From Phycisphaeraceae bacterium (lineage in GTDB: Bacteria; Planctomycetota; Phycisphaerae; Phycisphaerales; Zrk34), in the NCBI GenBank assembly GCA_028282805.1, contig JANQHD010000027.1:1-64000 (forward strand): 64,000 nucleotides of DNA, given 5' to 3'. The notes under the pieces were generated by a model, which ran no database searches, was not told where the DNA came from, and saw only the letters and a list, made by a program, of their open reading frames with translations. This document shows, piece after piece, positions 1 through 64,000 of the stretch. The position numbers were made by a program, and so were the translations under genes. Numbering within the stretch: position 1 is the stretch's first letter; every line of letters starts with the position of its first letter.

Positions 1-60
1 GAGCGTGCCTTGTTCGCCGAGGCCGCGATGAAGGTGCTCACCTATGCCATCCGGCGTTAG
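1..60 (+). CDS. 3' end of an unidentified gene (partial)
   Basis: An open frame enters from the left edge in frame 1 and stops with TAG at 58-60. Its last 19 residues end in AAMKVLTYAIRR. The following recombinase starts 66 bp downstream on the same strand, so this is probably a neighbouring gene of the same integrated element. Too little is visible to name it. Confidence 0.4.
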   Translation, partial: ERALFAEAAMKVLTYAIRR

Positions 61-126
61 GCAAGGCCCCGCAAGACGGAATGGATTCTACTGAGCAGAA
101 AGGTATCGAAACGCCAAGCGGAATCG

Positions 127-1331
<1,205 letters not shown>

Positions 1332-1346
1332 AAAGATGAGCACAAC

Positions 1347-1374
1347 ATGTTAGTCGGGCGCTAGGGCGTGTCAA
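1347..1374 (-). promoter_or_regulatory. Sigma-70 promoter of tRNA-Lys
   Basis: On the minus strand, TTGACA (1374-1369) is followed after 16 nt by TAACAT (1352-1347). Initiation about 7 nt later would start roughly 8 nt before the mature tRNA. Confidence 0.65.
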
Positions 1375-1456
1375 GGCCACCGCCGGCGGGTCGATGGGGG
1401 TGGGGGGACGTGATAGACTTTTAGTATCGCTCGCGGCTTACGGCGGGCGGGTCGCC

Positions 1457-1540
1457 GCGGGCGTGGCGAAATTGGTAGACGCGCCAGGTTTAGGTCCTGG
1501 TGGGGTAAAACCCGTGTAGGTTCGAGTCCTATCGCCCGCA
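1457..1540 (+). tRNA. tRNA-Leu (UAG)
   Basis: An 84-nt class II tRNA. Acceptor GCGGGCG pairs with CGCCCGC and the discriminator is A. The anticodon stem CCAGG/CCTGG encloses TTTAGGT (anticodon TAG, reads CUA). A long variable arm (TGGGGTAAAACCC) and T-arm GGTTCGAGTCC are present. No CCA is encoded. Confidence 0.95.
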
Positions 1541-1568
1541 TTCCCCCATTTCAAGGTTCGATCGAAGC

Positions 1569-1594
1569 ACGGCCCTACGGGCCGTCGCTAAACG
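1569..1594 (-). repeat. TTTAGC-hairpin element (copy 1)
   Basis: On the minus strand CGTTTAGCG leads into the perfect stem ACGGCCC/GGGCCGT with a 3-nt loop. It lies about 75 nt downstream of the lacZ stop, in the same orientation as lacZ. It is nearly identical to the copy at 38957-38980. Confidence 0.6.
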
Positions 1595-1613
1595 TTTTGA
1601 TTTTGTGTGCATG

Positions 1614-1643
1614 AAAAAACCGACCCCGTGGTGGTGGGGTCGG
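1614..1643 (-). terminator. Intrinsic terminator of the beta-galactosidase gene
   Basis: The perfect 8-bp stem CCGACCCC/GGGGTCGG (1620-1627 and 1636-1643) is followed on the minus strand by six T residues (1619-1614). It lies 27 bp after the lacZ stop. A short T run on the other side means it may act weakly in both directions. Confidence 0.85.
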
Positions 1644-1669
1644 TTTTGTGGGGTTGCCGGGTGGGTCGT

Positions 1670-5587
<3,918 letters not shown>

Positions 5588-5588
5588 C

Positions 5589-5594
5589 TAGCAT
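5589..5594 (+). promoter_or_regulatory. -10 hexamer of a leaderless start (transporter)
   Basis: TAGCAT ends 7 nt before ATG 5602 and no Shine-Dalgarno is present. An earlier in-frame ATG at 5593 lies inside the hexamer, so 5602 is preferred as the start. Confidence 0.45.
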
Positions 5595-5601
5595 GGCAGC
5601 G

Positions 5602-6435
5602 ATGTCGGCCCCCTTAAACCCGCAACCGATCGACCCGGTCATCCAAGAACGCCGCCTCCGCGTCTTCATCGTGCTGGCCGGACTGTTCCTCGGCACCCTG
5701 GCCATGCTCAACATCCTCGGCATCAGCCGCTTCATCACCCTCGCCAAGGTCACCATGGCCGGCGGCACCCCCGACGAGTGGCAGCTCGCCTTCCAGGTCG
5801 CCGTCGGCGTCCTGCCCTACCCCCTCACCTTCTTCTGCACCGACCTGATCAGCGAGTTCTACGGCCGACGCCGGGCCAACTTCGTCGTCTTCACCGGCTT
5901 CCTGCTGAACATCTGGGTCGTGTTCATCCTCTGGCTCGGCGGGGTGCTGCCGGGCGCCGAAACCATCGATCCCGCCACCGGCCAGATCGCCCGCGACGCC
6001 GCCGGCCGGTTGCCCGTGTTCTACGAGGTCCGCGCGCTCACCTTCGGCGCCGTTGCCGCCTCGATGATCGCCTACCTCGCCGCCCAGCTCGTCGACGTGC
6101 AGGTCTTCCACTTCTGGAAAAAGCTCACCCGCGGCAAGCACCTGTGGCTACGCAACAACGGCTCAACGCTCGTCAGCCAACTCGTCGACACCACCGCCGT
6201 GATCCTCATCACGCACTTCGCGACCGAGCAGGGCCTGCCGCTCAACGAAAAACAGTCGGTGTGGTTCCAGCTGGTCGTCGGGTGCATCCTCGCCGGCTAC
6301 GCCTTCAAGCTGCTCGCGGCGCTGGTCGACACCATCCCGCTGTACCTGGCGGTGCGCTGGCTCAGCGGCTACCTGCGGATCGACCCGACCGCCGAGCACT
6401 TCCCCGGCGAGGACGGAACCCCGATCGCGAGCTGA
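5602..6435 (+). CDS. Queuosine precursor transporter (VUT/YhhQ family)
   Basis: A 277-aa integral membrane protein of the YhhQ/VUT family, which imports queuosine precursors such as preQ0 or preQ1. Diagnostic is the segment VLPYPLTFFCTDLISEFYG, followed by RRRANFVVFTGFLLNIWVV, with about six membrane segments in all. A hydrophilic stretch (about 118-150, GAETIDPATGQIARDAAGR) separates helices and lengthens it relative to E. coli YhhQ. It stands alone between lacZ, transcribed divergently, and the sigma-factor operon. Substrate is inferred from the family; a queuosine-tRNA mannosyltransferase candidate at 51742 and tRNA-Asp(GUC) at 37155 fit it. Confidence 0.85.
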   Translation: MSAPLNPQPIDPVIQERRLRVFIVLAGLFLGTLAMLNILGISRFITLAKVTMAGGTPDEWQLAFQVAVGVLPYPLTFFCTDLISEFYGRRRANFVVFTGFLLNIWVVFILWLGGVLPGAETIDPATGQIARDAAGRLPVFYEVRALTFGAVAASMIAYLAAQLVDVQVFHFWKKLTRGKHLWLRNNGSTLVSQLVDTTAVILITHFATEQGLPLNEKQSVWFQLVVGCILAGYAFKLLAALVDTIPLYLAVRWLSGYLRIDPTAEHFPGEDGTPIAS

Positions 6436-6480
6436 AAACGCGGGTTATCGGGCCCGGGCCGCCGCACTTTTTGCATTTCA

Positions 6481-6510
6481 TTGACATTCGCGCAGGGATC
6501 TTGTCATAAT
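6481..6510 (+). promoter_or_regulatory. Near-consensus housekeeping promoter of the ECF sigma operon
   Basis: TTGACA (6481-6486), an 18-nt spacer and CATAAT (6505-6510). Initiation near 6517 leaves about 30 nt of leader containing AGGAG at 6534-6538. A sigma-70-type promoter here argues that the operon is not solely autoregulated by its own ECF factor. Confidence 0.75.
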
Positions 6511-6546
6511 CCTACGCACACGGATGGTTCACCAGGAGCTGTCGTT

Positions 6547-7173
6547 TTGGGTCACGAAAGAAAGCGCAAACCACGCTCGTCTCATTCTACGCAGATGGCG
6601 TTAGCAGTCACCATCCCGCAGGACGAGGACTTGTCCCTGGTCGAGGCTGTGCAGACCGGCGACGAGTCGGCGCTCAACCAGTTGATCGCGCGCAACGATC
6701 GCTGGGTGCGTGGCGTGGTGTACTCGGTGCTGTCGGACGTGGACATGCTGGACGACGTGATGCAAAAGGTTTGGGTCACCGTCTGGCAGCGGGCCGTGGA
6801 GATGGAGGACGCCCGCCGTTGGCGTCACTGGCTCTACCGCACCGCCCGCAACGCCGCGATCGACGCCGGCCGCAAGAAGACCCGACGCCGCAAGCTCTGG
6901 CAGCGGCTGGGTCAGGAGATGCTCGGCCGGCCCGACATGGGCGCGTCGCGCGGCCCCGACCGCATGGTCGCCGTGGCCGAGGAGCACCAGCGCGTGCTCG
7001 GCGCGATCGAGACGATGCCCGTGATCTACCGCGAGCCGTTCGTGATGCGCCACCTCGAGGGCTGGACCTACAAGCAGATCGCCGAGGCGCTCGACCTGCC
7101 GGTCGACACCGTCGGCACCCGCCTGGTCCGGGCTCGACGCCTTCTGCAAGAGACATTGGAAGCTCAGCTCTGA
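6547..7173 (+). CDS. ECF-type RNA polymerase sigma factor
   Basis: A 208-aa extracytoplasmic-function sigma factor with region 2 (ALNQLIARNDRWVRGVVYSV, then DDVMQKVWVTVWQR) and region 4 (WTYKQIAEALDLPVDTVGTR, RARRLLQ). The start is TTG 6547 because AGGAG lies 8 nt upstream at 6534-6538; the alternative ATG 6595 gives 192 aa but lacks a ribosome-binding site. The promoter at 6481-6510 precedes it. The next two genes, a membrane anti-sigma-like protein and a PDZ protein, suggest envelope-signal control, as in other sigma/anti-sigma pairs. The target regulon is unknown. Confidence 0.88.
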   Translation: MGHERKRKPRSSHSTQMALAVTIPQDEDLSLVEAVQTGDESALNQLIARNDRWVRGVVYSVLSDVDMLDDVMQKVWVTVWQRAVEMEDARRWRHWLYRTARNAAIDAGRKKTRRRKLWQRLGQEMLGRPDMGASRGPDRMVAVAEEHQRVLGAIETMPVIYREPFVMRHLEGWTYKQIAEALDLPVDTVGTRLVRARRLLQETLEAQL

Positions 7174-7243
7174 CAAACGCACCGTCGCGTTCGGTTGAGT
7201 GACCAAACGGATCGGATCGCCCGCCGCTGGGGCGACGCATGTG

Positions 7244-7906
7244 ATGAACACGCACGACCACCATCTCGACGACCTGATCGGCGCCCACCTCGACGGGCGG
7301 CTGAGCGACGCGCAGCGGGCCGAGCTGTTCCGCCAGCTGCTGCGCGACCCCGAAGCGCGTCAACGGATGGACCGGGCGGCCGCCATCGACCAGCTGACCA
7401 CCGAGGCGTTGCGCGACGCGATCGAAGCGCCGCACCCGCCGCGCTCGGCGCACAAGCCCCACACCGCCTGGCGCCGGGCCACCGCGCTGGCCGCGGCCGC
7501 GATGATCCTTCTGGCGCTCGGCCTGTGGGCCACGGTCCGCCCGTTCGGCGTCGACCGCCCGGCGCCCGAAACCGCCGCCGCGCCCATCGCCGACATCGAA
7601 CCTGCGCCGGTCGAAACCGCCGCCGCCGTCGAGGTGGAACTGGCCGTCGAGACCGAAGCGCCGCAGCCCGTCGTCATGGCGATCGCCGACGAGGGCCCGC
7701 CGTGGTGGCGTGCGAACCCGGGCGAGCCGGCGCCGGCCGAACAGGTCGTCGCGCCGGTCAAACAGAACCCCAAGCCCGCATCTCTCGGCGCGCCCCGCAA
7801 GGGCCGGGCCGTCATCGGCGTGCTCGACGAAACCACCGACCGCTTTTATTGGTTGCAGATCGAGCGCGAGCAATCCGTGATCGAGTCGGTCGTTGGAGAG
7901 TTGTAA
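7244..7906 (+). CDS. Putative membrane anti-sigma factor
   Basis: A 220-aa single-pass protein. The N-terminal cytoplasmic part (LDDLIGAHLDGRLSDAQRAE) resembles the short helical sigma-binding region of planctomycete anti-sigma factors, but the HxxxCxxC zinc motif is absent. One membrane segment (about 82-104, LAAAAMILLALGLWATV) is followed by a Pro/Ala/Glu-rich periplasmic part with no recognised domain. ATG 7244 is chosen over GTG 7199. It lies 70 bp after the sigma factor and 34 bp before the PDZ gene. The function rests on position and topology rather than a catalytic signature. Confidence 0.6.
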   Translation: MNTHDHHLDDLIGAHLDGRLSDAQRAELFRQLLRDPEARQRMDRAAAIDQLTTEALRDAIEAPHPPRSAHKPHTAWRRATALAAAAMILLALGLWATVRPFGVDRPAPETAAAPIADIEPAPVETAAAVEVELAVETEAPQPVVMAIADEGPPWWRANPGEPAPAEQVVAPVKQNPKPASLGAPRKGRAVIGVLDETTDRFYWLQIEREQSVIESVVGEL

Positions 7907-7940
7907 GCGGCGGGGCGTCGGCCCCGCGGAGACCAACCGC

Positions 7941-9230
7941 ATGTTCCCCCATGGCAGCAAACTGATGGCGACGGTGGGCGTCTGGGCGATCCTCTCGCTC
8001 GGCTTCGCCGTCGCCGCGCAGTCGCCGCCCGCCGACGGACCGCCCGCCGCGCCGCCCACCGAGCCCGCCGCGCCACCCGCCGAGCCCGCGCCGTGGATCG
8101 GCTTGCGCGTGGTGCCCGTGCCCGAGCCGCTCGTCGCCCACCTGCGCCTCGACGACGAGATGCGCAAGCACGGCATCGGCCTGATGGTCATCAACGTCGT
8201 CGCCGACGGGCCCGCCGACCGCGCCGGCCTGCGGCGCTACGACATCGTCACCACCCTCGACGACCGGCCCGTCACCGAGAAGATCAGCCACTTCGTCGGC
8301 CTCATCAACCGACACAAGCCCGGCGACACCGTCCGCCTGACCGTCATCCGCCAGGCCGACCGGCAGTACTCGATCGACCTGGCCATCGGCGCCGCCAGCC
8401 CCGCGCTGAAAACCAAGTACACCTACAAGTACCCCGAGCAGGCGCCCGGCATCTACCAGGAACAGACCTCCGTGCGCTCGACCGTGCTCATGCGCGATTC
8501 GTCCGGCTGGGTCGCCACCGACCTGTCCACGCTCGACCCGGCCATGTTCGACGCGCTGCCCGAAGAGCTGCGCAGCCAGGTCCGCGACTGGACCGGCGCC
8601 GTCGCGCCCACCCGCCCGACCGGCATCGAGACCGCCGACGGCACCACCGTCGACGTCCGGCGGCGCGCCGGCGGCTCGTGGGTCGTCCGCCGCTCGACCC
8701 GCGACGAGGCCGGCCGCGAGCAGGTCGTCCGCCGCATCTACCCGAACCTTGAGGCGCTGCGCAAGAACGACCCCGAAGCGCACCGCGTGCACAAGCAGCT
8801 GGTCGCCTTCGCCGCCAAGCCGAAGCCCGAGCCCGGCGCGATCCAGTCCGCCTCGCCGCTGATCGAAGACCCGCAGACGGAAGCCGACTCGATCCGCCGC
8901 ACGCTCGAAGACGCGCAGGCCTACCAGCTGCACATCCAGCGGTACAGCATCTTCCTCGACGAGTACGCGCGTTACCTGCAGGCGCGCCTGCAGACCGGCG
9001 ACACCGACGTGCCCGTGCCCGACACGCTCAAGCAGCTGCTCGTCCGCGCCAACCAGCAGCAGCTGTTGCCCGAGCGCGAGTTCCGCCTCGGCCACAACGG
9101 CCGCGTCGAGGTCCGCATCCGCAAGGCCGCCGGCGACCTGGTGCTCTTCTTCGCCAACGAAGACGAGATGAAAAAGACCTACCCCGCCCTCCACGAGCAG
9201 TTCCGCCAGATGCTCGACGGCGAAAAGTAA
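7941..9230 (+). CDS. Secreted PDZ-domain protein
   Basis: A 429-aa protein with a signal sequence (MATVGVWAILSLGFAVAAQS) and a Pro/Ala-rich linker. A PDZ domain follows at about residues 50-140, with the carboxylate loop WIGLRV and the typical turns VVADGPADRAGLRRYDIV and HKPGDTVRLTV. The rest is charged and probably partly helical; no protease triad is visible, so it is not an HtrA enzyme. GGAGA lies 9 nt before ATG 7941. As third gene of the sigma operon, it could bind exposed C-termini and relay envelope stress, but that is inference. Confidence 0.75.
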   Translation: MFPHGSKLMATVGVWAILSLGFAVAAQSPPADGPPAAPPTEPAAPPAEPAPWIGLRVVPVPEPLVAHLRLDDEMRKHGIGLMVINVVADGPADRAGLRRYDIVTTLDDRPVTEKISHFVGLINRHKPGDTVRLTVIRQADRQYSIDLAIGAASPALKTKYTYKYPEQAPGIYQEQTSVRSTVLMRDSSGWVATDLSTLDPAMFDALPEELRSQVRDWTGAVAPTRPTGIETADGTTVDVRRRAGGSWVVRRSTRDEAGREQVVRRIYPNLEALRKNDPEAHRVHKQLVAFAAKPKPEPGAIQSASPLIEDPQTEADSIRRTLEDAQAYQLHIQRYSIFLDEYARYLQARLQTGDTDVPVPDTLKQLLVRANQQQLLPEREFRLGHNGRVEVRIRKAAGDLVLFFANEDEMKKTYPALHEQFRQMLDGEK

Positions 9231-9251
9231 CCCCGCGCACAACCTGGCTTG

Positions 9252-9278
9252 CGTTTAGCCCGGTCGCTCGCGACCGGC
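9252..9278 (+). repeat. TTTAGC-hairpin element (copy 3)
   Basis: CGTTTAGC leads into CCGGTCG-CTCG-CGACCGG, 22 nt after the stop of the PDZ gene. The same 27-mer, with one substitution, follows the metY stop at 60834-60860. Confidence 0.65.
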
Positions 9279-9291
9279 CGTGTCGTTCGCT

Positions 9292-9297
9292 TACCAT
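9292..9297 (+). promoter_or_regulatory. -10 hexamer of a leaderless start (small membrane protein)
   Basis: TACCAT ends 7 nt before ATG 9305. No Shine-Dalgarno is present. Confidence 0.4.
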
Positions 9298-9304
9298 GTG
9301 CCTC

Positions 9305-9556
9305 ATGCTGAGCATCCGGATGTCACTGCTCACCAAGTGCTTCGTCTTCGCGACCGTCGTGTCGATGGTGTGGCTCGTCTACGTGTTGATCAAGTTGTTT
9401 ACCGCGGAGGATCTCGGGGGGGTGGCGTACCTGCTCGATGCACTTCGAGCGGGGGTCGTGACCGCGATCACGCTCAGCCTGGCGGTCATCTCCGCGTGCG
9501 CCGATGCGGGCAGGGGTTATTGGAAGAACAGCCGCGACGACCAACCGCCCGGCTAG
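9305..9556 (+). CDS. Small two-helix membrane protein, unknown function
   Basis: An 83-aa hypothetical with two membrane helices (CFVFATVVSMVWLVYVLIKL and AGVVTAITLSLAVISACA) separated by a short acidic loop, and a charged tail. ATG 9305 is preferred over ATG 9296 because a -10-like hexamer ends 7 nt before it. It is convergent with the membrane protein at 9579, separated by 22 bp. No family is recognised. Confidence 0.5.
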   Translation: MLSIRMSLLTKCFVFATVVSMVWLVYVLIKLFTAEDLGGVAYLLDALRAGVVTAITLSLAVISACADAGRGYWKNSRDDQPPG

Positions 9557-9578
9557 GTGTTCCGTTCCGAAGCGTGTT

Positions 9579-10232
9579 TCAAGTCCCGCCGCGCATCAGG
9601 TCGCAGACCCACGGCGGGGTCTGCTCGACGAACGCCCGCACGTGCTTGGCGCGGCTGAAGTAGTACCACGCGGCGCCGCCCTGGAAGATCAGCGTGGCGA
9701 TGATCAGCGTCGCGTAAACCGCGACGACGATGTAGCGCATCGACTCGCCGAGTGGGCCGAGCATGTTGGCGAGTTCCGGTGTGTTGGCGATCGCCTCGGC
9801 GTAACGCCCTTCGCCGGTCAGCTCGGCGGCGATGTGCCAGACGCTGTAGGCGATGATCAGCACGCCCAGCGCCACCTGGTTGATACCGAGCACGCGCGGG
9901 CCTTTGGGGTTGAGGTCGCGCAGCATGCGCCGGCCCTTGAACTCGTGGTACGCCACGAGCGACAGGCCCGCCACCATCACCGCCGCGACCCAGCTGAAGA
10001 AGACGAACGGCGTCGCCAGCGCCGCGATGACCGCGGTGATCCAGCCGCTCGTCGCCGCGACGGTGGCGGCCTGGTCGATCTTCCGCCGACGTCGCTTCGC
10101 CTCGGCGATGGCGTGCACCTGCTCGGGCGTGAACGGGCTCGCATTGGCGTCGGGCGCACGGGTCATCGCGGGGTCCATGTTAGTGCCGGGCACGCCGGTC
10201 GGGCGAGTCGGTGTGTCGAGGGCGGTTGCCAT
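9579..10232 (-). CDS. Four-helix membrane protein, unknown function
   Basis: A 217-aa hypothetical. The N-terminus is hydrophilic (about 1-55, ending in HAIAEAKRRRRKIDQ). About four membrane helices follow: SGWITAVIAALATPFVFF with the adjoining helix VAAVMVAGLSLVAY, then VLGINQVALGVLIIAYSVW, and finally YIVVAVYATLIIATLIF. The C-terminus carries YYFSRAKHVRAFVEQTPPWV. The pattern is that of conserved planctomycete membrane proteins without assigned role. A weak -10-like GATAAC ends 6 nt before the ATG, so it may also be leaderless. Confidence 0.65.
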   Translation of the reverse strand: MATALDTPTRPTGVPGTNMDPAMTRAPDANASPFTPEQVHAIAEAKRRRRKIDQAATVAATSGWITAVIAALATPFVFFSWVAAVMVAGLSLVAYHEFKGRRMLRDLNPKGPRVLGINQVALGVLIIAYSVWHIAAELTGEGRYAEAIANTPELANMLGPLGESMRYIVVAVYATLIIATLIFQGGAAWYYFSRAKHVRAFVEQTPPWVCDLMRGGT

Positions 10233-10316
10233 ACCCCCGTTATCGGGTCGACGCCGCGCGAGCTGAACACGTGTTTCGCGTTAGGGCAGTGGTTCGGGGG
10301 TGGGCGTTTAGGCGTT

Positions 10317-12854
10317 TTAAGTGTGCACGGTGTTGCGGCCGGCTTGCTTGGCGGCGCGCATGCGCTTGGTCGCCAGCGCGACCAGGTCGTGGGGGTCGCC
10401 GCCGTCGCCGGGGCTGACGGCCAGGCCGACGGACACCGTGATGTCGACGACCGCGCCGGCGCTGGTTTTGATCGTGGCCTCGTCGACGCGCTGGCGGATG
10501 CGTTCGGCCAGGCCCTTGGCGGGCGCTTGCGAGGCGCCCGCGCAGAGCACGAGGAACTTGTCTTCCATGTAGCGGATGGCGTGGTCGGAAAGCCGGCAGC
10601 TGTCGCTGATGATTTGCGCGACCTCGCGCAACGCCTCGTTGGCGGCGCGGTGGCCGTGTTCGTCGTTGATCTGGCTGAAGCGGTCGATGTCGACCACGAG
10701 CACCGCCCACGGCCCGTGCTGGCGGAGGACGTTGGCCGCGAGCGGCTCGAACTGGCGGTAGCTGGGTAGGTGCGTGACCGGGTCGGTCAGCTCGAGCACG
10801 CGCATCCGCTCGCGCAGCTCGGCGTTGAGCAGGGCGGTCGAGAGCATCGGCGCCAGCGCCTCGAGCAGGAACAGGTGGTAGCGGTCGATCGTCTCGCCGC
10901 CGCGCCGCGCGACCCACACGATGCCCTGCGTGTGTTCGAACGCCACCAGCGCCGTGGCCGCCAGCGATTCGAAGCCCGCCTGGCGGATCGGCTTGGCCCA
11001 CTGGCCGTGCGTCGACAGGTCCGACCAGAAGCTGGTCTCGCGCTGGCTGAGCACGTTGGGCATGAGCCGGCACTGGATCGCGTCGGCCAGCTCCGCGCCG
11101 GCCGGCAGCATGATCGAATTGCCGGTGATGTTGAACAGCTGCCGGCAGCGCTTGCCCGGCACGTTGTAGCGGATCGCCACGCCCACCGCCTCGACGCCCA
11201 TGAACTCCGTGAGGTGCCCCACGCTCACGTCGAGCAGCTCGTCGACGCCGTCGACCTTGTGCAGCGATCGGCCCATCGCTTGCAGCGCCCGCAGCTGCTG
11301 GTCCTGCTGCTGGAGCAGGCGCCGGTTGCGCGCCTCGGCGGTGACGTCCTGCACCACCCACAGCTGCGCCAGCGCCTGGCCCGTGGTGTCGATCACGGGC
11401 ACGATGCGGAACTGGTAGGCGCCCGATCGGCCCTCGAACTGCTCCTGGTGCGTCTGGTCGTGGTTGGCCAGGGCGTACCGCGTGCGCGAGTGGAAGAGCT
11501 GGTCGTCGATCATGCCCAGCGGCCGCCACAGCTCCGAGGGGTCGTACGGCCGGTGCAGCAGCGTCTCCACCGACGCGTTGAGCATCTGGCACACGCGCTG
11601 GTTGGCGGTGACGACGGTCTGGTCCTTCGTCGACACCAGCAGGATCGCGTCGGACATGTGGTTGACCATCAGGTCGATCAGCTGCTTGTGCTCGGTGACC
11701 TGGCGCATCAGGCGTTTGATCTCGCTGATGTCGGTCAGCGCGATGCGCACGCGTTCGAGCTTGTTGTCGTTGTCGTACACGCCCTGGAACTGCACCGCGG
11801 CGTCGATGGGCTGGCCGTGGTCGAAGGTCATCTGCAACTCGCAGCCGTTGACGCGGTCGATCTCGAGCCGGTCGATGCTCTGGCGGAACATGGCCCGGTC
11901 GCACGAGGCGACGTGGTCGAGCACGACCCTGCCGATCAGCGCCGCGGGCTTGCTGACGCCGAACATGTGCGCCGCGCGCCGATTGGCGTTGGTGACCTTG
12001 CCGTCGGGCCCGATGCTCAGCAGCGCCGACGGCGCGTGCTGGTAGAGGTCTTCGAAGGCCTTCTCTCGGTGGCGCAGCTCGGTGGTCACGTCGTCGAGGC
12101 GGTGGAGCATGCGCGCCAGCGCCCCGGCCAGGTCGCCGAGCTCGCCGCCGATCTGTTCGCCGGTCTGCTCGAATTGCTCGGCGGGCGCATCGTTGGCCGC
12201 GAGCTTCACCAGCCGGGTCAGCGGCCCGGTGAACCAGCGCCGCAGCAGGATCAAGCCGACCAGCGCGAGGATGCCCAGCATCAACCACTGGCTGGCTACG
12301 CGCTCGGTGGCGCCGCGCGCGATGTACTGCCGCACGTAAGGCCCGTCGATCAACGCCTCGATCAACCCCTGCTCGCCGCCGAGGTGCACCGGCAGGGCCA
12401 GCAGCGTCTGGCGGTCGAGGTCGAGCCGGCCGAAACCGGTCACGCCCGTCTCGTCGACCGTCCACACCGCGCTGTCGGTCAGGTCACCCGGCCACGTGCC
12501 GCCGGTGATGTTCAGCTCGCCCTTGCACCGCAGGCGCAGCGCCACGATGCGCGGGTCCTGCGCGAAGATGTGGAGGATGTGCGAGACCGAGTCGTGCTGC
12601 TCGGCGTCGAGCAGGGGGTGGATCACCTCCTGCAGGTTGCGCACGGTCACGAGGATCTGCTGCCCGGCCGAGGTGCTGGCCTGGTCTTCGGCGTTGGAGT
12701 ACTCCAGCACGCCCAGCGCAACCGACAGCAGCAGCCCGCCCACGCAATAGGCGAGCACCATCCGGGTCACGAGCGATCTGCCGAAGCGCCTTCTCAACAT
12801 CGTTACCAAAACCCCACGCGCACGGGTAGCGTCCCACGTGTTAGTCATCGGCAT
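10317..12854 (-). CDS. Membrane PAS/GAF/GGDEF protein with degenerate GGDEF motif
   Basis: An 845-aa signalling protein. A membrane segment (about 30-50), an extracytoplasmic sensor region and a second membrane segment (about 190-208) are followed by a HAMP-like stretch, two PAS regions (about 255-375 and 385-500), a GAF-like domain (about 520-680) and a C-terminal GGDEF fold. The signature RYGGDEF is replaced by RYMEDKF, so diguanylate cyclase activity is probably lost. The upstream inhibitory-site motif RxxD (RLSD) is kept, and the metal-binding Asp in DIDRF remains. It may bind c-di-GMP rather than make it. It is a single gene with no visible Shine-Dalgarno. Confidence 0.88.
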   Translation of the reverse strand: MPMTNTWDATRARGVLVTMLRRRFGRSLVTRMVLAYCVGGLLLSVALGVLEYSNAEDQASTSAGQQILVTVRNLQEVIHPLLDAEQHDSVSHILHIFAQDPRIVALRLRCKGELNITGGTWPGDLTDSAVWTVDETGVTGFGRLDLDRQTLLALPVHLGGEQGLIEALIDGPYVRQYIARGATERVASQWLMLGILALVGLILLRRWFTGPLTRLVKLAANDAPAEQFEQTGEQIGGELGDLAGALARMLHRLDDVTTELRHREKAFEDLYQHAPSALLSIGPDGKVTNANRRAAHMFGVSKPAALIGRVVLDHVASCDRAMFRQSIDRLEIDRVNGCELQMTFDHGQPIDAAVQFQGVYDNDNKLERVRIALTDISEIKRLMRQVTEHKQLIDLMVNHMSDAILLVSTKDQTVVTANQRVCQMLNASVETLLHRPYDPSELWRPLGMIDDQLFHSRTRYALANHDQTHQEQFEGRSGAYQFRIVPVIDTTGQALAQLWVVQDVTAEARNRRLLQQQDQQLRALQAMGRSLHKVDGVDELLDVSVGHLTEFMGVEAVGVAIRYNVPGKRCRQLFNITGNSIMLPAGAELADAIQCRLMPNVLSQRETSFWSDLSTHGQWAKPIRQAGFESLAATALVAFEHTQGIVWVARRGGETIDRYHLFLLEALAPMLSTALLNAELRERMRVLELTDPVTHLPSYRQFEPLAANVLRQHGPWAVLVVDIDRFSQINDEHGHRAANEALREVAQIISDSCRLSDHAIRYMEDKFLVLCAGASQAPAKGLAERIRQRVDEATIKTSAGAVVDITVSVGLAVSPGDGGDPHDLVALATKRMRAAKQAGRNTVHT

Positions 12855-12899
12855 CGCGGCGAACCCGATTGAGGTCGATGCGTGAGCGGTGGCGCTTTT

Positions 12900-13547
12900 T
12901 CACCCGACGTTATCGGGCCGGTACAGCCCGTGCCGGCGGATGTAACCCAGCACACGCGGGTCGAGCGCCCGCTTGAGTATCGGCGCTTCGCCGCCGCCGC
13001 CGGCCAGCGCCTCGCGCAGCTGCGTGCTCGACAGGTCGATCGCCGGCACTTCCACCACGCGCCCCGCCCAGCGGTCGCGTTGGTCGGCGGGCAGCGCCGC
13101 GAGGAACGAGGCCCGGTCGTGCGGCGGGCGCGCCATGACCACCGGCTCGGCCAGGCTTTCGATCAGCCCCGGCTCGGCCCATTGGTCGAACGTCAGCGCC
13201 ATGTCCGTGCCGATCAACAGGCGCATCGTCACGCCCGCGCCGAGCTCGTCGTGCAGGTGCTCGAGCGTGCGATAGGTGTAGCTGGGCTCGGTTTGTCGCA
13301 GTTCCCACGCGCTGATCGCGGTGCGGGGCGCATCGCTCAGCGCCAGCTCGAGCATGGCCAGCCGGTGCTCGGCGGGGGTTTGGTGTTTGTCGAGCTTGTG
13401 CGGCGGCAGGCCCGCGGGCACGTAGAGCACGCCGTCGGCGCCGATGCGCTCGGCGACGAGCCGCGGCAGCTCGACGTGCGCCCGGTGGGGCGGGTCGAAC
13501 GTGCCGCCGTAGACGACCAGCGTTTGCGCGTCTGCGGGTTTAAACAT
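12900..13547 (-). CDS. nadD: Nicotinate-nucleotide adenylyltransferase
   Basis: A 215-aa enzyme joining nicotinate mononucleotide and ATP to give deamido-NAD. It has the nucleotidyltransferase signature GGTFDPPHRAH near the N-terminus, the substrate loop VPAGLPPHK, and the C-terminal SSTQLREAL (ISSTxLR motif). Length is normal. Its start overlaps the end of the preceding secreted-protein gene by 8 bp, so the two are translationally coupled. Confidence 0.93.
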   Translation of the reverse strand: MFKPADAQTLVVYGGTFDPPHRAHVELPRLVAERIGADGVLYVPAGLPPHKLDKHQTPAEHRLAMLELALSDAPRTAISAWELRQTEPSYTYRTLEHLHDELGAGVTMRLLIGTDMALTFDQWAEPGLIESLAEPVVMARPPHDRASFLAALPADQRDRWAGRVVEVPAIDLSSTQLREALAGGGGEAPILKRALDPRVLGYIRRHGLYRPDNVG

Positions 13548-15732
13548 CGATCGCCCCGAGCGGTTTGTGGGTGGGCGAATCGCCGGGCGATCGCAGCGGG
13601 TCGGTCTGGCGGAGCAGCCGTCGCGCCAGCTCGCCCGCCGCTTGCAGCAGTCGCTTGGCTTGTTGCGCTTGGCCGGCGCGTTGCGCGTCGTGCGCGGCGT
13701 TGAGCAACACGCTCAGCTGCGCCAGCTCACGCCGCTGCGAAGCCCCGAACGCACCGTCGCCCGGCGCAAACAGCACCTGGCCCAGCGTGCCGGCCAGGCC
13801 GTCGGGGTGGTTGTTCAATGCCCGGCCCACCAGGTCGGCGTACGTCGCCGTCAGCTGCGCCAAGGGCACCTGTCGGTCGATCGCGTCGAGCGTGGCCGCG
13901 AGCGCCTCGTAATCGCCGGCGCCCGCCTGCCGGCTGGCCAGGCGCACCTGTTTCGGCAGGGTGGCGATCATCGGCCCGATCGCGTCGGGGCGGACCTCCC
14001 ACCCCGCCCAGCGGTTGAGCCTTCGTAGCGGCTCGGCCGGTTGCACGAGCTGCGTGGCGTTGTGCAGGTGCTCGAACAGGCGGCGCATCAGCATCAGCTT
14101 GCGCCCGTAAGGCGTCGGGTTCGCGCCCGCGCCCCACGCCGCGGCCCACTGGCTCCGCAGCAGCGCGACCTGTTCCAGCATCGGCTCGTGGTGATCGCCG
14201 GTCAACGCCTTGATGCGCTCACCGCCCTCGGCGATCGATTGCTCGAACGGCAACCGTTCGAACAGCAGCAGCTGCTCGTCGAGCTCGGCCAACGCCGCCG
14301 AAGCGCCCGCGAACGTCGCTTCGTTGAGCAGGTCCTTGGCGATCTGCGACAGCTGCTTGTACAGGCTGCGCGACGCCGGCGGGTTGAAACGCTTCATCCG
14401 CTCGACCCACCGCGGCGCCGCGTCGAGGCGGCCGGCCAGCAGGTTCAACGCCTCCAACTGCTTCACCGGCTCGGTCCATCGCGGCAGCGCAACCTGTTCA
14501 GGCGACCCGGCCAGCAGCGGCAGCGACTCGAGCAGCGACGCCTCGGCGCTGGCGTACTGGCGGCGGACGATCTGCTGCACACGCTTGATGTCCGGCGGAA
14601 GCTTCGTGTTGCCCAAGCTGCGCTGCGTGTGCATCGCCGCCGCCACACGCTCGAGCAGGTCGATCAATTGGTCCGAGTTCGGCCGGGTCTGTTCCACCGC
14701 CGACAGGCGGTAAGCGGTCATGAACAAACGCCGCAGCGGTTCGATGTCCGCGCCGGCCTCGGCCGCCGCGCCGATCTCCGTCACGGCCAGGCGGAACCGG
14801 CTCAGCCGATCGATGCGCCCGACCGCCGAGCCGCGCGTGGTCGGGTCTTCCAACAGCATCACCGCCGTGTGCACCTGCTGCATCAGCGCATCGCTCGCCT
14901 CGTCGTCGAGCCAGCCGGCGTCGTCGAACACGTCGGCCAGCCCCAGCAGCCGGTCGACGTCCTGGTAGAAACGCGCCACGTACGGTTGCAGGCGCGGCGT
15001 GTGCCGCCCGCGCCGCATCATCGTCACGTAGTAATCCAGCTTGTCGCGCGCCGCGTCCGACAACGCCGAACGCCTGACCCACTCGCTTAACCCGTCGAGG
15101 TCCTCCTGGCCGATCGGCCGGCCGGCGCCCATGCCCGTCTCGGCGCCGAGCACGACCCACGTCGGCTTCGGCTCGCCCGCGTCGAGCTCCGCCACGACCG
15201 TCGCCAACGGCGAGAGCATCTTCTGCGTGTAGCGGTCCACGTCGTCGGGCGCGGCGCCTTTGAGGGTGTCGCCCGATTCACCCACGACCTTGTTGAACCC
15301 ACGCAACGCATCGATCACGCGCGAGTACCGCTCCAGCTTCCTGCGGCCCTCCGCGCCCTCGCCGATCGCCTTGGCCACATCCGCAGGCAACGCCCCGACC
15401 AACGCGTCGAACGACCCCGCCGCGTCGGCCAGCATCAACGCCGTCATCGTCGCCACCGCGCCGTCCTCGCCCGCGTCGCGACCGGCGATCAACAGCTCGC
15501 GCGACACCATCCGCAGGTTCTTCTGCGCCGTCAGCACGACCCGGTCGGCGTCCGTCGCCACGCCGATCTGCGCCAAACGGTCGGCGAGCTCGGTCTCGAT
15601 CTTGTCGAGCTGGCCCTGGTAATACGCGGCCGGCGCCCGCGGGGCGTCGAGCTCCAGCTGCGCCACAGCCGGCGACGCTTTGACGCTCAACGCCGCGACG
15701 GCAATCACTGGCAGCAAGGCGAACTTGTTCAT
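13540..15732 (-). CDS. Large secreted alpha-helical protein, unknown function
   Basis: A 730-aa hypothetical with a signal peptide (MNKFALLPVIAVAALSVKAS, cleavage near AVA-Q). The remainder is Leu/Ala/Arg/Glu/Asp-rich and looks entirely helical, with no cysteine-rich, catalytic or repeat signature. GGGAG precedes ATG 15732. It lies between the GT4 glycosyltransferase (18 bp upstream) and nadD (8-bp overlap), so the three genes are probably one transcript. No family is recognised. Confidence 0.75.
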   Translation of the reverse strand: MNKFALLPVIAVAALSVKASPAVAQLELDAPRAPAAYYQGQLDKIETELADRLAQIGVATDADRVVLTAQKNLRMVSRELLIAGRDAGEDGAVATMTALMLADAAGSFDALVGALPADVAKAIGEGAEGRRKLERYSRVIDALRGFNKVVGESGDTLKGAAPDDVDRYTQKMLSPLATVVAELDAGEPKPTWVVLGAETGMGAGRPIGQEDLDGLSEWVRRSALSDAARDKLDYYVTMMRRGRHTPRLQPYVARFYQDVDRLLGLADVFDDAGWLDDEASDALMQQVHTAVMLLEDPTTRGSAVGRIDRLSRFRLAVTEIGAAAEAGADIEPLRRLFMTAYRLSAVEQTRPNSDQLIDLLERVAAAMHTQRSLGNTKLPPDIKRVQQIVRRQYASAEASLLESLPLLAGSPEQVALPRWTEPVKQLEALNLLAGRLDAAPRWVERMKRFNPPASRSLYKQLSQIAKDLLNEATFAGASAALAELDEQLLLFERLPFEQSIAEGGERIKALTGDHHEPMLEQVALLRSQWAAAWGAGANPTPYGRKLMLMRRLFEHLHNATQLVQPAEPLRRLNRWAGWEVRPDAIGPMIATLPKQVRLASRQAGAGDYEALAATLDAIDRQVPLAQLTATYADLVGRALNNHPDGLAGTLGQVLFAPGDGAFGASQRRELAQLSVLLNAAHDAQRAGQAQQAKRLLQAAGELARRLLRQTDPLRSPGDSPTHKPLGAIDV

Positions 15733-15750
15733 CGCGCTCCCGGTCGCTTT

Positions 15751-16911
15751 TCAGCGGCTGGCCCGTAAAACCTGACGATAGACGCCCTCCAACTGGCTCA
15801 CCATCTGGCGCCAATCGAAGCGTTCGATACAAAGCTCGCGGCCGCGCTCGGCCATTTCGCGCCGCTCCGCCGGGTGGTCCGTCATCCACGCGATCGCGCG
15901 CCGCAACGCGTCGATGTCGCCCGTCGCCGCGAGCAGCCCCGTCTCGCCGTCGATGCACGCCTCGCCCGCACCGTCGCAATCGTAGGCCACCACCGGCACC
16001 CCCGACAACAGCGCCTGCGGCACCGTGCGCGGCAGGCCCTCGCGGTAACTGGGGTGAACCAGCACGTCCATCGCACGCATCAGCACCGCCACACGCTCCG
16101 GCGGCACCAGCCCCGTCATGATCACACGGTCGCGCATGCCCATCGCGGCCAAACGTTTTTCGTGACGCGCCCGCCACCAACCGTCGCCCACCCACAGCAG
16201 CTTCAGCTCGGGGTGCGCCGCAACGAGTTGTGGCAAACCATCCATGATGTCGTCGTGACCCTTGAGTTCCGCCAGCCGCGCCACCGTGCCGACAACCAGG
16301 TCGCCCTCGGCGATACCCAACTCGGCGCGCGTCGCCGCGCGGTCGTCGGGGCCTTGCGTGTAGGGCTCGACCTCCATGCCGCTGTACACCGTGGTGTACT
16401 TCTCGGCCGTGCCGATGCCCGCGTCCAGCGCCTGTCGCGTCATCGCGTCGGCCACGCACACGATCTTGTGGCAGCGATCGACCGCTCGCTTCTCCGCGGC
16501 GATGTAAAGCCTGTTCTTCCACCCCGCCTGGTAAGGGTGGTACGCCAACCCGTGCAGCGTGTGCACCACCGCCGGCACGCCCAACGCCCACGCCGCCTTG
16601 CGCCCGACGACGCCCGCCTTCGACGAGTGCGTGTGCACCACGTCGGGCTGAACCTCACGGATCAACCGCCGGCACTGGCGCTGGCAGACCCAATCGCGCC
16701 ACGGGTGAACCGCCCGGCGCATGGCCGGCAGCTCAACCAATCGTGCGCCGGTGGCCCGGGCCTGGTCCAGCAGCGAGCCCTCGGGCCCGTAGATCGGCCC
16801 GAACGCCAGCGTCACGTCGTGCCCCGCCTCCACCTGCCCGCGCACCGACAACACCGTGTTCTCCTGCGCCCCGCCCAGAATCAGCCGCGTGATGAGGTGA
16901 AGGACCTTCAT
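15751..16911 (-). CDS. Glycosyltransferase family 4
   Basis: A 386-aa GT-B fold sugar transferase. The N-terminal domain starts MKVLHLITRLILGGAQENT, the acceptor loop typical of GT4. The C-terminal donor domain has the VGDGWWR strand and the EX7E-like segment HPSYREGLPRTVPQALLSGVP with DCDGAGEACIDG. Likely substrates are nucleotide sugars for envelope glycans, as with the WecA-like and ligase-like genes at 21523-24818. It is preceded by the junction hairpin at 16912-16996. Confidence 0.88.
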   Translation of the reverse strand: MKVLHLITRLILGGAQENTVLSVRGQVEAGHDVTLAFGPIYGPEGSLLDQARATGARLVELPAMRRAVHPWRDWVCQRQCRRLIREVQPDVVHTHSSKAGVVGRKAAWALGVPAVVHTLHGLAYHPYQAGWKNRLYIAAEKRAVDRCHKIVCVADAMTRQALDAGIGTAEKYTTVYSGMEVEPYTQGPDDRAATRAELGIAEGDLVVGTVARLAELKGHDDIMDGLPQLVAAHPELKLLWVGDGWWRARHEKRLAAMGMRDRVIMTGLVPPERVAVLMRAMDVLVHPSYREGLPRTVPQALLSGVPVVAYDCDGAGEACIDGETGLLAATGDIDALRRAIAWMTDHPAERREMAERGRELCIERFDWRQMVSQLEGVYRQVLRASR

Positions 16912-16996
16912 GGATGTGCGATCTTCGATGTTCGATCTGCGATCTGCAAGTCACTCGCGATGAACCGATCGGACATCGACGATCGCACATCGCACA
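16912..16996. repeat. Word-built junction hairpin A
   Basis: The left arm (about 16913-16937, GATGTGCGATCTTCGATG...) pairs with the right arm (about 16967-16990) with two or three mismatches over 25 nt. Both arms are strings of GATCT/GCGATCT/CGATG words. It fills the gap between two minus-strand genes (GT4 and truA) and shares its words with the copy at 21366-21433. Confidence 0.8.
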
Positions 16997-17893
16997 TCAG
17001 TACCTGATCCACTCCAGGCACAGCCCGTTCGGCGGGGTGGTGGGGCCCGCTTGCTGGCGGTCGGCGTGGGCAAGCAATTCGTCGACATATCCCGGCGGCC
17101 GGTGCCCGCGGCCGACCTCGATGAGGGTGCCGACGATGATGCGCACCATGTTGTAGAGGAAGCCGTTGCCGCTGACGACCACGTGCAGCTCGCGCCCCGC
17201 CGAGCCCGGCTCGAGGCGCCCCTCGGCCGGTGCGTCACCGCCGTGGTCCTCACCCGAAATCATTCTAATGTTCTTAAGAACATTAGAATGATCCGCCGGC
17301 CCCGCATCGGCGGTGGTGGGCGTGAGCGCGGGGCTTTGGCCGAGCGGGTGGGCTTCGACGCGGCAGTCGTAAATGGTGCGCACGGTCGAGCTGCGCCCGT
17401 GCCCGGCGTTGGTCAAGCCCTCGAAGTCGTGCTCGCCGACCAGCCGGCTTGCGGCGTCGTTCATCTCTTGCAGGTCCAGCTTCAACCAGCAGTGATACAC
17501 CTGGTGCCGCAGGCCCAGCGGCCGCTGCGCCGCGTTCCATATTCGGTAGCGGTACTGCTTGTTGCGTGCGCCACCGATGGCGTCGAAGTCGTCGGCCACG
17601 GCCTCGGCGCCGCGTATCTCCACGTCGCCGGGCAGCCGGCTGTTCAGCGCCAGGGGCAAGCGTTCGATCGGTATGCTCAGCTCCGCGTCGAAGTGCGCCA
17701 CCTGCCCGACCGCGTGCACGCCGGTGTCGGTGCGCGATGCGCCGATCACCTCGACCGGTTGGCGGGCGACCTGCGTCAGCGCCTCGCGCACCACGCCCTG
17801 CACGGTGCGCAGCGGCGCGGCGTCCGGCGGGTTCTGCTCCTGCCAGCCGTGAAACTGCGCCCCGTCGTACGCGATGGTGAGCTTGTATCTCAT
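16997..17893 (-). CDS. truA: tRNA pseudouridine(38-40) synthase A
   Basis: A 298-aa synthase that isomerises uridines 38-40 in the anticodon arm. Catalytic Asp56 lies in GASRTDTGVHA; FHGWQEQ and NAFxxxMVR-like GFLYNMVRIIVG are present. It is about 28 residues longer than E. coli TruA because of an insertion (about 178-225) between two strands. That insertion contains a perfect 34-bp palindrome (17259-17292) translated as HSNVLKNIRMI. The frame is preserved, and the palindrome reads the same peptide on both strands. Hairpins flank the gene on both sides. Confidence 0.92.
   Translation of the reverse strand: MRYKLTIAYDGAQFHGWQEQNPPDAAPLRTVQGVVREALTQVARQPVEVIGASRTDTGVHAVGQVAHFDAELSIPIERLPLALNSRLPGDVEIRGAEAVADDFDAIGGARNKQYRYRIWNAAQRPLGLRHQVYHCWLKLDLQEMNDAASRLVGEHDFEGLTNAGHGRSSTVRTIYDCRVEAHPLGQSPALTPTTADAGPADHSNVLKNIRMISGEDHGGDAPAEGRLEPGSAGRELHVVVSGNGFLYNMVRIIVGTLIEVGRGHRPPGYVDELLAHADRQQAGPTTPPNGLCLEWIRY
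17259..17292. repeat. Perfect 34-bp palindrome inside truA
   Basis: The half-site ATCATTCTAATGTTCTT is followed directly by its exact reverse complement. It is AT-rich within very GC-rich coding sequence and lies in frame at about residues 201-211 of TruA. Confidence 0.95.
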
Positions 17894-17990
17894 GAAGTCA
17901 AAAGGCGGAAGTCAGAAGTATTTGTCGAGGTCGGCAGTAGCATACGATAACCACTCCTGCCTTCCCACTTCCGCCTTCTGCCTTGATTTC
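17894..17990. repeat. Word-built junction hairpin C
   Basis: The left arm (17894-17918, containing GGCGGAAGTCAGAAG) and right arm (17961-17990, containing CTTCCCACTTCCGCC) are imperfect reverse complements around a 42-nt loop. It occupies the whole gap between truA and the flavin reductase gene and abuts the truA start. Confidence 0.75.
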
Positions 17991-18480
17991 AGTGGTGTTG
18001 GCCGTTCTCGCGCAGCCGAACGACGACCTGTTCGTCGTCGGGGATGTTGACCTTGCCGTCGCGCACGAGGCCGACGTAGATGTCGTGGTCGCCGTCGACG
18101 TCGAGGTGGCGGATCAGCTCGCAGTCGAGGAACGCCAGCGAACGGCTCATGATCGGCGAGCCGGTCACGCCGCGGTGCACGTCCATTGCCTCGAACGGGT
18201 TGTCGCCGGCGTCGATGCCGTTGTTGAACTTTTTCTGTGTGAGCTTGTCGGCCGCCGACACCTGGCACAGCGCAAACGCGTGCGAGTCGTGCAGCAGCGG
18301 CACGATCGGCCGACCCTTGGGCAGGGCGACCATGACCATCGGCGGTTCGACGCTGAGCTGTTGCACCCACGACACCATCACGCCGCGCGTGCGGTCCTCG
18401 AAGTGCGACGTCATGACAAACAGGCTGCCGGGGATCCGGCCGAGCGCCGAGGCGATGTGGTTGGATGCATCATTCGTCAT
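17989..18480 (-). CDS. Flavin reductase-like FMN-binding protein
   Basis: A 163-aa protein of the flavin reductase-like split-barrel family. Visible are the opening SALGRIPGSLFVMTSHFEDR, then GVMVSWVQQLSVEPPMVMVA, and FALCQVSA, which line the FMN pocket. Such proteins reduce FMN with NAD(P)H or bind flavin in an oxidoreductase pair. GAGGG precedes ATG 18480. It is upstream of truA on the same strand with a hairpin between. Reductase activity is inferred from the fold only. Confidence 0.8.
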   Translation of the reverse strand: MTNDASNHIASALGRIPGSLFVMTSHFEDRTRGVMVSWVQQLSVEPPMVMVALPKGRPIVPLLHDSHAFALCQVSAADKLTQKKFNNGIDAGDNPFEAMDVHRGVTGSPIMSRSLAFLDCELIRHLDVDGDHDIYVGLVRDGKVNIPDDEQVVVRLRENGQHH

Positions 18481-18558
18481 GCGGCTGACCCTCGCGTGAC
18501 GGTAAGCATACGCACAAACCGTGGGGCGTGCAAAACGAAAGGCCGAATCCGGGGCGTG

Positions 18559-19737
18559 CTACTCATCGGCCAACGGCAGCCGGCGCGCCGTGGCGAGAAA
18601 GTTGTCGTAGTTGGCCTTGCACTCGGTCATCGAGTCGCCGCCGAGCTTGGCCAGCAGGGCGTCGGCCACCTCGAAGGCGACCACGTTTTCCATCACCACC
18701 GACGCGGCGGAGATCGCGGAGATGTCGCTGCGTTCCCACCCGGCTTCCGAGGGCTGCTTCGTGTTCAGGTCAACGCTGCGCAACGGCTTGCCGAGCGTGC
18801 TGATCGGCTTCATCGCCCCGCGCACGACGACGGGCTGGCCGTTGGTCATGCCACCCTCGAGGCCGCCGGCGTTGTTCGAGCCGCGCGCGTAGCCGAGGGT
18901 GGGCGTGTCCTTCTGCGATTCGTCATAAAAAATCTCGTCGTGCACTTGCGAGCCCGGCAGGTTGCCCACGCCGAAGCCCATGCCGATCTCGACGCCCTTG
19001 AACGCCTGGATGCCCATCACGGCGCAGGCGATGCGGGCGTCGAGCTTCTCGTACCAGTTCACGCACGTGCCCAAGCCGATGGGGCAACCGAACACGTGGC
19101 ACTCGACCACGCCGCCGGCGGTGTCCTTGGCCATCTTCTGGTCGTTGATGAAGTCTTTCATCGCCTCGTCGGCCGCGTGGTCCGGGCAGTAGCACTCGCT
19201 GGCGTCGCGCTGCTCGACGAGCTGCCGCCAGTTGTCGGCGGTGACCTCGAACTCGCCCCGCGCCTCGCCGACCTGGCGCACGAAGCCGAACACCTCGATG
19301 CCGAACGCTTTGAGCAAACACTTGGCCAACGCCCCGGCAGCGACCCGGCTGGTCGTCTCGCGGGCGCTGGCGCGCTCGAGCGTCTCGCGGCAGTCGGTGG
19401 TCAGCCACTTGATCGACCCGGCGAGGTCCGCGTGGCCCGGTCGCGGCCGGTGCAGGGCGGGGGTGCGCTCGGCGTCGTCGAGCCGATGGTCGCTGTTCCA
19501 CACGGCCATGGTGATCGGGGCGCCGATCGCGTGGCCCCGGCGCACACCCGTCAGCAGGTCGATGGTGTCGGTTTCGATCTTCATCCGACCGCCCCGGCCG
19601 TACCCGCCCTGGCGGCGGCGCAGCTCGAGGTTGATCAGGTCGATGTCGATCGCCAGGCCCTTGGGCACGCCGTTGACAAGGATCAGGCAGCCCCGGCCGT
19701 GGCTCTCACCGGCGGTGTTGTAAGTCAAACGCGGCAT
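18559..19737 (-). CDS. aroC: Chorismate synthase
   Basis: A 392-aa enzyme that converts 5-enolpyruvylshikimate-3-phosphate to chorismate with reduced FMN. Signatures: GESHGRGCLILVNGVPKG near the N-terminus, RRRQGGYGRGGRM, and DLNTKQ late in the protein. Length is usual. The start is ATG 19737 (MPRLTYNTAGESHG); an upstream extension would not match the family. TACAAT lies 9 nt before the ATG with no Shine-Dalgarno. Its product feeds tryptophan and, through MqnA (46453), menaquinone. Confidence 0.95.
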   Translation of the reverse strand: MPRLTYNTAGESHGRGCLILVNGVPKGLAIDIDLINLELRRRQGGYGRGGRMKIETDTIDLLTGVRRGHAIGAPITMAVWNSDHRLDDAERTPALHRPRPGHADLAGSIKWLTTDCRETLERASARETTSRVAAGALAKCLLKAFGIEVFGFVRQVGEARGEFEVTADNWRQLVEQRDASECYCPDHAADEAMKDFINDQKMAKDTAGGVVECHVFGCPIGLGTCVNWYEKLDARIACAVMGIQAFKGVEIGMGFGVGNLPGSQVHDEIFYDESQKDTPTLGYARGSNNAGGLEGGMTNGQPVVVRGAMKPISTLGKPLRSVDLNTKQPSEAGWERSDISAISAASVVMENVVAFEVADALLAKLGGDSMTECKANYDNFLATARRLPLADE

Positions 19738-19746
19738 AGTCCGGGC

Positions 19747-19752
19747 ATTGTA
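19747..19752 (-). promoter_or_regulatory. -10 hexamer close to the aroC start
   Basis: On the minus strand TACAAT ends 9 nt before ATG 19737, so the mRNA leader would be 0-3 nt. No clear -35 was found. Confidence 0.4.
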
Positions 19753-19869
19753 ACGGCTCGCGCGACAACCCGCAGCCGGCTCGGCCGCACGGCTTCGACG
19801 CGCAAGGTCCGCCGCGGCCGGCGCTGGCGTCGACCGCCCACACAACACGCGAAACCCCGGCGCCGAGCG

Positions 19870-19898
19870 GAAACGAAATTTAAGTTAAATTTCGTTTC
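19870..19898. repeat. AT-rich palindrome, copy 1 (29 bp)
   Basis: The half-site GAAACGAAATTTAA, a central G, and the exact reverse complement of the half-site. It is intergenic, upstream of aroC. Confidence 0.95.
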
Positions 19899-20182
19899 AC
19901 TTCACCCGTTCACCGGCCAGCTCCGCCGCAACCAGCGCCGCCGCGGTTACGGCGGCGGGGTGTGACACGTGAGGTTCCGATGCTTGCCACTTGTTCGATG
20001 ATCACGATGCACTGACGCATGGCGGGTTCCTCACAGGTTCGGTCGGTTCACCTGTGGCCCGTGTTGGCCGGGGTACCCGCTGTACCCGTGGCGCATACAG
20101 CCGAAGCGAACTCGGGCACGCCTCGCGACCACCTCGTCCGCCTGTCGCCTCGTCTGGCGATCGGCTCATCCGTGAAACCCAT

Positions 20183-20205
20183 ACGAAATTTAAGTTAAAT
20201 TTCGT
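20183..20205. repeat. AT-rich palindrome, copy 2 (23 bp)
   Basis: The half-site ACGAAATTTAA, a central G, and the exact reverse complement. It lies 284 bp from copy 1 in the same intergenic region. Confidence 0.95.
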
Positions 20206-20263
20206 CTACGCAGACGCCCGCTCATGCGAGCGATGCCACGGGGCGCTGTTAGAATTACGAAGG

Positions 20264-20986
20264 TTACCGCAGGGCCTGCTTGATCAACCCGGGCAACGCG
20301 TCGGCCAGCGCGGCGGCGGCGCGTCTGGTGTGGCGGCCGAGGCGCACCAGCGCCCGCAGGTCGTGGGGGTGGGTCAGCGCGTGGCCGATCGCCCGGCCGA
20401 GGTTGGGCGTGCCGTCGGCGTTGACCAGCCGGCCGACCTTGGCGGGCAGGCGTTGGTCGGCGGTGTCGCTGATCGCCCGCACACAAAGCCACGCCACCCC
20501 GCGCCCCTCGCACGCCTTGGCCACCGCCGCCGATTCCATATCCACCGCCGCCGCCTCGAACCGCGCGTGCAATGCCGCCTTGTCCTCCGGCCGGGTGACG
20601 ATGCGGTCGATCGTCAGCAGGCACCCGCTCGACCACGACGAGGTCGGCCGTTCGAACACACCGCCCGTCACGCTGTCGATCACACGCTCGGGCACCACCA
20701 GGTCCCCCGCGCCCAGCGCCCGGCTCAGCGCCCCGGCCAGCCCGATGCACACCACCAAACGGGGTTCGTGCGCCTCGATCATCGCGTTGGCCGTGGCCTT
20801 GGCGATGCTCGGCCCGACGCCCATGATGCGCAGCACGACCCGGCCGACGGGCGTTTCACCCTCATACACATGCTCGCCCGCCTCGCCGTCGACACGCGAC
20901 AAACCCCACCGCTCGATCAGCGGTCGGACCTCTGGCAGCACGGCGGCGAGTATCACAACGGGGCGTTCGCTCATGGCATTCGACAT
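20264..20986 (-). CDS. Phosphorylase-superfamily nucleosidase
   Basis: A 240-aa member of the PNP/MTAN superfamily. Visible: the phosphate/ribose loop VVCIGLAGALSRALGAGDLVVP, the substrate glutamate motif VDMESAAVAKA and the catalytic-acid region VRAISDTAD. It could be an MTA/SAH nucleosidase, a futalosine hydrolase (MqnA occurs at 46453) or the HpnG-type nucleosidase; the sequence alone does not decide. ATG 20986 is taken; ATG 20974 (MSERPVV) is equally possible. It is divergent from the Dabb gene, 86 bp away. Confidence 0.8.
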   Translation of the reverse strand: MSNAMSERPVVILAAVLPEVRPLIERWGLSRVDGEAGEHVYEGETPVGRVVLRIMGVGPSIAKATANAMIEAHEPRLVVCIGLAGALSRALGAGDLVVPERVIDSVTGGVFERPTSSWSSGCLLTIDRIVTRPEDKAALHARFEAAAVDMESAAVAKACEGRGVAWLCVRAISDTADQRLPAKVGRLVNADGTPNLGRAIGHALTHPHDLRALVRLGRHTRRAAAALADALPGLIKQALR

Positions 20987-21072
20987 GACAAGGCAGATAC
21001 GTGACCATAGCACACATCGGCCGGCCGGTGCCATCGGCTTGCCAAAACTATTTTGCGAACACGGAGCACGCG

Positions 21073-21363
21073 ATGGCTGTCGAACACATGGTGTGGATCA
21101 AGTTTCACGAGGGCGTTAGCGACCGGCGCATCGCCGAGCACCTCGCCGCCCTCGCCGGCCTCAAGGGCAGGGTGCCGGGCGTCATCGACGTGAAGGTCGG
21201 CGCCAACTTCACCGACCGGGCCAACGGTTGCACCCACGGCCTGTTGGTCACCCTCGAAGACCGCGCCGCGCTCGAGGCCTACGGCCCACACCCCGAACAC
21301 GCCAAGGTCGCCGGCCCGCTCAAGGACGACGCCGAGCTGCTCGCGCTCGACATCGAGGTATAA
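21073..21363 (+). CDS. Dabb-domain (stress-responsive alpha/beta barrel) protein
   Basis: A 96-aa Dabb ferredoxin-like barrel protein: opening VEHMVWIKFHEGVSDRRIAEHLAAL, then VPGVIDVKVGANF and the end HPEHAKVAGPLKDDAELLALDIEV. Members are dimeric and have varied or unknown roles. ATG 21073 has GGAG about 7 nt upstream. It is followed by junction hairpin B and the WecA-like gene on the same strand. Confidence 0.85.
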   Translation: MAVEHMVWIKFHEGVSDRRIAEHLAALAGLKGRVPGVIDVKVGANFTDRANGCTHGLLVTLEDRAALEAYGPHPEHAKVAGPLKDDAELLALDIEV

Positions 21364-21365
21364 CC

Positions 21366-21433
21366 ATGTGCGATCTTCGATGTGCGATCTGCGATCTGTT
21401 CAGATCGAACATCGACGATCGAAGATTGCACAT
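21366..21433. repeat. Word-built junction hairpin B
   Basis: Arms of about 33 nt (21366-21398 and 21401-21433) are reverse complements with about six mismatches and an almost absent loop. The left arm begins ATGTGCGATCTTCGATGTGC, the same words as hairpin A 4.4 kb away. It lies between two plus-strand genes. Confidence 0.85.
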
Positions 21434-21522
21434 CCTCACGGGGTCGGCGTCGCGAAGCCTTCTTCGAGGTCTTCGTGTGGGCCGGGCTTTCGCTTTTTCC
21501 CGCAAAACGTTCCAATACCGCC

Positions 21523-22632
21523 ATGACCATCGCCTGCCTGCTGCTGATCCCCCTTGCTTTCGCGTTGTCGTTGCCGCTGACGTGGCTGTGCCGGGGCGCG
21601 GCCCATCGCATGGGGCACCTCGACAAACCGGGTGAGCACAAGCAACACGCCCGGCCGATCCCCGTCACCGGCGGGGTCGCGATCTTCTGGGCCACGCTCG
21701 CGCCAATGCTGGTCGGCTTGGCTTGCGCGTGGTGGTTGCCGAAAGAAACCTGGGCGAGGTTGTTGCCCGAGGCGGTCGACCACCTGCCTTACGTGCACGA
21801 GCACACCGCGCTGGCGCTGACGCTCATCGGCGCGCTGGCCGCGCTGCACGTGGTGGGCGTGATCGATGACCGCAAGCACCTCGGGCCGTTCGGCAAACTC
21901 GTCGTACAGCTGCTCGCCGCGGCGGCGCTGGCGGTGTTCTTTCGGGTGCGCGTGCTCGAAGCGCTCGGCCCAGCGGTGAGCGTCGCGCTGGCGGTGTTGT
22001 GGATCGTGGCCATCACCAACGCCTTCAACTTCCTCGACAACATGGACGGCCTGTCGGCGGGCATCGCCACGATCTGCGCCGCGATCATGCTCGCGATCGC
22101 GTTGATGGGCGCGCAGTGGTTCGTCGCCGCCACGCTCGCGCTGCTGATCGGGGCGATGCTCGGCTTCCTCGTGTTCAACTTCCCGCCCGCGTCGATCTTC
22201 ATGGGCGACGGAGGGTCGCTGGTCATCGGGTTCGTGCTGGCGTTCTGCGCGCTTCGGCTGACGTACGTCGAGCTCGAACCCGGCGCGGTGGCGCAGGCGC
22301 GGTGGTGGGCGGTGTTCACGCCGATCGTCGTGCTGGCGATCCCGCTGTACGATTTGGCGAGCGTGACGCTGATCCGCCTGTCGCAGGGCAGAAGCCCGTT
22401 CCGCGGCGACACGCAACATTTCTCGCACCGGCTGGTGCGCAAGGGCCTGAGCCGGCGGGCCGCGGTGGTGGTGATTTACGCCTGCACGCTCGCCACGGGC
22501 ATCGGCGGCATCTTGCTCGGGCGCGTGCCGGGCTGGGCGGCGGCGCTGGTCGTGGCGCAGACCGGCGCGGTGCTTGTGGTGTTGGCCTTGCTCGAACGCA
22601 AGGTGCCGGCCGCGGGGAACGGTGAGCTTTGA
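21523..22632 (+). CDS. WecA-like undecaprenyl-phosphate sugar-1-phosphate transferase
   Basis: A 369-aa polytopic enzyme of the MraY/WecA family that loads a sugar phosphate onto undecaprenyl phosphate at the cytoplasmic face, initiating glycan synthesis. Family motifs: HxxxRPIPVTGG near the N-terminus, VIDDRKHLGPFGKLVVQ, AFNFLDNMDGLSAG and FMGDGGS, plus the HFSHRLVRKGLS loop. About ten helices are visible. ATG 21523 fits the family start. It overlaps the next gene by 4 bp. MraY is less likely because the peptidoglycan cluster is absent. Confidence 0.88.
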   Translation: MTIACLLLIPLAFALSLPLTWLCRGAAHRMGHLDKPGEHKQHARPIPVTGGVAIFWATLAPMLVGLACAWWLPKETWARLLPEAVDHLPYVHEHTALALTLIGALAALHVVGVIDDRKHLGPFGKLVVQLLAAAALAVFFRVRVLEALGPAVSVALAVLWIVAITNAFNFLDNMDGLSAGIATICAAIMLAIALMGAQWFVAATLALLIGAMLGFLVFNFPPASIFMGDGGSLVIGFVLAFCALRLTYVELEPGAVAQARWWAVFTPIVVLAIPLYDLASVTLIRLSQGRSPFRGDTQHFSHRLVRKGLSRRAAVVVIYACTLATGIGGILLGRVPGWAAALVVAQTGAVLVVLALLERKVPAAGNGEL

Positions 22633-24818
22633 ACGACACGCCCCCACCAGCGCGGTGCGAATGGCTGGCCGACGCGGCGTTGATCGGCGCGGTCGCGCTG
22701 GCCGCGGTGCGGTGTGTGGTGACGTTTTACGCCGATTGGCCGACTTCGCCGGCGCCGGGCCTGACGCTCGGGCCGGTCGGGTTGCAGGTGAGCAACGCCT
22801 TGGCCGCGCTACCGTTGATCGCGGCGCTGGTTTACCGCGTGGTCGCGCGGCGGTCGGTGCACTGGGCGGCGTTGCTGCTGTGGGCGTCGGCGCCGCTGGT
22901 GATGTGGGCCGTGGGCGGCGCGGGCGCGTCGGCGTGGCCGAGCTGGTGGGCGGCGCTGGCGCTGGGTTTGGCGGTGATGCACGTCGCCGACGCGCCGCGG
23001 CGTCGCAAGCTGTTGGTCGGCGTGCTCGGTGGGTTGCTCGTGGCGTTGTCGTTGCAGGCGTTCGGTCAATACTTCTACGAGCACCGCGAAACGGTCGAGC
23101 TGTACGAGGCCGACCCCGACGCGGCCTTGCGGGCGCAGGGCATCGAGTCCGGTTCGGTCCAACAAATCAAGTACGAGACCCGCCTCTACCAGCGCGAGGC
23201 GACCGCGGGCTTCGTCACGGCCAACGTGCTCGGCTCGGCGCTCGGCGCGTTGGTGTTGTCGGCGGCCGGCGTCGTGTTGGCGTTGTGGCGCTCGCGCACC
23301 CGCGACGCGGCGTTCGGCGTCGCCGTGCTGGTCGGCTTGTTCGGCGTCGCGGCGCTGGGGTTGACGTTTTCAAAGGGCGCGGTGCTGGCGCTGCTGTTGA
23401 CCGGGGGGGCGGTGTCGGCGTCGTGTTGGCTTACGCGCCGCGTGCCGCGCACGTGGTTGTGGCGGCTGGTGGCGTTTGGCTTGGTCGTCGCGGCGCTCGG
23501 CGGCATCGGTTTGCGTTACGCGGCCGGCCCGCCCGACGACCACACGGGCGAGCGGTCGCTGCTGTTCCGCGCGTATTACCTGCAAGCCTCGCTGCGCATG
23601 GTTGCCGCTGAACCGGTCAAGGGCGTGGGCGACTTCGGCGAGGCTTACCTCAAACACAAAAACGTGCTCAACCCCGAGAACGTGAAAGACCCGCACAACG
23701 TGTTCGCGATGTGGGTCGCGTCGCTCGGCGTCGCCGGGTGGGCGTGGTCGGCGGTGCTGCTGATCTGGCTGTGGCGCGCGGGGCGCTTGGCGAGTGCGAA
23801 CGATGCAAGCGATGACGAGCCACCTGCTCGCCGATGGCGGTTGACCTGCGCAGCGATCGCGGCGCTGCTCGTTTTCGTGCCGTACTACTTGGTCTTGCTA
23901 CGCGGCCACCTCGCGCACGCCCACAACGCCGGTGAAGCGGTCGCCTTGGCCTTGTACGTCGCGCTGATCCCCGCGGCGGGCGCGTTGGCGACGTGCGTGA
24001 TGGTCGCGCTAGTCGGCCGGTTGCCCGGCGACCCGCGCCCGCTGCGCATCGGGCTGTTCGCCGCCGCGGCGATGGCGCTGCTGCACGGACAGGTCGAAAT
24101 GAACCTGACCAACCCCATGGCCGCGCCGCTGATGTGCGTCCTGCTCGGCGCGGCGGGGGCGGTTTCCGCCGGCGCCACGCACGCCTGGCGTTCCGACCTG
24201 GTTCTCGGCATCACGCTCGTGTTTTTTATATTGTTCTCGTCGATCGTTGTGCTCGCCGATGCCCACAACGAGCGCCAACAACTGCGGGCGTACCAAGCCG
24301 CGATCGAACGCTACCGCGAAGGCGAGCTCACGGTCGACCAGGCCTTCGAGCTACCCGTAGGTCGGGCGACGAACGCGTTGGTCACCCGGCGTGTGCTGGA
24401 TGAGATGCCCGCCATGGTCGAGGGTGAGCGTCGCGCCGAGCTTGTCAATGTCTTGTTCAAGACGCTCGCTCGCTACCTTATTGCCGATTTTGTGGGTCGT
24501 GACCGTATCGTCCAGCCTGCGGAGCTGACCTTGTTTCGGGCGGCGGCTCCGTTATTGAACGACGCGGAGGCTGCAACCGCGGAAGAGCGGGCCGAAGCGC
24601 TCTTGGCGGACACGCCCTACAGCATGACCAATCACCTGCGGGCGGCCGATCTGATGTGGGAGATGAGCCTGCGTGAACGAGCGGCGGGGTGGTATGAGCG
24701 GGCGTTGTGGATCGACGTCCAGTCGTATCTCGATCCCGACTCGCGGATGCCGGACGCCGATCGCCGGCGGGCGGAGCAACGGATCGCCGAGGCGGGGCAA
24801 AAAACCGCTATCCCTTGA
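22629..24818 (+). CDS. O-antigen ligase/polymerase-like membrane protein
   Basis: A 729-aa polytopic protein of the Wzy/WaaL (O-antigen ligase) type. About twelve helices fill residues 1-540, with the characteristic periplasmic segment (YETRLYQREATAGFVTANV, FSKGAVLALLLTGG and KGVGDFGEAYLKHKN). A soluble C-terminal part of about 180 residues is helical and TPR-like. Translation starts at TTG 22629, overlapping the WecA-like stop (TTGA) after GGTGAG, so the two are coupled. Likely role: polymerising or ligating lipid-linked glycan in the periplasm. Confidence 0.8.
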   Translation: MNDTPPPARCEWLADAALIGAVALAAVRCVVTFYADWPTSPAPGLTLGPVGLQVSNALAALPLIAALVYRVVARRSVHWAALLLWASAPLVMWAVGGAGASAWPSWWAALALGLAVMHVADAPRRRKLLVGVLGGLLVALSLQAFGQYFYEHRETVELYEADPDAALRAQGIESGSVQQIKYETRLYQREATAGFVTANVLGSALGALVLSAAGVVLALWRSRTRDAAFGVAVLVGLFGVAALGLTFSKGAVLALLLTGGAVSASCWLTRRVPRTWLWRLVAFGLVVAALGGIGLRYAAGPPDDHTGERSLLFRAYYLQASLRMVAAEPVKGVGDFGEAYLKHKNVLNPENVKDPHNVFAMWVASLGVAGWAWSAVLLIWLWRAGRLASANDASDDEPPARRWRLTCAAIAALLVFVPYYLVLLRGHLAHAHNAGEAVALALYVALIPAAGALATCVMVALVGRLPGDPRPLRIGLFAAAAMALLHGQVEMNLTNPMAAPLMCVLLGAAGAVSAGATHAWRSDLVLGITLVFFILFSSIVVLADAHNERQQLRAYQAAIERYREGELTVDQAFELPVGRATNALVTRRVLDEMPAMVEGERRAELVNVLFKTLARYLIADFVGRDRIVQPAELTLFRAAAPLLNDAEAATAEERAEALLADTPYSMTNHLRAADLMWEMSLRERAAGWYERALWIDVQSYLDPDSRMPDADRRRAEQRIAEAGQKTAIP

Positions 24819-24836
24819 AGCGATCGGGGCTTCGGG

Positions 24837-24842
24837 TACGAT
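24837..24842 (+). promoter_or_regulatory. -10 hexamer of a leaderless start (amidohydrolase)
   Basis: TACGAT ends 8 nt before ATG 24851 (GATAAT at 24840-24845 is an overlapping alternative). TTGAAG at 24815-24820 gives a 16-nt spacer. No Shine-Dalgarno is present. Confidence 0.45.
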
Positions 24843-24850
24843 AATCCAAC

Positions 24851-25780
24851 ATGATCATCGACCTGCACACCCACTTGTGGCAGAGCCCCGACCAGCTTGG
24901 CGCCCAGATCGCCGACCAGCTGCGGCGGAAGTTTGCGCAGGATTTCCACCTGCTCGACGCCGGCCCGCAGGCCCACGAGGCCGCCACGGAACAGATCGAC
25001 GTGACCGTCGTGCTCGGCTTCCGCAGCCGGGCCCTCGACGCGCACGTGCCCAACCGTTTCATCGCCGAGTACGTCGCCCGTCGGCCCGACCGCCTGATCG
25101 GGTTCGCTGGTATCGACCCGACCGAGCCCGGTTACAAGCAGCAGGTCCGCGAGCTGCCCGACATGGGTTTGGCCGGCCTGACCATCAGCCCGGCGACCCA
25201 AGGCTACCACCCCTCCGACACCCGCGCGATGCAGCTGTACGAGATCGCCGAGGGCTTGGGCCTGCCCGTGCTGCTGCACCAGGGCACGCACTACACGGCG
25301 ACGAGCCGCATGGACTACGCCCGGCCGTACCTCTTTGACGAGGTCGCCCGCGAGTTCCCCGACTTAAAGCTCGTCGTCGCGCACTGTGGTTACCCGTGGA
25401 TCGACGAGACCCTCACGCTCATCGGCAAGCACCCCAACGCCTTCGCCGACATCTCCAACGTCATCGCCCGCCCGTGGCACCTGTACCAGACGCTGCTCAG
25501 CGCCCACCAGCTGGGCGTGACCGAGAAGCTGCTGTTCGGCAGCGACTTCCCGTACCTGTCGCCGGCCGAGGCGATCGAGACGGTCTACTCGCTGAACAGC
25601 ATGTTCCACGGCACGGGCCTGCCGACGATCCCGCGCGAGCGGTTGCGTGCGATCATCGAGCGCGATGCGCTGGGGGCGCTGGGGCTCAAGCGTGGCGCAC
25701 CGGCGCCCGGCGCGCCGGCGCCGAAGCCGGCCGCGCCGGTCTCTAACGAAACCGCGCTGACAAAGGAAGGTGGCGCGTGA
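24851..25780 (+). CDS. Amidohydrolase family metal-dependent hydrolase
   Basis: A 309-aa TIM-barrel amidohydrolase of the amidohydrolase-2 type. Metal-binding HxH is in MIIDLHTHLW, followed by GFAGIDPTEPGYK, a metal-ligand His region LVVAHCGYPW and the catalytic Asp in LLFGSDFPYLSP. Family members hydrolyse or decarboxylate small cyclic acids; the substrate cannot be told. An Ala/Pro-rich tail (about 283-309) is unusual. It overlaps the next lipoprotein gene by 4 bp. Confidence 0.85.
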   Translation: MIIDLHTHLWQSPDQLGAQIADQLRRKFAQDFHLLDAGPQAHEAATEQIDVTVVLGFRSRALDAHVPNRFIAEYVARRPDRLIGFAGIDPTEPGYKQQVRELPDMGLAGLTISPATQGYHPSDTRAMQLYEIAEGLGLPVLLHQGTHYTATSRMDYARPYLFDEVAREFPDLKLVVAHCGYPWIDETLTLIGKHPNAFADISNVIARPWHLYQTLLSAHQLGVTEKLLFGSDFPYLSPAEAIETVYSLNSMFHGTGLPTIPRERLRAIIERDALGALGLKRGAPAPGAPAPKPAAPVSNETALTKEGGA

Positions 25781-26406
25781 TGCGGCTGTGGTTGGGTTTG
25801 GCTTCGATCGTGTGCGCGTGCGGTTTGGTCGGTTGTGACTCGTTCCGGCTTGCGCCCAGCGGCGCGTTGACGGTGCGTTCGGTGGACCTGCCCGATGCGC
25901 CGGTGGTCAGCGGCACGTTCGACACGGCCGTGTACGCCGCGGACGACCACCAGACGCTGAGTGTGTTGCTGGTCGACGGCCCGGCCGACGCGCCGCGGCG
26001 CGTGGTGCACGTGCGGATGTTCTGGCGGAGCCGGGCGGGCAAGACGCCGTTCGACCCCAGCGCGACGAACTCGGTCGTGCGTTACATCGACTTCCGCGAC
26101 GGGGGCGTGATGGTGTACGGCGGGGGCGGGCTGCTGCGACCGAAGTCGACGCCGGGCAAGGCCAGCTTCTCCGCCGTGCTGGCCAACGCCACGCTGCGCC
26201 GCCTCGACGCCAGCGCCGCCGACGGCGACGCGCCGGCGGATTCGCTGGGCGACCTGGCGTTGGCCGAGGGTTCGTTCACGGCCCGCCTCGACGCCGACCA
26301 GGCGGCGGCGCTGCTACACCGCGTCCAGCTTTTGGTGAAAGAAAAACTCGGTTACCCGCGCCTGGTGAGGCGCAGCGCCGAGCAAATCGATACCCACCCC
26401 GGTTGA
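25777..26406 (+). CDS. Putative lipoprotein, unknown function
   Basis: A 209-aa protein with a lipoprotein signal (MMRLWLGLASIVCACGLVGC, lipobox LVGC at about 17-20). The mature part has beta-rich stretches (YIDFRDGGVMVYGGGGLLRP and SFTARLDADQAAALLHRV) but no recognised domain. Its ATGA start overlaps the amidohydrolase stop, implying one transcript. Confidence 0.7.
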   Translation: MMRLWLGLASIVCACGLVGCDSFRLAPSGALTVRSVDLPDAPVVSGTFDTAVYAADDHQTLSVLLVDGPADAPRRVVHVRMFWRSRAGKTPFDPSATNSVVRYIDFRDGGVMVYGGGGLLRPKSTPGKASFSAVLANATLRRLDASAADGDAPADSLGDLALAEGSFTARLDADQAAALLHRVQLLVKEKLGYPRLVRRSAEQIDTHPG

Positions 26407-26471
26407 TCGGGTGCCCGCGTTTCGCCGGCCTGGGTGGCGGTCCAATCTGATTTCGCACAAGGGGTCGACGC

Positions 26472-28253
26472 ATGATGCGCCCGCACGTTGCACGGAAGCA
26501 AGGGGGGGCTTGGGCCTGCGCCCTGCTCTTCATGTTCACGCTGTTTCTCTCGCCGGCGCTCTACGCCGAGCAAACCGTCGACAACAAGGCCGAGCCCGCC
26601 GAGGCGAAGCAGCCGGGGCTCGGCGAAAAATTGCAATCCGACATCGACGAGTCGTTCGGCGTCGTCAACAAGTACCTCAAAATGGTCTTGTTCTTCGACG
26701 TGTCCTTCGGCGTGATGCGGCACGAAGTTGTTGATGAAGACGGCCGGCCCGTGCTCGGTGACGACGGCGAGCCAAAGATCGAGGGGCCGGAAGTGCCCTT
26801 GCTCGTGTTGTTCCTGTTGCTCGGCGGCATCTACTTCACGCTGCGGTTCGGGTTCATCAACGTCCGGCTGTTCGGCCACTCGATCGCGGTGATCCGCGGC
26901 AAGTACGACAACCCCGACGACCACGGCGAGATCAGCCACTTCCAGGCCCTGACCTCGGCGCTGAGCGCGACGGTGGGTTTGGGCAACATCGCGGGCGTGG
27001 CGATCGCCATCAGCCAGGGCGGCCCGGGCGCCGTGTTCTGGATGTGGGTCGTGGCGTTCTTCGGCATGTCCAGCAAGTTCGCGTCCTGCACGCTGGCGCA
27101 GCTCTACCGGCGGATCGGGCCCGAGGGCGAGGACCACCTCGCCGCCGACGAAAAGCACAAGGCCCGCAAGGACAAGTCCGAGCACGTGCTCGGCGGGCCC
27201 ATGGTCTACCTGCACGAGGGCATGAAGGAAACGTTCGGCGGCGCGTTCGGCAACGGCTTCGGCAAGGTGCTCGCCGTCAGCTTCGCGTTCTTCGCGATCT
27301 GCGGCAGCCTCGGCGGCGGCAACATGTTCCAGTCGAACCAGACCTCGGAGATCGTGTCGTTCGTGATCCTCGAGGGCGACAAGAGCTACGCCTGGCTGAT
27401 CGGCGCGATCATGGCCGTGATGGTCGGCCTGGTGATCGTCGGCGGCATCAAGCGCATCGGCGACGTGACCAGCAAGGTCGTGCCCGCGATGTGTGTGTTC
27501 TATTGCGTCGTCTGTTTGATCATCCTCATCACCAACATCGAGGACGTGCCCACGCTGTTCGCGTCGATCTTCGACAGGGCGTTCAACATCAAGGCGATCG
27601 GGTGGGGCGGCGCGGTCGGCGTGTTGGTCACGGGCGTCACCCGCGGCGCGTTCTCCAACGAGGCCGGCCTCGGGTCGGCCGCCATCGCCCACTCCGCGGC
27701 GAAGACCAAAGAGCCGGTGCGCGAGGGCGTGGTCGCCATGATCGGCCCGTTCATCGACACGCTCGTGGTCTGCACCATGACCGCCCTGACCATCCTCATC
27801 ACGCAGGGCCAGTTCGACGAAGCGGCGCTCGGGGATACCAAGGATTGGGTCCGCGGCGCCGCGATGACCGCCGAGGCGTTCGGCACGCTGCACGGGTTCC
27901 TGCCGTTCCTGTTGTGCATCGCCGTGTTCGTCTTCGCGTATTCCACGATGATCGCGTGGAGCTACTACGGCGAACGCTCGGTCGAGTACCTCTTCGGCCG
28001 CAAGGGCATCTGGCCGTACCGCGCCGTCTTCCTGTTGTTCGTGCTGGTCGGGCCCGTGGTCAGCATCGGCAACGTGCTCAACTTCACCGACTTCCTCATC
28101 CTCTCCATGGCGTACCCAAACATCCTGGGTGTGGTCATCCTCTCGCCGAAGCTGACGAAACTGGCGCGCGATTACGTGGGGCGTCTGAAGTCCGGCGAGA
28201 TCAAACCCTACGAGCCGCCGCCGGAATCAAGCGACCCCGCGGCCGACATCTAG
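26472..28253 (+). CDS. Sodium:alanine/glycine symporter (AGCS family)
   Basis: A 593-aa AGCS transporter importing alanine or glycine with Na+. Typical segments are FQALTSALSATVGLGNIAGVA, the following AISQGGPGAVFWMW, GGPMVYL, GVTRGAFSNEAGLGSAAIAHS and FAYSTMIAWSYYGERS. It differs from E. coli-type members by an N-terminal signal-like segment and about 100 extra residues, including an acidic stretch (HEVVDEDGRPVLGDDGEPK), before the first core helix. AAGGGG precedes ATG 26472. It ends in a strong terminator. Confidence 0.93.
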   Translation: MMRPHVARKQGGAWACALLFMFTLFLSPALYAEQTVDNKAEPAEAKQPGLGEKLQSDIDESFGVVNKYLKMVLFFDVSFGVMRHEVVDEDGRPVLGDDGEPKIEGPEVPLLVLFLLLGGIYFTLRFGFINVRLFGHSIAVIRGKYDNPDDHGEISHFQALTSALSATVGLGNIAGVAIAISQGGPGAVFWMWVVAFFGMSSKFASCTLAQLYRRIGPEGEDHLAADEKHKARKDKSEHVLGGPMVYLHEGMKETFGGAFGNGFGKVLAVSFAFFAICGSLGGGNMFQSNQTSEIVSFVILEGDKSYAWLIGAIMAVMVGLVIVGGIKRIGDVTSKVVPAMCVFYCVVCLIILITNIEDVPTLFASIFDRAFNIKAIGWGGAVGVLVTGVTRGAFSNEAGLGSAAIAHSAAKTKEPVREGVVAMIGPFIDTLVVCTMTALTILITQGQFDEAALGDTKDWVRGAAMTAEAFGTLHGFLPFLLCIAVFVFAYSTMIAWSYYGERSVEYLFGRKGIWPYRAVFLLFVLVGPVVSIGNVLNFTDFLILSMAYPNILGVVILSPKLTKLARDYVGRLKSGEIKPYEPPPESSDPAADI

Positions 28254-28289
28254 CGCGGGTTATTCCCCACATCCCGCTTTAAAGCCGAT

Positions 28290-28321
28290 AGGCCGGGTCA
28301 TACGACCCGGCCTTCGTTTTT
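28290..28321 (+). terminator. Intrinsic terminator after the AGCS gene
   Basis: A perfect 10-bp stem AGGCCGGGTC/GACCCGGCCT with loop ATAC is followed by TCGTTTTT. Confidence 0.9.
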
Positions 28322-28324
28322 AAC

Positions 28325-28354
28325 TTGCCCGATATCCAATTATAGGCGTACGAT
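28325..28354 (+). promoter_or_regulatory. Candidate promoter of the CBS-domain gene
   Basis: TTGCCC (28325-28330), an 18-nt spacer and TACGAT (28349-28354), directly after the terminator. The leader to ATG 28471 would be about 110 nt. Confidence 0.3.
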
Positions 28355-28470
28355 TCTTTCGTCAGGGTGCGGCACATCGCAACGTTCGTCGACGCGTCTG
28401 CGTCACTTGGTGAATCGGGTAATCCTGTCACTGCGGCCGATCGTCTCGGTCGAGCATGGAGGTGATGCGT

Positions 28471-28911
28471 ATGGCACAGGTCAAAGACATCCTCGACGTG
28501 AAGGGTGGGTCGGTGTACTCGGTCGGCGAGAACACCACGGTCCTCGACGCGACCAAGCGCATGAACGAGGCGCGCATCGGCGCGCTGGTCGTCACCGACG
28601 ACAACGAGGGCGTGGCGGGCATCTTTACCGAGCGCGACGTGCTGCGGCGCGTCGTCGCCGAGGGCCGCGACCCCGCGGGCACGCTGCTCGCCGTGGTCAT
28701 GACCACGCAGGTCGCCTGCTGCCAGCCCGACACCCCGCTCGACGATGTCCGGGCGCTGATGAGGCAGAAGCGCATCCGCCACGTGCCCGTGGTTGACGAG
28801 ACCGGCAAACTCGCCGGGTTGATTTCGATTGGCGACGTCAACGCTCACTACGCAAACGGGGCGGAAGTGCAGATCCAGTACCTGCACGAATACATCTACG
28901 GACGTGCCTGA
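28471..28911 (+). CDS. Two-CBS-domain protein
   Basis: A 146-aa protein made of a CBS pair: first domain around TTVLDATKRMNEARIGALVV and GIFTERDVLRRVV, second around DTPLDDVRALMRQKRIRHVP and LAGLISIGDVNAHY. CBS pairs bind adenosyl ligands and act as energy or signal sensors. Of three nearby in-frame ATGs, 28471 is chosen because GGAGG lies 8 nt upstream. It is monocistronic between a terminator and hairpin D. Confidence 0.9.
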   Translation: MAQVKDILDVKGGSVYSVGENTTVLDATKRMNEARIGALVVTDDNEGVAGIFTERDVLRRVVAEGRDPAGTLLAVVMTTQVACCQPDTPLDDVRALMRQKRIRHVPVVDETGKLAGLISIGDVNAHYANGAEVQIQYLHEYIYGRA

Positions 28912-28991
28912 AAACGATCAGCCCGGCCTTTGATGAACCAGCGGTGCTTCAAGTCAAACTCGAAGGTCGAAACTCGAAGCTCGAATCAAAG

Positions 28992-29049
28992 GGCAAATGA
29001 CAAATGGCAAAGCTCAAATCCTTATGGGCTTTGCTATTTGGATTTTGCC
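28992..29049. repeat. Word-built junction hairpin D
   Basis: Arms GGCAAATGACAAATGGCAAA... (28992-29015) and 29026-29049 pair with 5 mismatches in 24. The preceding 28953-28989 is a separate short-word string (TCGAAACTCGAAGCTCGAA). It lies between the convergent CBS and peroxiredoxin genes. Confidence 0.8.
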
Positions 29050-29077
29050 ATTCCGCCGATCAGCGGCGCCGGCCCGC

Positions 29078-29551
29078 TCAGCCCGACCGCAAGCCCGCCA
29101 AACGCTGACGTACGTGCGCGGCGTGGCCCTTGGCCTTCACCGACTTCCAATGGTGCGCGACCTTGCCGGTAGGGTCGATGATCACGGTCGAGCGCTTCAC
29201 GCCGATCGTCTTCTTGCCGTACAAAACCTTCTCGCCCCACGCGCCGTACTTGGCCATCGCCTTGGTCGTCGGGTCCGACAGCAGCGTGACCTTGAGCTTG
29301 TGCTTGGCGGCAAACTTCGCCAGCGCCGCCGGCTCGTCGGGGCTCACGCCCAGCACCGCCGCGTCCATGTTTTTGAAATCCTTGATCGAGTCGGTGAACT
29401 CGCACGCCTCGACCGTGCAGCCGGGCGTGTCGGCCTTGGGGTAGAAGTACACCACCACCCACCGCCCGGCAAAATCTTTCAGCGCCACCTTGTGCTCGTC
29501 CGCATCTTTCAGCGTAAACAACGGGGCCTTGCGGCCGACTTCGATGCTCAT
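29078..29551 (-). CDS. bcp: Thioredoxin-dependent peroxiredoxin (Bcp/PrxQ type)
   Basis: A 157-aa AhpC/TSA peroxiredoxin that reduces peroxides. The peroxidatic Cys is in YFYPKADTPGCTVEACEF, with the second Cys five residues later as in Bcp/PrxQ. TFLIDPTGKV-like TVIIDPTGKVAHHW is present. ATG 29551 is preferred over GTG 29560 because GGGAG lies 8 nt before it. It is downstream of a secreted-protein gene on the same strand. Confidence 0.93.
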   Translation of the reverse strand: MSIEVGRKAPLFTLKDADEHKVALKDFAGRWVVVYFYPKADTPGCTVEACEFTDSIKDFKNMDAAVLGVSPDEPAALAKFAAKHKLKVTLLSDPTTKAMAKYGAWGEKVLYGKKTIGVKRSTVIIDPTGKVAHHWKSVKAKGHAAHVRQRLAGLRSG

Positions 29552-29584
29552 GGTTCGCACTCCCGTGTATGAGTCGCCATGAGC

Positions 29585-30760
29585 TTACGAGCCGAGCTTC
29601 CGCACGTCGAGCAGTTCGTCGTTTTCGATCCACGCGACAAAATAAGGCTGGCCCGCCCCGCGCCGTTTCATGATCACGAGGAACGGGCGGTCGACGTAAT
29701 AATGCCGTGTGCTTTCGGCTGATTCAGCTGCTACTACTGCGTCCGACACCACGATCGCGCCGCTCTTGTCCATCACGAACGCGATCCGCTGCGTCGCCTG
29801 CACGATCGGCCAGCCCTCGAAGCCGGGGTTTTCCAACTCGGCGCCGGTCAACGCGCTGAACCGCTTGAGCGTTCTAAACGCCACGTTCGGCACCTCCAGT
29901 CCGTTGCCCGTGTCCAGCGCGTGCCCCGTGTCGGCCAGGGCCGTGGTCTTGTCCACCACCGCCTGCACCATGGCCGCGAGCGATTCGCCGCGCTCGGTCA
30001 CGGCCACGATCAGCTGCACGTCGTCCTGGTCGGCGGTCAGGTCGAGCGCGAAACCGGTCAGCGTTTCGAACTTGCCGTGATCTTCGGTTTCCGCGTAAAG
30101 CACGCGCACCTGTTTGGCCTGGTCGCGCTGCAGCTTTTTGTTGCCGTGCTCGTTGACGAGTTTGAAGCCGTTGATGAGTGTTCGTGCGCCATCTGCGGAT
30201 CTGAAATGCATCGGGTCTTCGTCGAACGGCGTGGTGAACTCCGCCTTGGCTTCGAGGTACGCGTAGGCGACGAAGCCGTCGTCGCCGCCGAGGTCGGGCG
30301 GGTCGTGGTGCGGGAACCGCGCCGCCATCTCTTTGCGGATCGTCTGTTCGATGCCGTCCTGCACGAGCCCGGCGTTGGCGTAATACCCGCCGGGCGGCAG
30401 GTGGGTTTCGTTGACCGGCGAGCCGTTCAAGCGGTCGGCGAGCTTTTGCACGCCCTTCACGCGCAACGGCTGCTTGACCACGCCGTGCTTCGCCTTGTGC
30501 CACGCCACCTGAAACGTGGCGCACCACACCGCGTTGCCGGCCTCGTTCAGCGGGCTGTCGAGCGCGGGCACGACCCGTGTGCGCTTCAGCTTGCGCTCCG
30601 GCACGTCGGCCAGCGCGATGCCCGCGGCCCCGCGCTTCGCTTGCCACGGCAGGCTCAGGCCGTAGTGTTCGAGCAACTCCTTCGAACCGTACAGCACCAG
30701 CACGGTAAACACACCCCAGAACGCCACGCGCCTCTTCCAACGGACCTTGTTGCCGGACAT
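29585..30760 (-). CDS. Membrane-anchored protein with serpin-like C-terminus
   Basis: A 391-aa protein with an uncleaved N-terminal anchor (VAFWGVFTVLVLYG). An extracytoplasmic domain begins NEAGNAVWCATFQVAWH. The last 90 residues resemble the serpin end: MDKSGAIVVSDAVVAAES recalls the hinge/reactive-loop start, and YYVDRPFLVIMKRRGAGQPYFVAWI recalls the conserved DRPFLF...G.ILF.G strands. If correct, it would be an envelope protease inhibitor; this is weak similarity judged by eye. GGGAGG precedes ATG 30760. It is divergent from polA. Confidence 0.6.
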   Translation of the reverse strand: MSGNKVRWKRRVAFWGVFTVLVLYGSKELLEHYGLSLPWQAKRGAAGIALADVPERKLKRTRVVPALDSPLNEAGNAVWCATFQVAWHKAKHGVVKQPLRVKGVQKLADRLNGSPVNETHLPPGGYYANAGLVQDGIEQTIRKEMAARFPHHDPPDLGGDDGFVAYAYLEAKAEFTTPFDEDPMHFRSADGARTLINGFKLVNEHGNKKLQRDQAKQVRVLYAETEDHGKFETLTGFALDLTADQDDVQLIVAVTERGESLAAMVQAVVDKTTALADTGHALDTGNGLEVPNVAFRTLKRFSALTGAELENPGFEGWPIVQATQRIAFVMDKSGAIVVSDAVVAAESAESTRHYYVDRPFLVIMKRRGAGQPYFVAWIENDELLDVRKLGS

Positions 30761-30846
30761 GTTTCGCCTCCCGGGTGTAGCTGCATCATCGGCGGTTTGT
30801 CGGTCGGGCGTCAAGCCCCCGGTTCACGCTGTTCGCGTGGTGCGGG

Positions 30847-30852
30847 TAGAAT
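30847..30852 (+). promoter_or_regulatory. -10 hexamer of leaderless polA
   Basis: TAGAAT ends 7 nt before ATG 30860; TTCACG at 30823-30828 gives an 18-nt spacer. No Shine-Dalgarno is present. Confidence 0.5.
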
Positions 30853-30859
30853 CCCGGCG

Positions 30860-33760
30860 ATGTCGCAGCAAGCCCCCAAGCGTTTCTACCTCATCGACGG
30901 CCACGCGCAGATCTTCCGCGCCTACCACGCGATCCGCGGCGGCATGTCCAGCCCCGTCACCGGCGAACCGACCCACGCCACGTTCGGGTTCGTCGGCATG
31001 CTGCTCAAGCTCTTCCGCGAACAGAAGCCCGACTACGTCGCCGTCGCCGTCGACGTGTCCGGTGACAAAGAAACGTTCCGCAGCGAGCTCTACCCCGAGT
31101 ACAAGGCCAACCGCGAAGCGCCCCCGGAAGATTTCGCCCCGCAGGTCGAGCGCATCGTCGAGCTGTGCGGCATGATGAACATCCCGGTGATCGGCGTCGA
31201 GGGTTTCGAGGCCGACGACGTGATCGCGACGATCTGCGACCAACTCGCCGGGCGCGACGACGTGCTGACCCACATCGTCTCGCGCGACAAGGACCTGCAA
31301 CAGTTGCTGTCCGACCGCGTGGTCATGTTCGACATCCACAAGGACGAAACGATCGACGTCGAATCGCTGATCAACGAAAAGGGCGTCACCCCCGCGCAAG
31401 TGCTCGACATGCTCGCGCTGATGGGCGACAGCGTCGATAACATCCCCGGCGTGCCCGGCATCGGCCCGAAGACCGCCGCGAAACTGATCGCCAAGTACGG
31501 CTCGATCGACGAACTGCTCGACCACACCGACGAGCTGACCCCCAAGCAGCGCGAGAACGTCGAGGCCACCCGCGACAAGCTGCCGCTCAACCGCAAGCTC
31601 GTCGCGCTCGTGCGCGACGTGCCGACCGGCTTCGAGCTCGAACAGGCCGCGGCCCAAACGCCCGACGCCGCCGTGCTCGCGCCGGTCTTCAAACAGCTCG
31701 GCTTCAACCGCCACCTCCGCGACCTCGACGAGCTGTCGGCCGGCCAAGCCGGTTCTGAGGCTTCGCCGAGCGAAGCCGAAGGGCCGGATCAAATCGGCGC
31801 CCCCCTCGAAGCCGGCCTGTTCGCCGGCCTCGACGATGCGCCAGCGCCCGCCAGCGCGTTCGACACCGCCCGTGCCGACGACTACGCCGCGATCACCACC
31901 GCCGAGCAGCTCGACGAGGTGATCGCCGCGTTGCGCGACGCGCCGTTCATTGCCGTCGACACCGAGACCGACAGCGTGCTCGCCATGCAAACCACCCTCT
32001 GCGGCATCTCGCTGGCCTGGCCAAGCCCCGGGCTAAGCGCAGCGAAGCCCGGGGGCCCCCCCGGAACTCTGACCACCCAGCGCGGCGTCTACATCCCCGT
32101 GCGTTCGTTGCAACCCACCGACCACCTCGACACCGCCACCGTCCTCGACGCCCTGCGCCCGATCCTCGAAGACGCCTCGATCCCCAAGGTCGGCCAGAAC
32201 CTCAAGTACGACCTGTTGGTGCTCCGCCGCGCCGGCGTCGAGCTGCGCGGCGTGACCACCGGCTTCGACACCATGGTCGCCGCGTTCTGCCTCGACGCGA
32301 CGCGCTCGAGCTTCAAGCTCGACAACCTGGCCCTGGCGCACCTGAACTACGAGATGATCCCCATCAGCCGGCTGATCGGCACGGGCAAGAAACAGGTCAC
32401 GTTCGACCGCGTGCCGTTGGACATCGCAACCACCTACGCCGCGGAAGACGCCGACGTCACCTTGCGGTTGAAAGAGGTGTTCGAGCCGGAGCTGAAGCGG
32501 ACGGGTTTGATCGGTTTGTTCACCGATTTGGAGATGCCGCTGGTGCCGGTGCTCGCCGAGTTGGAACACAACGGCATCGCGGTCGACTCGGGCGAACTCG
32601 ACACGCAGCGCGAGGCGTTGCAGGGGCGCATCGACGAGTTGCGCACGACGATCATCGACACCGCCAAATCGGATTTCAACCCCGACTCGCCCAAGCAGCT
32701 GGCCACGGTGTTGTTCAGCGAGTTGGGCTGCAAGCCTTACAAGAAGACCAAGACCGGCCACTCGACCGACAGCGAGGTGTTGCAGCGCATCGTCGACGAA
32801 CAAGCCGGCCCCGGGGGGCAGGTCGCCGAGCTGGTGCTCGAGTACCGGCAATTGACCAAGCTGGTCGGCACGTACCTCGTGGCGCTCAAAGAAGCGATCC
32901 ACCCCGAGACCGGCCGCATCCACGCGTCGTTCCACCAGACCGGCGCGGCGACGGGGCGTTTGAGCAGCAGCGACCCGAACCTGCAGAACATCCCCATCCG
33001 CACGGAGGTCGGCCGGCAGATCCGCCGGGCTTTTGTGGCGCCGGAAGGGCGTGTGCTGCTCGCGGCCGACTACTCGCAGATCGAGCTGCGCGTGCTGGCG
33101 CACCTGTCGCGCGACCCGGGTTTGATCGGGGCGTTCGAAAAAGACCTCGACATCCACCGCGCCGTCGCCGCGGAGGTGTTCGATGTGCCGCTCGACGAGG
33201 TCACCGATGCGCAGCGCGGCAGTGCAAAGATGGTCAACTTCGGCATCGTCTACGGCATCACGCCCTACGGGTTGGCGCGCCGGCTCGACCCGTCGGCCGC
33301 GGCGTCGGACAACGTCGACGAGGCCAAGCGCATCATCGCCAGCTACAAGCGGCGTTACCCGAAGATCGACGCGCTGCTCGAACGCTGCGCGGGGGCCGCG
33401 GAGACGAAGGGCTACGTTGAAACCCTCATGAAGCGCCGGCGCGCCATCCCCCAGATCGCCTCGCGCAACCACAACGTGGTGCAGCTCGGCCGGCGCATGG
33501 CGATCAACTCCGTGGTGCAGGGCTCGGCCGCGGACCTGATCAAGCTCGCGATGATCCGCGTGTCGAAGCTCATCGCCGAGTCGCAGCCCGATTGGAAGAT
33601 GTTGCTCCAGATCCACGACGAGCTGGTGTTCGAGGTGCCCGAGGCCGACGCGGAGCCCGCGGCGGAAATCATCCGCGGCGAGATGGAAAACGCCATGCAG
33701 CTGGCCGTACCCTTGAAGGTCGACCCTTCGTGGGGCCGCAGCTGGTACGACACGAAATGA
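30860..33760 (+). CDS. polA: DNA polymerase I
   Basis: A 966-aa three-domain polymerase for repair and Okazaki-fragment processing. The 5' nuclease is about 1-290 (YLIDGHAQIFRAYHAI, FEADDVIATI). The 3'-5' exonuclease begins near 330 with intact DTE (AVDTETDS, about 366) and VGQNLKYD. The polymerase domain has DYSQIELRVLAHLSRD (about 737), the O-helix region KMVNFGIVYGI and QIHDELVFEVP (about 918). Two hairpin sequences are embedded in frame: 31759-31777 in the linker and 32025-32056 in an exonuclease-domain loop, adding about 20 residues (SPGLSAAKPGG) absent from E. coli Pol I. Confidence 0.96.
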   Translation: MSQQAPKRFYLIDGHAQIFRAYHAIRGGMSSPVTGEPTHATFGFVGMLLKLFREQKPDYVAVAVDVSGDKETFRSELYPEYKANREAPPEDFAPQVERIVELCGMMNIPVIGVEGFEADDVIATICDQLAGRDDVLTHIVSRDKDLQQLLSDRVVMFDIHKDETIDVESLINEKGVTPAQVLDMLALMGDSVDNIPGVPGIGPKTAAKLIAKYGSIDELLDHTDELTPKQRENVEATRDKLPLNRKLVALVRDVPTGFELEQAAAQTPDAAVLAPVFKQLGFNRHLRDLDELSAGQAGSEASPSEAEGPDQIGAPLEAGLFAGLDDAPAPASAFDTARADDYAAITTAEQLDEVIAALRDAPFIAVDTETDSVLAMQTTLCGISLAWPSPGLSAAKPGGPPGTLTTQRGVYIPVRSLQPTDHLDTATVLDALRPILEDASIPKVGQNLKYDLLVLRRAGVELRGVTTGFDTMVAAFCLDATRSSFKLDNLALAHLNYEMIPISRLIGTGKKQVTFDRVPLDIATTYAAEDADVTLRLKEVFEPELKRTGLIGLFTDLEMPLVPVLAELEHNGIAVDSGELDTQREALQGRIDELRTTIIDTAKSDFNPDSPKQLATVLFSELGCKPYKKTKTGHSTDSEVLQRIVDEQAGPGGQVAELVLEYRQLTKLVGTYLVALKEAIHPETGRIHASFHQTGAATGRLSSSDPNLQNIPIRTEVGRQIRRAFVAPEGRVLLAADYSQIELRVLAHLSRDPGLIGAFEKDLDIHRAVAAEVFDVPLDEVTDAQRGSAKMVNFGIVYGITPYGLARRLDPSAAASDNVDEAKRIIASYKRRYPKIDALLERCAGAAETKGYVETLMKRRRAIPQIASRNHNVVQLGRRMAINSVVQGSAADLIKLAMIRVSKLIAESQPDWKMLLQIHDELVFEVPEADAEPAAEIIRGEMENAMQLAVPLKVDPSWGRSWYDTK
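31759..31777. repeat. Hairpin embedded in the polA linker
   Basis: GGCTTCGC-CGA-GCGAAGCC, a perfect 8-bp stem, translated within SEASPSEAEG between the two nuclease domains. Confidence 0.7.
32025..32056. repeat. Hairpin embedded in the polA exonuclease domain
   Basis: GCCCCGGGCT (32025-32034) pairs with AGCCCGGGGGC (32046-32056, one extra G) around an 11-nt loop. It is translated as SPGLSAAKPGG at about residues 388-399, between GISLAW and GVYIPV. Confidence 0.8.
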
Positions 33761-33828
33761 ACCGCAAACCAATGGTGGAGCGGTCGTGTCTGGTCCGAAC
33801 ATGAATCGGTATGAACAGGGGTCAAGCG

Positions 33829-35232
33829 ATGTGGATCAAGCCGTCTTTGATTGTCCTGCCCGCGCTCGTGTTGGCCGTGGGTCACGCCGCGTGGGCGCAG
33901 CAGGCTTACTTTTCCATGACCGGCGAGTTCCCGTCGATCGGTGACCAGCACCATTTCGGCGTGGACCTGTCGCGCCCCGTGGGCAGCGGCGAGGCGCTGA
34001 GGTTCGAGGCGCTCGCCAGCGGCGGCGGCACCAACGCCGCGGGGCAGTCGATCCCCGACGGGGGCATCGATTCATTGCTCGAGCTGTTCGACAGCGGCAA
34101 CAACCCGCGCGGCGTCAGCGACGACGCCGGCAGCTTCTTCGACTACGATGCGCTGCTGTCCTGGCCGGGTGTCGCGCCCTTCCCCTCCGGGCCGGATGTC
34201 CCGTTGAACCCCGACCCGCTGCCCGCCGGCGGCTACCGGCTGGAATTGAGCGCACCGTTTAACAACGACTTCGGTCCGTGGGCGCTGGACATCGTCGGTC
34301 CCGCCGATGCGCTGGCGCTCAGCGGCGAAACCGCCATCGGCGCCGGCGTCATCCAATCGCTCGCCTTCGGCACCACCGGCGCGGGCGCAGACCTGGCGAC
34401 GCTCGACGTCGCCGCCGGCGGTGCGTTTAGCGTGTCGGGCCCGATCGCCGTGGCCCACGGCCGAGTCACGCTCGGCGGCGGGGCGGTCAACGCCCACACG
34501 CTGCAGGTCGCGGCCGCGGGCGTCTTGCGCGGCCACGGCCAAGTCACCGCCGACTTAACGAGCGACGGCGAAACCGACCCCGGCGACCGCCTCGCCGACG
34601 AGCGCGGCATCCTCAACGTCAACGGCGCCTTTTCGCAAACCGCCACCGGCGCACTGCACGTCTCGCTCGATGGCACCGACAACAGCGCGCCCGCCAACCC
34701 GCAGTTCGACCAGTTGCTCGTCACCGGTTCGGCCACGCTGGGCGGCGCGCTCGCCGTCACGCAAGCCACCACACCCGCGTTGGGCGATCGGTTCGACGTG
34801 CTCATCGCCGCTCAACTGACCGGCGGGTTCGATCAGACGCTGGTCACCGGCACGGCGTTGGCCGACCCGACCACCGCGCTCGCGTTGCTTTATGTCGACG
34901 GCGACGACGCCGATGCGCTGGCCGACCGCGTGCGGTTGTTTGCCACGTACGCCGGCGACACCAACGGCGACGGCGAGGTGTCGCTGGTGGACCTCGACGT
35001 GCTCGGGGTGAACTTCGGCATGGCCGGCACGTGGCAGACCGCCGACTTCAACTACGACGGCGTCGTTTCGTTGGCCGACCTCGACCGCGTGGGGGCGAAC
35101 TTCGGCAAGGCCATCGCCGCCCCAACGGCGTCGGAGCTTCCGGGGGCGGGGGTGCCCGAACCGGCGACTTTGGCCCTGGCCGTGGCGGGGTTGGTGTTTG
35201 GAGGGAGCCGGCGGCGTCTACGCGAGGCTTAA
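33829..35232 (+). CDS. Secreted dockerin-like PEP-CTERM protein
   Basis: A 467-aa exported protein. After the signal peptide (IVLPALVLAVGHAAWAQ), beta-rich autotransporter-like repeats occupy the middle (GGAVNAHTLQVAAAGVLRGHG). Two EF-hand-like repeats follow (GDTNGDGEVSLVDLDVLGVN and ADFNYDGVVSLADLDRVGAN), a dockerin-like Ca2+-binding pair common in planctomycetes. The C-terminus is a PEP-CTERM sorting signal: VPEP, a hydrophobic stretch and RRRLREA. It should be processed by an exosortase and anchored or released at the envelope. ATG 33829 is chosen over 33811 because AGGGG lies 8 nt upstream. Confidence 0.88.
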   Translation: MWIKPSLIVLPALVLAVGHAAWAQQAYFSMTGEFPSIGDQHHFGVDLSRPVGSGEALRFEALASGGGTNAAGQSIPDGGIDSLLELFDSGNNPRGVSDDAGSFFDYDALLSWPGVAPFPSGPDVPLNPDPLPAGGYRLELSAPFNNDFGPWALDIVGPADALALSGETAIGAGVIQSLAFGTTGAGADLATLDVAAGGAFSVSGPIAVAHGRVTLGGGAVNAHTLQVAAAGVLRGHGQVTADLTSDGETDPGDRLADERGILNVNGAFSQTATGALHVSLDGTDNSAPANPQFDQLLVTGSATLGGALAVTQATTPALGDRFDVLIAAQLTGGFDQTLVTGTALADPTTALALLYVDGDDADALADRVRLFATYAGDTNGDGEVSLVDLDVLGVNFGMAGTWQTADFNYDGVVSLADLDRVGANFGKAIAAPTASELPGAGVPEPATLALAVAGLVFGGSRRRLREA

Positions 35233-35322
35233 GGCCCGCTATACCACCATCCAGCGATCGGCTTAAGCAGGATATCCTTGTTCGGATTATACTATTCGCC
35301 CCCCATCCGCAGGATTTGAGCC

Positions 35323-36687
35323 ATGACCGACAGTGTGAAATACGTGCTCGACGAGGGCGACCTGCCGACGAGCTGGTACAACATCGCCGCGGACCTGCCC
35401 CAGCCGTTGCCGCCCGTGCTTCACCCCGGCACGAAGCAGCCGATCACCCCGGACGACTTGGCGCCGCTGTTTCCCCCGGCGCTGATCATGCAGGAGGTGT
35501 CGACTGAGCGCGAGATCGACATCCCCGATGTGGTGCGCGACATCTACCGGCAGTGGCGGCCGACCCCGCTCTACCGCGCGCGTCGCCTCGAAAAGGCGCT
35601 CGATACGCCCGCCAAGCTCTATTACAAGTACGAGGGCGTTTCGCCCACCGGCTCGCACAAGCCCAACACCGCCGTGCCGCAGGCGTTCTACAACATGGAC
35701 GCGGGCATCAAGAAGCTGTCGACCGAGACCGGCGCCGGCCAGTGGGGCTCGTCGCTCGCCTTCGCCGGGGCGCTGCTCGGGCTCGAGGTTCTGGTTTACA
35801 TGGTCAAGGTCTCGTTCGGCCACAAGCCGTACCGCCGGGCGATGATGCAAGCGTTCGGCGCCCAATGCCTGGCCAGCCCGTCGGACACCACGCGGTCCGG
35901 CCGGGCGATCCTCGAGAAAGACCCCGACTGCCTCGGCTCGCTGGGTATCGCGATCTCCGAGGCCGTCGAGATCGCCGCCACGCGCGACGACACGATGTAC
36001 GCGTTGGGCTCGGTGCTCAACCACGTGCTGTTGCACCAGACGGTCATCGGCATCGAAGCGATGAAGCAGTTGGAACAGGCCGGCGACGACCCCGACGTGA
36101 TCGTCGGTTGCACGGGCGGCGGGTCGAACTTCGCGGGCATCGCGTTCCCGTTCATCGGCGAGCAGCTGCGGGGCGGGCGGCAGCGCAAGATACTCGCCGT
36201 CGAGCCCGCGGCCTGCCCGACCCTGACCCGCGGCAAGCTCGCCTACGACTTCGGCGACACCGCGCACCTGACCCCGTTGGTGAAGATGCACACGCTCGGC
36301 TCGACGTTCGTGCCCCCCGGTTTCCACGCCGGCGGCCTGCGCTACCACGGCATGGCGCCGCTGGTCAGCCACGTCGTCGACCTCGGTTTGGTCGAGGCCG
36401 TCAGCCGCCACCAGATGGGCTGCTTCGAGGCCGGCGTGCTCTGCGCCCGCACCGAGGGCATCCTGCCGGCGCCCGAGGCCAACCACGCCGTGCGCGTCGC
36501 GATCGACGAGGCGCTGCGCTGCAAGGAAGAAGGTAAGAGCGAAACGATCCTCTTCAACCTCTGCGGCCACGGCCACTTCGACATGTCCGCCTACCAGGCG
36601 TACTTCAACGGCGAGCTGGAAGACCTGCACTACGACGAGGGCGAGCTGGCCATGGCCCTGGCGGGATTGCCGAGCGTTACCGTGTAA
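35323..36687 (+). CDS. trpB: Stand-alone tryptophan synthase beta chain, TrpB2 type
   Basis: A 454-aa PLP enzyme condensing indole with serine. It is of the longer TrpB2 type: RPTPLYRARRLEKAL, the PLP lysine in GSHKPNTA, TGAGQWGSSLA and the phosphate loop CTGGGSNFAG. No trpA is nearby, as is usual for TrpB2. AGGA lies a few nt before the ATG. TATACT at 35288-35293 is a plausible -10. The terminator at 36712-36740 ends the transcript. Confidence 0.92.
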   Translation: MTDSVKYVLDEGDLPTSWYNIAADLPQPLPPVLHPGTKQPITPDDLAPLFPPALIMQEVSTEREIDIPDVVRDIYRQWRPTPLYRARRLEKALDTPAKLYYKYEGVSPTGSHKPNTAVPQAFYNMDAGIKKLSTETGAGQWGSSLAFAGALLGLEVLVYMVKVSFGHKPYRRAMMQAFGAQCLASPSDTTRSGRAILEKDPDCLGSLGIAISEAVEIAATRDDTMYALGSVLNHVLLHQTVIGIEAMKQLEQAGDDPDVIVGCTGGGSNFAGIAFPFIGEQLRGGRQRKILAVEPAACPTLTRGKLAYDFGDTAHLTPLVKMHTLGSTFVPPGFHAGGLRYHGMAPLVSHVVDLGLVEAVSRHQMGCFEAGVLCARTEGILPAPEANHAVRVAIDEALRCKEEGKSETILFNLCGHGHFDMSAYQAYFNGELEDLHYDEGELAMALAGLPSVTV

Positions 36688-36711
36688 GCAATGCGATTGA
36701 TTCGAGTACAT

Positions 36712-36740
36712 GAACACCCCGCGCACGTGGGGTGTTCTTT
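36712..36740 (+). terminator. Intrinsic terminator after trpB
   Basis: A perfect 9-bp stem GAACACCCC/GGGGTGTTC with an 8-nt loop, followed by TTTATA. Confidence 0.8.
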
Positions 36741-36747
36741 ATAGGTT

Positions 36748-36978
36748 TCACACGTACACCAGCTTCGCCGGCACGGTGCCCTCGGGCAGGGTGTCGAGCT
36801 TGCCGTAGCCTTGCTCTTCGCGGTCGGAGACGTAGCCGTCGCCGTTGACATCGAGGGCGGGGTCGATGTCGATGCCGACCACGGCGGGCGGCGGCGGGGC
36901 TTGCGTTGGGGCGGGCGGTGCGGCTGGTCGGATATCACCCCCCACGGCGGAAAGCGCAATACACAACACGGTCAACAT
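36748..36978 (-). CDS. Small secreted EF-hand protein
   Basis: A 76-aa protein with a short signal sequence (MLTVLCIALSAVGG), a Pro/Ala-rich linker and one EF-hand-like loop, DVNGDGYVSDREE, with the usual D-x-N/D-x-D-G pattern. A Ca2+-binding role is inferred. AGGTG precedes ATG 36978. It is convergent with trpB, eight bases past its terminator. Confidence 0.65.
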   Translation of the reverse strand: MLTVLCIALSAVGGDIRPAAPPAPTQAPPPPAVVGIDIDPALDVNGDGYVSDREEQGYGKLDTLPEGTVPAKLVYV

Positions 36979-37091
36979 CGCGGCACCTGTTCATATTCTT
37001 CGGCGGGTTTTCTCGATCGATCCATTGACCGATAACATGCACAGATGCCGGTGATTAGGGCCGGTTTTTCGCGGGCCGGGCCGGGCCGCGG

Positions 37092-37119
37092 TTGACACGG
37101 TTGGTCGGTGCGTTAATAT
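37092..37119 (+). promoter_or_regulatory. Promoter of tRNA-Asp
   Basis: TTGACA (37092-37097), a 16-nt spacer and TAATAT (37114-37119), about 35 nt before the mature tRNA. Confidence 0.75.
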
Positions 37120-37154
37120 TCCTCGCTCGGCCCCGCGGGGCCGTGTGCCCCCTT

Positions 37155-37228
37155 GGGGGTGTAGCTCAATTGGTTAGAGCATCGGACTGTCGATCCGAAG
37201 GTTGCGGGTTCGAGTCCCGTCACCCTCG
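37155..37228 (+). tRNA. tRNA-Asp (GUC)
   Basis: A 74-nt cloverleaf: acceptor GGGGGTG/CACCCTC, discriminator G, anticodon stem TCGGA/TCCGA with loop CTGTCGA (anticodon GTC) and T arm GGTTCGAGTCC. No CCA is encoded. A GUN anticodon makes it a queuosine substrate. Confidence 0.96.
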
Positions 37229-37240
37229 TTTACGAGGCAA

Positions 37241-37270
37241 ACGGCCCCGGCAAAGCGTCGGGGCCGTTTT
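37241..37270 (+). terminator. Intrinsic terminator after tRNA-Asp
   Basis: The stem ACGGCCCCG/CGGGGCCGT (37241-37249 and 37259-37267) is followed by TTT. Confidence 0.85.
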
Positions 37271-37297
37271 ACGTCGACCGCAGGCCGGTCGCGTGAG

Positions 37298-37325
37298 TTG
37301 ACCTAATCGGCGGGGCGCTTAAAAT
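37298..37325 (+). promoter_or_regulatory. Promoter of tRNA-Ala
   Basis: TTGACC (37298-37303), a 16-nt spacer and TAAAAT (37320-37325). Confidence 0.7.
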
Positions 37326-37354
37326 GCCCCTCTTGTCGTGCGACAACCCACAAT

Positions 37355-37427
37355 GGGGCGGTAGCTCAGTTGGGAGAGCGCTTCCATGGCATGGAAGAGG
37401 TCGTGAGTTCAAATCTCATCCGCTCCA
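37355..37427 (+). tRNA. tRNA-Ala (GGC)
   Basis: A 73-nt cloverleaf: acceptor GGGGCGG/CCGCTCC containing the G3:U70 alanine identity pair, discriminator A, anticodon stem CTTCC/GGAAG with loop ATGGCAT (anticodon GGC) and T arm AGTTCAAATCT. No CCA is encoded. Confidence 0.96.
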
Positions 37428-37440
37428 CTTGAATCGATGA

Positions 37441-37464
37441 CCCCGCCGACCGGCGGGGTTTTTC
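37441..37464 (+). terminator. Intrinsic terminator after tRNA-Ala
   Basis: The 7-bp stem CCCCGCC/GGCGGGG with a 4-nt loop is followed by TTTTTC. Confidence 0.85.
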
Positions 37465-37576
37465 GTTGGGCCACGCCGTTTTCATCGGCCCGCGCCCCCC
37501 GATACACTGATGGCCGGTGGGCGCCGCTTCAAGGCCCACGGCCAACGGGCCGATGCTCACCGCGGGAGTCGCTGAC

Positions 37577-38083
37577 ATGACCACAACCTACGACACCATC
37601 GCACGCATCCCCGTCTTCCGCGGCCCGGTCGCCGAGGCTTACGCCGACGCCCAGGCCACCGGTGAGCCGCGCTTCGTGCCCATCAACATCTACACCGACG
37701 ACCGCGGCTGGTCCATCATGAACCAGTACCAGGGCGTGCTCGACCCCGAAGGCCAGATCAACTACTCGCACATGTACCCCGGTGTGATCAAGGCCTGGCA
37801 CCGCCACCAGTTGCAAACCGACTTCTGGATCGTCACGCGCGGCCACGTCAAGGCCGGCGTCCACTGCGAGACCACCGACCGCCGGTGGCTGTCGATCATG
37901 GGCCAGATGAGCCCGGGCGTGACCATCATCCCGCCGCCGCTGTGGCACGGGCTGGCCACCGTCGGCGACGAGCCGGCCGGCCTGCTGTATTACGTGACCC
38001 ACGCCTACAACCCCGCCGACCCCGACGAGCAGCGCCGGCCCGTCGACGCGATCGACTTCCCCTGGGCCGTGGAGCACCGCTGA
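37577..38083 (+). CDS. RmlC-like cupin, dTDP-sugar 3,5-epimerase relative
   Basis: A 168-aa cupin resembling dTDP-4-dehydrorhamnose 3,5-epimerase. INYSHMYPGVIKAWHRHQLQ matches the RmlC segment that carries the catalytic His, and the end IIPPPLWHGLATVGDEPAGL matches its second cupin half. It is one base from an RmlD-like reductase gene, so the pair likely makes a deoxysugar precursor; rmlA and rmlB are not in the window. GGGAG precedes ATG 37577. Confidence 0.75.
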   Translation: MTTTYDTIARIPVFRGPVAEAYADAQATGEPRFVPINIYTDDRGWSIMNQYQGVLDPEGQINYSHMYPGVIKAWHRHQLQTDFWIVTRGHVKAGVHCETTDRRWLSIMGQMSPGVTIIPPPLWHGLATVGDEPAGLLYYVTHAYNPADPDEQRRPVDAIDFPWAVEHR

Positions 38084-38084
38084 G

Positions 38085-38945
38085 GTGGCCCACGCCCGCA
38101 ACATGCCCGAGGGGCCGTTCGTGATCCTTGGCGCCGGCGGCATGCTCGCCACCGCCTGGCAGCACACCCTCGAACACGCCCAGTGCCCACACGTGGCGCT
38201 CACGCAAGCGCAGTTCGAGCTCACCGACCCGGCCAACTGGGCGACGTACCTGCCGCACCGCGGGGGCGTCGTCATCAACTGCGCCGCCTACACCGACGTC
38301 GACGGCGCCGAGGTCGACACCGAGCTCGCCGAACAGGTCAACGGCCACACCGTCGGCGACCTCGCCCGGTTCTGCGCCGAACGCGACACCACCCTCGTGC
38401 ACTACTCGACCGACTACGTGTTCAACGGCGCCGCCGACCGGCCGTACCCCGCCGACGCGCCGACCGACCCGTGCAACGCGTACGGCCGCAGCAAGCTCAT
38501 CGGCGAACAAGCGATCGCCGCCTCCGGCTGCCGCGCCCTGGTCGTCCGCACGAGCTGGCTGTACGCGCCGTGGGGCAACAATTTCGTGCGCACCATCCAC
38601 CGCCTCGCCGGCGAACGCGACAGCCTGCGCGTGGTCGACGACCAGCTCGGCCGGCCCACCTCGGCCGTCGCGCTGGCGGCGAACTCGTTGAAGCTGCTCG
38701 AACTCGAACAGGCCGGCACCTTCCACGTCACCGACGGCGGGCAGTGCAGCTGGTACGAGCTGGCCCGCGCCATCGTCGAACTCAGCGGCGCGCGGTGCGA
38801 GGTCGAGCCCTGCACCACCGACGAGTTCCCCCGGCCCGCCACCCGCCCGGCCTACAGCGTGCTGTCGGTCCGCGCCACCGAATCCCTCGTCGGCCCGCTG
38901 CCCCACTGGCGCGCCGGCGTCGCCGACACCATCAAGCAACTGTAA
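38085..38945 (+). CDS. rfbD: dTDP-4-dehydrorhamnose reductase (RmlD/RfbD family)
   Basis: A 286-aa short-chain-type reductase making dTDP-rhamnose or a related deoxysugar. The NAD(P) motif is FVILGAGGMLATAW. Further RmlD features are VINCAAYTDVDGAE, the STDYVFNG strand, catalytic YGRSKLIGE and VRTSWLYAPWGNNFV. GTG 38085 has GGAG 9 nt upstream and follows the RmlC-like stop by one base; ATG 38103 is the alternative. Confidence 0.9.
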   Translation: MAHARNMPEGPFVILGAGGMLATAWQHTLEHAQCPHVALTQAQFELTDPANWATYLPHRGGVVINCAAYTDVDGAEVDTELAEQVNGHTVGDLARFCAERDTTLVHYSTDYVFNGAADRPYPADAPTDPCNAYGRSKLIGEQAIAASGCRALVVRTSWLYAPWGNNFVRTIHRLAGERDSLRVVDDQLGRPTSAVALAANSLKLLELEQAGTFHVTDGGQCSWYELARAIVELSGARCEVEPCTTDEFPRPATRPAYSVLSVRATESLVGPLPHWRAGVADTIKQL

Positions 38946-38956
38946 CCCCCGCGTGT

Positions 38957-38980
38957 GTTTAGCGACGGCCCGCAGGGCCG
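38957..38980 (+). repeat. TTTAGC-hairpin element (copy 2)
   Basis: GTTTAGCGAC followed by GGCCCGCAGGGCC, 12 nt after the rfbD stop and in sense. It matches copy 1 (1569-1594, minus strand) at all but one position of the core. Confidence 0.65.
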
Positions 38981-39085
38981 GGTTCAATCTCGTTTTGCGA
39001 TCCGGCACGTGCCGCGTTGCGGCCCGCGGCCCGCAGGGGTACAAAGACCGTTGTACACCCGGCTTTGAGCAGTGAATACCGAACC

Positions 39086-39808
39086 ATGAACCCCGACACG
39101 CCCTGCGACCAAACACCGCGTTCCGTGCTCGTCGTGGAAGACGAGGCCGACCTCCAGCAGTTGCTGCAGTTCAACCTGCAACGCGAGGGGTACGCGGTAA
39201 CGGTGTGCGGCTCGGGCGAGAAGGCGGTGCAGGCCGCCACCGAGCACCCGCCGGACCTCGTGCTGCTGGACCTGATGCTGCCGCGCATGGACGGGCTGGA
39301 CGTGTGCCGCCGGCTCAAGGGCTCGCCCGCCACGGCGCACGTGCCGATCGTCATGGTCACGGCCAAGGGCGAGGACGCGGACGTGGTGGCGGGGCTGGAG
39401 CTCGGCGCCGACGATTACATCACCAAGCCGTTCAGCCCGCGCGTGCTGATCGCGCGGGTCAAGGCGGTGCTCCGCCGCACGCGGAAGGAGCGGGCCGAGT
39501 CGAAGCAACCGGCGTCGCTGATCGCGCTGGGCCCCGTCGAGGTCGACCCCGACCGCCACGAGGCGCGGCTCGACGGCCGGCTGCTCGACCTGACGGCCAC
39601 GGAGTTCAAGCTGCTGAAGATGATCGCGCGGCGGCCCGGCCGGGTGTTCACCCGTCAACAGATCATCGAGAAGCTGCACGGCGTCAACAGCGTCGTCACC
39701 GACCGCTCGGTCGACGTGCAGATCGTTTCGCTCCGCCGGAAGTTCGGCGAGCACGCGGACCTGATCGAGACCGTGCGCGGCGTCGGCTACCGGGCGCGGG
39801 AATCATAG
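39086..39808 (+). CDS. OmpR/PhoB-family response regulator
   Basis: A 240-aa two-domain regulator. The receiver has the acidic pocket VVEDEADL, phospho-acceptor Asp in VLLDLMLPRMDG, VTAKGED and Lys in YITKPF. The winged-helix effector contains LTATEFKLLKMIARRPGRVF and the recognition region SVVTDRSVDVQIVSLRRKFG. It is 3 bp from a PhoR-like kinase. Phosphate control is possible but no pst/pho genes are present here. Confidence 0.92.
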   Translation: MNPDTPCDQTPRSVLVVEDEADLQQLLQFNLQREGYAVTVCGSGEKAVQAATEHPPDLVLLDLMLPRMDGLDVCRRLKGSPATAHVPIVMVTAKGEDADVVAGLELGADDYITKPFSPRVLIARVKAVLRRTRKERAESKQPASLIALGPVEVDPDRHEARLDGRLLDLTATEFKLLKMIARRPGRVFTRQQIIEKLHGVNSVVTDRSVDVQIVSLRRKFGEHADLIETVRGVGYRARES

Positions 39809-39811
39809 ACC

Positions 39812-41029
39812 ATGACGCTGCTCGCTCACGGCACCGGTGCCACCGTTGGCCTGATCGCGCTGGGCGCGACGGTGGTGGTGTTGGCCATCGTCGCCGCGCG
39901 CGCGCTGCGCCGGCTCAGCGACACGCACGCCCGGCTGTACCGCATGACGCGCGAGATGAACGAACGCCACATGACGCTGCAGCAGCAGCGCAACGAGATG
40001 GAGGGCGTGCTGGCGTCGATGATCGAGGGCGTGCTGGCCGTGGACCTCGACGAGAAGATCATCAGCTACAACCGCGCCGCGGCGGTGATGCTGGGCATCG
40101 ACGTGCAGGGCGCGGTCGGCCGGAGCATCCAGGAGGTCGTGCGCAACACCGCCGTGCAGCAGTTCGTCGCGCAGGCGGTGGGCAGCGAGACGCCGTTGCA
40201 GGACGACCTGGTGCTGCGCCTCAGCGCCGAGGTCGACGACGTGCGCGAGCTCTACGTGCAGGCGCAGGGCGCGACGCTACGCAACTCGACCGGCGAGCGG
40301 ATCGGCGCGCTGGTGGTGCTGCACGACGTGACCCGCCTGCAACGGCTGGAGGTCGTGCGGCGCGACTTCGTGGCGAACGTGTCGCACGAGCTGAAGACGC
40401 CCATCACGGCGATCAAGGGCTCGGTCGAAACCCTGCTCGAAGACGTGGGCGACGTGTCGCACGGCCGGCAGTTTTTGGAGATCATCGCCCGCCAGGCCGA
40501 CCGCCTGAACGCGATCGTGGACGACCTTTTGTCGCTGGCCCGCATCGAGCAGGGCGACCGCCAGGAGCGGGTCGAGGTGACCGAGCAGCGCGTGGCGGAG
40601 GTGCTGGCCGGCGCGGTTGACGCTTGCCGGGTGCAGGCCGACGCGCGCCGCATCACCGTGCGCTGCGAGTGCGAGCCGACGCTGATCGCGCCGATAAACC
40701 CGCCGCTGATGGAGCAGGCGACGATCAACCTGATCGACAACGCCATCAAGTACAGCCCCGAGCAGACGGAGGTCGTGGTCGCGGGCGAGCGGCGCGACGG
40801 CGAGCTGCTGATCACCGTGCGCGACCACGGCGTGGGCATCGAGAGCGAACACCTGCCGCGCCTGTTCGAACGCTTCTACCGCACGGACAAGGCGCGCAGC
40901 CGGTCACTCGGGGGCACGGGGTTGGGGTTGGCGATCGTCAAACACATCGCCCAGTCGCACCACGGGCGGGTGAGCGTCGAGTCGGCGGTGGGCAAGGGCA
41001 GCACGTTCTGCATTCACGTGCCTTGTTGA
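39812..41029 (+). CDS. PhoR-like sensor histidine kinase
   Basis: A 405-aa membrane kinase. One N-terminal helix (about 10-32) is followed by a short coiled stretch and a PAS domain (about 65-180). The HisKA H-box is FVANVSHELKTPITAIKGSV. The ATPase domain has the N box NLIDNAIKYSP, then DHGVGIESEHLPRLFERFYR and GGTGLGLAIVKHIA. There is no large periplasmic sensor loop. It is cotranscribed with the upstream response regulator. Confidence 0.92.
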   Translation: MTLLAHGTGATVGLIALGATVVVLAIVAARALRRLSDTHARLYRMTREMNERHMTLQQQRNEMEGVLASMIEGVLAVDLDEKIISYNRAAAVMLGIDVQGAVGRSIQEVVRNTAVQQFVAQAVGSETPLQDDLVLRLSAEVDDVRELYVQAQGATLRNSTGERIGALVVLHDVTRLQRLEVVRRDFVANVSHELKTPITAIKGSVETLLEDVGDVSHGRQFLEIIARQADRLNAIVDDLLSLARIEQGDRQERVEVTEQRVAEVLAGAVDACRVQADARRITVRCECEPTLIAPINPPLMEQATINLIDNAIKYSPEQTEVVVAGERRDGELLITVRDHGVGIESEHLPRLFERFYRTDKARSRSLGGTGLGLAIVKHIAQSHHGRVSVESAVGKGSTFCIHVPC

Positions 41030-41031
41030 GC

Positions 41032-41052
41032 GGCGCTAAGCCGCGAGCGGCT
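41032..41052 (+). repeat. CTAAGC-hairpin element (copy 6)
   Basis: GGCGCTAAGCCGCGAGCGGCT begins 3 nt after the kinase stop codon, in sense. The hairpin is AGCCGC-GA-GCGGCT. It matches the element at 49321-49342. Confidence 0.55.
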
Positions 41053-41053
41053 G

Positions 41054-41995
41054 TTACGCGGGCGCGGGGGCCTTGAGCAGGTCGTCGGCGCCCTGGTCGA
41101 CCAGGTCGTTGATCACGCTCTTGATGGCGCGCTTGACCGAGCGCAGCGGGCCGGTCGCGACGGCTTCGACGGCCTCGTCGCCGTCGGGCGAGAGCACGCG
41201 CGCTTGCAGGGTGACCCGGCCGGCGGTGTCGACCGAGGCGTAAGCGCCGATGGCGGTGTGGCAGTCGGCGCCCAGCGCGGCGAGCACCGCGCGTTCGGCC
41301 TCGACGCACGCGCTGGTCGCCGAGTCGTTGAGCGCCAGGCAACGCCGCAGCGTTACGTGGTCGTCGGCCCGGCATTGGATGGCCAGCGCGGCCTGGCCCG
41401 CGGCGGGCACGCAGACGTCGGTGGCGATCGGCTGGTGCGGCTGGTCGCCCAAGCCGCAGCGTGTGAGCCCGGCGGCGGCGAGCACCGCGGCGTCGTATTC
41501 GTTGGTTTTCACCACCTTGTCGATGCGTGTGTCGACGTTGCCGCGCATCGGCTGGAAGCTCAGGTCGGCGCGGTAACGCCGCAGCTGCGTGATTCGGCGG
41601 AACGACGAGGTGCCGACCGTCGCGCCCCGTGGCAGGTCGTCGAGCGCGCAACCGTCGGCGGTGACCAGGCAGTCGCGCGCGTCGCCGCGCTTGGGGGTCG
41701 CCGCGATCACCAGCCCCGCGGTCAGCGCGACCGGCAGGTCTTTCATCGAGTGCACGGCCACGTCGGCCTGGTTGCGCAGCAGCGCCGCCTCGATGGTCGT
41801 GGTGAACAGCCCTTTGCCGCCGTCTTGCGCGAGCGGGTGGTCGCGCAGCTGGTCGCCGCGCGACTCGATCGGCAGCAAGCTGACTTCGATGCTGGGGTGC
41901 AAACGACGCAGGGCGTTGGCGACCGCGTTAGCCTGCGCTAACGCCAGCCGGCTTTGCCGCGTCGCGATGACGATCGGACGGCGGGATGGTCGCAA
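41054..41995 (-). CDS. hemC: Porphobilinogen deaminase (hydroxymethylbilane synthase)
   Basis: A 313-aa enzyme polymerising four porphobilinogens in tetrapyrrole synthesis. Markers: IATRQSRLALAQA, DVAVHSMKDLP, GTSSFRRITQLRRYR with MRGNVDTRI, and the dipyrromethane-cofactor cysteine in LGADCHTAIGAYA (about 244). The start is TTG 41995, supported by GGAGG 10 nt upstream. It is convergent with the histidine kinase, 24 bp apart. No other heme gene is nearby. Confidence 0.94.
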   Translation of the reverse strand: MRPSRRPIVIATRQSRLALAQANAVANALRRLHPSIEVSLLPIESRGDQLRDHPLAQDGGKGLFTTTIEAALLRNQADVAVHSMKDLPVALTAGLVIAATPKRGDARDCLVTADGCALDDLPRGATVGTSSFRRITQLRRYRADLSFQPMRGNVDTRIDKVVKTNEYDAAVLAAAGLTRCGLGDQPHQPIATDVCVPAAGQAALAIQCRADDHVTLRRCLALNDSATSACVEAERAVLAALGADCHTAIGAYASVDTAGRVTLQARVLSPDGDEAVEAVATGPLRSVKRAIKSVINDLVDQGADDLLKAPAPA

Positions 41996-42088
41996 CGACT
42001 TCTAGCCTCCTACCCCCCGTGCAAGCCAAAAACACATCGGTGGGGCTAGGCGTCGACAGACCTTCCAGCCCCGACGCCGTGCGACACT

Positions 42089-42508
42089 TTAAATGACCAA
42101 AGCCCAGATCACAACCGCCTCGAGCGCGAGCAGCGAAGCGACCCACGCCACGGTGCGCCACTTGGCGCAGCGGGGTTGTGGTTTTCGTTGCGGGACGACG
42201 TGAAGGGTGTCGGCGGCGCTGTGGATGTCTTCCCCACGCCGCGCCGCGTCCTGCACGATGGCGATGATGACGTTGCAGTCGAAATCGGTCAGCCCGAGCA
42301 GCCGGCCGATGCGGATCACCCGCCGGCGCGACTCGGCGGTCAGGCACGTGCCCTGCAGGCTCTCGCGGACGCGCACCGCCATCACCCAGCGCGGGTCGTT
42401 GACCTCGAGCGCCGGCGGGTTCGGTTGCGTGCGTGTGCGGCGTGAGACGACCGGCCGATCGCCCGCGCCGCGCAGCACCAACCGCGGGTTGGTGGTGGTG
42501 CGACTCAT
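42089..42508 (-). CDS. C-terminally anchored small protein, unknown function
   Basis: A 139-aa hypothetical. Basic N-terminus, a helical middle (ESRRRVIRIGRLLGLTDFDC, NVIIAIVQDAARRG) and one C-terminal membrane helix (WVASLLALEAVVIWALVI). ATG 42508 is fixed by GGAGG 7 nt upstream. No family is recognised. Confidence 0.65.
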   Translation of the reverse strand: MSRTTTNPRLVLRGAGDRPVVSRRTRTQPNPPALEVNDPRWVMAVRVRESLQGTCLTAESRRRVIRIGRLLGLTDFDCNVIIAIVQDAARRGEDIHSAADTLHVVPQRKPQPRCAKWRTVAWVASLLALEAVVIWALVI

Positions 42509-42704
42509 GTTTTCCCTCCGCCCGGAACGCGATCTCCTCGTGTTTGAACATAGCACGCGAACCGCGCCGACGCCCCGTCCATGTTGGTTACAACTGACAG
42601 TTGCCTCGTTTCCGCAGCGTGCGTAACGGTCAGCGAAGATGGGCAAGGAAAACACGCCGCTTTTTGCTATGCTCTGCGCGGATCGCGAACCGTTGGAGCG
42701 ACAG

Positions 42705-43367
42705 ATGGCCAAGCGTGCGTTGATCGTGTGGGGCGGGTGGCAAGGGCACCAACCGCAGGCGTGCGCCGAGATGGTGCGCGGCTGGCTCGTCGAGCGCGGC
42801 TACGACGTGACCGTCAGCGACACGCTCGACAGCTTCACCGACGGGGCGTTGATGGGCGCGTGCGACCTGGTCGTGCCGATGGTGAGCATGGGGCGGATCA
42901 CCGAGGCGCAGTGGGCGGGCCTCGACCGCGCGGTGCACGCCGGCTGCGGGCTGGGCGCGTTTCACGGCGGGGCGCTCGACGCGTTCGGCGATTGTCACGG
43001 CTACCGGTGGATGGTCGGCGGGCAGTTCGTCGCCCACCCCGGCGACAAGGTCGACGCCTACGAGGTGACCGTGGTCGACATCGGCCACGAGGTCGTGCGC
43101 GACCTGCCCGACTTTACGCTGCGCCATACCGAGCAGTACTACGTGCACGTCGACCCCGCGGTCGAGGTGTTGTGCGCGACGGTGTTCAGCGGTGAGCACG
43201 GCGACGCGACCCGCTACCGCGCCGGCGCGGTGATGCCTTACGCGTGGACCAAGCGGTGGGGCGCGGGCCGGGTGTTCGTCGCGTGCTGGGGGCACGGCCC
43301 CGACGACTTTACCGATCCGACGGCGCGGGCGGTGGCGCAGCGCGGGTTGGTGTGGGCGACACGCTGA
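42705..43367 (+). CDS. ThuA-like (trehalose utilisation) domain protein
   Basis: A 220-aa ThuA-like protein with a class I glutamine-amidotransferase-type fold. Features: RALIVWGGWQGHQPQ, GLGAFHGGALDAF (the position of the GATase nucleophile elbow, without Cys) and the end PYAWTKRWGAGRVFVACWGH. Planctomycetes have many ThuA-like proteins linked to carbohydrate turnover. GGAG precedes ATG 42705. Its last 59 bp overlap the 3' end of the convergent TrkH-like gene. Confidence 0.85.
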   Translation: MAKRALIVWGGWQGHQPQACAEMVRGWLVERGYDVTVSDTLDSFTDGALMGACDLVVPMVSMGRITEAQWAGLDRAVHAGCGLGAFHGGALDAFGDCHGYRWMVGGQFVAHPGDKVDAYEVTVVDIGHEVVRDLPDFTLRHTEQYYVHVDPAVEVLCATVFSGEHGDATRYRAGAVMPYAWTKRWGAGRVFVACWGHGPDDFTDPTARAVAQRGLVWATR

Positions 43368-44355
43368 CCACCCACGCGAGCAACGCCAGCGGCAGCACCC
43401 GGCCGACCAGCATCAGCACGACGACCAGCACGCGTTCGCCGACGTCGGTGCCGCGGATGGTGTAGCTGTCGAGGCCGCTGTGGCTGAGGGCCGTGAGCAT
43501 GAGGGCGTGGTCGTCGGTGAGCGTGCGCGTGATGAACGTGCCGAACACGTAGCGCGCGGCGACGAGGATCATCAGCGCGACGAAAGCGCGGTGGCCTTTG
43601 CGTGTGGCGAGCCAGACGCCGCCGTTGGCCGCGACGAACACCGCGACGGGGCCGGGGTGGTGGGTGATCGATTCGAAGAAGCCGGTGGGGTAGTACAGGC
43701 CGGCGAGCGCGGCGTCGGTGAAGGTGAGTTGCCCGAACCCGTACTCGACGGCGGCGACGGCGATGAACACCGCCGCGAGAAACACCAGCGCGCGTTTGAG
43801 CGATGCGCCGCCGTCGAAAGCGATGATCATCACCTGCCCGAGCACGATCAGCGGGCCCAGCGCCGCCAGCTGCACGGCGGGGTGGGGCAGTTGGCCGAGC
43901 GTGTAGCCCGTGTTCGTAAAGGCGCTGACCGAGAGGAACAACGCCTCGTCGAACCCGCGCACGGCCGGCCACAACGCCAGCGCCGCGACCAGCTCGATCA
44001 CCACCGACAACACCATGACCAGGTTGGCCAGCGCCAGCACCTTGCGGCGGTCGGGGCGCTGCATCAGCAGGCAACCGCCGGCGATCAACCAGGCCCACGT
44101 CCCCAATTGCATCGCGGCCAGCAGCACGGCCTGGCCGGTCCCGCTGAGCGAACTGGCGATGCCGATCGCGTCGATGCCGGTGTTGGTCACCGCGCCGGCG
44201 GCGACCACGGCGTACTCGTTGAGCTGTTCGGGCTGCACCTCGGGGGGCTTGCAGGCCGGCAGCTTCAACACGGCCGTGGTCAACGCGCTCAGCGCGATCA
44301 GCGCCAACACGAAACCGACCAGCACGGCCGCGCGGCGCAGCGACGAATCACGCAT
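43309..44355 (-). CDS. Short TrkH/KtrB-like membrane protein
   Basis: A 348-aa polytopic protein with about nine helices. It resembles the second half of TrkH/KtrB potassium-transporter subunits: AAGAVTNTGIDAIG and SVSAFTNTGYTLG look like P-loop filter sequences, and FDGGASLKRA matches the loop after the second repeat. It is shorter than normal TrkH, and the last repeats look degenerate, so K+ transport is uncertain. ATG 44355 is used; the frame continues upstream only through hairpin E. It overlaps the convergent ThuA-like gene by 59 bp. Confidence 0.65.
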   Translation of the reverse strand: MRDSSLRRAAVLVGFVLALIALSALTTAVLKLPACKPPEVQPEQLNEYAVVAAGAVTNTGIDAIGIASSLSGTGQAVLLAAMQLGTWAWLIAGGCLLMQRPDRRKVLALANLVMVLSVVIELVAALALWPAVRGFDEALFLSVSAFTNTGYTLGQLPHPAVQLAALGPLIVLGQVMIIAFDGGASLKRALVFLAAVFIAVAAVEYGFGQLTFTDAALAGLYYPTGFFESITHHPGPVAVFVAANGGVWLATRKGHRAFVALMILVAARYVFGTFITRTLTDDHALMLTALSHSGLDSYTIRGTDVGERVLVVVLMLVGRVLPLALLAWVVSVSPTPTRAAPPPAPSDR

Positions 44356-44359
44356 CACC

Positions 44360-44419
44360 AATGACGAAGGGTTATGACTGACAGGTTGGTTCGTCATTCG
44401 GGCTTCGTCGTTCGTCATT
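44360..44419. repeat. Word-built junction hairpin E
   Basis: The left arm starts AATGACGAAGGG; the right arm (44390-44419) is built of TTCGTCATT and CTTCGTCGTTCGTCATT words. Pairing is imperfect. It lies between two minus-strand genes (TrkH-like and DUF2007). Confidence 0.65.
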
Positions 44420-44438
44420 CAGCGGCGCAGGCGCGGCT

Positions 44439-44717
44439 TTACGCTTCGGGTTCGGCGGATTCGGCTTCGTCGGCGAGCGCGTCGTCATCGACCTCGACGT
44501 GTTCGGTCAGGGCGGTGTTGATGACCTCGAGGGCGCGCTCGGCGTCGTGGGCGCCGACGAAGATCGGCGTGCCCTGGCCCATGGCGGTCAGCCCGTCGAG
44601 CGGGGAAGGGATCGTGTCGATCGCGGCTTCGATCCCCTCGGCCTCGAGCGCCTCGCGCAGCAATTCCGCGGCGGGCCCGTTTTCCGCGTCGTACACTTTG
44701 ACCGGTTCTCCGTTCAT
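44439..44717 (-). CDS. DUF2007-type small protein
   Basis: A 92-aa protein of the DUF2007 'putative signal transducing' type: VKVYDAENGPAAELLREALE, EGIEAAIDTIPSPL, then PIFVGAHDAERALEVINTAL, and an acidic tail. AGGAGG lies 5 nt before ATG 44717, and TACAAT (44752-44747 on the minus strand) is a plausible -10 with a 25-nt leader, contrasting with the leaderless genes nearby. Confidence 0.75.
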   Translation of the reverse strand: MNGEPVKVYDAENGPAAELLREALEAEGIEAAIDTIPSPLDGLTAMGQGTPIFVGAHDAERALEVINTALTEHVEVDDDALADEAESAEPEA

Positions 44718-44759
44718 GCTGACCTCCTGTCAGAGATGTGTACCTTATTGTACCGCGCA

Positions 44760-46439
44760 TCACCCGGCGCGCGTGAGCAAATCTTCCACGCTGATGCCCA
44801 GGCCCGTCGCCGCCGCACGCAGCTTGCCGACCGCGCGTTTTTCGATCTGCCGGGCGCGCTCGGCGCTGACGCCCAACGCCTCGCCGATCTCCGCCAGCGT
44901 TTGCGGCCGTTCGATCGGCTCGGCGCCCAGCGCGATGCCGTAGTGGCGCACCAGCACCTCGCGCTCACGCTCGTGCAGGTCCGCCAGCAGCCGGCGCACC
45001 GTGTGCTGCACCTGTTCGTCGTGCTCGGCCGCCACGCCCGCGGCGTCGACCGGGGCGGCGATGGCTTCGTCCAACCAGCCCGAGCCGTCGGTTTCGACCC
45101 GGCCGGCGGGGCGTTGGGCGAACCGCCGCATCAGCGCCCAGCTGAGGTACGTGCTGAACCGGTTGCCGCGTGTCACGTCGAAGGTGTCGATCGCGCGCAG
45201 CAAAACCAGGTTGCCCTCGCCGACCAGGTCGGCCTGCGCCGTGCCGCCGGGCGTCGTGTGTGAGGCCAGGTGCCGGCGGGCCGTGGCGACGACCAGCCCC
45301 AGGTTCGCCCGCGCCAGCCGCTGGCGGACCTGCCCCGCGTACCGCAGCAGCGTTTCGGCCGCGTCGAGCGTGGCGGCTTTCGGGCGGTGCGCGTCGAGCG
45401 TGTCGCACAGCTGCGCGGCGCGGAACTTGACGAAGTTGTACCGCACGAACAGGCGCTGCTCGGTCTCGGCGTCCAGCAGCGAGCCGTCGGCCTCGTCGAT
45501 CGGCGGGTACTCGTCGTCGCTTGTCGCGTGCAGCGGGCTGCCCATGATCACCCGCTCGGCGTCGGGCTGGGTGAACGTGGGGCTCTCGACGAAGCGGATC
45601 GGCGTGCGTTGCAGGTCGTCGGCGCGCTGGCGGTTGATCGCGCGGTAAATCGCGTCGCGCGTCTTGCCGAACCGCTCGCACAGCCGCGCCACGCCCACGC
45701 CGCGCCGATACGCCCGCGCGATCACGCGGCGCTGCTTGTCGGTCAGCGGCGGCGTGTGCTCACGGAAGATCGCGAACCGCGGGTCGCGCTGGTCGTGGTC
45801 CACCAGCAGCCTGCGGATCGCCTCGACGCTGCGGCCGAACTTGCCCGCCAGGTGCTGTGCGACGCGGAACGGCGAGGCTTCGACGCGCCCCGCGATTCGT
45901 CGGGCGCGCGTGACGATCGCGTGGCGGTCGTCGTCGCTGATGCGGTCGGTGCGCCGCGCCGTTTCGAGCTGCGCCTGGTGCAGCTCGGCGAAGCGCTCGA
46001 CGCTGGCCGGCAGAAACGCGAGCCGCTTGCGCATCGTCGCGCCCGAGCGGAACAGCAGCCGGCGGGCGAACAGGCCTTGCTTGCGGTACCGGCTGATCGA
46101 TTTGGCCGTCACGCCCAGTTCCGCGCACACCGCGTCGAGGTCGAGCGGCGGCGGGTCGTAGCGGTCGGCCGGGTCGTCGAGCGTGTCCGACACCCGTTCC
46201 ACCAGCGTCAACAGGTCGTCGCGCAACGCCTCGCCGACGATCACGGTCGGCCGGTCCGTGCCGTCGGCGCGGTAGCCGGTCAAACGGAAGATCACAAAAT
46301 CCAACGGGTAGCTCTGCTCGGGGTCGACCTGCCAAAACAACTCTTCGGCGTGGTCGAGTTGCTCGCGGCGCACGTCCGGCGGTGTGAACGCCATCTGCTT
46401 GGCGAGCGCTCCGATCGGTGCAACGAGGTACTGGCTCAA
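44760..46439 (-). CDS. Large sigma-70 family factor with long N-terminal extension
   Basis: A 559-aa sigma-70-type protein. The C-terminal half holds region 2 (LANLGLVVATARRHL-like ARANLGLVVATARRHL, GEGNLVLLRAIDTFDVTRGN, FSTYLSWALMRRF) and region 4 (EREVLVRHYGI, ETLAEIGEALGVSAERARQI). The first 300 residues contain two further helix-turn-helix-like parts (AELGVTAKSISRYRKQGL and VARLCERFGKTRDAIYRAIN) and no region 1.1. The start is TTG 46439 with GGGAG 8 nt upstream. It is 13 bp after mqnA on the same strand. It is either an alternative sigma factor with extra DNA-binding modules or a divergent primary-type factor. Confidence 0.85.
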   Translation of the reverse strand: MSQYLVAPIGALAKQMAFTPPDVRREQLDHAEELFWQVDPEQSYPLDFVIFRLTGYRADGTDRPTVIVGEALRDDLLTLVERVSDTLDDPADRYDPPPLDLDAVCAELGVTAKSISRYRKQGLFARRLLFRSGATMRKRLAFLPASVERFAELHQAQLETARRTDRISDDDRHAIVTRARRIAGRVEASPFRVAQHLAGKFGRSVEAIRRLLVDHDQRDPRFAIFREHTPPLTDKQRRVIARAYRRGVGVARLCERFGKTRDAIYRAINRQRADDLQRTPIRFVESPTFTQPDAERVIMGSPLHATSDDEYPPIDEADGSLLDAETEQRLFVRYNFVKFRAAQLCDTLDAHRPKAATLDAAETLLRYAGQVRQRLARANLGLVVATARRHLASHTTPGGTAQADLVGEGNLVLLRAIDTFDVTRGNRFSTYLSWALMRRFAQRPAGRVETDGSGWLDEAIAAPVDAAGVAAEHDEQVQHTVRRLLADLHEREREVLVRHYGIALGAEPIERPQTLAEIGEALGVSAERARQIEKRAVGKLRAAATGLGISVEDLLTRAG

Positions 46440-46452
46440 CGCGAACTCCCCG

Positions 46453-47277
46453 TCAGGTGGCGGCCCCGGCGTACAACCGCATGGGGCGCACGGCGTCGAT
46501 CAACCCCAAACCGCCGGCGAGCTGCCAGAACCGCTCGATCGCACGCAACTCCTCGTCGCCGACGGCGTAACGCAGCTTCTCGCCGAGGTAACGCCCCGCC
46601 AACGCGCTCGGCCAACCCAGCGGCGCCGCCCACCGCTCGACGATCTGGTCGATCCGCCCGGCGTTGGCCGCGCGGTTCGCCTCGAGCAGCTCCGGCAGGT
46701 TGCCCAGTTCCGTCGACCGCCGCGCCATCCACACGGCGAACACGAACGGCAGGCCCGTCGCCTCGAACCACGCCTGGCCGAGGTCCAGCTCGTGCGGGTA
46801 GTCGCCGTTGTGCGGCGTGGCGGCGACGACCTTGTCGCCGATCAACAGCATCGTGTCGGGTAGTTCGCCCGTTTGATGACGCGCATCGAAGTCGACCACC
46901 TCCACCGCCCGGCCAAAACGCTGCTGCATCACCACGCGCGCCAACGCCACCGACGTGTGGCTGTCGGTGTCGGCCGCGATCCGCGTGACCCGCTCGAACG
47001 GCGCCCGGCTGAACAGGCGCACGGTCAGCGTCGGCCCGCGGCTGCCGATGCCCCCGACCGGCACCACGACCAACGGCTCGGCGCTGCGCTGGTAGTCGAT
47101 CACCGGGCACAGCGCCAAATCCACCTCGCCGCGCTCCAGGTCTTCGAGCAGGCGCGACGGCACGTCGTAACGCACCGCGCAACCGGGCGCGTCGAAGCCG
47201 TCGATCAACGGCTTGGCGTTGAGAAAGCTCACGCAACCGATGCGCAGCGGGTCGGGCTGGTCGGTCTCGGCGGTCAT
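46453..47277 (-). CDS. mqnA: Chorismate dehydratase of the futalosine menaquinone pathway
   Basis: A 274-aa periplasmic-binding-protein-like enzyme that dehydrates chorismate to 3-[(1-carboxyvinyl)oxy]benzoate. Markers: IGCVSFLNAKPLIDGF, the substrate strand EVDLALCPVIDYQR, SHTSVALARVVMQQRFG and LLIGDKVVAATPH. ATG 47277 is chosen because TACAAT ends exactly 7 nt before it; ATG 47286 lies within that element. Other mqn genes are outside the window. The sigma gene follows 13 bp downstream. Confidence 0.92.
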   Translation of the reverse strand: MTAETDQPDPLRIGCVSFLNAKPLIDGFDAPGCAVRYDVPSRLLEDLERGEVDLALCPVIDYQRSAEPLVVVPVGGIGSRGPTLTVRLFSRAPFERVTRIAADTDSHTSVALARVVMQQRFGRAVEVVDFDARHQTGELPDTMLLIGDKVVAATPHNGDYPHELDLGQAWFEATGLPFVFAVWMARRSTELGNLPELLEANRAANAGRIDQIVERWAAPLGWPSALAGRYLGEKLRYAVGDEELRAIERFWQLAGGLGLIDAVRPMRLYAGAAT

Positions 47278-47284
47278 GCCTGGC

Positions 47285-47290
47285 ATTGTA
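47285..47290 (-). promoter_or_regulatory. -10 hexamer of leaderless mqnA
   Basis: TACAAT on the minus strand ends 7 nt before ATG 47277. No Shine-Dalgarno is present. Confidence 0.5.
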
Positions 47291-47302
47291 GAACGGCGAG
47301 CG

Positions 47303-47755
47303 TCACTCGGCCGATGCGGCGGGCGCGTTTTCTTCGGGCGCAGCCGGTTCGGTCGGCGCACCTTCGCCGGTTTCCGCTTCGAGCAGCGCACGCATCTGGT
47401 TGGCCCGGTCGACCAGCAGCTCCTCTTCCACCGGCTCGAGCGGTCGCAGCTCGAAGTGCCAGTCGAGGTTGACCTTCGATTCGATCGGCAGCACCTCGGC
47501 GAAGAAGTCGATGCCGAGCGTGTCGCCCAGCGGGGCCTTGGCTTCCTGCGCGGCGCTCAGCGTCTGGTAGCCGGCCTTGCTCAGCCGCACGTCGTACACG
47601 CCGTACCACGTGAAGCGCACGGTCGTGGGCGTTCGGCCGACCTCTTCGTCGTTGAGGTACACCAGCGCGCCGCTCGGCTGCGAGGTGATGGTGATCGTCC
47701 GCTCGACGCAGCCGACCGCCGCCAGCACGGTGATGAAAAGGGTGGCCAATCGCAT
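47303..47755 (-). CDS. PEGA-domain lipoprotein
   Basis: A 150-aa lipoprotein: signal MRLATLFITVLAAVGC with lipobox AVGC, then a PEGA domain (ITITSQPSGALVYLNDEEVG, RTPTTVRFTWYGVYDVRLSK) and an acidic tail. PEGA domains occur on surface proteins and bind no known ligand. ATG 47755 follows TACAAT by 6 nt. Confidence 0.82.
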   Translation of the reverse strand: MRLATLFITVLAAVGCVERTITITSQPSGALVYLNDEEVGRTPTTVRFTWYGVYDVRLSKAGYQTLSAAQEAKAPLGDTLGIDFFAEVLPIESKVNLDWHFELRPLEPVEEELLVDRANQMRALLEAETGEGAPTEPAAPEENAPAASAE

Positions 47756-47761
47756 GGGCGG

Positions 47762-47767
47762 ATTGTA
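47762..47767 (-). promoter_or_regulatory. -10 hexamer of a leaderless start (PEGA lipoprotein)
   Basis: TACAAT on the minus strand ends 6 nt before ATG 47755. TAAACA at 47790-47785 gives a 17-nt spacer. Confidence 0.5.
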
Positions 47768-47785
47768 CCGGCGATCGCCGCGCAT

Positions 47786-47806
47786 GTTTAGCCGGGCTCA
47801 CGCCCG
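47786..47806 (+). repeat. TTTAGC-hairpin element (copy 8)
   Basis: GTTTAGCCGGGCTCACGCCCG with stem GGGC/GCCC. Unlike the other copies it is antisense to the adjacent gene; the stop codon of the hydrolase at 47798 lies in its loop. Confidence 0.4.
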
Positions 47807-48457
47807 CTCGCAGATCAGCGGCAGCAGCACGTCCCGCGCGTACGCCCCGGTGACCGTCGCCATGGGCCCCAGGTGCCCGCCGTAGTGCCCCGCCTTCAGC
47901 CACTGCGGGTCGTAGGCGATCTGCTCCAGCCGCGCATCCTCCCGCCCGGGGCCGTTGAACGGCTGGTGCCCGGCACACTCCTCGTGCTCGCCGTCCGCCG
48001 AGCCGAACAGCTTCGTGCCCAGGTTCAAAACCACGTAGTCGACCGGCGAATAGACGTTGACCAGCCTCTTCGTACCCCCCAGCGCCGGCCGCAGGTCGTA
48101 GCCCCGGCTCACCGCGGCGCTCAAAAACCACGCCAAATCCACCACCGGCTCGTCGAAGTGTTCGAGCAAGTCCAAAATCACCATCGCCCCCGTCGAGTGG
48201 CCGAGCAGCACGTGCTTCTTGCCCTCACCGTCATCGACCAGCTCGCGCAGCTTCTCGGCCAGCTTCGCCGCCGCCCGCTTGTGGTTCTCGCGGTTGCGCA
48301 GGTTCTTCAGCGGCCACCACGACTCGACCCAGTCGAAAATCCGCGTATCCGCCGCGCCCGCGTCGATCAGCCCGCGCTCGATCCACCGGTCGCCCGCCGC
48401 CTCCCCCTGCATGCCCGGCAGGTAGATGATGCGAAGTTGGTCGGGGGAACAAGTCAT
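47798..48457 (-). CDS. Alpha/beta-hydrolase-like protein
   Basis: A 219-aa protein with an alpha/beta-hydrolase nucleophile elbow HVLLGHSTGAMVILDLL, preceded by LRIIYLPGMQGEAAGDRW. A later acidic region and GHYGGHLGP could supply Asp and His. The substrate is unknown. It is on the same strand as lptB, with hairpin F filling the 84-bp gap. Confidence 0.65.
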   Translation of the reverse strand: MTCSPDQLRIIYLPGMQGEAAGDRWIERGLIDAGAADTRIFDWVESWWPLKNLRNRENHKRAAAKLAEKLRELVDDGEGKKHVLLGHSTGAMVILDLLEHFDEPVVDLAWFLSAAVSRGYDLRPALGGTKRLVNVYSPVDYVVLNLGTKLFGSADGEHEECAGHQPFNGPGREDARLEQIAYDPQWLKAGHYGGHLGPMATVTGAYARDVLLPLICERA

Positions 48458-48467
48458 TGGGGTAATC

Positions 48468-48540
48468 AGTCAATCGGTCAATCAGATAATTGGCGAATGC
48501 ATTGAGCCAGTTGACGGATTGACTGATTAACCGATTGACT
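48468..48540. repeat. Word-built junction hairpin F
   Basis: Arms AGTCAATCGGTCAATCAG (48468-48485) and 48523-48540 are reverse complements with one mismatch in 18. They consist of CAATCRGT/CAATCAG words, further echoed in the loop (GACGGATTGACTGATT). It lies between two minus-strand genes and ends one base before the lptB stop. Confidence 0.85.
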
Positions 48541-48541
48541 C

Positions 48542-49279
48542 TCAGTCAAACTCGTCGCCGCGGAACATGGAGCCGAAGTAGGTCTTCTTGAGGGTTTCGT
48601 CCTTGATCAGGTCGCGCGGGGCGCCCTCGCGGAGCACCTTGCCCTCGTGGATGATGTACGCCCGGTCGCACACCTCCAGCGTCCGCTCGACGTTGTGGTC
48701 CGTGATCAGCACGGCGATGTTCTCCTGGTCGCGCAGCCGGCGGATCTCGTCCTGCAGCTCTTCCACGGCCACGGGGTCGACGCCGCTGAACGGCTCGTCG
48801 AGCAGCACCAGCGACGGCTCGCTGATCAGGGCGCGGGCGATCTCGAGCTTGCGCCGCTCGCCGCCCGACAGCGTGCGGGCCTGCTGCTTGCGGTTCTTGG
48901 TCAGGTCGAACTGTTCCATCAGTTCGCGCGCCTTGACCTTCTGCGCCTGCCGGTTCATGGGGCGCGTCTCGAGGATCGCCAGCAGGTTCTGCTCGACGGT
49001 CAGCCGTTGGAACACGCTCGGCTCCTGCGAGAGGTACCCCATGCCCAGCCGGGCGCGCTTGTACATCGGCATGCGGGTCACGTCGTGGCCCTCGAAGACG
49101 ACCTCGCCGTCCTCGGGCGTGATCATGCCGATGGTCATGCGGAAGCTGGTGGTCTTGCCCGCGCCGTTTCGGCCGAGCAGCCCGACGATCTCGCCCTGGC
49201 GCACGTGGAACGACACGCCGTCGACGACCGTCCGGCCGGAGTACTGCTTGAGGAGGCTGGAGACTTTGAGGATGACCAT
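48542..49279 (-). CDS. lptB: LPS export ABC transporter ATP-binding protein
   Basis: A 245-aa ABC ATPase that powers LPS extraction by LptFG. Walker A is GLLGRNGAGKTT. YLSQEPSVFQRLTVEQNLLA is the LptB-type Q-loop region. The signature is LSGGERRKLEIARAL and Walker B is SLVLLDEPFSGVDP, with ITDHNVERTLEVCDRAYII after it. Its presence supports an outer membrane with LPS or a related glycolipid. TACCAT ends 7 nt before the ATG. Confidence 0.92.
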   Translation of the reverse strand: MVILKVSSLLKQYSGRTVVDGVSFHVRQGEIVGLLGRNGAGKTTSFRMTIGMITPEDGEVVFEGHDVTRMPMYKRARLGMGYLSQEPSVFQRLTVEQNLLAILETRPMNRQAQKVKARELMEQFDLTKNRKQQARTLSGGERRKLEIARALISEPSLVLLDEPFSGVDPVAVEELQDEIRRLRDQENIAVLITDHNVERTLEVCDRAYIIHEGKVLREGAPRDLIKDETLKKTYFGSMFRGDEFD

Positions 49280-49286
49280 GGGCCGT

Positions 49287-49292
49287 ATGGTA
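49287..49292 (-). promoter_or_regulatory. -10 hexamer of leaderless lptB
   Basis: TACCAT on the minus strand ends 7 nt before ATG 49279. The downstream context (ACGGCCCATGG) closely matches that at 55321-55335. Confidence 0.45.
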
Positions 49293-49320
49293 GGCGATAA
49301 CCGCGGGATGCGGAATCCGC

Positions 49321-49342
49321 GGCCGCTCGCGCGGCTTAGCGC
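49321..49342 (-). repeat. CTAAGC-hairpin element (copy 7)
   Basis: On the minus strand GCGCTAAGCCGCGCGAGCGGCC. Its TAA is the stop codon of the 770-aa gene. It is nearly the same as the element after the kinase at 41032-41052. Confidence 0.6.
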
Positions 49343-51648
49343 TCCGCTTGTTTCTCCGGCAGGTCGATCGTCAGGGTCTGCCCGGCTTGCAAATCGATCT
49401 GCTTGTCGAGCAGCTCGCTCCGGTCGTGGTGGATGCTCAGCCGGTAAGTGTCGGCGGGCAGACGATCGATGCGGTAGCGGCCGCGGTCCCCCGGCCTCAC
49501 GTGGTAAGCGAAGTGGTTGCCCGATTCACCGTACAGCTGGACCCAGCCCTCGGCCAATGGCTTGCCGTTGGGCCCGATCAGCGTGCCGGTGAGCACGGCC
49601 TCGGGCTCGAGTTGGATCGGGGTCGTGCCGATCGCACGCCAGGTGATGTGCTGTCGGCCGAACCCCTTGGCGTCGATCAGCAGCACGGCCTCGTCGAACG
49701 GGATCTCTTCAAACCGCGCCACGCCCTGGGCATCGGTTCGGCCTCGGATCGAGGGGGCCCACGACCGGCCGGCGTAACGCCAGTTGACGCTCTGGTTGTC
49801 CGTGTAAAGCAGCATCACCTTCGCGCCGGCCAGGGGCTTGGGCCGCTCGTCGCCCTTGGCTTGCCCGGTGACGGCCACCGCGCCGCTGTGGGGCGGGGTG
49901 AGTTGCAGCCCGAGCTGGTGCGCCGGTTTCAACGCGGTGACCGGCCGCACGATCGCGCGGTCGATCGCCACGACGCCGTGGCCCTCGGCCATGATCGTCA
50001 CCCGCACCACCGAGCCGGCGACGAGGTCGGTAACCTGGAACTCGCCCCGCTCGTCGGTGAACGTCAGGCCCGGCCAGCAATACCCGGCGAAGTAGCCGCC
50101 GAGTTCATCGTCGGGCTTACGTTCCCGTGGGAAGTTGACGAGCACGCGGAACCGCTTGACGGGCTTGCCCTCGCCGTCGGTCACCCGGCCGCGCACGGCG
50201 CCGGTGGCGTGCATCACGACGCGGTTGATGCCGTCTGCCATATCCAACTTCGCGTTGCGCCGATCGCTCAGGCCGGTGCCCATGAAGTCGAACAGCACCG
50301 GTCCCTTGGGCAGGCCGGCGATGCGGAACTTGCCGTCGGCGCCGGTGTGGGCCGATCGTTCGCCCAGGTAGAGCGGGTTGCACAGGGACGGGTCGGGCGA
50401 GGGGACCTGCGGCACGACCCACACGTTGGCGATGGGGTTGCCGGCCGGATCGACGACCACGCCCTCGGCGCTCACGCCCGGCTCAAGCGTGACGTCGAGG
50501 TTATTCAGGCCGGCCGAAACCTCGGCGAACCTCGGCGCGTAACCGGGCGCAATGACGGTGACGTACCCGTCGCGGTCGGGCACCTGTTTCAGCGTGAACC
50601 GGCCGTCGTCGCCGGTCGTGTGCTTGCGGTGGATCGTTTCGTACTCGGTGGCGCCCCAACTGACCTTGGCCTTGGCGACCGGTTGGCCGTCGGCGCGGGT
50701 GACTCGCCCGGCCAGGTTTCGCAACGGGTGGGCGATCGCTTCGGTGGGCGGGCCGCCGCCGCGGCTCGATCTGGCTTGACCGGTTTTAGGCCGGAGCACG
50801 ACGCGGATGGGCTTGTCGGGGTCGTGGTCGGCCGGCGCCGTGAACTCGGCTTGGTGATAACCGGGAGCCGTCGCCGCGAGGCCGCCGGTGACGCCGGGTT
50901 TCAAGCCGTCGTACACGAACGCGCCTTGTGCGTTGGTAAACGTGCTGAGGCCGCGCAACGAGGCGATGGTGCCGGACGCCGGGCGGTAGACGCAGGCGTC
51001 GGCGATGGGTTGGCCGTCCGGGTCGGTCACGGTGCCGACGACGCGCCGGCCGGCGGGCACGATGAAATCGAGCCGGCTGTCGGTGCGCAGCGTGTTGTCG
51101 AACAGCACACGCATACGCTGATAGCCGGGCGCGACGACGAACAGCTCGTGGTCCTCACGGGGCAGGCCCCCGGTGGCGTAGCGGCCGGCCGCGTCGGTGG
51201 TGACGACCTGGCCGGAGTCGAGGTAGAGCTTGGCGTTGGCGATCGGTTGGCCGGTGGCTTTGTCGCGCACCCGCCCGGCGAGCGTGCCGCGTGGCTGGAG
51301 GTGGATGGGCGGGGTGGCGGTCGGTTTGCCCGCCTTGACGCGGATCATGTTGTGTTGCCCGGGGACCTCGCCGCCTTCGTCTTTCAACCGCGCACGGACC
51401 CACCACCGGCCCGGGGTCAAATGCAGCTCGTATTCGCCGTCGGCGTTGCTCCGCGCGCGCACCTCGTGCACCCATTGGTGGCGCGGGATGGCCCAAATCT
51501 CGGCGTTCGCAGCGGGCGCGCCGTCGGCGCGGAACACCACCCCACGCACAGCCTGCGCGTTGGCGGGTTCACCGGCGACGACCTCAGCGGCGATGAGCAG
51601 CGGGAGCAAAGCCGCGAATCTCGCGAGGGCAAAGTGCAACGCGTGCAT
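49336..51648 (-). CDS. Secreted protein of repeated carboxypeptidase-regulatory-like domains
   Basis: A 770-aa exported protein with signal peptide (ALARFAALLPLLIAAEVVAG). It is built from about seven Ig-like carboxypeptidase-regulatory domains, each with the pattern G.V.D..G.P...A.V and a late G.F....VP turn. Examples are GRVRDKATGQPIANAKLYLD, GTVTDPDGQPIADACVYRP and GRVTRADGQPVAKAKVSW. No protease or TonB domain is attached. It is probably a surface or periplasmic binding/structural protein. AAAGG precedes ATG 51648. Its stop codon lies inside the CTAAGC hairpin. Confidence 0.82.
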   Translation of the reverse strand: MHALHFALARFAALLPLLIAAEVVAGEPANAQAVRGVVFRADGAPAANAEIWAIPRHQWVHEVRARSNADGEYELHLTPGRWWVRARLKDEGGEVPGQHNMIRVKAGKPTATPPIHLQPRGTLAGRVRDKATGQPIANAKLYLDSGQVVTTDAAGRYATGGLPREDHELFVVAPGYQRMRVLFDNTLRTDSRLDFIVPAGRRVVGTVTDPDGQPIADACVYRPASGTIASLRGLSTFTNAQGAFVYDGLKPGVTGGLAATAPGYHQAEFTAPADHDPDKPIRVVLRPKTGQARSSRGGGPPTEAIAHPLRNLAGRVTRADGQPVAKAKVSWGATEYETIHRKHTTGDDGRFTLKQVPDRDGYVTVIAPGYAPRFAEVSAGLNNLDVTLEPGVSAEGVVVDPAGNPIANVWVVPQVPSPDPSLCNPLYLGERSAHTGADGKFRIAGLPKGPVLFDFMGTGLSDRRNAKLDMADGINRVVMHATGAVRGRVTDGEGKPVKRFRVLVNFPRERKPDDELGGYFAGYCWPGLTFTDERGEFQVTDLVAGSVVRVTIMAEGHGVVAIDRAIVRPVTALKPAHQLGLQLTPPHSGAVAVTGQAKGDERPKPLAGAKVMLLYTDNQSVNWRYAGRSWAPSIRGRTDAQGVARFEEIPFDEAVLLIDAKGFGRQHITWRAIGTTPIQLEPEAVLTGTLIGPNGKPLAEGWVQLYGESGNHFAYHVRPGDRGRYRIDRLPADTYRLSIHHDRSELLDKQIDLQAGQTLTIDLPEKQAER

Positions 51649-51741
51649 GGTCGGGGCCTTTCAAGCTATGAAATCAATGGTCGCCTCACCATCCATGACG
51701 GCGCATGCGCCCCGGCTTTTCATGCGAATGTCGGGATAGTT

Positions 51742-52812
51742 TCACGCCAGCCCGGCCAACACGTCGAGCGCCCCGTCCATCGCCGCGGCGCGGGTCGGCC
51801 AGGCGTAACGCTCGGCCAGCTCACCGGGCAGGCCGGCGAAACCGGTGGGGCGGTTTTCGATGACGCTTTGCAGCACATCGGCGAGAGAGGCCGGGCCGCC
51901 GTCGTACCACACGGCCCGTTCGCCGAACACCTCGGGGTACGCCAGACGCTTCGGCAGCACCGGCACGCAGCCCACGGCCGCGGCCTCGACCGCCGCGATG
52001 CCGAAGAACTCGTGGTCGGCGGTGGAAACGAACACGTCGGCCTCGCGCAACACCGCGTGGTAGGCTTCGCGCGTGGGTTGGTAGCCCCAGTGGGCGATGC
52101 ACTCGGCGAACTCGGTTTGTGCTTGCGCGAAACACGCGGGCTGTTCGGTGAACTGTTCGCCGATGACGCTCAGACGGAACCCGACGCCGCGCTCGCCGAG
52201 CAGTCGCAGGGCGTCGAACAGCAGTTGCGGGTTTTTGTCGTGCTCCCACCGGGCGCACCACAGCAGGTGGGGGGGCTTGCCCTCTCCCGCCGGGAGAGGG
52301 GGTTCGATGCCCGGTGGGTGGACGTGCGACTTGGTGAGAATGTCGTCGACCGCATCGGCGTGGGCGTGGTCGGGCATGCGTTTCAACAACTTGCGCAGCG
52401 CCTCGGTGAACGCTTCGCGGTGGTAGGCGCTGTTGAACCACACCGCGTCGGCCGCCAGCGCGGTGGTGAAGTTCGTGTACGCGAAGTGCAGGTCACGCGG
52501 GTCGTCACGCCGCACGGGGTACGTCAGCTGGTTTTCATGGAAGTACACCGCGGTTGGCAGCTGCGCGACCTTGCCGGGGGCCAGCCCCTTGAACTCCGCG
52601 AGGTTGAGCATGTCCGTGCACCACAGCGCATCGTAATGTTCGTCGGCGTTCACCCGTTGCGCGAGCGTGACCGCGGCGTGGCGCATGCGCCACTTCCAGT
52701 CGTGCGGCGTGAGCGTGTGCAGCGTGAAGGTGTGCCGGCTGTGGGCGATGTAGCCGGTGATGAACGCGGCGTGCGATCCGCCGTGGTACGGGTTGAGCGC
52801 GAGCACGTGCAT
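51742..52812 (-). CDS. tRNA-queuosine alpha-mannosyltransferase-like glycosyltransferase
   Basis: A 356-aa GT-B enzyme of the DUF3524/GTDC1 type, whose characterised members mannosylate queuosine in tRNA-Asp. Markers: LALNPYHGGSHAAFITGY, LWCTDMLNLAEFKGL, YFHENQLTYPV and LWCARWEHDKNPQLL, then VSTADHEFFGIAAVEAAAVG. ATG 52812 is preferred over 52830 because TACACT ends 6 nt before it. A perfect inverted repeat (52280-52300) is embedded at about residues 171-178 (PLPAGEGK) in the interdomain loop. A generic GT4 role is the alternative. Confidence 0.8.
   Translation of the reverse strand: MHVLALNPYHGGSHAAFITGYIAHSRHTFTLHTLTPHDWKWRMRHAAVTLAQRVNADEHYDALWCTDMLNLAEFKGLAPGKVAQLPTAVYFHENQLTYPVRRDDPRDLHFAYTNFTTALAADAVWFNSAYHREAFTEALRKLLKRMPDHAHADAVDDILTKSHVHPPGIEPPLPAGEGKPPHLLWCARWEHDKNPQLLFDALRLLGERGVGFRLSVIGEQFTEQPACFAQAQTEFAECIAHWGYQPTREAYHAVLREADVFVSTADHEFFGIAAVEAAAVGCVPVLPKRLAYPEVFGERAVWYDGGPASLADVLQSVIENRPTGFAGLPGELAERYAWPTRAAAMDGALDVLAGLA
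52280..52300. repeat. Hairpin embedded in the mannosyltransferase gene
   Basis: CCCTCTCCC-GCC-GGGAGAGGG, a perfect 9-bp stem translated as PLPAGEG. Similar CCCTCTCCC/GGGAGAGGG hairpins are common intergenic repeats in other bacteria. Confidence 0.8.
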
Positions 52813-52818
52813 GGCCAA

Positions 52819-52824
52819 AGTGTA
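52819..52824 (-). promoter_or_regulatory. -10 hexamer of a leaderless start (mannosyltransferase)
   Basis: TACACT on the minus strand ends 6 nt before ATG 52812. No Shine-Dalgarno is present. Confidence 0.45.
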
Positions 52825-52921
52825 CGCCATCCCGCAGACGCGGCCATCCCGCGTCGCGACGCCCACTCACCGGAGCCGAAGCGGGTCAGATTTGCTGATT
52901 AACTGGCCGACGTATTAAGTC

Positions 52922-52938
52922 TATTTTCGACGAAAATA
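52922..52938. repeat. 17-bp AT-rich palindrome upstream of the mannosyltransferase
   Basis: TATTTTCG-A-CGAAAATA is perfect, inside an AT-rich stretch (about 52900-52965) that contrasts with the surrounding DNA. It could be a regulator site or belong to the same class as the larger AT palindromes. Confidence 0.6.
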
Positions 52939-53005
52939 AATTAACTAAAACACACCAATCCCCCTTGAATACAAGGTGAAATGTGGCTTTGGTGACGGGG
53001 TGTGG

Positions 53006-53572
53006 CTAGGCCTTCCGCGCGGCGGCGCGGGCGGCGGCGGCGAGTTGTTGGTGGGCGATCTCGTGGTCGCCGAGTTCGTCGAGCTGCGCGGCGATGGCGT
53101 CGAGCTTGGCGATCGGGTCGTCGGTCGTCACCGAAGCGAGCAGGGCGTCGCCGTGGTCTTCCATGGCCTTGAGGAACGCCGCGAGCAGCCCGGCCGAGTC
53201 GAGCAGCAGCACCTCGACCATCTGTTCGTTGTCGCGCGCCGCGGCGCGGATGGCCGCGGCGTCTTCGGCGGTGTACGGCGGGTCGGTCAGCAGCACGCAC
53301 CCGGCGGGTTGACGCTTGAGGATGATGCCGACCTCCTGCTTGTGCTCGCCGGTGAACACGCACGCGCCCCCGTCGGACGCGACCTGCCGGCGTTGGCGGC
53401 GGGCTTCCTGCAGGGGTAGCAAAACCCGCGCGTAGCGGTCGAAGTCGTTGGCTTGCCGCGCCATGCCTAGCGCGCTCTCGCACAACCGTTCGCAGGTGAG
53501 GTAGTCGGTGTCGACCAGGGCCTGCGAGGCCTGTTCCATGATGCGGTCGATCTCGGCGGCGGGCTCGGTCAT
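53006..53572 (-). CDS. Conserved-looking cytoplasmic protein, unknown function
   Basis: A 188-aa hypothetical: N-terminal helical region (TCERLCESALGMARQANDFD) with a TPR-like look, a central segment (VGIILKRQPAGCVLLTDPPY) and a helical Ala-rich C-terminus. No catalytic signature is seen. Its start is 3 bp from the stop of the next upstream gene, so it is cotranscribed with it, and probably with atpG. Confidence 0.65.
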   Translation of the reverse strand: MTEPAAEIDRIMEQASQALVDTDYLTCERLCESALGMARQANDFDRYARVLLPLQEARRQRRQVASDGGACVFTGEHKQEVGIILKRQPAGCVLLTDPPYTAEDAAAIRAAARDNEQMVEVLLLDSAGLLAAFLKAMEDHGDALLASVTTDDPIAKLDAIAAQLDELGDHEIAHQQLAAAARAAARKA

Positions 53573-53575
53573 CGG

Positions 53576-54193
53576 TTACGCGCCGTCCCCCATCGCGGCG
53601 ACCTGTTCCCTCAGCGAGCCGATCAGTTCGTGCCAGTCGGCCACGACGTCGCCGAGCTCGTAGGCCAGCGAGTCGGCCAGCGCCACCCAGTCCTGGTTGA
53701 CCATCTGGTCGCGGATGGCGCGCAGCTGTTCGGCCAGCGCCCCGATCAGCGCGGTCGCGGCCCGGTCGCCGACGCTAACCGTTTGCAGGTCGATCGCCAT
53801 CAGCTGCGAGGTCTGCAACACCGACTGCTGCACCTGTTGCCAGATCGCCAGCGCGTGCTTGATCGGCTCCATCGCCTCGCCGGGCTGGTCCGATTGGAGC
53901 AACTCCGCCGCCTTCTGCTGGTGGTCCGCCAGGCTGCGCAGCGCATCGCCCACGTCGGCGAGCGTCTGCTCGGCCAGCGTGCGGTTGTCGGCGGTGATCA
54001 GCTGGACCTCTTGCGCGGTCAGCGGTTGGGTGATGAGCTGTTCGAGTTCGTCGGCCTTGAGCGTGCGGCCGTCGAGGCGCACCTCGACGATCATCCGCCG
54101 TTCGCGGTCGAGGTCGGCCAGCCCCGCGTCGATGATGCCGCCGAGCGTGTCCGCGTCGGTGGCGAGGGGTGAGTTGTCGAGGTAGATGTCCAT
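53576..54193 (-). CDS. Helical protein, unknown function
   Basis: A 205-aa hypothetical starting MDIYLDNSPLATDADTLGGI. A short alpha/beta part to about residue 60 (VEVRLDGRTLKADELEQLI) is followed by a long helical bundle (LAEQTLADVGDALRSLADHQ, MEPIKHALAIWQQVQQSVLQ). It lies between atpG and the gene at 53006 on the same strand, with hairpin G before its start. No family is recognised. Confidence 0.65.
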   Translation of the reverse strand: MDIYLDNSPLATDADTLGGIIDAGLADLDRERRMIVEVRLDGRTLKADELEQLITQPLTAQEVQLITADNRTLAEQTLADVGDALRSLADHQQKAAELLQSDQPGEAMEPIKHALAIWQQVQQSVLQTSQLMAIDLQTVSVGDRAATALIGALAEQLRAIRDQMVNQDWVALADSLAYELGDVVADWHELIGSLREQVAAMGDGA

Positions 54194-54196
54194 GTC

Positions 54197-54300
54197 AATT
54201 GCGGATTGTGGAGTGCGGCGTGCGGAATGTAAAGTGCACAAGCACGCGCGACACCCCTGGCTGGTGACTCCGCACTTCGCGATTCGCAATCCGCATTGCG
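54197..54300. repeat. Word-built junction hairpin G
   Basis: Arms 54197-54226 (AATTGCGGATTGTGGAGTGC...) and 54270-54298 are reverse complements with about five mismatches in 28. They are made of GCGGATTG/GAGTGCGG words. It fills the gap between atpG and the gene at 53576, both on the minus strand. Confidence 0.82.
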
Positions 54301-55188
54301 TTAATTGAGCGCTTCCGAGCCGCCGATCACCTCGTTCAGTTCGGTGGTGATCTGGGCCTGGCGGGCGCGGTTGAACTGGCGGGTGAGCATCTTGCCCATG
54401 TCGGTGGCGTTGTCGGTCGCGGCCTTCATGGCGATCATGCGCGAAACCTGCTCGCTGACGATCGCGTCGTTGAGGCACTGGAACAAACGCGTCTTCACCG
54501 TGACCGGCAGCAACGACTTGAGCAGCTGTTCGGGCGACGGGCTGAACTCGTAGAGCGAGCTCGGCGCGGCGCCGGCGGCGCTTTCGGCTTCCTCGGCGGC
54601 GGGCGGCTCGGCGGGCAGCAGCGTCGCGACCTCCGGCACCTGGCGGGCGTTGGAGATGAACTTCATGTACACCACCCGCACCGCGTCGTACCGGCCGGTG
54701 GTGTAACGGCTCATGAACTCGGTGGCCAGCGCCTCGACCTGGTCGTAGGTCGGCTGGTCGTCGAACGTGTGCGCCTGTTCCACCTCGTGCCTGTTGAACC
54801 GGCACCAGGCGATGCCCTTCTTGCCGACCAGGTGGATGTCCTGCTGCACGTCGTCGTGCTCGCGCAGGTGCGCGGCGGCGGTGCGGAGCACGTTGGCGTT
54901 GTACGCGCCGCACAGGCCACGGTTCGACGTGATGATCAGCAGCAGCTCGCGCTTGGTCGGCTCGGCGGGCTTCTCGAGCAGCGGGTGCGAGATGTCGTCG
55001 CCCGACGCGGCGGCCGCGGCGAGCTGGCCGACCAGCTGCTGGATCTTCTCGGAGTAGGGCTTGGTCTCGTTGGCGCGGCGCGCGGCGGACTGGAACTTGG
55101 CCGTGGCGATCATCTGCATCGTCTTGGTGATGCGCTTGATGTTGCCGACGGCCTTGATGCGGTTCTTCAGTTCGCGGAGTGTCGCCAT
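54301..55188 (-). CDS. atpG: F-type ATP synthase gamma subunit
   Basis: A 295-aa rotor shaft subunit. The N-terminal helix MATLRELKNRIKAVGNIKRI with TKTMQMIATAKFQSA and the C-terminal helix MKAATDNATDMGKMLTRQFN plus RARQAQITTELNEVIGGSEA are diagnostic. The Rossmann-like part has LLLIITSNRGLCGAYNANV. A Glu/Ala/Pro-rich segment (about 198-223) is an extra loop. atpA and atpD are not adjacent: the next gene upstream is on the opposite strand, and downstream are two hypotheticals. This isolation is unusual for atpG. Confidence 0.95.
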   Translation of the reverse strand: MATLRELKNRIKAVGNIKRITKTMQMIATAKFQSAARRANETKPYSEKIQQLVGQLAAAAASGDDISHPLLEKPAEPTKRELLLIITSNRGLCGAYNANVLRTAAAHLREHDDVQQDIHLVGKKGIAWCRFNRHEVEQAHTFDDQPTYDQVEALATEFMSRYTTGRYDAVRVVYMKFISNARQVPEVATLLPAEPPAAEEAESAAGAAPSSLYEFSPSPEQLLKSLLPVTVKTRLFQCLNDAIVSEQVSRMIAMKAATDNATDMGKMLTRQFNRARQAQITTELNEVIGGSEALN

Positions 55189-55320
55189 GGTCTGTCTCGG
55201 GCTGCGGGTTTCCGGGTTCCGTTTCCGGGGGCCGGGGGCGGCACGCCCGCGGGGCGAAAATGATAGAGGATTCGCGCCAAACCGGCCAGTGGGTCGCATA
55301 TCCACCGACCCGGCCCCGTG

Positions 55321-55326
55321 TATCAT
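55321..55326 (+). promoter_or_regulatory. -10 hexamer of a leaderless start (membrane protein)
   Basis: TATCAT ends 6 nt before ATG 55333. No Shine-Dalgarno is present. Confidence 0.5.
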
Positions 55327-55332
55327 ACGGCC

Positions 55333-56586
55333 ATGGCCCAAATCGACGGTTTGACCAGCCAGATCACCACCGAACCCCTCGCCGACGGGGTCCGCTATCG
55401 GCTGCCGAAGAAGCAGCTCGGCAGGAACGGGCGCGTGGGGTTCTGGGTTCTGTTCGGCTTCGGCGTGGTCGTCGCCGGCTTCATGGTGTTGTGGATACAG
55501 GGCCCGATCCGCCATGCGCTGCGGAACGGGCTCAACAGCGGCGGCGACTGGTTCTTGCTCGTCTTCGGCCTGCTGGGCTTGCCGGGGCTGGCCTTCGGGC
55601 TTGGGCTGATCCTGTTGGCGCTCTGGCTGATCTGGGGCAAGACCTTCATCGAGGTCCGCGCCGACCGGCTGCACGCCGTCGACCAGCTCGGCCCGCTCCG
55701 CTGGCGCCGCAAACGCCCGATCGATGCGATCCGAAAGATCGAGGTCCACGGCAAGATGCGCCCCGGCCAACAGGGCGACGGCGATCGATCGGAGCACGTG
55801 GAACTGACCGGCCTGGTCGTCGTCTGCGATGGCCTCAAGCCCATGCGCATCTTCTGCGGCACGACCGGCGAGCAGACGCAGCAACTCGCCGAGACGCTCG
55901 CGGCGGAACTCGATCTCGCCACGCCCGACAAGCTGGTCAGCGACAAGCCGGCCGTCGAAGTCGTTGAGGTCGAAGACGACGAAGATGACAACGATGACCA
56001 AGCCGCGCGCGACCGGAAACTCGCCGCTCATCAGCCGGGCGACAGCCCGATCACCGTCGAGCGCAACGCCGACGGTATTTCGCTGGCGATCCCGCCGCTG
56101 GGGGTGTTCAAGAACAAGGCCGGCCTGTTCAGCTTCGGGCTCATCTGGTGTGTGTTCAGCGGTGTGTTCACCGCGCTCTTCGTGGTCGGCGCGATCAACG
56201 GCGAGGGCGATTCGCCCGCCGCCGAGGGTTGGACCGGCGCGTTGTTCATGGTGTTGTTCGGTCTGGTGTTCTGGGGCGTGGGTATCGGCATGGTCGTCGC
56301 CGGCTGGAACATGGGCCGGCGCCGCACGGTGATCGACGTGGTCGGCGACACGCTGCTGTTCACGCAGATCGCCCCGCTCGGCCAGAAGCAGCACGAGTGG
56401 CGGGCCGACGAGATCGAGTCGCTCGCGTTCGGCCCAAGCGGCATCGAGTCGAACGACGTGCCGATCATGTGCATCGTGGTCGAGCCGCGCGAGGGCAAGA
56501 CACGCAAGCTGCTGACCGGCCGCGACGAAGGCGAGCTGCAATGGCTCGCCGCCGTGTTGCGGTGCGAATTGGGATTGAAGACCTGA
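55333..56586 (+). CDS. Four-helix membrane protein, unknown function
   Basis: A 417-aa hypothetical with two helix pairs: VGFWVLFGFGVVVAGFMVLW with WFLLVFGLLGLPGLAFGLGL, then GLFSFGLIWCVFSGVFTALF with ALFMVLFGLVFWGVGIGMVV. Each pair is followed by a soluble beta-rich domain of similar layout (FIEVRADRLHAVDQLG and RRTVIDVVGDTLLFTQIAPL), suggesting an internal duplication. An acidic stretch (VEVVEVEDDEDDNDDQ) separates the halves. It is divergent from atpG. Confidence 0.7.
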   Translation: MAQIDGLTSQITTEPLADGVRYRLPKKQLGRNGRVGFWVLFGFGVVVAGFMVLWIQGPIRHALRNGLNSGGDWFLLVFGLLGLPGLAFGLGLILLALWLIWGKTFIEVRADRLHAVDQLGPLRWRRKRPIDAIRKIEVHGKMRPGQQGDGDRSEHVELTGLVVVCDGLKPMRIFCGTTGEQTQQLAETLAAELDLATPDKLVSDKPAVEVVEVEDDEDDNDDQAARDRKLAAHQPGDSPITVERNADGISLAIPPLGVFKNKAGLFSFGLIWCVFSGVFTALFVVGAINGEGDSPAAEGWTGALFMVLFGLVFWGVGIGMVVAGWNMGRRRTVIDVVGDTLLFTQIAPLGQKQHEWRADEIESLAFGPSGIESNDVPIMCIVVEPREGKTRKLLTGRDEGELQWLAAVLRCELGLKT

Positions 56587-56605
56587 CCCCGAACGCGGCG
56601 CAATA

Positions 56606-56628
56606 TTTAGCGCCGCGGCTCCGCCGCG
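56606..56628 (+). repeat. TTTAGC-hairpin element (copy 5)
   Basis: TTTAGCGC followed by CGCGGC-TCC-GCCGCG, 20 nt after the stop at 56586 and in sense. Confidence 0.55.
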
Positions 56629-56637
56629 TATAAAAAC

Positions 56638-58122
56638 TCAACTCAGCGCCTCGTCCAACCGCTCGACCAGGTCGTCGGCGTCCTCCAACCCCACCGACAG
56701 CCGCACTAGCCAGCGCGACACGCCGCACGACTCGGCCCACTGGAGCTCGTCGAAGTGCGCCAGGATCGTGTACGGGCACGCCAGCGTGTAGTTCGTGCCG
56801 AGGTTCGGGCCCTTGCACAGCCGCAGCTTGTCGTAAAAGTTCGGCGCGTGGTCGGCCGGGTCTTTCAGGTCGATCGACATCAAACCGCCGTAGCCGCCGT
56901 CGGGCTTGCGCCAGGCGCCGTATCGCTCGGGTGTGGCGAACTTCGGGTAGTGCACCTGCGCCACCTTCGGGTGCGCCGCAAGGTGGTCGGCCACGCGCTC
57001 GGCGTTCGTGTTGATCTTTCTCACACGCTCAACGAAGTCGCGGCTGTTCGCCTCCAGCACCACCGCGTCGGGCCCGAACAGCGTGTCTTCGTAAGCCGCG
57101 CCCATCGCCTTGCGCAACCGTTCGGCCCACTTGCTCTGCGGGCACACGACCAGCGCGCCGCCCGCCACGTCGCCCATGCCCGAGAAGAACTTCGTCAGCG
57201 ACGTGCACAGCACGTCCGCCACGCCGGTCAGCTCGACGTTCACCCACGTCGCCACGGTGTCGTCGACGACCAGCGGTGTGTCGTGCTCATCCGCCAGCTC
57301 GCGCAGCCGCGCCAAGTCCGGGCTGACTAATAACGGGTTCGACGGCACCTCGGTGAACAAACCGCACGCCGGGTCGTTCGCAAGCACGCCCGCCAGTTTG
57401 TCGAACTCGTTGTCGTCGCCCGACGGAAAGAACGCCGCGCCGGGGCCGAACTTCTGTAGCACCTTGAGCGTGTCGACGTAAGGGAACCCGAGTTGCACGC
57501 CGCGCCCGCCCGGTCGCAACGCCAACAGCGCGCGGTGCAGCGTGTAAATGCCCGTCATGCCCGTGGGGAACAGCCACACGTCGTCGGCCGACACGCCCGC
57601 GCATTCGGCGATGCGCTGACGCAGCGTATGTTTCACCCCGTCCGCCGGGTCCGCGGCTCGCCCGCTTAGCGCGTTTTCGGCCTGTCGCGCGCTGACGCCT
57701 TCGCCCGTGTGCTGCCAGTACTGCTTGGCGGTCAGCGCATCGGCCTCGTCGAAACACACCGCGTGCTCACCGCCGAGGTTCAGGTCGAACACGCCGCACG
57801 GGCCGCCGCCTTTTTCGCCGACGAACCGCGCGAAGCGCTCGGCCGCGCCGCGCGACACCAGCACCAAGCAATGTTGCCCGTCGGCCGCGTGCCGCTCGGC
57901 ACAACGGTCGAACAACGTTTGGCACAGCGGGTGGTACACGAACCGCGGGTAACCCGCCTCCAGCGCGTTGATCACGTGCGGCTCGCGCTCCTCGTAGCCC
58001 ACCGCGTCCGCCCATGTCGGCAAACACGTCGACACCGCGTAAGGCGAGTCGGGTATCGGCTTGCCCAGCTCGCCCGGTGTGCAAATCGGGTTGGTCAACA
58101 AATCGCTCAAGGGGTTCACCAC
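56638..58122 (-). CDS. Cystathionine gamma-synthase-like PLP enzyme (long form)
   Basis: A 494-aa Cys/Met-metabolism PLP enzyme with an N-terminal extension of about 150 residues, reminiscent of fungal cystathionine gamma-synthases. The PLP lysine is in LCTSLTKFFSGMGDVAGG. Other markers are FPTGMTGIYTLHRALLAL, LVVDDTVATWVNVEL and the C-terminal SRWLVRLSVGLEDADDLVER. Initiation is at GTG 58122 or GTG 58119; both lie at the edge of hairpin H and neither has a Shine-Dalgarno. It is downstream of metB on the same strand. It could act as gamma-synthase or as a lyase. Confidence 0.8.
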   Translation of the reverse strand: MVNPLSDLLTNPICTPGELGKPIPDSPYAVSTCLPTWADAVGYEEREPHVINALEAGYPRFVYHPLCQTLFDRCAERHAADGQHCLVLVSRGAAERFARFVGEKGGGPCGVFDLNLGGEHAVCFDEADALTAKQYWQHTGEGVSARQAENALSGRAADPADGVKHTLRQRIAECAGVSADDVWLFPTGMTGIYTLHRALLALRPGGRGVQLGFPYVDTLKVLQKFGPGAAFFPSGDDNEFDKLAGVLANDPACGLFTEVPSNPLLVSPDLARLRELADEHDTPLVVDDTVATWVNVELTGVADVLCTSLTKFFSGMGDVAGGALVVCPQSKWAERLRKAMGAAYEDTLFGPDAVVLEANSRDFVERVRKINTNAERVADHLAAHPKVAQVHYPKFATPERYGAWRKPDGGYGGLMSIDLKDPADHAPNFYDKLRLCKGPNLGTNYTLACPYTILAHFDELQWAESCGVSRWLVRLSVGLEDADDLVERLDEALS

Positions 58123-58231
58123 AGAGGCACAGAGGCACAGAGATTATTGTTTGTTGTGTATTTCATGCGATCACCTGTGCCGGGCGGCCTGTCCGATTCT
58201 CAAAACAAAAACACCCTCTGTGCCTCTGTGG
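58119..58231. repeat. Word-built junction hairpin H
   Basis: Perfect 16-bp arms CCACAGAGGCACAGAG (58119-58134) and CTCTGTGCCTCTGTGG (58216-58231) around an 81-nt loop. The left arm continues as CACAGAGG-type words. It spans the gap between metB and the CGS-like gene and overlaps the latter's start. Confidence 0.85.
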
Positions 58232-58235
58232 TTAT

Positions 58236-59381
58236 TCACTGAATTGCGGCAAAGCCGCGCTCCAGGTCTTCGATCAGGTCGTCGACGTGTTCGATGCCCA
58301 CGCTCACGCGCACGGTCTGCGGGCTGATGCCCGATGCGGCCAGGCCCGCCTCGCCCATCGACGCGTGGCTCATCGTCCACGGCTGCTCGACCAACGACTC
58401 GACCCCGCCCAGCGACTCGGCCAGCAGAAACACCTCGAACGCCGCGAAAAACGCGTCGAGCTTGTCGGCCGGGGCGTCGAGGTCGAACGCCAGCATCCCG
58501 CCGTGGCCCTCCTGCTGCCGGGCGATCAGCTCGTGCTGCGGGTGCGACGCGAGGCCGGTGTAATAAACCTTTTTCACCCGTGGGTGTTGTTCGAGCCAGT
58601 GCGCCAGACGCGTGGCGTTGGCCTCGTGCACCCGCATGCGGGCGGGCAGCGATTTGACGCCGCGCAGCACCAGCCACGCGTCGAACGGGCTGCACGTCGT
58701 GCCCAGCGCGTTGGCCAGCCACTTCAGCCGGTCGGCCAGCTCCGCCGTGCGCCCGATCGCCACGCCGCCGACCACGTCGCTGTGGCCGTTGATGTACTTC
58801 GTCGTCGAGTGCACGATCACGTCGACGCCCAGCTCGAACGGCCGCTGAAAGATCGGCGACAGAAACGTGTTGTCGCACAGCGTGAGCATTTCGTGTTCGT
58901 TCGCGACCGCCACCAGCACGGCGATGTCGATCACGTTGAGCATGGGGTTGCTGGGCGTTTCGATCCACAGGCCGCGCGTGTTGTCGCGCACCGCTTGGCG
59001 CACGGCGTCGGTATCGCGCAGGTTCACGAAGCTGATCTCGATGCCGAGGCCGGGCAGCACCTGGTCGAACAGCCGGTACGTGCCGCCGTAAATATCGTTG
59101 CCCGCGATCACGTGGTCGCCGGCCTTGAACAGCATCATCGCCGTGCTGATCGCCGACATGCCCGTCGAGGTGGCCACGGCCCCCGCGCCGCCCTCGAGCG
59201 CGGCGACGTTCTGTTCCATCGCGTCGCGCGTCGGGTTCGCCGTGCGGGTGTAGTCGTAGCCCTTGTTCACCCCGACCGCGTCGAAGCTGAACGTCGAACT
59301 CGGGTAGATCGGTGTGGTCACCGAGTTGTACGAGCGGTCGGCGTACACGCCGGTGTGCACGGCCTTGGTTTCCGGGCGCAT
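58236..59381 (-). CDS. metB: Cystathionine gamma-synthase / beta-lyase family enzyme
   Basis: A 381-aa trans-sulfuration PLP enzyme of usual length. Markers: YDYTRTANPTRDAMEQNVAA, ATSTGMSAISTAMMLF, CDNTFLSPIFQRPFELGVD, the PLP lysine in HSTTKYINGHSDVVGG and the C-terminal VRVSVGIEHVDDLIEDLERG. It would make cystathionine from activated homoserine and cysteine, though a lyase role cannot be excluded. ATG 59381 has AGGAG upstream. It is divergent from metY, 145 bp apart. Confidence 0.88.
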   Translation of the reverse strand: MRPETKAVHTGVYADRSYNSVTTPIYPSSTFSFDAVGVNKGYDYTRTANPTRDAMEQNVAALEGGAGAVATSTGMSAISTAMMLFKAGDHVIAGNDIYGGTYRLFDQVLPGLGIEISFVNLRDTDAVRQAVRDNTRGLWIETPSNPMLNVIDIAVLVAVANEHEMLTLCDNTFLSPIFQRPFELGVDVIVHSTTKYINGHSDVVGGVAIGRTAELADRLKWLANALGTTCSPFDAWLVLRGVKSLPARMRVHEANATRLAHWLEQHPRVKKVYYTGLASHPQHELIARQQEGHGGMLAFDLDAPADKLDAFFAAFEVFLLAESLGGVESLVEQPWTMSHASMGEAGLAASGISPQTVRVSVGIEHVDDLIEDLERGFAAIQ

Positions 59382-59526
59382 GGTGTTCGACTCCTGTGGC
59401 AAACGAGCGAGCCGAACAGTTTAACGGAACACCGCCCGCCTTTCCCGCCGCGGTTGCACGGCCGGTGGGCGGGGCCTACGCTGACCCGTCTACCACGACG
59501 GAAGAAGCTATCGACGGAGAAGCACC

Positions 59527-60828
59527 ATGACCGAAGACACCGGCCCGATCATGAACGGCCTGGGCACCCGCGCCCTGCACGCCGGCCAGGCGCCCGACCC
59601 CGCCACCGGCACCCGCGCGCCCGCCATCCACCAAACGACGAGTTACGTCTTCCGCGACACGCAGCACGCGGCCGACCTGTTCGCGCTCAAAGAGATGGGC
59701 TTCATCTACACCCGCCTGATGAACCCCACGACCGACGTGTTCGAGCAACGCATGGCCGCGCTCGACGGCGGCATCGGCGCGCTGGCGCTGTCGTCGGGCC
59801 AGCAGGCGATCACCGTCGCCCTGCTCAACTTGTGCCACGCCGGCCAACACTTCATCTCCGCCGAGGCGTTGTACGGCGGCACGATCACGCTGTTCGCGCA
59901 GACGTTCAAACGCCTCGGCATCGAGGTGACGTTCGTCGACATGACCGACCCGCAAGCAATCCGCGCCGCGATGCGGCCGAACACGCGGGCCGTGTATTAC
60001 GAGACCGTGGCCAACCCGAAGAACTGCGTCTACGACTATCAGAAGATCGCCGACATCGCCCACGAGCACGGCGTGCCCGTCGTGTGTGACAACACCGTCA
60101 TGACGCCCATCTTGTTCAGGCCCTTCGAGCACGGCACCGACATCAGCGTCTACTCGTGCACCAAGTTCATCGGCGGCCACGGCACGTCCATCGGCGGCTG
60201 CATCGTCGACAGCGGCAACTTCGACTGGTCGGCCGACGCGAGCAAATGGCCGCAGTTCACCGAGCCCGACGCGTCGTACCACGGCGCGGTGTTCCACGAA
60301 GCGGTGGGGCAGCTGTGTTACATCATCACCTGCCGGACGCACTGGCTGCGCGACTTCGGCGGGTGCATGAGCCCGTTCAACGCGTTTTTGTTCTTGCAAG
60401 GGCTCGAGACGCTGCACCTGCGCATGCCGCGCCACTGCGACAACGCGCAGCGCATCGCCGCGTTCCTCGACGGTCACGACGCGGTGTCGTGGGTCAACTA
60501 CCCCGGGCTGCCCAGCCACGGGTCGCACGCCAATGCCGAGCGTTACCTCGGTGCGCCCGGCGCGATACTGGGCTTCGGCATCAAGGGCGGTGGCGATGCC
60601 GGCAAGAAGTTCATCGAGGCCTGCCGGTTGTGCTCGCACCTGGCGAACATCGGCGACGCGAAGACGCTGGTCATCCACCCCGCGAGCACCACGCACAGCC
60701 AGCAGACCGCCGACGAGCTTGCGGCGGCGGGCGTGAGCGACGATTATGTCCGCATCAGCGCCGGGCTGGAGGACGCCGACGACATCATCGCCGACCTCGC
60801 CCAGGCCCTCGCCGCCAGCCAGGCGTAA
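59527..60828 (+). CDS. metY: O-acetylhomoserine sulfhydrylase
   Basis: A 433-aa PLP enzyme making homocysteine from O-acetylhomoserine and sulfide. It matches Met[21 protein letters not shown], the sequence [40 protein letters not shown], the PLP lysine in [15 protein letters not shown], and [22 protein letters not shown] lies about 5 nt before ATG 59527. No SAM riboswitch is recognisable in the 145-bp divergent region. It ends with a TTTAGC-type hairpin and a terminator. Confidence 0.94.
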
Positions 60829-60833
60829 ACGCC

Positions 60834-60860
60834 CGTTTGGCCCGGTCGCTCGCGACCGGC
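60834..60860 (+). repeat. TTTAGC-hairpin element (copy 4)
   Basis: CGTTTGGC followed by CCGGTCG-CTCG-CGACCGG, 6 nt after the metY stop and in sense; 26 of 27 bases match the copy at 9252-9278. A run of seven T residues follows 10 nt later. Confidence 0.65.
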
Positions 60861-60879
60861 ATGAAACAGTTTTTTTGAG

Positions 60880-60913
60880 CGTCGCCGAGCGGAGGGCTTC
60901 GGCGGCGTTTTTT
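60880..60913 (+). terminator. Intrinsic terminator after metY
   Basis: The 9-bp stem CGTCGCCGA/TCGGCGGCG (one G-T pair) is followed by TTTTTT. Confidence 0.85.
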
Positions 60914-60926
60914 ATCGATCCGGATG

Positions 60927-60955
60927 TTGACTTAGAAATCAATATATTGCAAAAT
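60927..60955 (+). promoter_or_regulatory. Candidate promoter/operator of the XRE regulator
   Basis: TTGACT (60927-60932), a 17-nt spacer and CAAAAT (60950-60955) in a strongly AT-rich stretch. The spacer contains the palindrome CAATATATTG (60940-60949), a possible autoregulatory site. Confidence 0.45.
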
Positions 60956-60981
60956 AAATCAATTACGCAAAGGAACGCCCC

Positions 60982-61350
60982 ATGGCTCGCCGCAGGCGCA
61001 AGGCATTGGCATACCAGACGGTCACGCTCGACGGCGTCAGCTACGCGGTCGTGCGGCGGTCGGTGTTCGATCGGTTGTGCGCCAAGGCGGGCGTCGACAC
61101 CGACGCGCAAGCGCCCGCCGCCGAGCCCGACACGTCGCTCAGCCCGTTCGACACCGATCGGGCGATGCTGGCCGAGAAGCTGCTCCGCCGGCGCAAGGGC
61201 GCGGGCTTGACGCAGGCCGAGCTGGCCCGGCGGGCGCAGGTGCGCGTCGAGACGCTCAACCGCATCGAGCGCGGCAAGACGACGCCGGACTTCAAAACGG
61301 TGCGCAAGCTGGCCGTGGCCCTCGAGGCGGCGGAGAAAAAACTGGTTTGA
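60982..61350 (+). CDS. XRE-family helix-turn-helix regulator
   Basis: A 122-aa protein. The N-terminal part (VTLDGVSYAVVRRSVFDRLC) resembles antitoxin-like leaders, and the C-terminal HTH is AGLTQAELARRAQVRVETLN with RIERGKTTPDF. AAGGA lies about 8 nt upstream. The AT-rich promoter with its own palindrome suggests autoregulation. No adjacent toxin gene is seen; an acyl carrier protein follows 33 bp downstream. Confidence 0.82.
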   Translation: MARRRRKALAYQTVTLDGVSYAVVRRSVFDRLCAKAGVDTDAQAPAAEPDTSLSPFDTDRAMLAEKLLRRRKGAGLTQAELARRAQVRVETLNRIERGKTTPDFKTVRKLAVALEAAEKKLV

Positions 61351-61383
61351 TCGACCCAGGGCACACGCTGGGAGCACCCACAT

Positions 61384-61677
61384 ATGACCGACGAAACACG
61401 CACGCAAACCGCCGCGCACGACGCGTTGGCGAAGCGCATCATCGCGCTGGCGGCCCAACAGGCGGTGGTCGACCCGGCCGAGGTGTCGCCCGCCTCGCAC
61501 TTCGAGGCCGACCTGAACTACGACTCGCTGGCCAAGGTCGAGTTCGCGATGGAGTTGGAGGACGCGTTCGGCATCACGATCTCGGACGAGCTGATGGGCG
61601 AGGTGCAGACGGTCGGCGAGGCGATCGACGGCGTGCGGGCGCTGGTCGACGACGGCGGCGGTGGGGCATCTGCCTGA
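61384..61677 (+). CDS. Acyl carrier protein
   Basis: A 97-aa carrier protein with the phosphopantetheine serine in LNYDSLAKVEFAMELEDAFG, an acidic helix II and C-terminal EVQTVGEAIDGVRALV. The Gly-rich tail and lack of neighbouring fab genes suggest a secondary ACP rather than the fatty-acid one. GGGAG precedes the ATG. The T-poor hairpin at 61763-61786 may end the transcript. Confidence 0.88.
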   Translation: MTDETRTQTAAHDALAKRIIALAAQQAVVDPAEVSPASHFEADLNYDSLAKVEFAMELEDAFGITISDELMGEVQTVGEAIDGVRALVDDGGGGASA

Positions 61678-61762
61678 TTTCGTACCGCTCGCGCAGCTTT
61701 TGGGCATGCGCTGGAAACACGCATGCGCTGTCGAAAAGCGGGGCGCATCCCCGTTTCCGATG

Positions 61763-61790
61763 AAACCCGGAGGAATTGCGGGTTTTGTGT
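61763..61790 (+). terminator. Weak terminator-like hairpin after the ACP gene
   Basis: AAACCCG/CGGGTTT with a 9-nt loop, followed by TGTGTG rather than a clean T run. Another stem, GCATGCG/CGCATGC, lies near 61704-61726. Confidence 0.4.
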
Positions 61791-61820
61791 GTCAAATGCG
61801 CCAAATCACGCGCAATTTAT

Positions 61821-61849
61821 TTGACCGCCCCTAGGCGGTGTGGTTTGAT
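61821..61849 (+). promoter_or_regulatory. Candidate promoter of the putative ncRNA
   Basis: TTGACC (61821-61826), a 17-nt spacer and TTTGAT (61844-61849). No ORF of useful length follows before the terminator at 62104-62137. Confidence 0.45.
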
Positions 61850-61856
61850 GTGCTCG

Positions 61857-62137
61857 GAGACGATGCGTCTCCGGGGATCGGGGGGGAAACCTGAGAGTTG
61901 AGGGCTTGGGGACGGTTGCAGGTGCGGCCCGCCGGTCGCATGGCGACTGCGCGTTCTGGTGGATCGAGTGAGTCGGCCCGCGGCGGTGTCGTGGTCGTTG
62001 TTTGACGGCGCGACCCTCGTTCTTGCGTGCTAGCCCAGCGGCGGCGGGCGCCGGATTGAGTGCAAGGGAGTACAGCACAACCGGGCGGCTGGTATCGAGC
62101 GAGGGACGCCCCTGACTAAAAGTTGGGGGTCTTTTTT
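61857..62137 (+). ncRNA. Candidate structured non-coding RNA, family unknown
   Basis: About 280 nt between a promoter-like pair and an intrinsic terminator, with no supportable ORF on either strand. Visible helices include CGGAGACG/CGTCTCCG near its 5' end (starting just before the predicted first base), GTCGC/GCGAC (61935-61947), GGTCG/CGACC (61993-62015), and TCTTGC/GCAAGG (62021-62067) enclosing GCCC/GGGC. RNase P, tmRNA and SRP RNA hallmarks are absent. The boundaries are predictions. Confidence 0.4.
62104..62137 (+). terminator. Intrinsic terminator with no upstream ORF
   Basis: GAC(G)CCCCTGACT pairs with AGTTGGGGGTC around AAA, then seven T residues. It is oriented plus, whereas the next gene (sulfatase) is on the minus strand, so it must serve an upstream plus-strand transcript. 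Confidence 0.8.
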
Positions 62138-62230
62138 TGCGCCCCCCAAGCCGGACCGAAGCGCAGCGCAGGTCCGGATACGCGCACCCGTCCCGAATGC
62201 AACCGCCCGCACCGGGGTTGCAACGCCGCG

Positions 62231-63637
62231 CTATGGCCCGTCCGCCTCGCACGACGCCCGCCACTCGGCGAGCTGCGCCCTCATCCGCTCGACACGCCGC
62301 GGATGTTTGGCGGCGATGTTGGTCGTCTCGCCCGGGTCGGCGACCAGGTCGTACAGCTCCCACTCGGTCAGCGGCGCTTGGCCGTTGTCGCTGCGCGGGC
62401 GCTTGTGGGCCGTGTTGTGCACGAGCTTGTATTTGCCGTCGTGCAGCGCCGCTTGCGATGCGAAACGGAACCCGATCGGTTGCGGGCGCTCGGTCATCCG
62501 GCCTTCGATCAAGGGCATCAGGCTCACGCCGTCGATCGGCCGGCCCGGCGCGGGCGTCGCGCCGACCGCTTCGAGCACCGTCGGGAAATAATCGCTGGTC
62601 ACCGCGGGCAATCGCGTTGTGCGCCCTTGGGTGATTTTGGCCGGCCAAACCAACAACCCCGGCACGCGCACGCCGCCCTCGTACAGCGAACGCTTGCGCC
62701 CCCGGTAAGGCCCGGCCGAGCCCCGCCGGCGGCCGTGCGCGTGCGGGTTGCCCTCCGGCCCGTTGTCCGACGCGAACCACACCATCGTGTGCCGCTCGAC
62801 ACCGAGGTCTTTCAGCTGCTTGCGCAGCCGGCCGACCTGCTCGTCGAGCGCCGTGACCACCGCGTAGTAATGCTGCTGGTCTTCGCTGAACCGCGAGTAC
62901 ATCGCCCGGTACCCCGGCCCGCCCACCACCGGCTCGTGCGGCGCGTGGAACCATATCACCGCGAAGAACGGCCGGTTGTCTTTCGCCGCCTTTTCGATGA
63001 ACGCCGTCGCCTTGTCCATGATGATGCGCGAGTCGCAACCGGTCAGCGGTTCGGTGACGTTGACGCCGTTGTGCCAGTACAGGTTGCGCGGGTCGAACTC
63101 TTTCGTGTGCGCGTTGGTCGGGTCGTACGGGTCCCACGTCGCCACGGCGAACTCGGTGCTGAACCACTCGTCGAAGCCGTTCATGCCCGGCGTTGAATGG
63201 TTCTTCTTCGGGTTGCGTCGTTCGCCCTTGCCCGAGTAGTCGGCGGTCATCGTGCCCAGGTGCCACTTGCCGAAGTGGCCGGTGGTATAGCCGTGCGCCT
63301 TGAGCACCTCGGCGAGGCAGACTTCGTTGGCGTGCAGGTGCCCGGCGTTGGCCGTGGGGATGCCCAGCCGGCTGGGGTGTCGGCCGGTCAGGCACGAGCC
63401 GCGCGTCGGGCTGCACACCGCCGACGCGGCGTAGAACCGGTCGAACCGCAACCCCGCGGCACTCATCGCGTCGAGGTGCGGCGTGCGCAGGTGCGGGTGG
63501 CCGTTGTAACCGGTGTCGCCCCAGCCCAGGTCGTCGGCCATGATGAGGATGACGTTCGGCTTCGGCCCCGCCGCGCACGCCGCCATCGGCCACGCGATCG
63601 CCGCCAGCACGATATAGAGCCGCAAGCTTCTGATCAT
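62231..63637 (-). CDS. Exported sulfatase (formylglycine type)
   Basis: A 468-aa arylsulfatase-family enzyme that removes sulfate esters, probably from polysaccharides. A signal sequence (LYIVLAAIAWPMAACAAG, with a possible lipobox MAAC) precedes the metal site NVILIMADDLGWGD. The formylglycine Cys near 77 lies in VCSPTRGSCLTGRHPSRLGI. KWHLG, WFHAPHEP and ASDNGPEG supply further active-site residues. ATG 63637 follows TACATT by 6 nt. A formylglycine-generating or anSME maturase must be encoded elsewhere. Confidence 0.93.
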   Translation of the reverse strand: MIRSLRLYIVLAAIAWPMAACAAGPKPNVILIMADDLGWGDTGYNGHPHLRTPHLDAMSAAGLRFDRFYAASAVCSPTRGSCLTGRHPSRLGIPTANAGHLHANEVCLAEVLKAHGYTTGHFGKWHLGTMTADYSGKGERRNPKKNHSTPGMNGFDEWFSTEFAVATWDPYDPTNAHTKEFDPRNLYWHNGVNVTEPLTGCDSRIIMDKATAFIEKAAKDNRPFFAVIWFHAPHEPVVGGPGYRAMYSRFSEDQQHYYAVVTALDEQVGRLRKQLKDLGVERHTMVWFASDNGPEGNPHAHGRRRGSAGPYRGRKRSLYEGGVRVPGLLVWPAKITQGRTTRLPAVTSDYFPTVLEAVGATPAPGRPIDGVSLMPLIEGRMTERPQPIGFRFASQAALHDGKYKLVHNTAHKRPRSDNGQAPLTEWELYDLVADPGETTNIAAKHPRRVERMRAQLAEWRASCEADGP

Positions 63638-63643
63638 GCCCAC

Positions 63644-63649
63644 AATGTA
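63644..63649 (-). promoter_or_regulatory. -10 hexamer of a leaderless start (sulfatase)
   Basis: TACATT on the minus strand ends 6 nt before ATG 63637. No Shine-Dalgarno is present. Confidence 0.4.
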
Positions 63650-63704
63650 CCAGACCCAACCCCGCCACGGCCCCGCGACGCCACGGCGACCCGACCGCCT
63701 ACCG

Positions 63705-63731
63705 AGACGAAATTTAACTTAAATTTCGTCT
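63705..63731. repeat. AT-rich palindrome, copy 3 (27 bp)
   Basis: The half-site AGACGAAATTTAA, a central C (G on the other strand) and its exact reverse complement. It lies between the sulfatase promoter and the dockerin-like gene; the latter's uncorrected stop falls inside it. Confidence 0.95.
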
Positions 63732-64000
63732 TGGGAAATGGCAAAAACGCCGTGCTAGACAGGGCAATGGGGTTACTCGTGGTGGTTTCGGCGGTGGTGG
63801 CGTCGGGGGGCGGAACAGGCGAGCGGCAGCAGGGCGGGCGAGTGACGCGAGTTCGGGCACCCTCGGTGCAGTTGGGCCGCTGGCGTGGTCGAAGCCGAAG
63901 TGACCGCCGAGCGTGTTGCGGTTGGCCAGCGTGACCGTGCCATCGCCGTTGAAATCGCCCACGGCCCGGCCGTCGGTTTGGCCGGAGTTCGCCCCGGTGT
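63714..64000 (-). CDS. C-terminal part of a dockerin-like protein, probably frameshifted in its PEP-CTERM signal (partial)
   Basis: The minus strand enters from the right edge encoding a dockerin-like repeat (VGDFNGDGTVTLANRNTLGG) and then VPELASLARPAAARLFRPP. Removing one C near 63836-63838 gives VPELASLAALLPLACSAPRR followed by HHRRNHHE and stop (63773-63775). That is a normal PEP-CTERM layout of VPEx, hydrophobic stretch and basic tail. The uncorrected frame instead runs about 20 codons on into the AT palindrome. So the gene is probably a PEP-CTERM protein with a one-base frameshift, natural or a sequence error. The N-terminus is outside the window. Confidence 0.6.
   Translation of the reverse strand, partial: TGANSGQTDGRAVGDFNGDGTVTLANRNTLGGHFGFDHASGPTAPRVPELASLARPAAARLFRPPTPPPPKPPRVTPLPCLARRFCHFPRRNLS

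Follow-up and report, generated by a model that had tools for sequence, protein, structure and literature searches.

An in-frame palindrome in a Phycisphaeraceae truA gene belongs to a dispersed family whose apparent source is a palindrome-bracketed ArsR-like gene

The window considered here is a 64,000-nucleotide stretch of DNA from a Phycisphaeraceae bacterium (contig JANQHD010000027.1), within which truA carries a 34-bp perfect palindrome without a loop, ATCATTCTAATGTTCTTAAGAACATTAGAATGAT (Table 1). The palindrome has a G+C content of 24% in a window of 67%, and random sequence would be expected to contain a perfect palindrome this long about 4e-6 times per 64 kb. With 3 mismatches allowed, the half-site matched only the two palindrome arms in the window (0.02 matches expected). 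On the minus strand the palindrome is read in frame as part of TruA, inside an extension of about 45 extra residues that was missing from the TruA proteins of seven genomes of the same family, including one of the same genus (G001).

Table 1. Positions of the truA palindrome, its host gene and the bracketed winged-helix unit of the same genome (positions are those of the window unless a contig is named)
Feature	Position	Strand	Remarks
truA, tRNA pseudouridine synthase A (PF01416)	16997..17893	-	Host of the insertion
TruA extension, about residues 183-232	17195..17347	-	Missing in relatives; ends approximate
Perfect 34-bp palindrome ATCATTCTAATGTTCTT/AAGAACATTAGAATGAT	17259..17292	.	One copy of the dispersed element; basis: window sequence and half-site search
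Palindrome as in-frame TruA peptide HSNVLKNIRMI	17259..17291	-	Phase common to 16/16 in-gene copies
26-bp core TTCTAATGTTCTTAAGAACATTAGAA	17263..17288	.	Part that defines the family; 30 copies in G000
Palindrome–wHTH–palindrome unit of G000	C52:203221-203558		Encodes the 91-aa wHTH protein; outside the window

We searched the genome of the window (G000) for the 17-nt half-site and found 36 matches with up to 2 mismatches, against none for the control. The 26-bp core TTCTAAWGTTCTTAAGAACWTTAGAA occurred at 30 sites with up to 3 mismatches, and its reversed-pattern control at none; these 30 copies rule out a palindrome formed locally by chance. An earlier note on this DNA had described the perfect AT-rich palindrome, its in-frame peptide and an insertion peculiar to this TruA, and had proposed the half-site search. 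All of this was borne out, and the note's alternative of a local feature, with the insertion in every relative and no second genomic copy, is not what we found. As classed by a home-made gene finder run on about 400 kb of DNA, 27 of 29 classifiable G000 copies were intergenic and two lay in genes (truA and mnmE), both in frame. The palindromes were flanked by TTA/TAA, TCA/TGA or TCTA/TAGA, and inspection of the copies showed no CGTC or GTAG tag beside the stems.

In its RNA form the truA palindrome folds into a hairpin of great stability (-25.4 kcal/mol, z -6.8), which would suit a role as RNA or single-stranded DNA maintained for a host function such as termination, mRNA stability or nucleoid organisation. 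Such a role could also draw on the outer arms of the pooled set, which vary in sequence yet pair well above a shuffled control at positions 2-8 (the control ignores lineage), and on three G000 copies whose outer arms pair over 9, 10 and 12 positions, with a 50-bp perfect palindrome as the longest. We nevertheless find it hardly credible. Core position 7 is unpaired (T/A) in 20 of the 30 G000 copies, the outer positions past the third paired no better than chance in G000 as a whole, and no Rfam family matched at threshold, which also rejects a known RNA family. The core is effectively one asymmetric sequence in two orientations, as would be expected if the copies descend from a master sequence and not if each hairpin were maintained on its own. 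For the 50-bp copy (L042:7581-7630; GC-rich outer arms GCGCCTCTG/CAGAGGCGC), possible readings are a hairpin target that was already present or fold-back synthesis.

Other repeats were noticed as well. A gene of 490 aa is flanked by two similar repeats of about 340 bp (84-86%; L043:9142-9494 and 11030-11370), and in each of them a distance of 113-114 bp separates two palindromes. A different AT-rich palindrome, ACGAAATTTAA(G/C)TTAAATTTCGT, lies at window positions 19870-19898, 20183-20205 and 63705-63731, two of the copies being 310 bp apart, and was absent from about 337 kb of further G000 DNA. A third perfect palindrome family, GCGTGGTCACTTAAGTGACCACGC, has three exact copies in G000 (L028:17439-17464, L035:14576-14599 and L036:14518-14543).

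A degenerate form of the palindrome gave at least 108 matching stretches in GTDB genomes. Among the matches listed were Planctomycetales bacterium ZRK34, Phycisphaerae MAG S014_18, many Patescibacteria, one Rickettsiales MAG and a few others; mis-binning of MAG contigs may account for part of this list, and the handful of matches in Clostridium could have arisen by chance in AT-rich DNA. IMG/VR held one degenerate match only. Lineage variants had matched arms, as in TTCTAATG..CATTAGAA, TTCTAACA..TGTTAGAA and TTCTAATATT... In ZRK34, five palindromes spaced 341-376 bp apart occupy a tandem array of a repeat of about 350 bp that has no wHTH gene, the winged-helix gene described below (L045:8579-10039). 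In MAG S014_18, where no wHTH was detected, the palindromes are the joints between different sequence modules of about 50-150 bp and give rise to mosaic repeats (L052, L063, L095, L105, L119, L127, L129, L142 and L145), which makes recombination at palindromes plausible.

Sixteen of the 141 distinct pooled sites lie in genes, all in a single reading phase. The encoded peptide is [HY]SNVLKNIR[MI], or in a broader form [HY]S[NK][VI]L[KE]N[VIF]R[MIT]. Host genes encode TruA, MnmE, MnmA, TrmD, an RsmD-like methyltransferase, TsaD, YchF, phosphoglucomutase, an F420-ligase-like protein and others. The insertions in TruA, TsaD and YchF sit in variable loops, which are three different loops for TsaD and corresponding loops in two lineages for YchF, and further copies lie in other genes. 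Genes for tRNA or rRNA modification received about 8 of the 15 independent insertions (L047, L060, L114 and L131, in TsaD; the window; L031, L055, L087 and L128), far above the share of such genes, a pattern noticed post hoc. Pseudouridine synthase genes have been recorded as insertion sites of REPs and of Rickettsia palindromic elements (RPEs) (PMC3733652). At the nucleotide level, the flanks of the loci compared, the DNA flanks in 40 Zambryskibacteria relatives and TsaD of 60 relatives yielded no empty site with precise limits; orthologous loops were too diverged for this comparison, and the TsaD loop is hypervariable.

Clustering of all ORFs near palindromes returned one dominant family, a winged-helix (wHTH) protein of about 85-105 aa at 26 loci, and no other bracketed gene. 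Nearly all 26 genes have one palindrome upstream, 25-60 bp from the start, and a second one overlapping the stop codon, which gives a unit of about 310-350 bp (palindrome, gene of about 90 aa, palindrome). The stop falls either just after the 3' palindrome (...ILKFLRTLE*) or within it (...KTF*), and these alternative registers indicate that the 3' palindrome is not a conserved protein tail. A wider survey found strong palindromes at both ends of 44 of 66 genes, including the quite different TACTAGTGTTTTGCAAAACACTAGTA and TACCAACATTCTGCAGAATGTTGGTA. Palindromes from one unit are much closer to one another than chance would predict (1.76 versus 3.44 mismatches per 13-nt half-site; 0/5000 permutations), and covariation of palindrome and protein over the units was weak (Mantel r=0.12, 124/2000 permutations). 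A more canonical ArsR-like gene lies between two palindromes in MAG-126 (L103:5891-6248) and seems to form a more divergent unit; this MAG belongs to the Rickettsiales, the host order of RPEs. Solo pairs of palindromes in G000 were considered as decayed units and rejected, as tblastn found no wHTH remnant between them; the MAG-126 pair alone held an ArsR-like gene.

The wHTH protein is predicted to adopt the ArsR/SmtB topology (AlphaFold2 model, pLDDT 93.5). The best structure matches of the model were CadC (Z 15.4), CzrA, SmtB and HlyU, and the pNOB8 centromere-binding protein was also in the list. Pfam HTH_5 (PF01022) matched above its cut-off; one member (L106) scored 50.8 for NCBIfam HTH_metalloreg, below the cut-off of 55. 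The alignment has no conserved cysteines, and no catalytic domain was recognised in the unit. Cargo of phages or plasmids was rejected as an explanation: phage records and a profile search of IMG/VR gave no match for the wHTH, and plasmids gave one weak ArsR match.

The ArsR/SmtB fold, the HTH_5 matches and the palindrome just upstream of the wHTH's own start would all suit an ordinary transcription factor with the dispersed palindromes as its binding sites. We consider such an operator regulon decidedly unlikely, because the copies avoid start-proximal DNA: only 11% of the intergenic G000 copies are located in the 100 bp preceding a start, compared with 41% of random intergenic points (home-made gene finder, about 400 kb). 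Seven of the 27 intergenic copies sit between convergent genes, and the second palindrome at the stop codon and the in-frame copies within unrelated coding regions also speak against it.

The palindromes and the wHTH gene occur together. Among the nine genomes of the GTDB family, a close wHTH homologue (E<1e-26) was present in G000, G005, G007 and G008 and not in the other five, and dispersed palindromes were found in all four genomes with the gene and in none of the five without it. Copy numbers were 30, 10, 23 and 7, respectively, each set consisting mostly of the genome's own variant. The variants of G005, G007 and G008 are divergent and match or come near their own units, and the G005 and G008 copies match the palindromes of their own units. 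In 145 evenly drawn Patescibacteria, the wHTH (E<=1e-10) was found in four genomes, of which all four had palindromes, against 6 of the 141 others; this comparison includes a centre genome picked for its palindrome and counts palindromes beside the wHTH gene. Of 46 genomes picked for palindromes, 42 have the wHTH. Two genomes, G065 and G182, contain many palindromes and no detected wHTH, which may be a result of incompleteness, loss or divergence.

The wHTH of G000 shares 60-66% identity with many Patescibacterial wHTHs and 53-60% with those of its own family, and the genes seen around the unit differ among G000, G005 and G008. The high Patescibacterial identity and the differing neighbours suggest that the unit was transferred horizontally between Phycisphaerae and Patescibacteria. 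Within the G000 family the wHTH occurs as a single copy, and we infer movement of the unit from its lack of synteny and its patchy distribution.

Another possibility is that REP- or MITE-like palindromes are moved in trans by a host transposase (RAYT/Y1, IS630-like or other), with the wHTH as a regulator or passenger. The REP/RAYT system offers a precedent (PMC3733652), Y1_Tnp proteins are encoded in G000 (5) and G007 (8), the modules joined by palindromes in S014_18 recall REP-containing mosaics, and TA is often next to G000 copies. We judge this explanation unlikely all the same. No Y1 gene is bracketed by palindromes, the nearest in G000 being 2.7 kb away, and Y1 genes also occur in three of the five palindrome-free family members; an association with RAYT/Y1 was rejected on these grounds. 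The GTAG or CGTC tag was not seen, and the CA/TG pairs found at other copies look like an extension of the palindrome rather than a target duplication.

We think it probable, on balance, that truA harbours a single copy of a dispersed palindromic element that is tolerated in frame, has the palindrome–wHTH–palindrome unit as its source and is mobile both within a genome and between phyla. The apparent source would be the unit of about 310-350 bp, whose wHTH gene ends in the second palindrome. Judging from the sequence matching of the unit palindromes, a wHTH dimer most likely binds them and would repress its own gene through the upstream copy. Single palindromes would insert mostly between genes, and those in the one fully open phase would enter tolerant protein loops as [HY]SNVLKNIR[MI]. 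Dispersal would then take place by copying or moving palindromes to new sites within the genome, presumably with a need for the wHTH protein, while the unit would move horizontally across distant phyla. The DNA might be cut and joined by the host's replication or repair machinery working at the palindrome, or else by a transposase supplied in trans.

A more specific proposal, which we advance tentatively and regard as possible rather than probable, is a minimal selfish element that lacks a transposase and consists only of a repressor-like DNA-binding protein and the palindromic sites belonging to it; the protein would bind palindromes and cause host replication or repair to copy them to other places. 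If true, in-frame protein-coding palindromes would for the first time have an identified protein partner, and the element would be common to Patescibacteria and Planctomycetota by horizontal transfer. The spread of RPEs and other in-frame palindromes has long been a puzzle, since they had no known dedicated protein. The present family has a co-occurring bracketed protein in many genomes, so the role of that protein is directly testable. The family also connects Phycisphaerae with Patescibacteria, hints at transfer between the two and shows peptides inserted in frame in tRNA-modification enzymes, and it is a handy marker for a class of repeats and small regulators likely to escape annotation as now practised. 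Dispersed in-frame palindromes were known already; the bracketed ArsR-like gene as their apparent source was not found in the open-access literature searched. That search returned nothing on the truA-type palindrome or on palindrome-bracketed ArsR genes.

The earlier note had likened the palindrome to RPEs, a good lead that was partly supported, and had missed the central feature, the palindrome-bracketed ArsR-like gene. RPEs are about 150 bp long and fall into about ten families (Ogata 2000 and 2002, as cited in PMC10969869); they have a CGTC tag at one end, and the CGTC class, including RPE-4/6, is reported to have no dedicated transposase (PMC3733652). The likeness lies in palindromic repeats in frame in unrelated housekeeping genes with a conserved encoded peptide, and it is strengthened by the dispersal, the lineage-specific TruA insertion and the frame kept in every in-gene copy. 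The truA palindrome family is not an RPE: its members are 26-34 bp, loopless, mostly intergenic and shared across phyla with Patescibacteria, they bracket a wHTH gene, and by inspection no CGTC is next to the stem.

In REPs, looped stems of 5-13 bp come with an unpaired tag, GTAG or CGTC, and those of the GTAG kind are associated with a Y1 tyrosine transposase (PMC3733652). The present family resembles the REP/RAYT system (REPtrons, PMC3733652) in its short dispersed palindromes, some of them intragenic (including tRNA pseudouridine synthase genes), and in copies that flank one protein gene. It differs in that the palindromes are symmetric, without tag or loop, with stems of 13-25 bp, in that the bracketed protein is ArsR-like, and in that no Y1 locus lies between palindrome copies in G000. 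ArsR/SmtB repressors (CadC, CzrA and the SdpR autorepressor) share the fold, the size and a likely operator-like palindrome upstream, whereas here a second palindrome lies within the 3' end of the gene, many copies are dispersed and one member falls under the HTH_metalloreg cut-off. BIME and BOX mosaic repeats are comparable in that the S014_18 palindromes join different sequence modules; the palindrome is a different one. The truA palindrome family thus works like other in-frame dispersed palindromes, and its length, its lack of a tag and its lack of a Y1 bracket set it apart from both RPEs and the REP/RAYT system.
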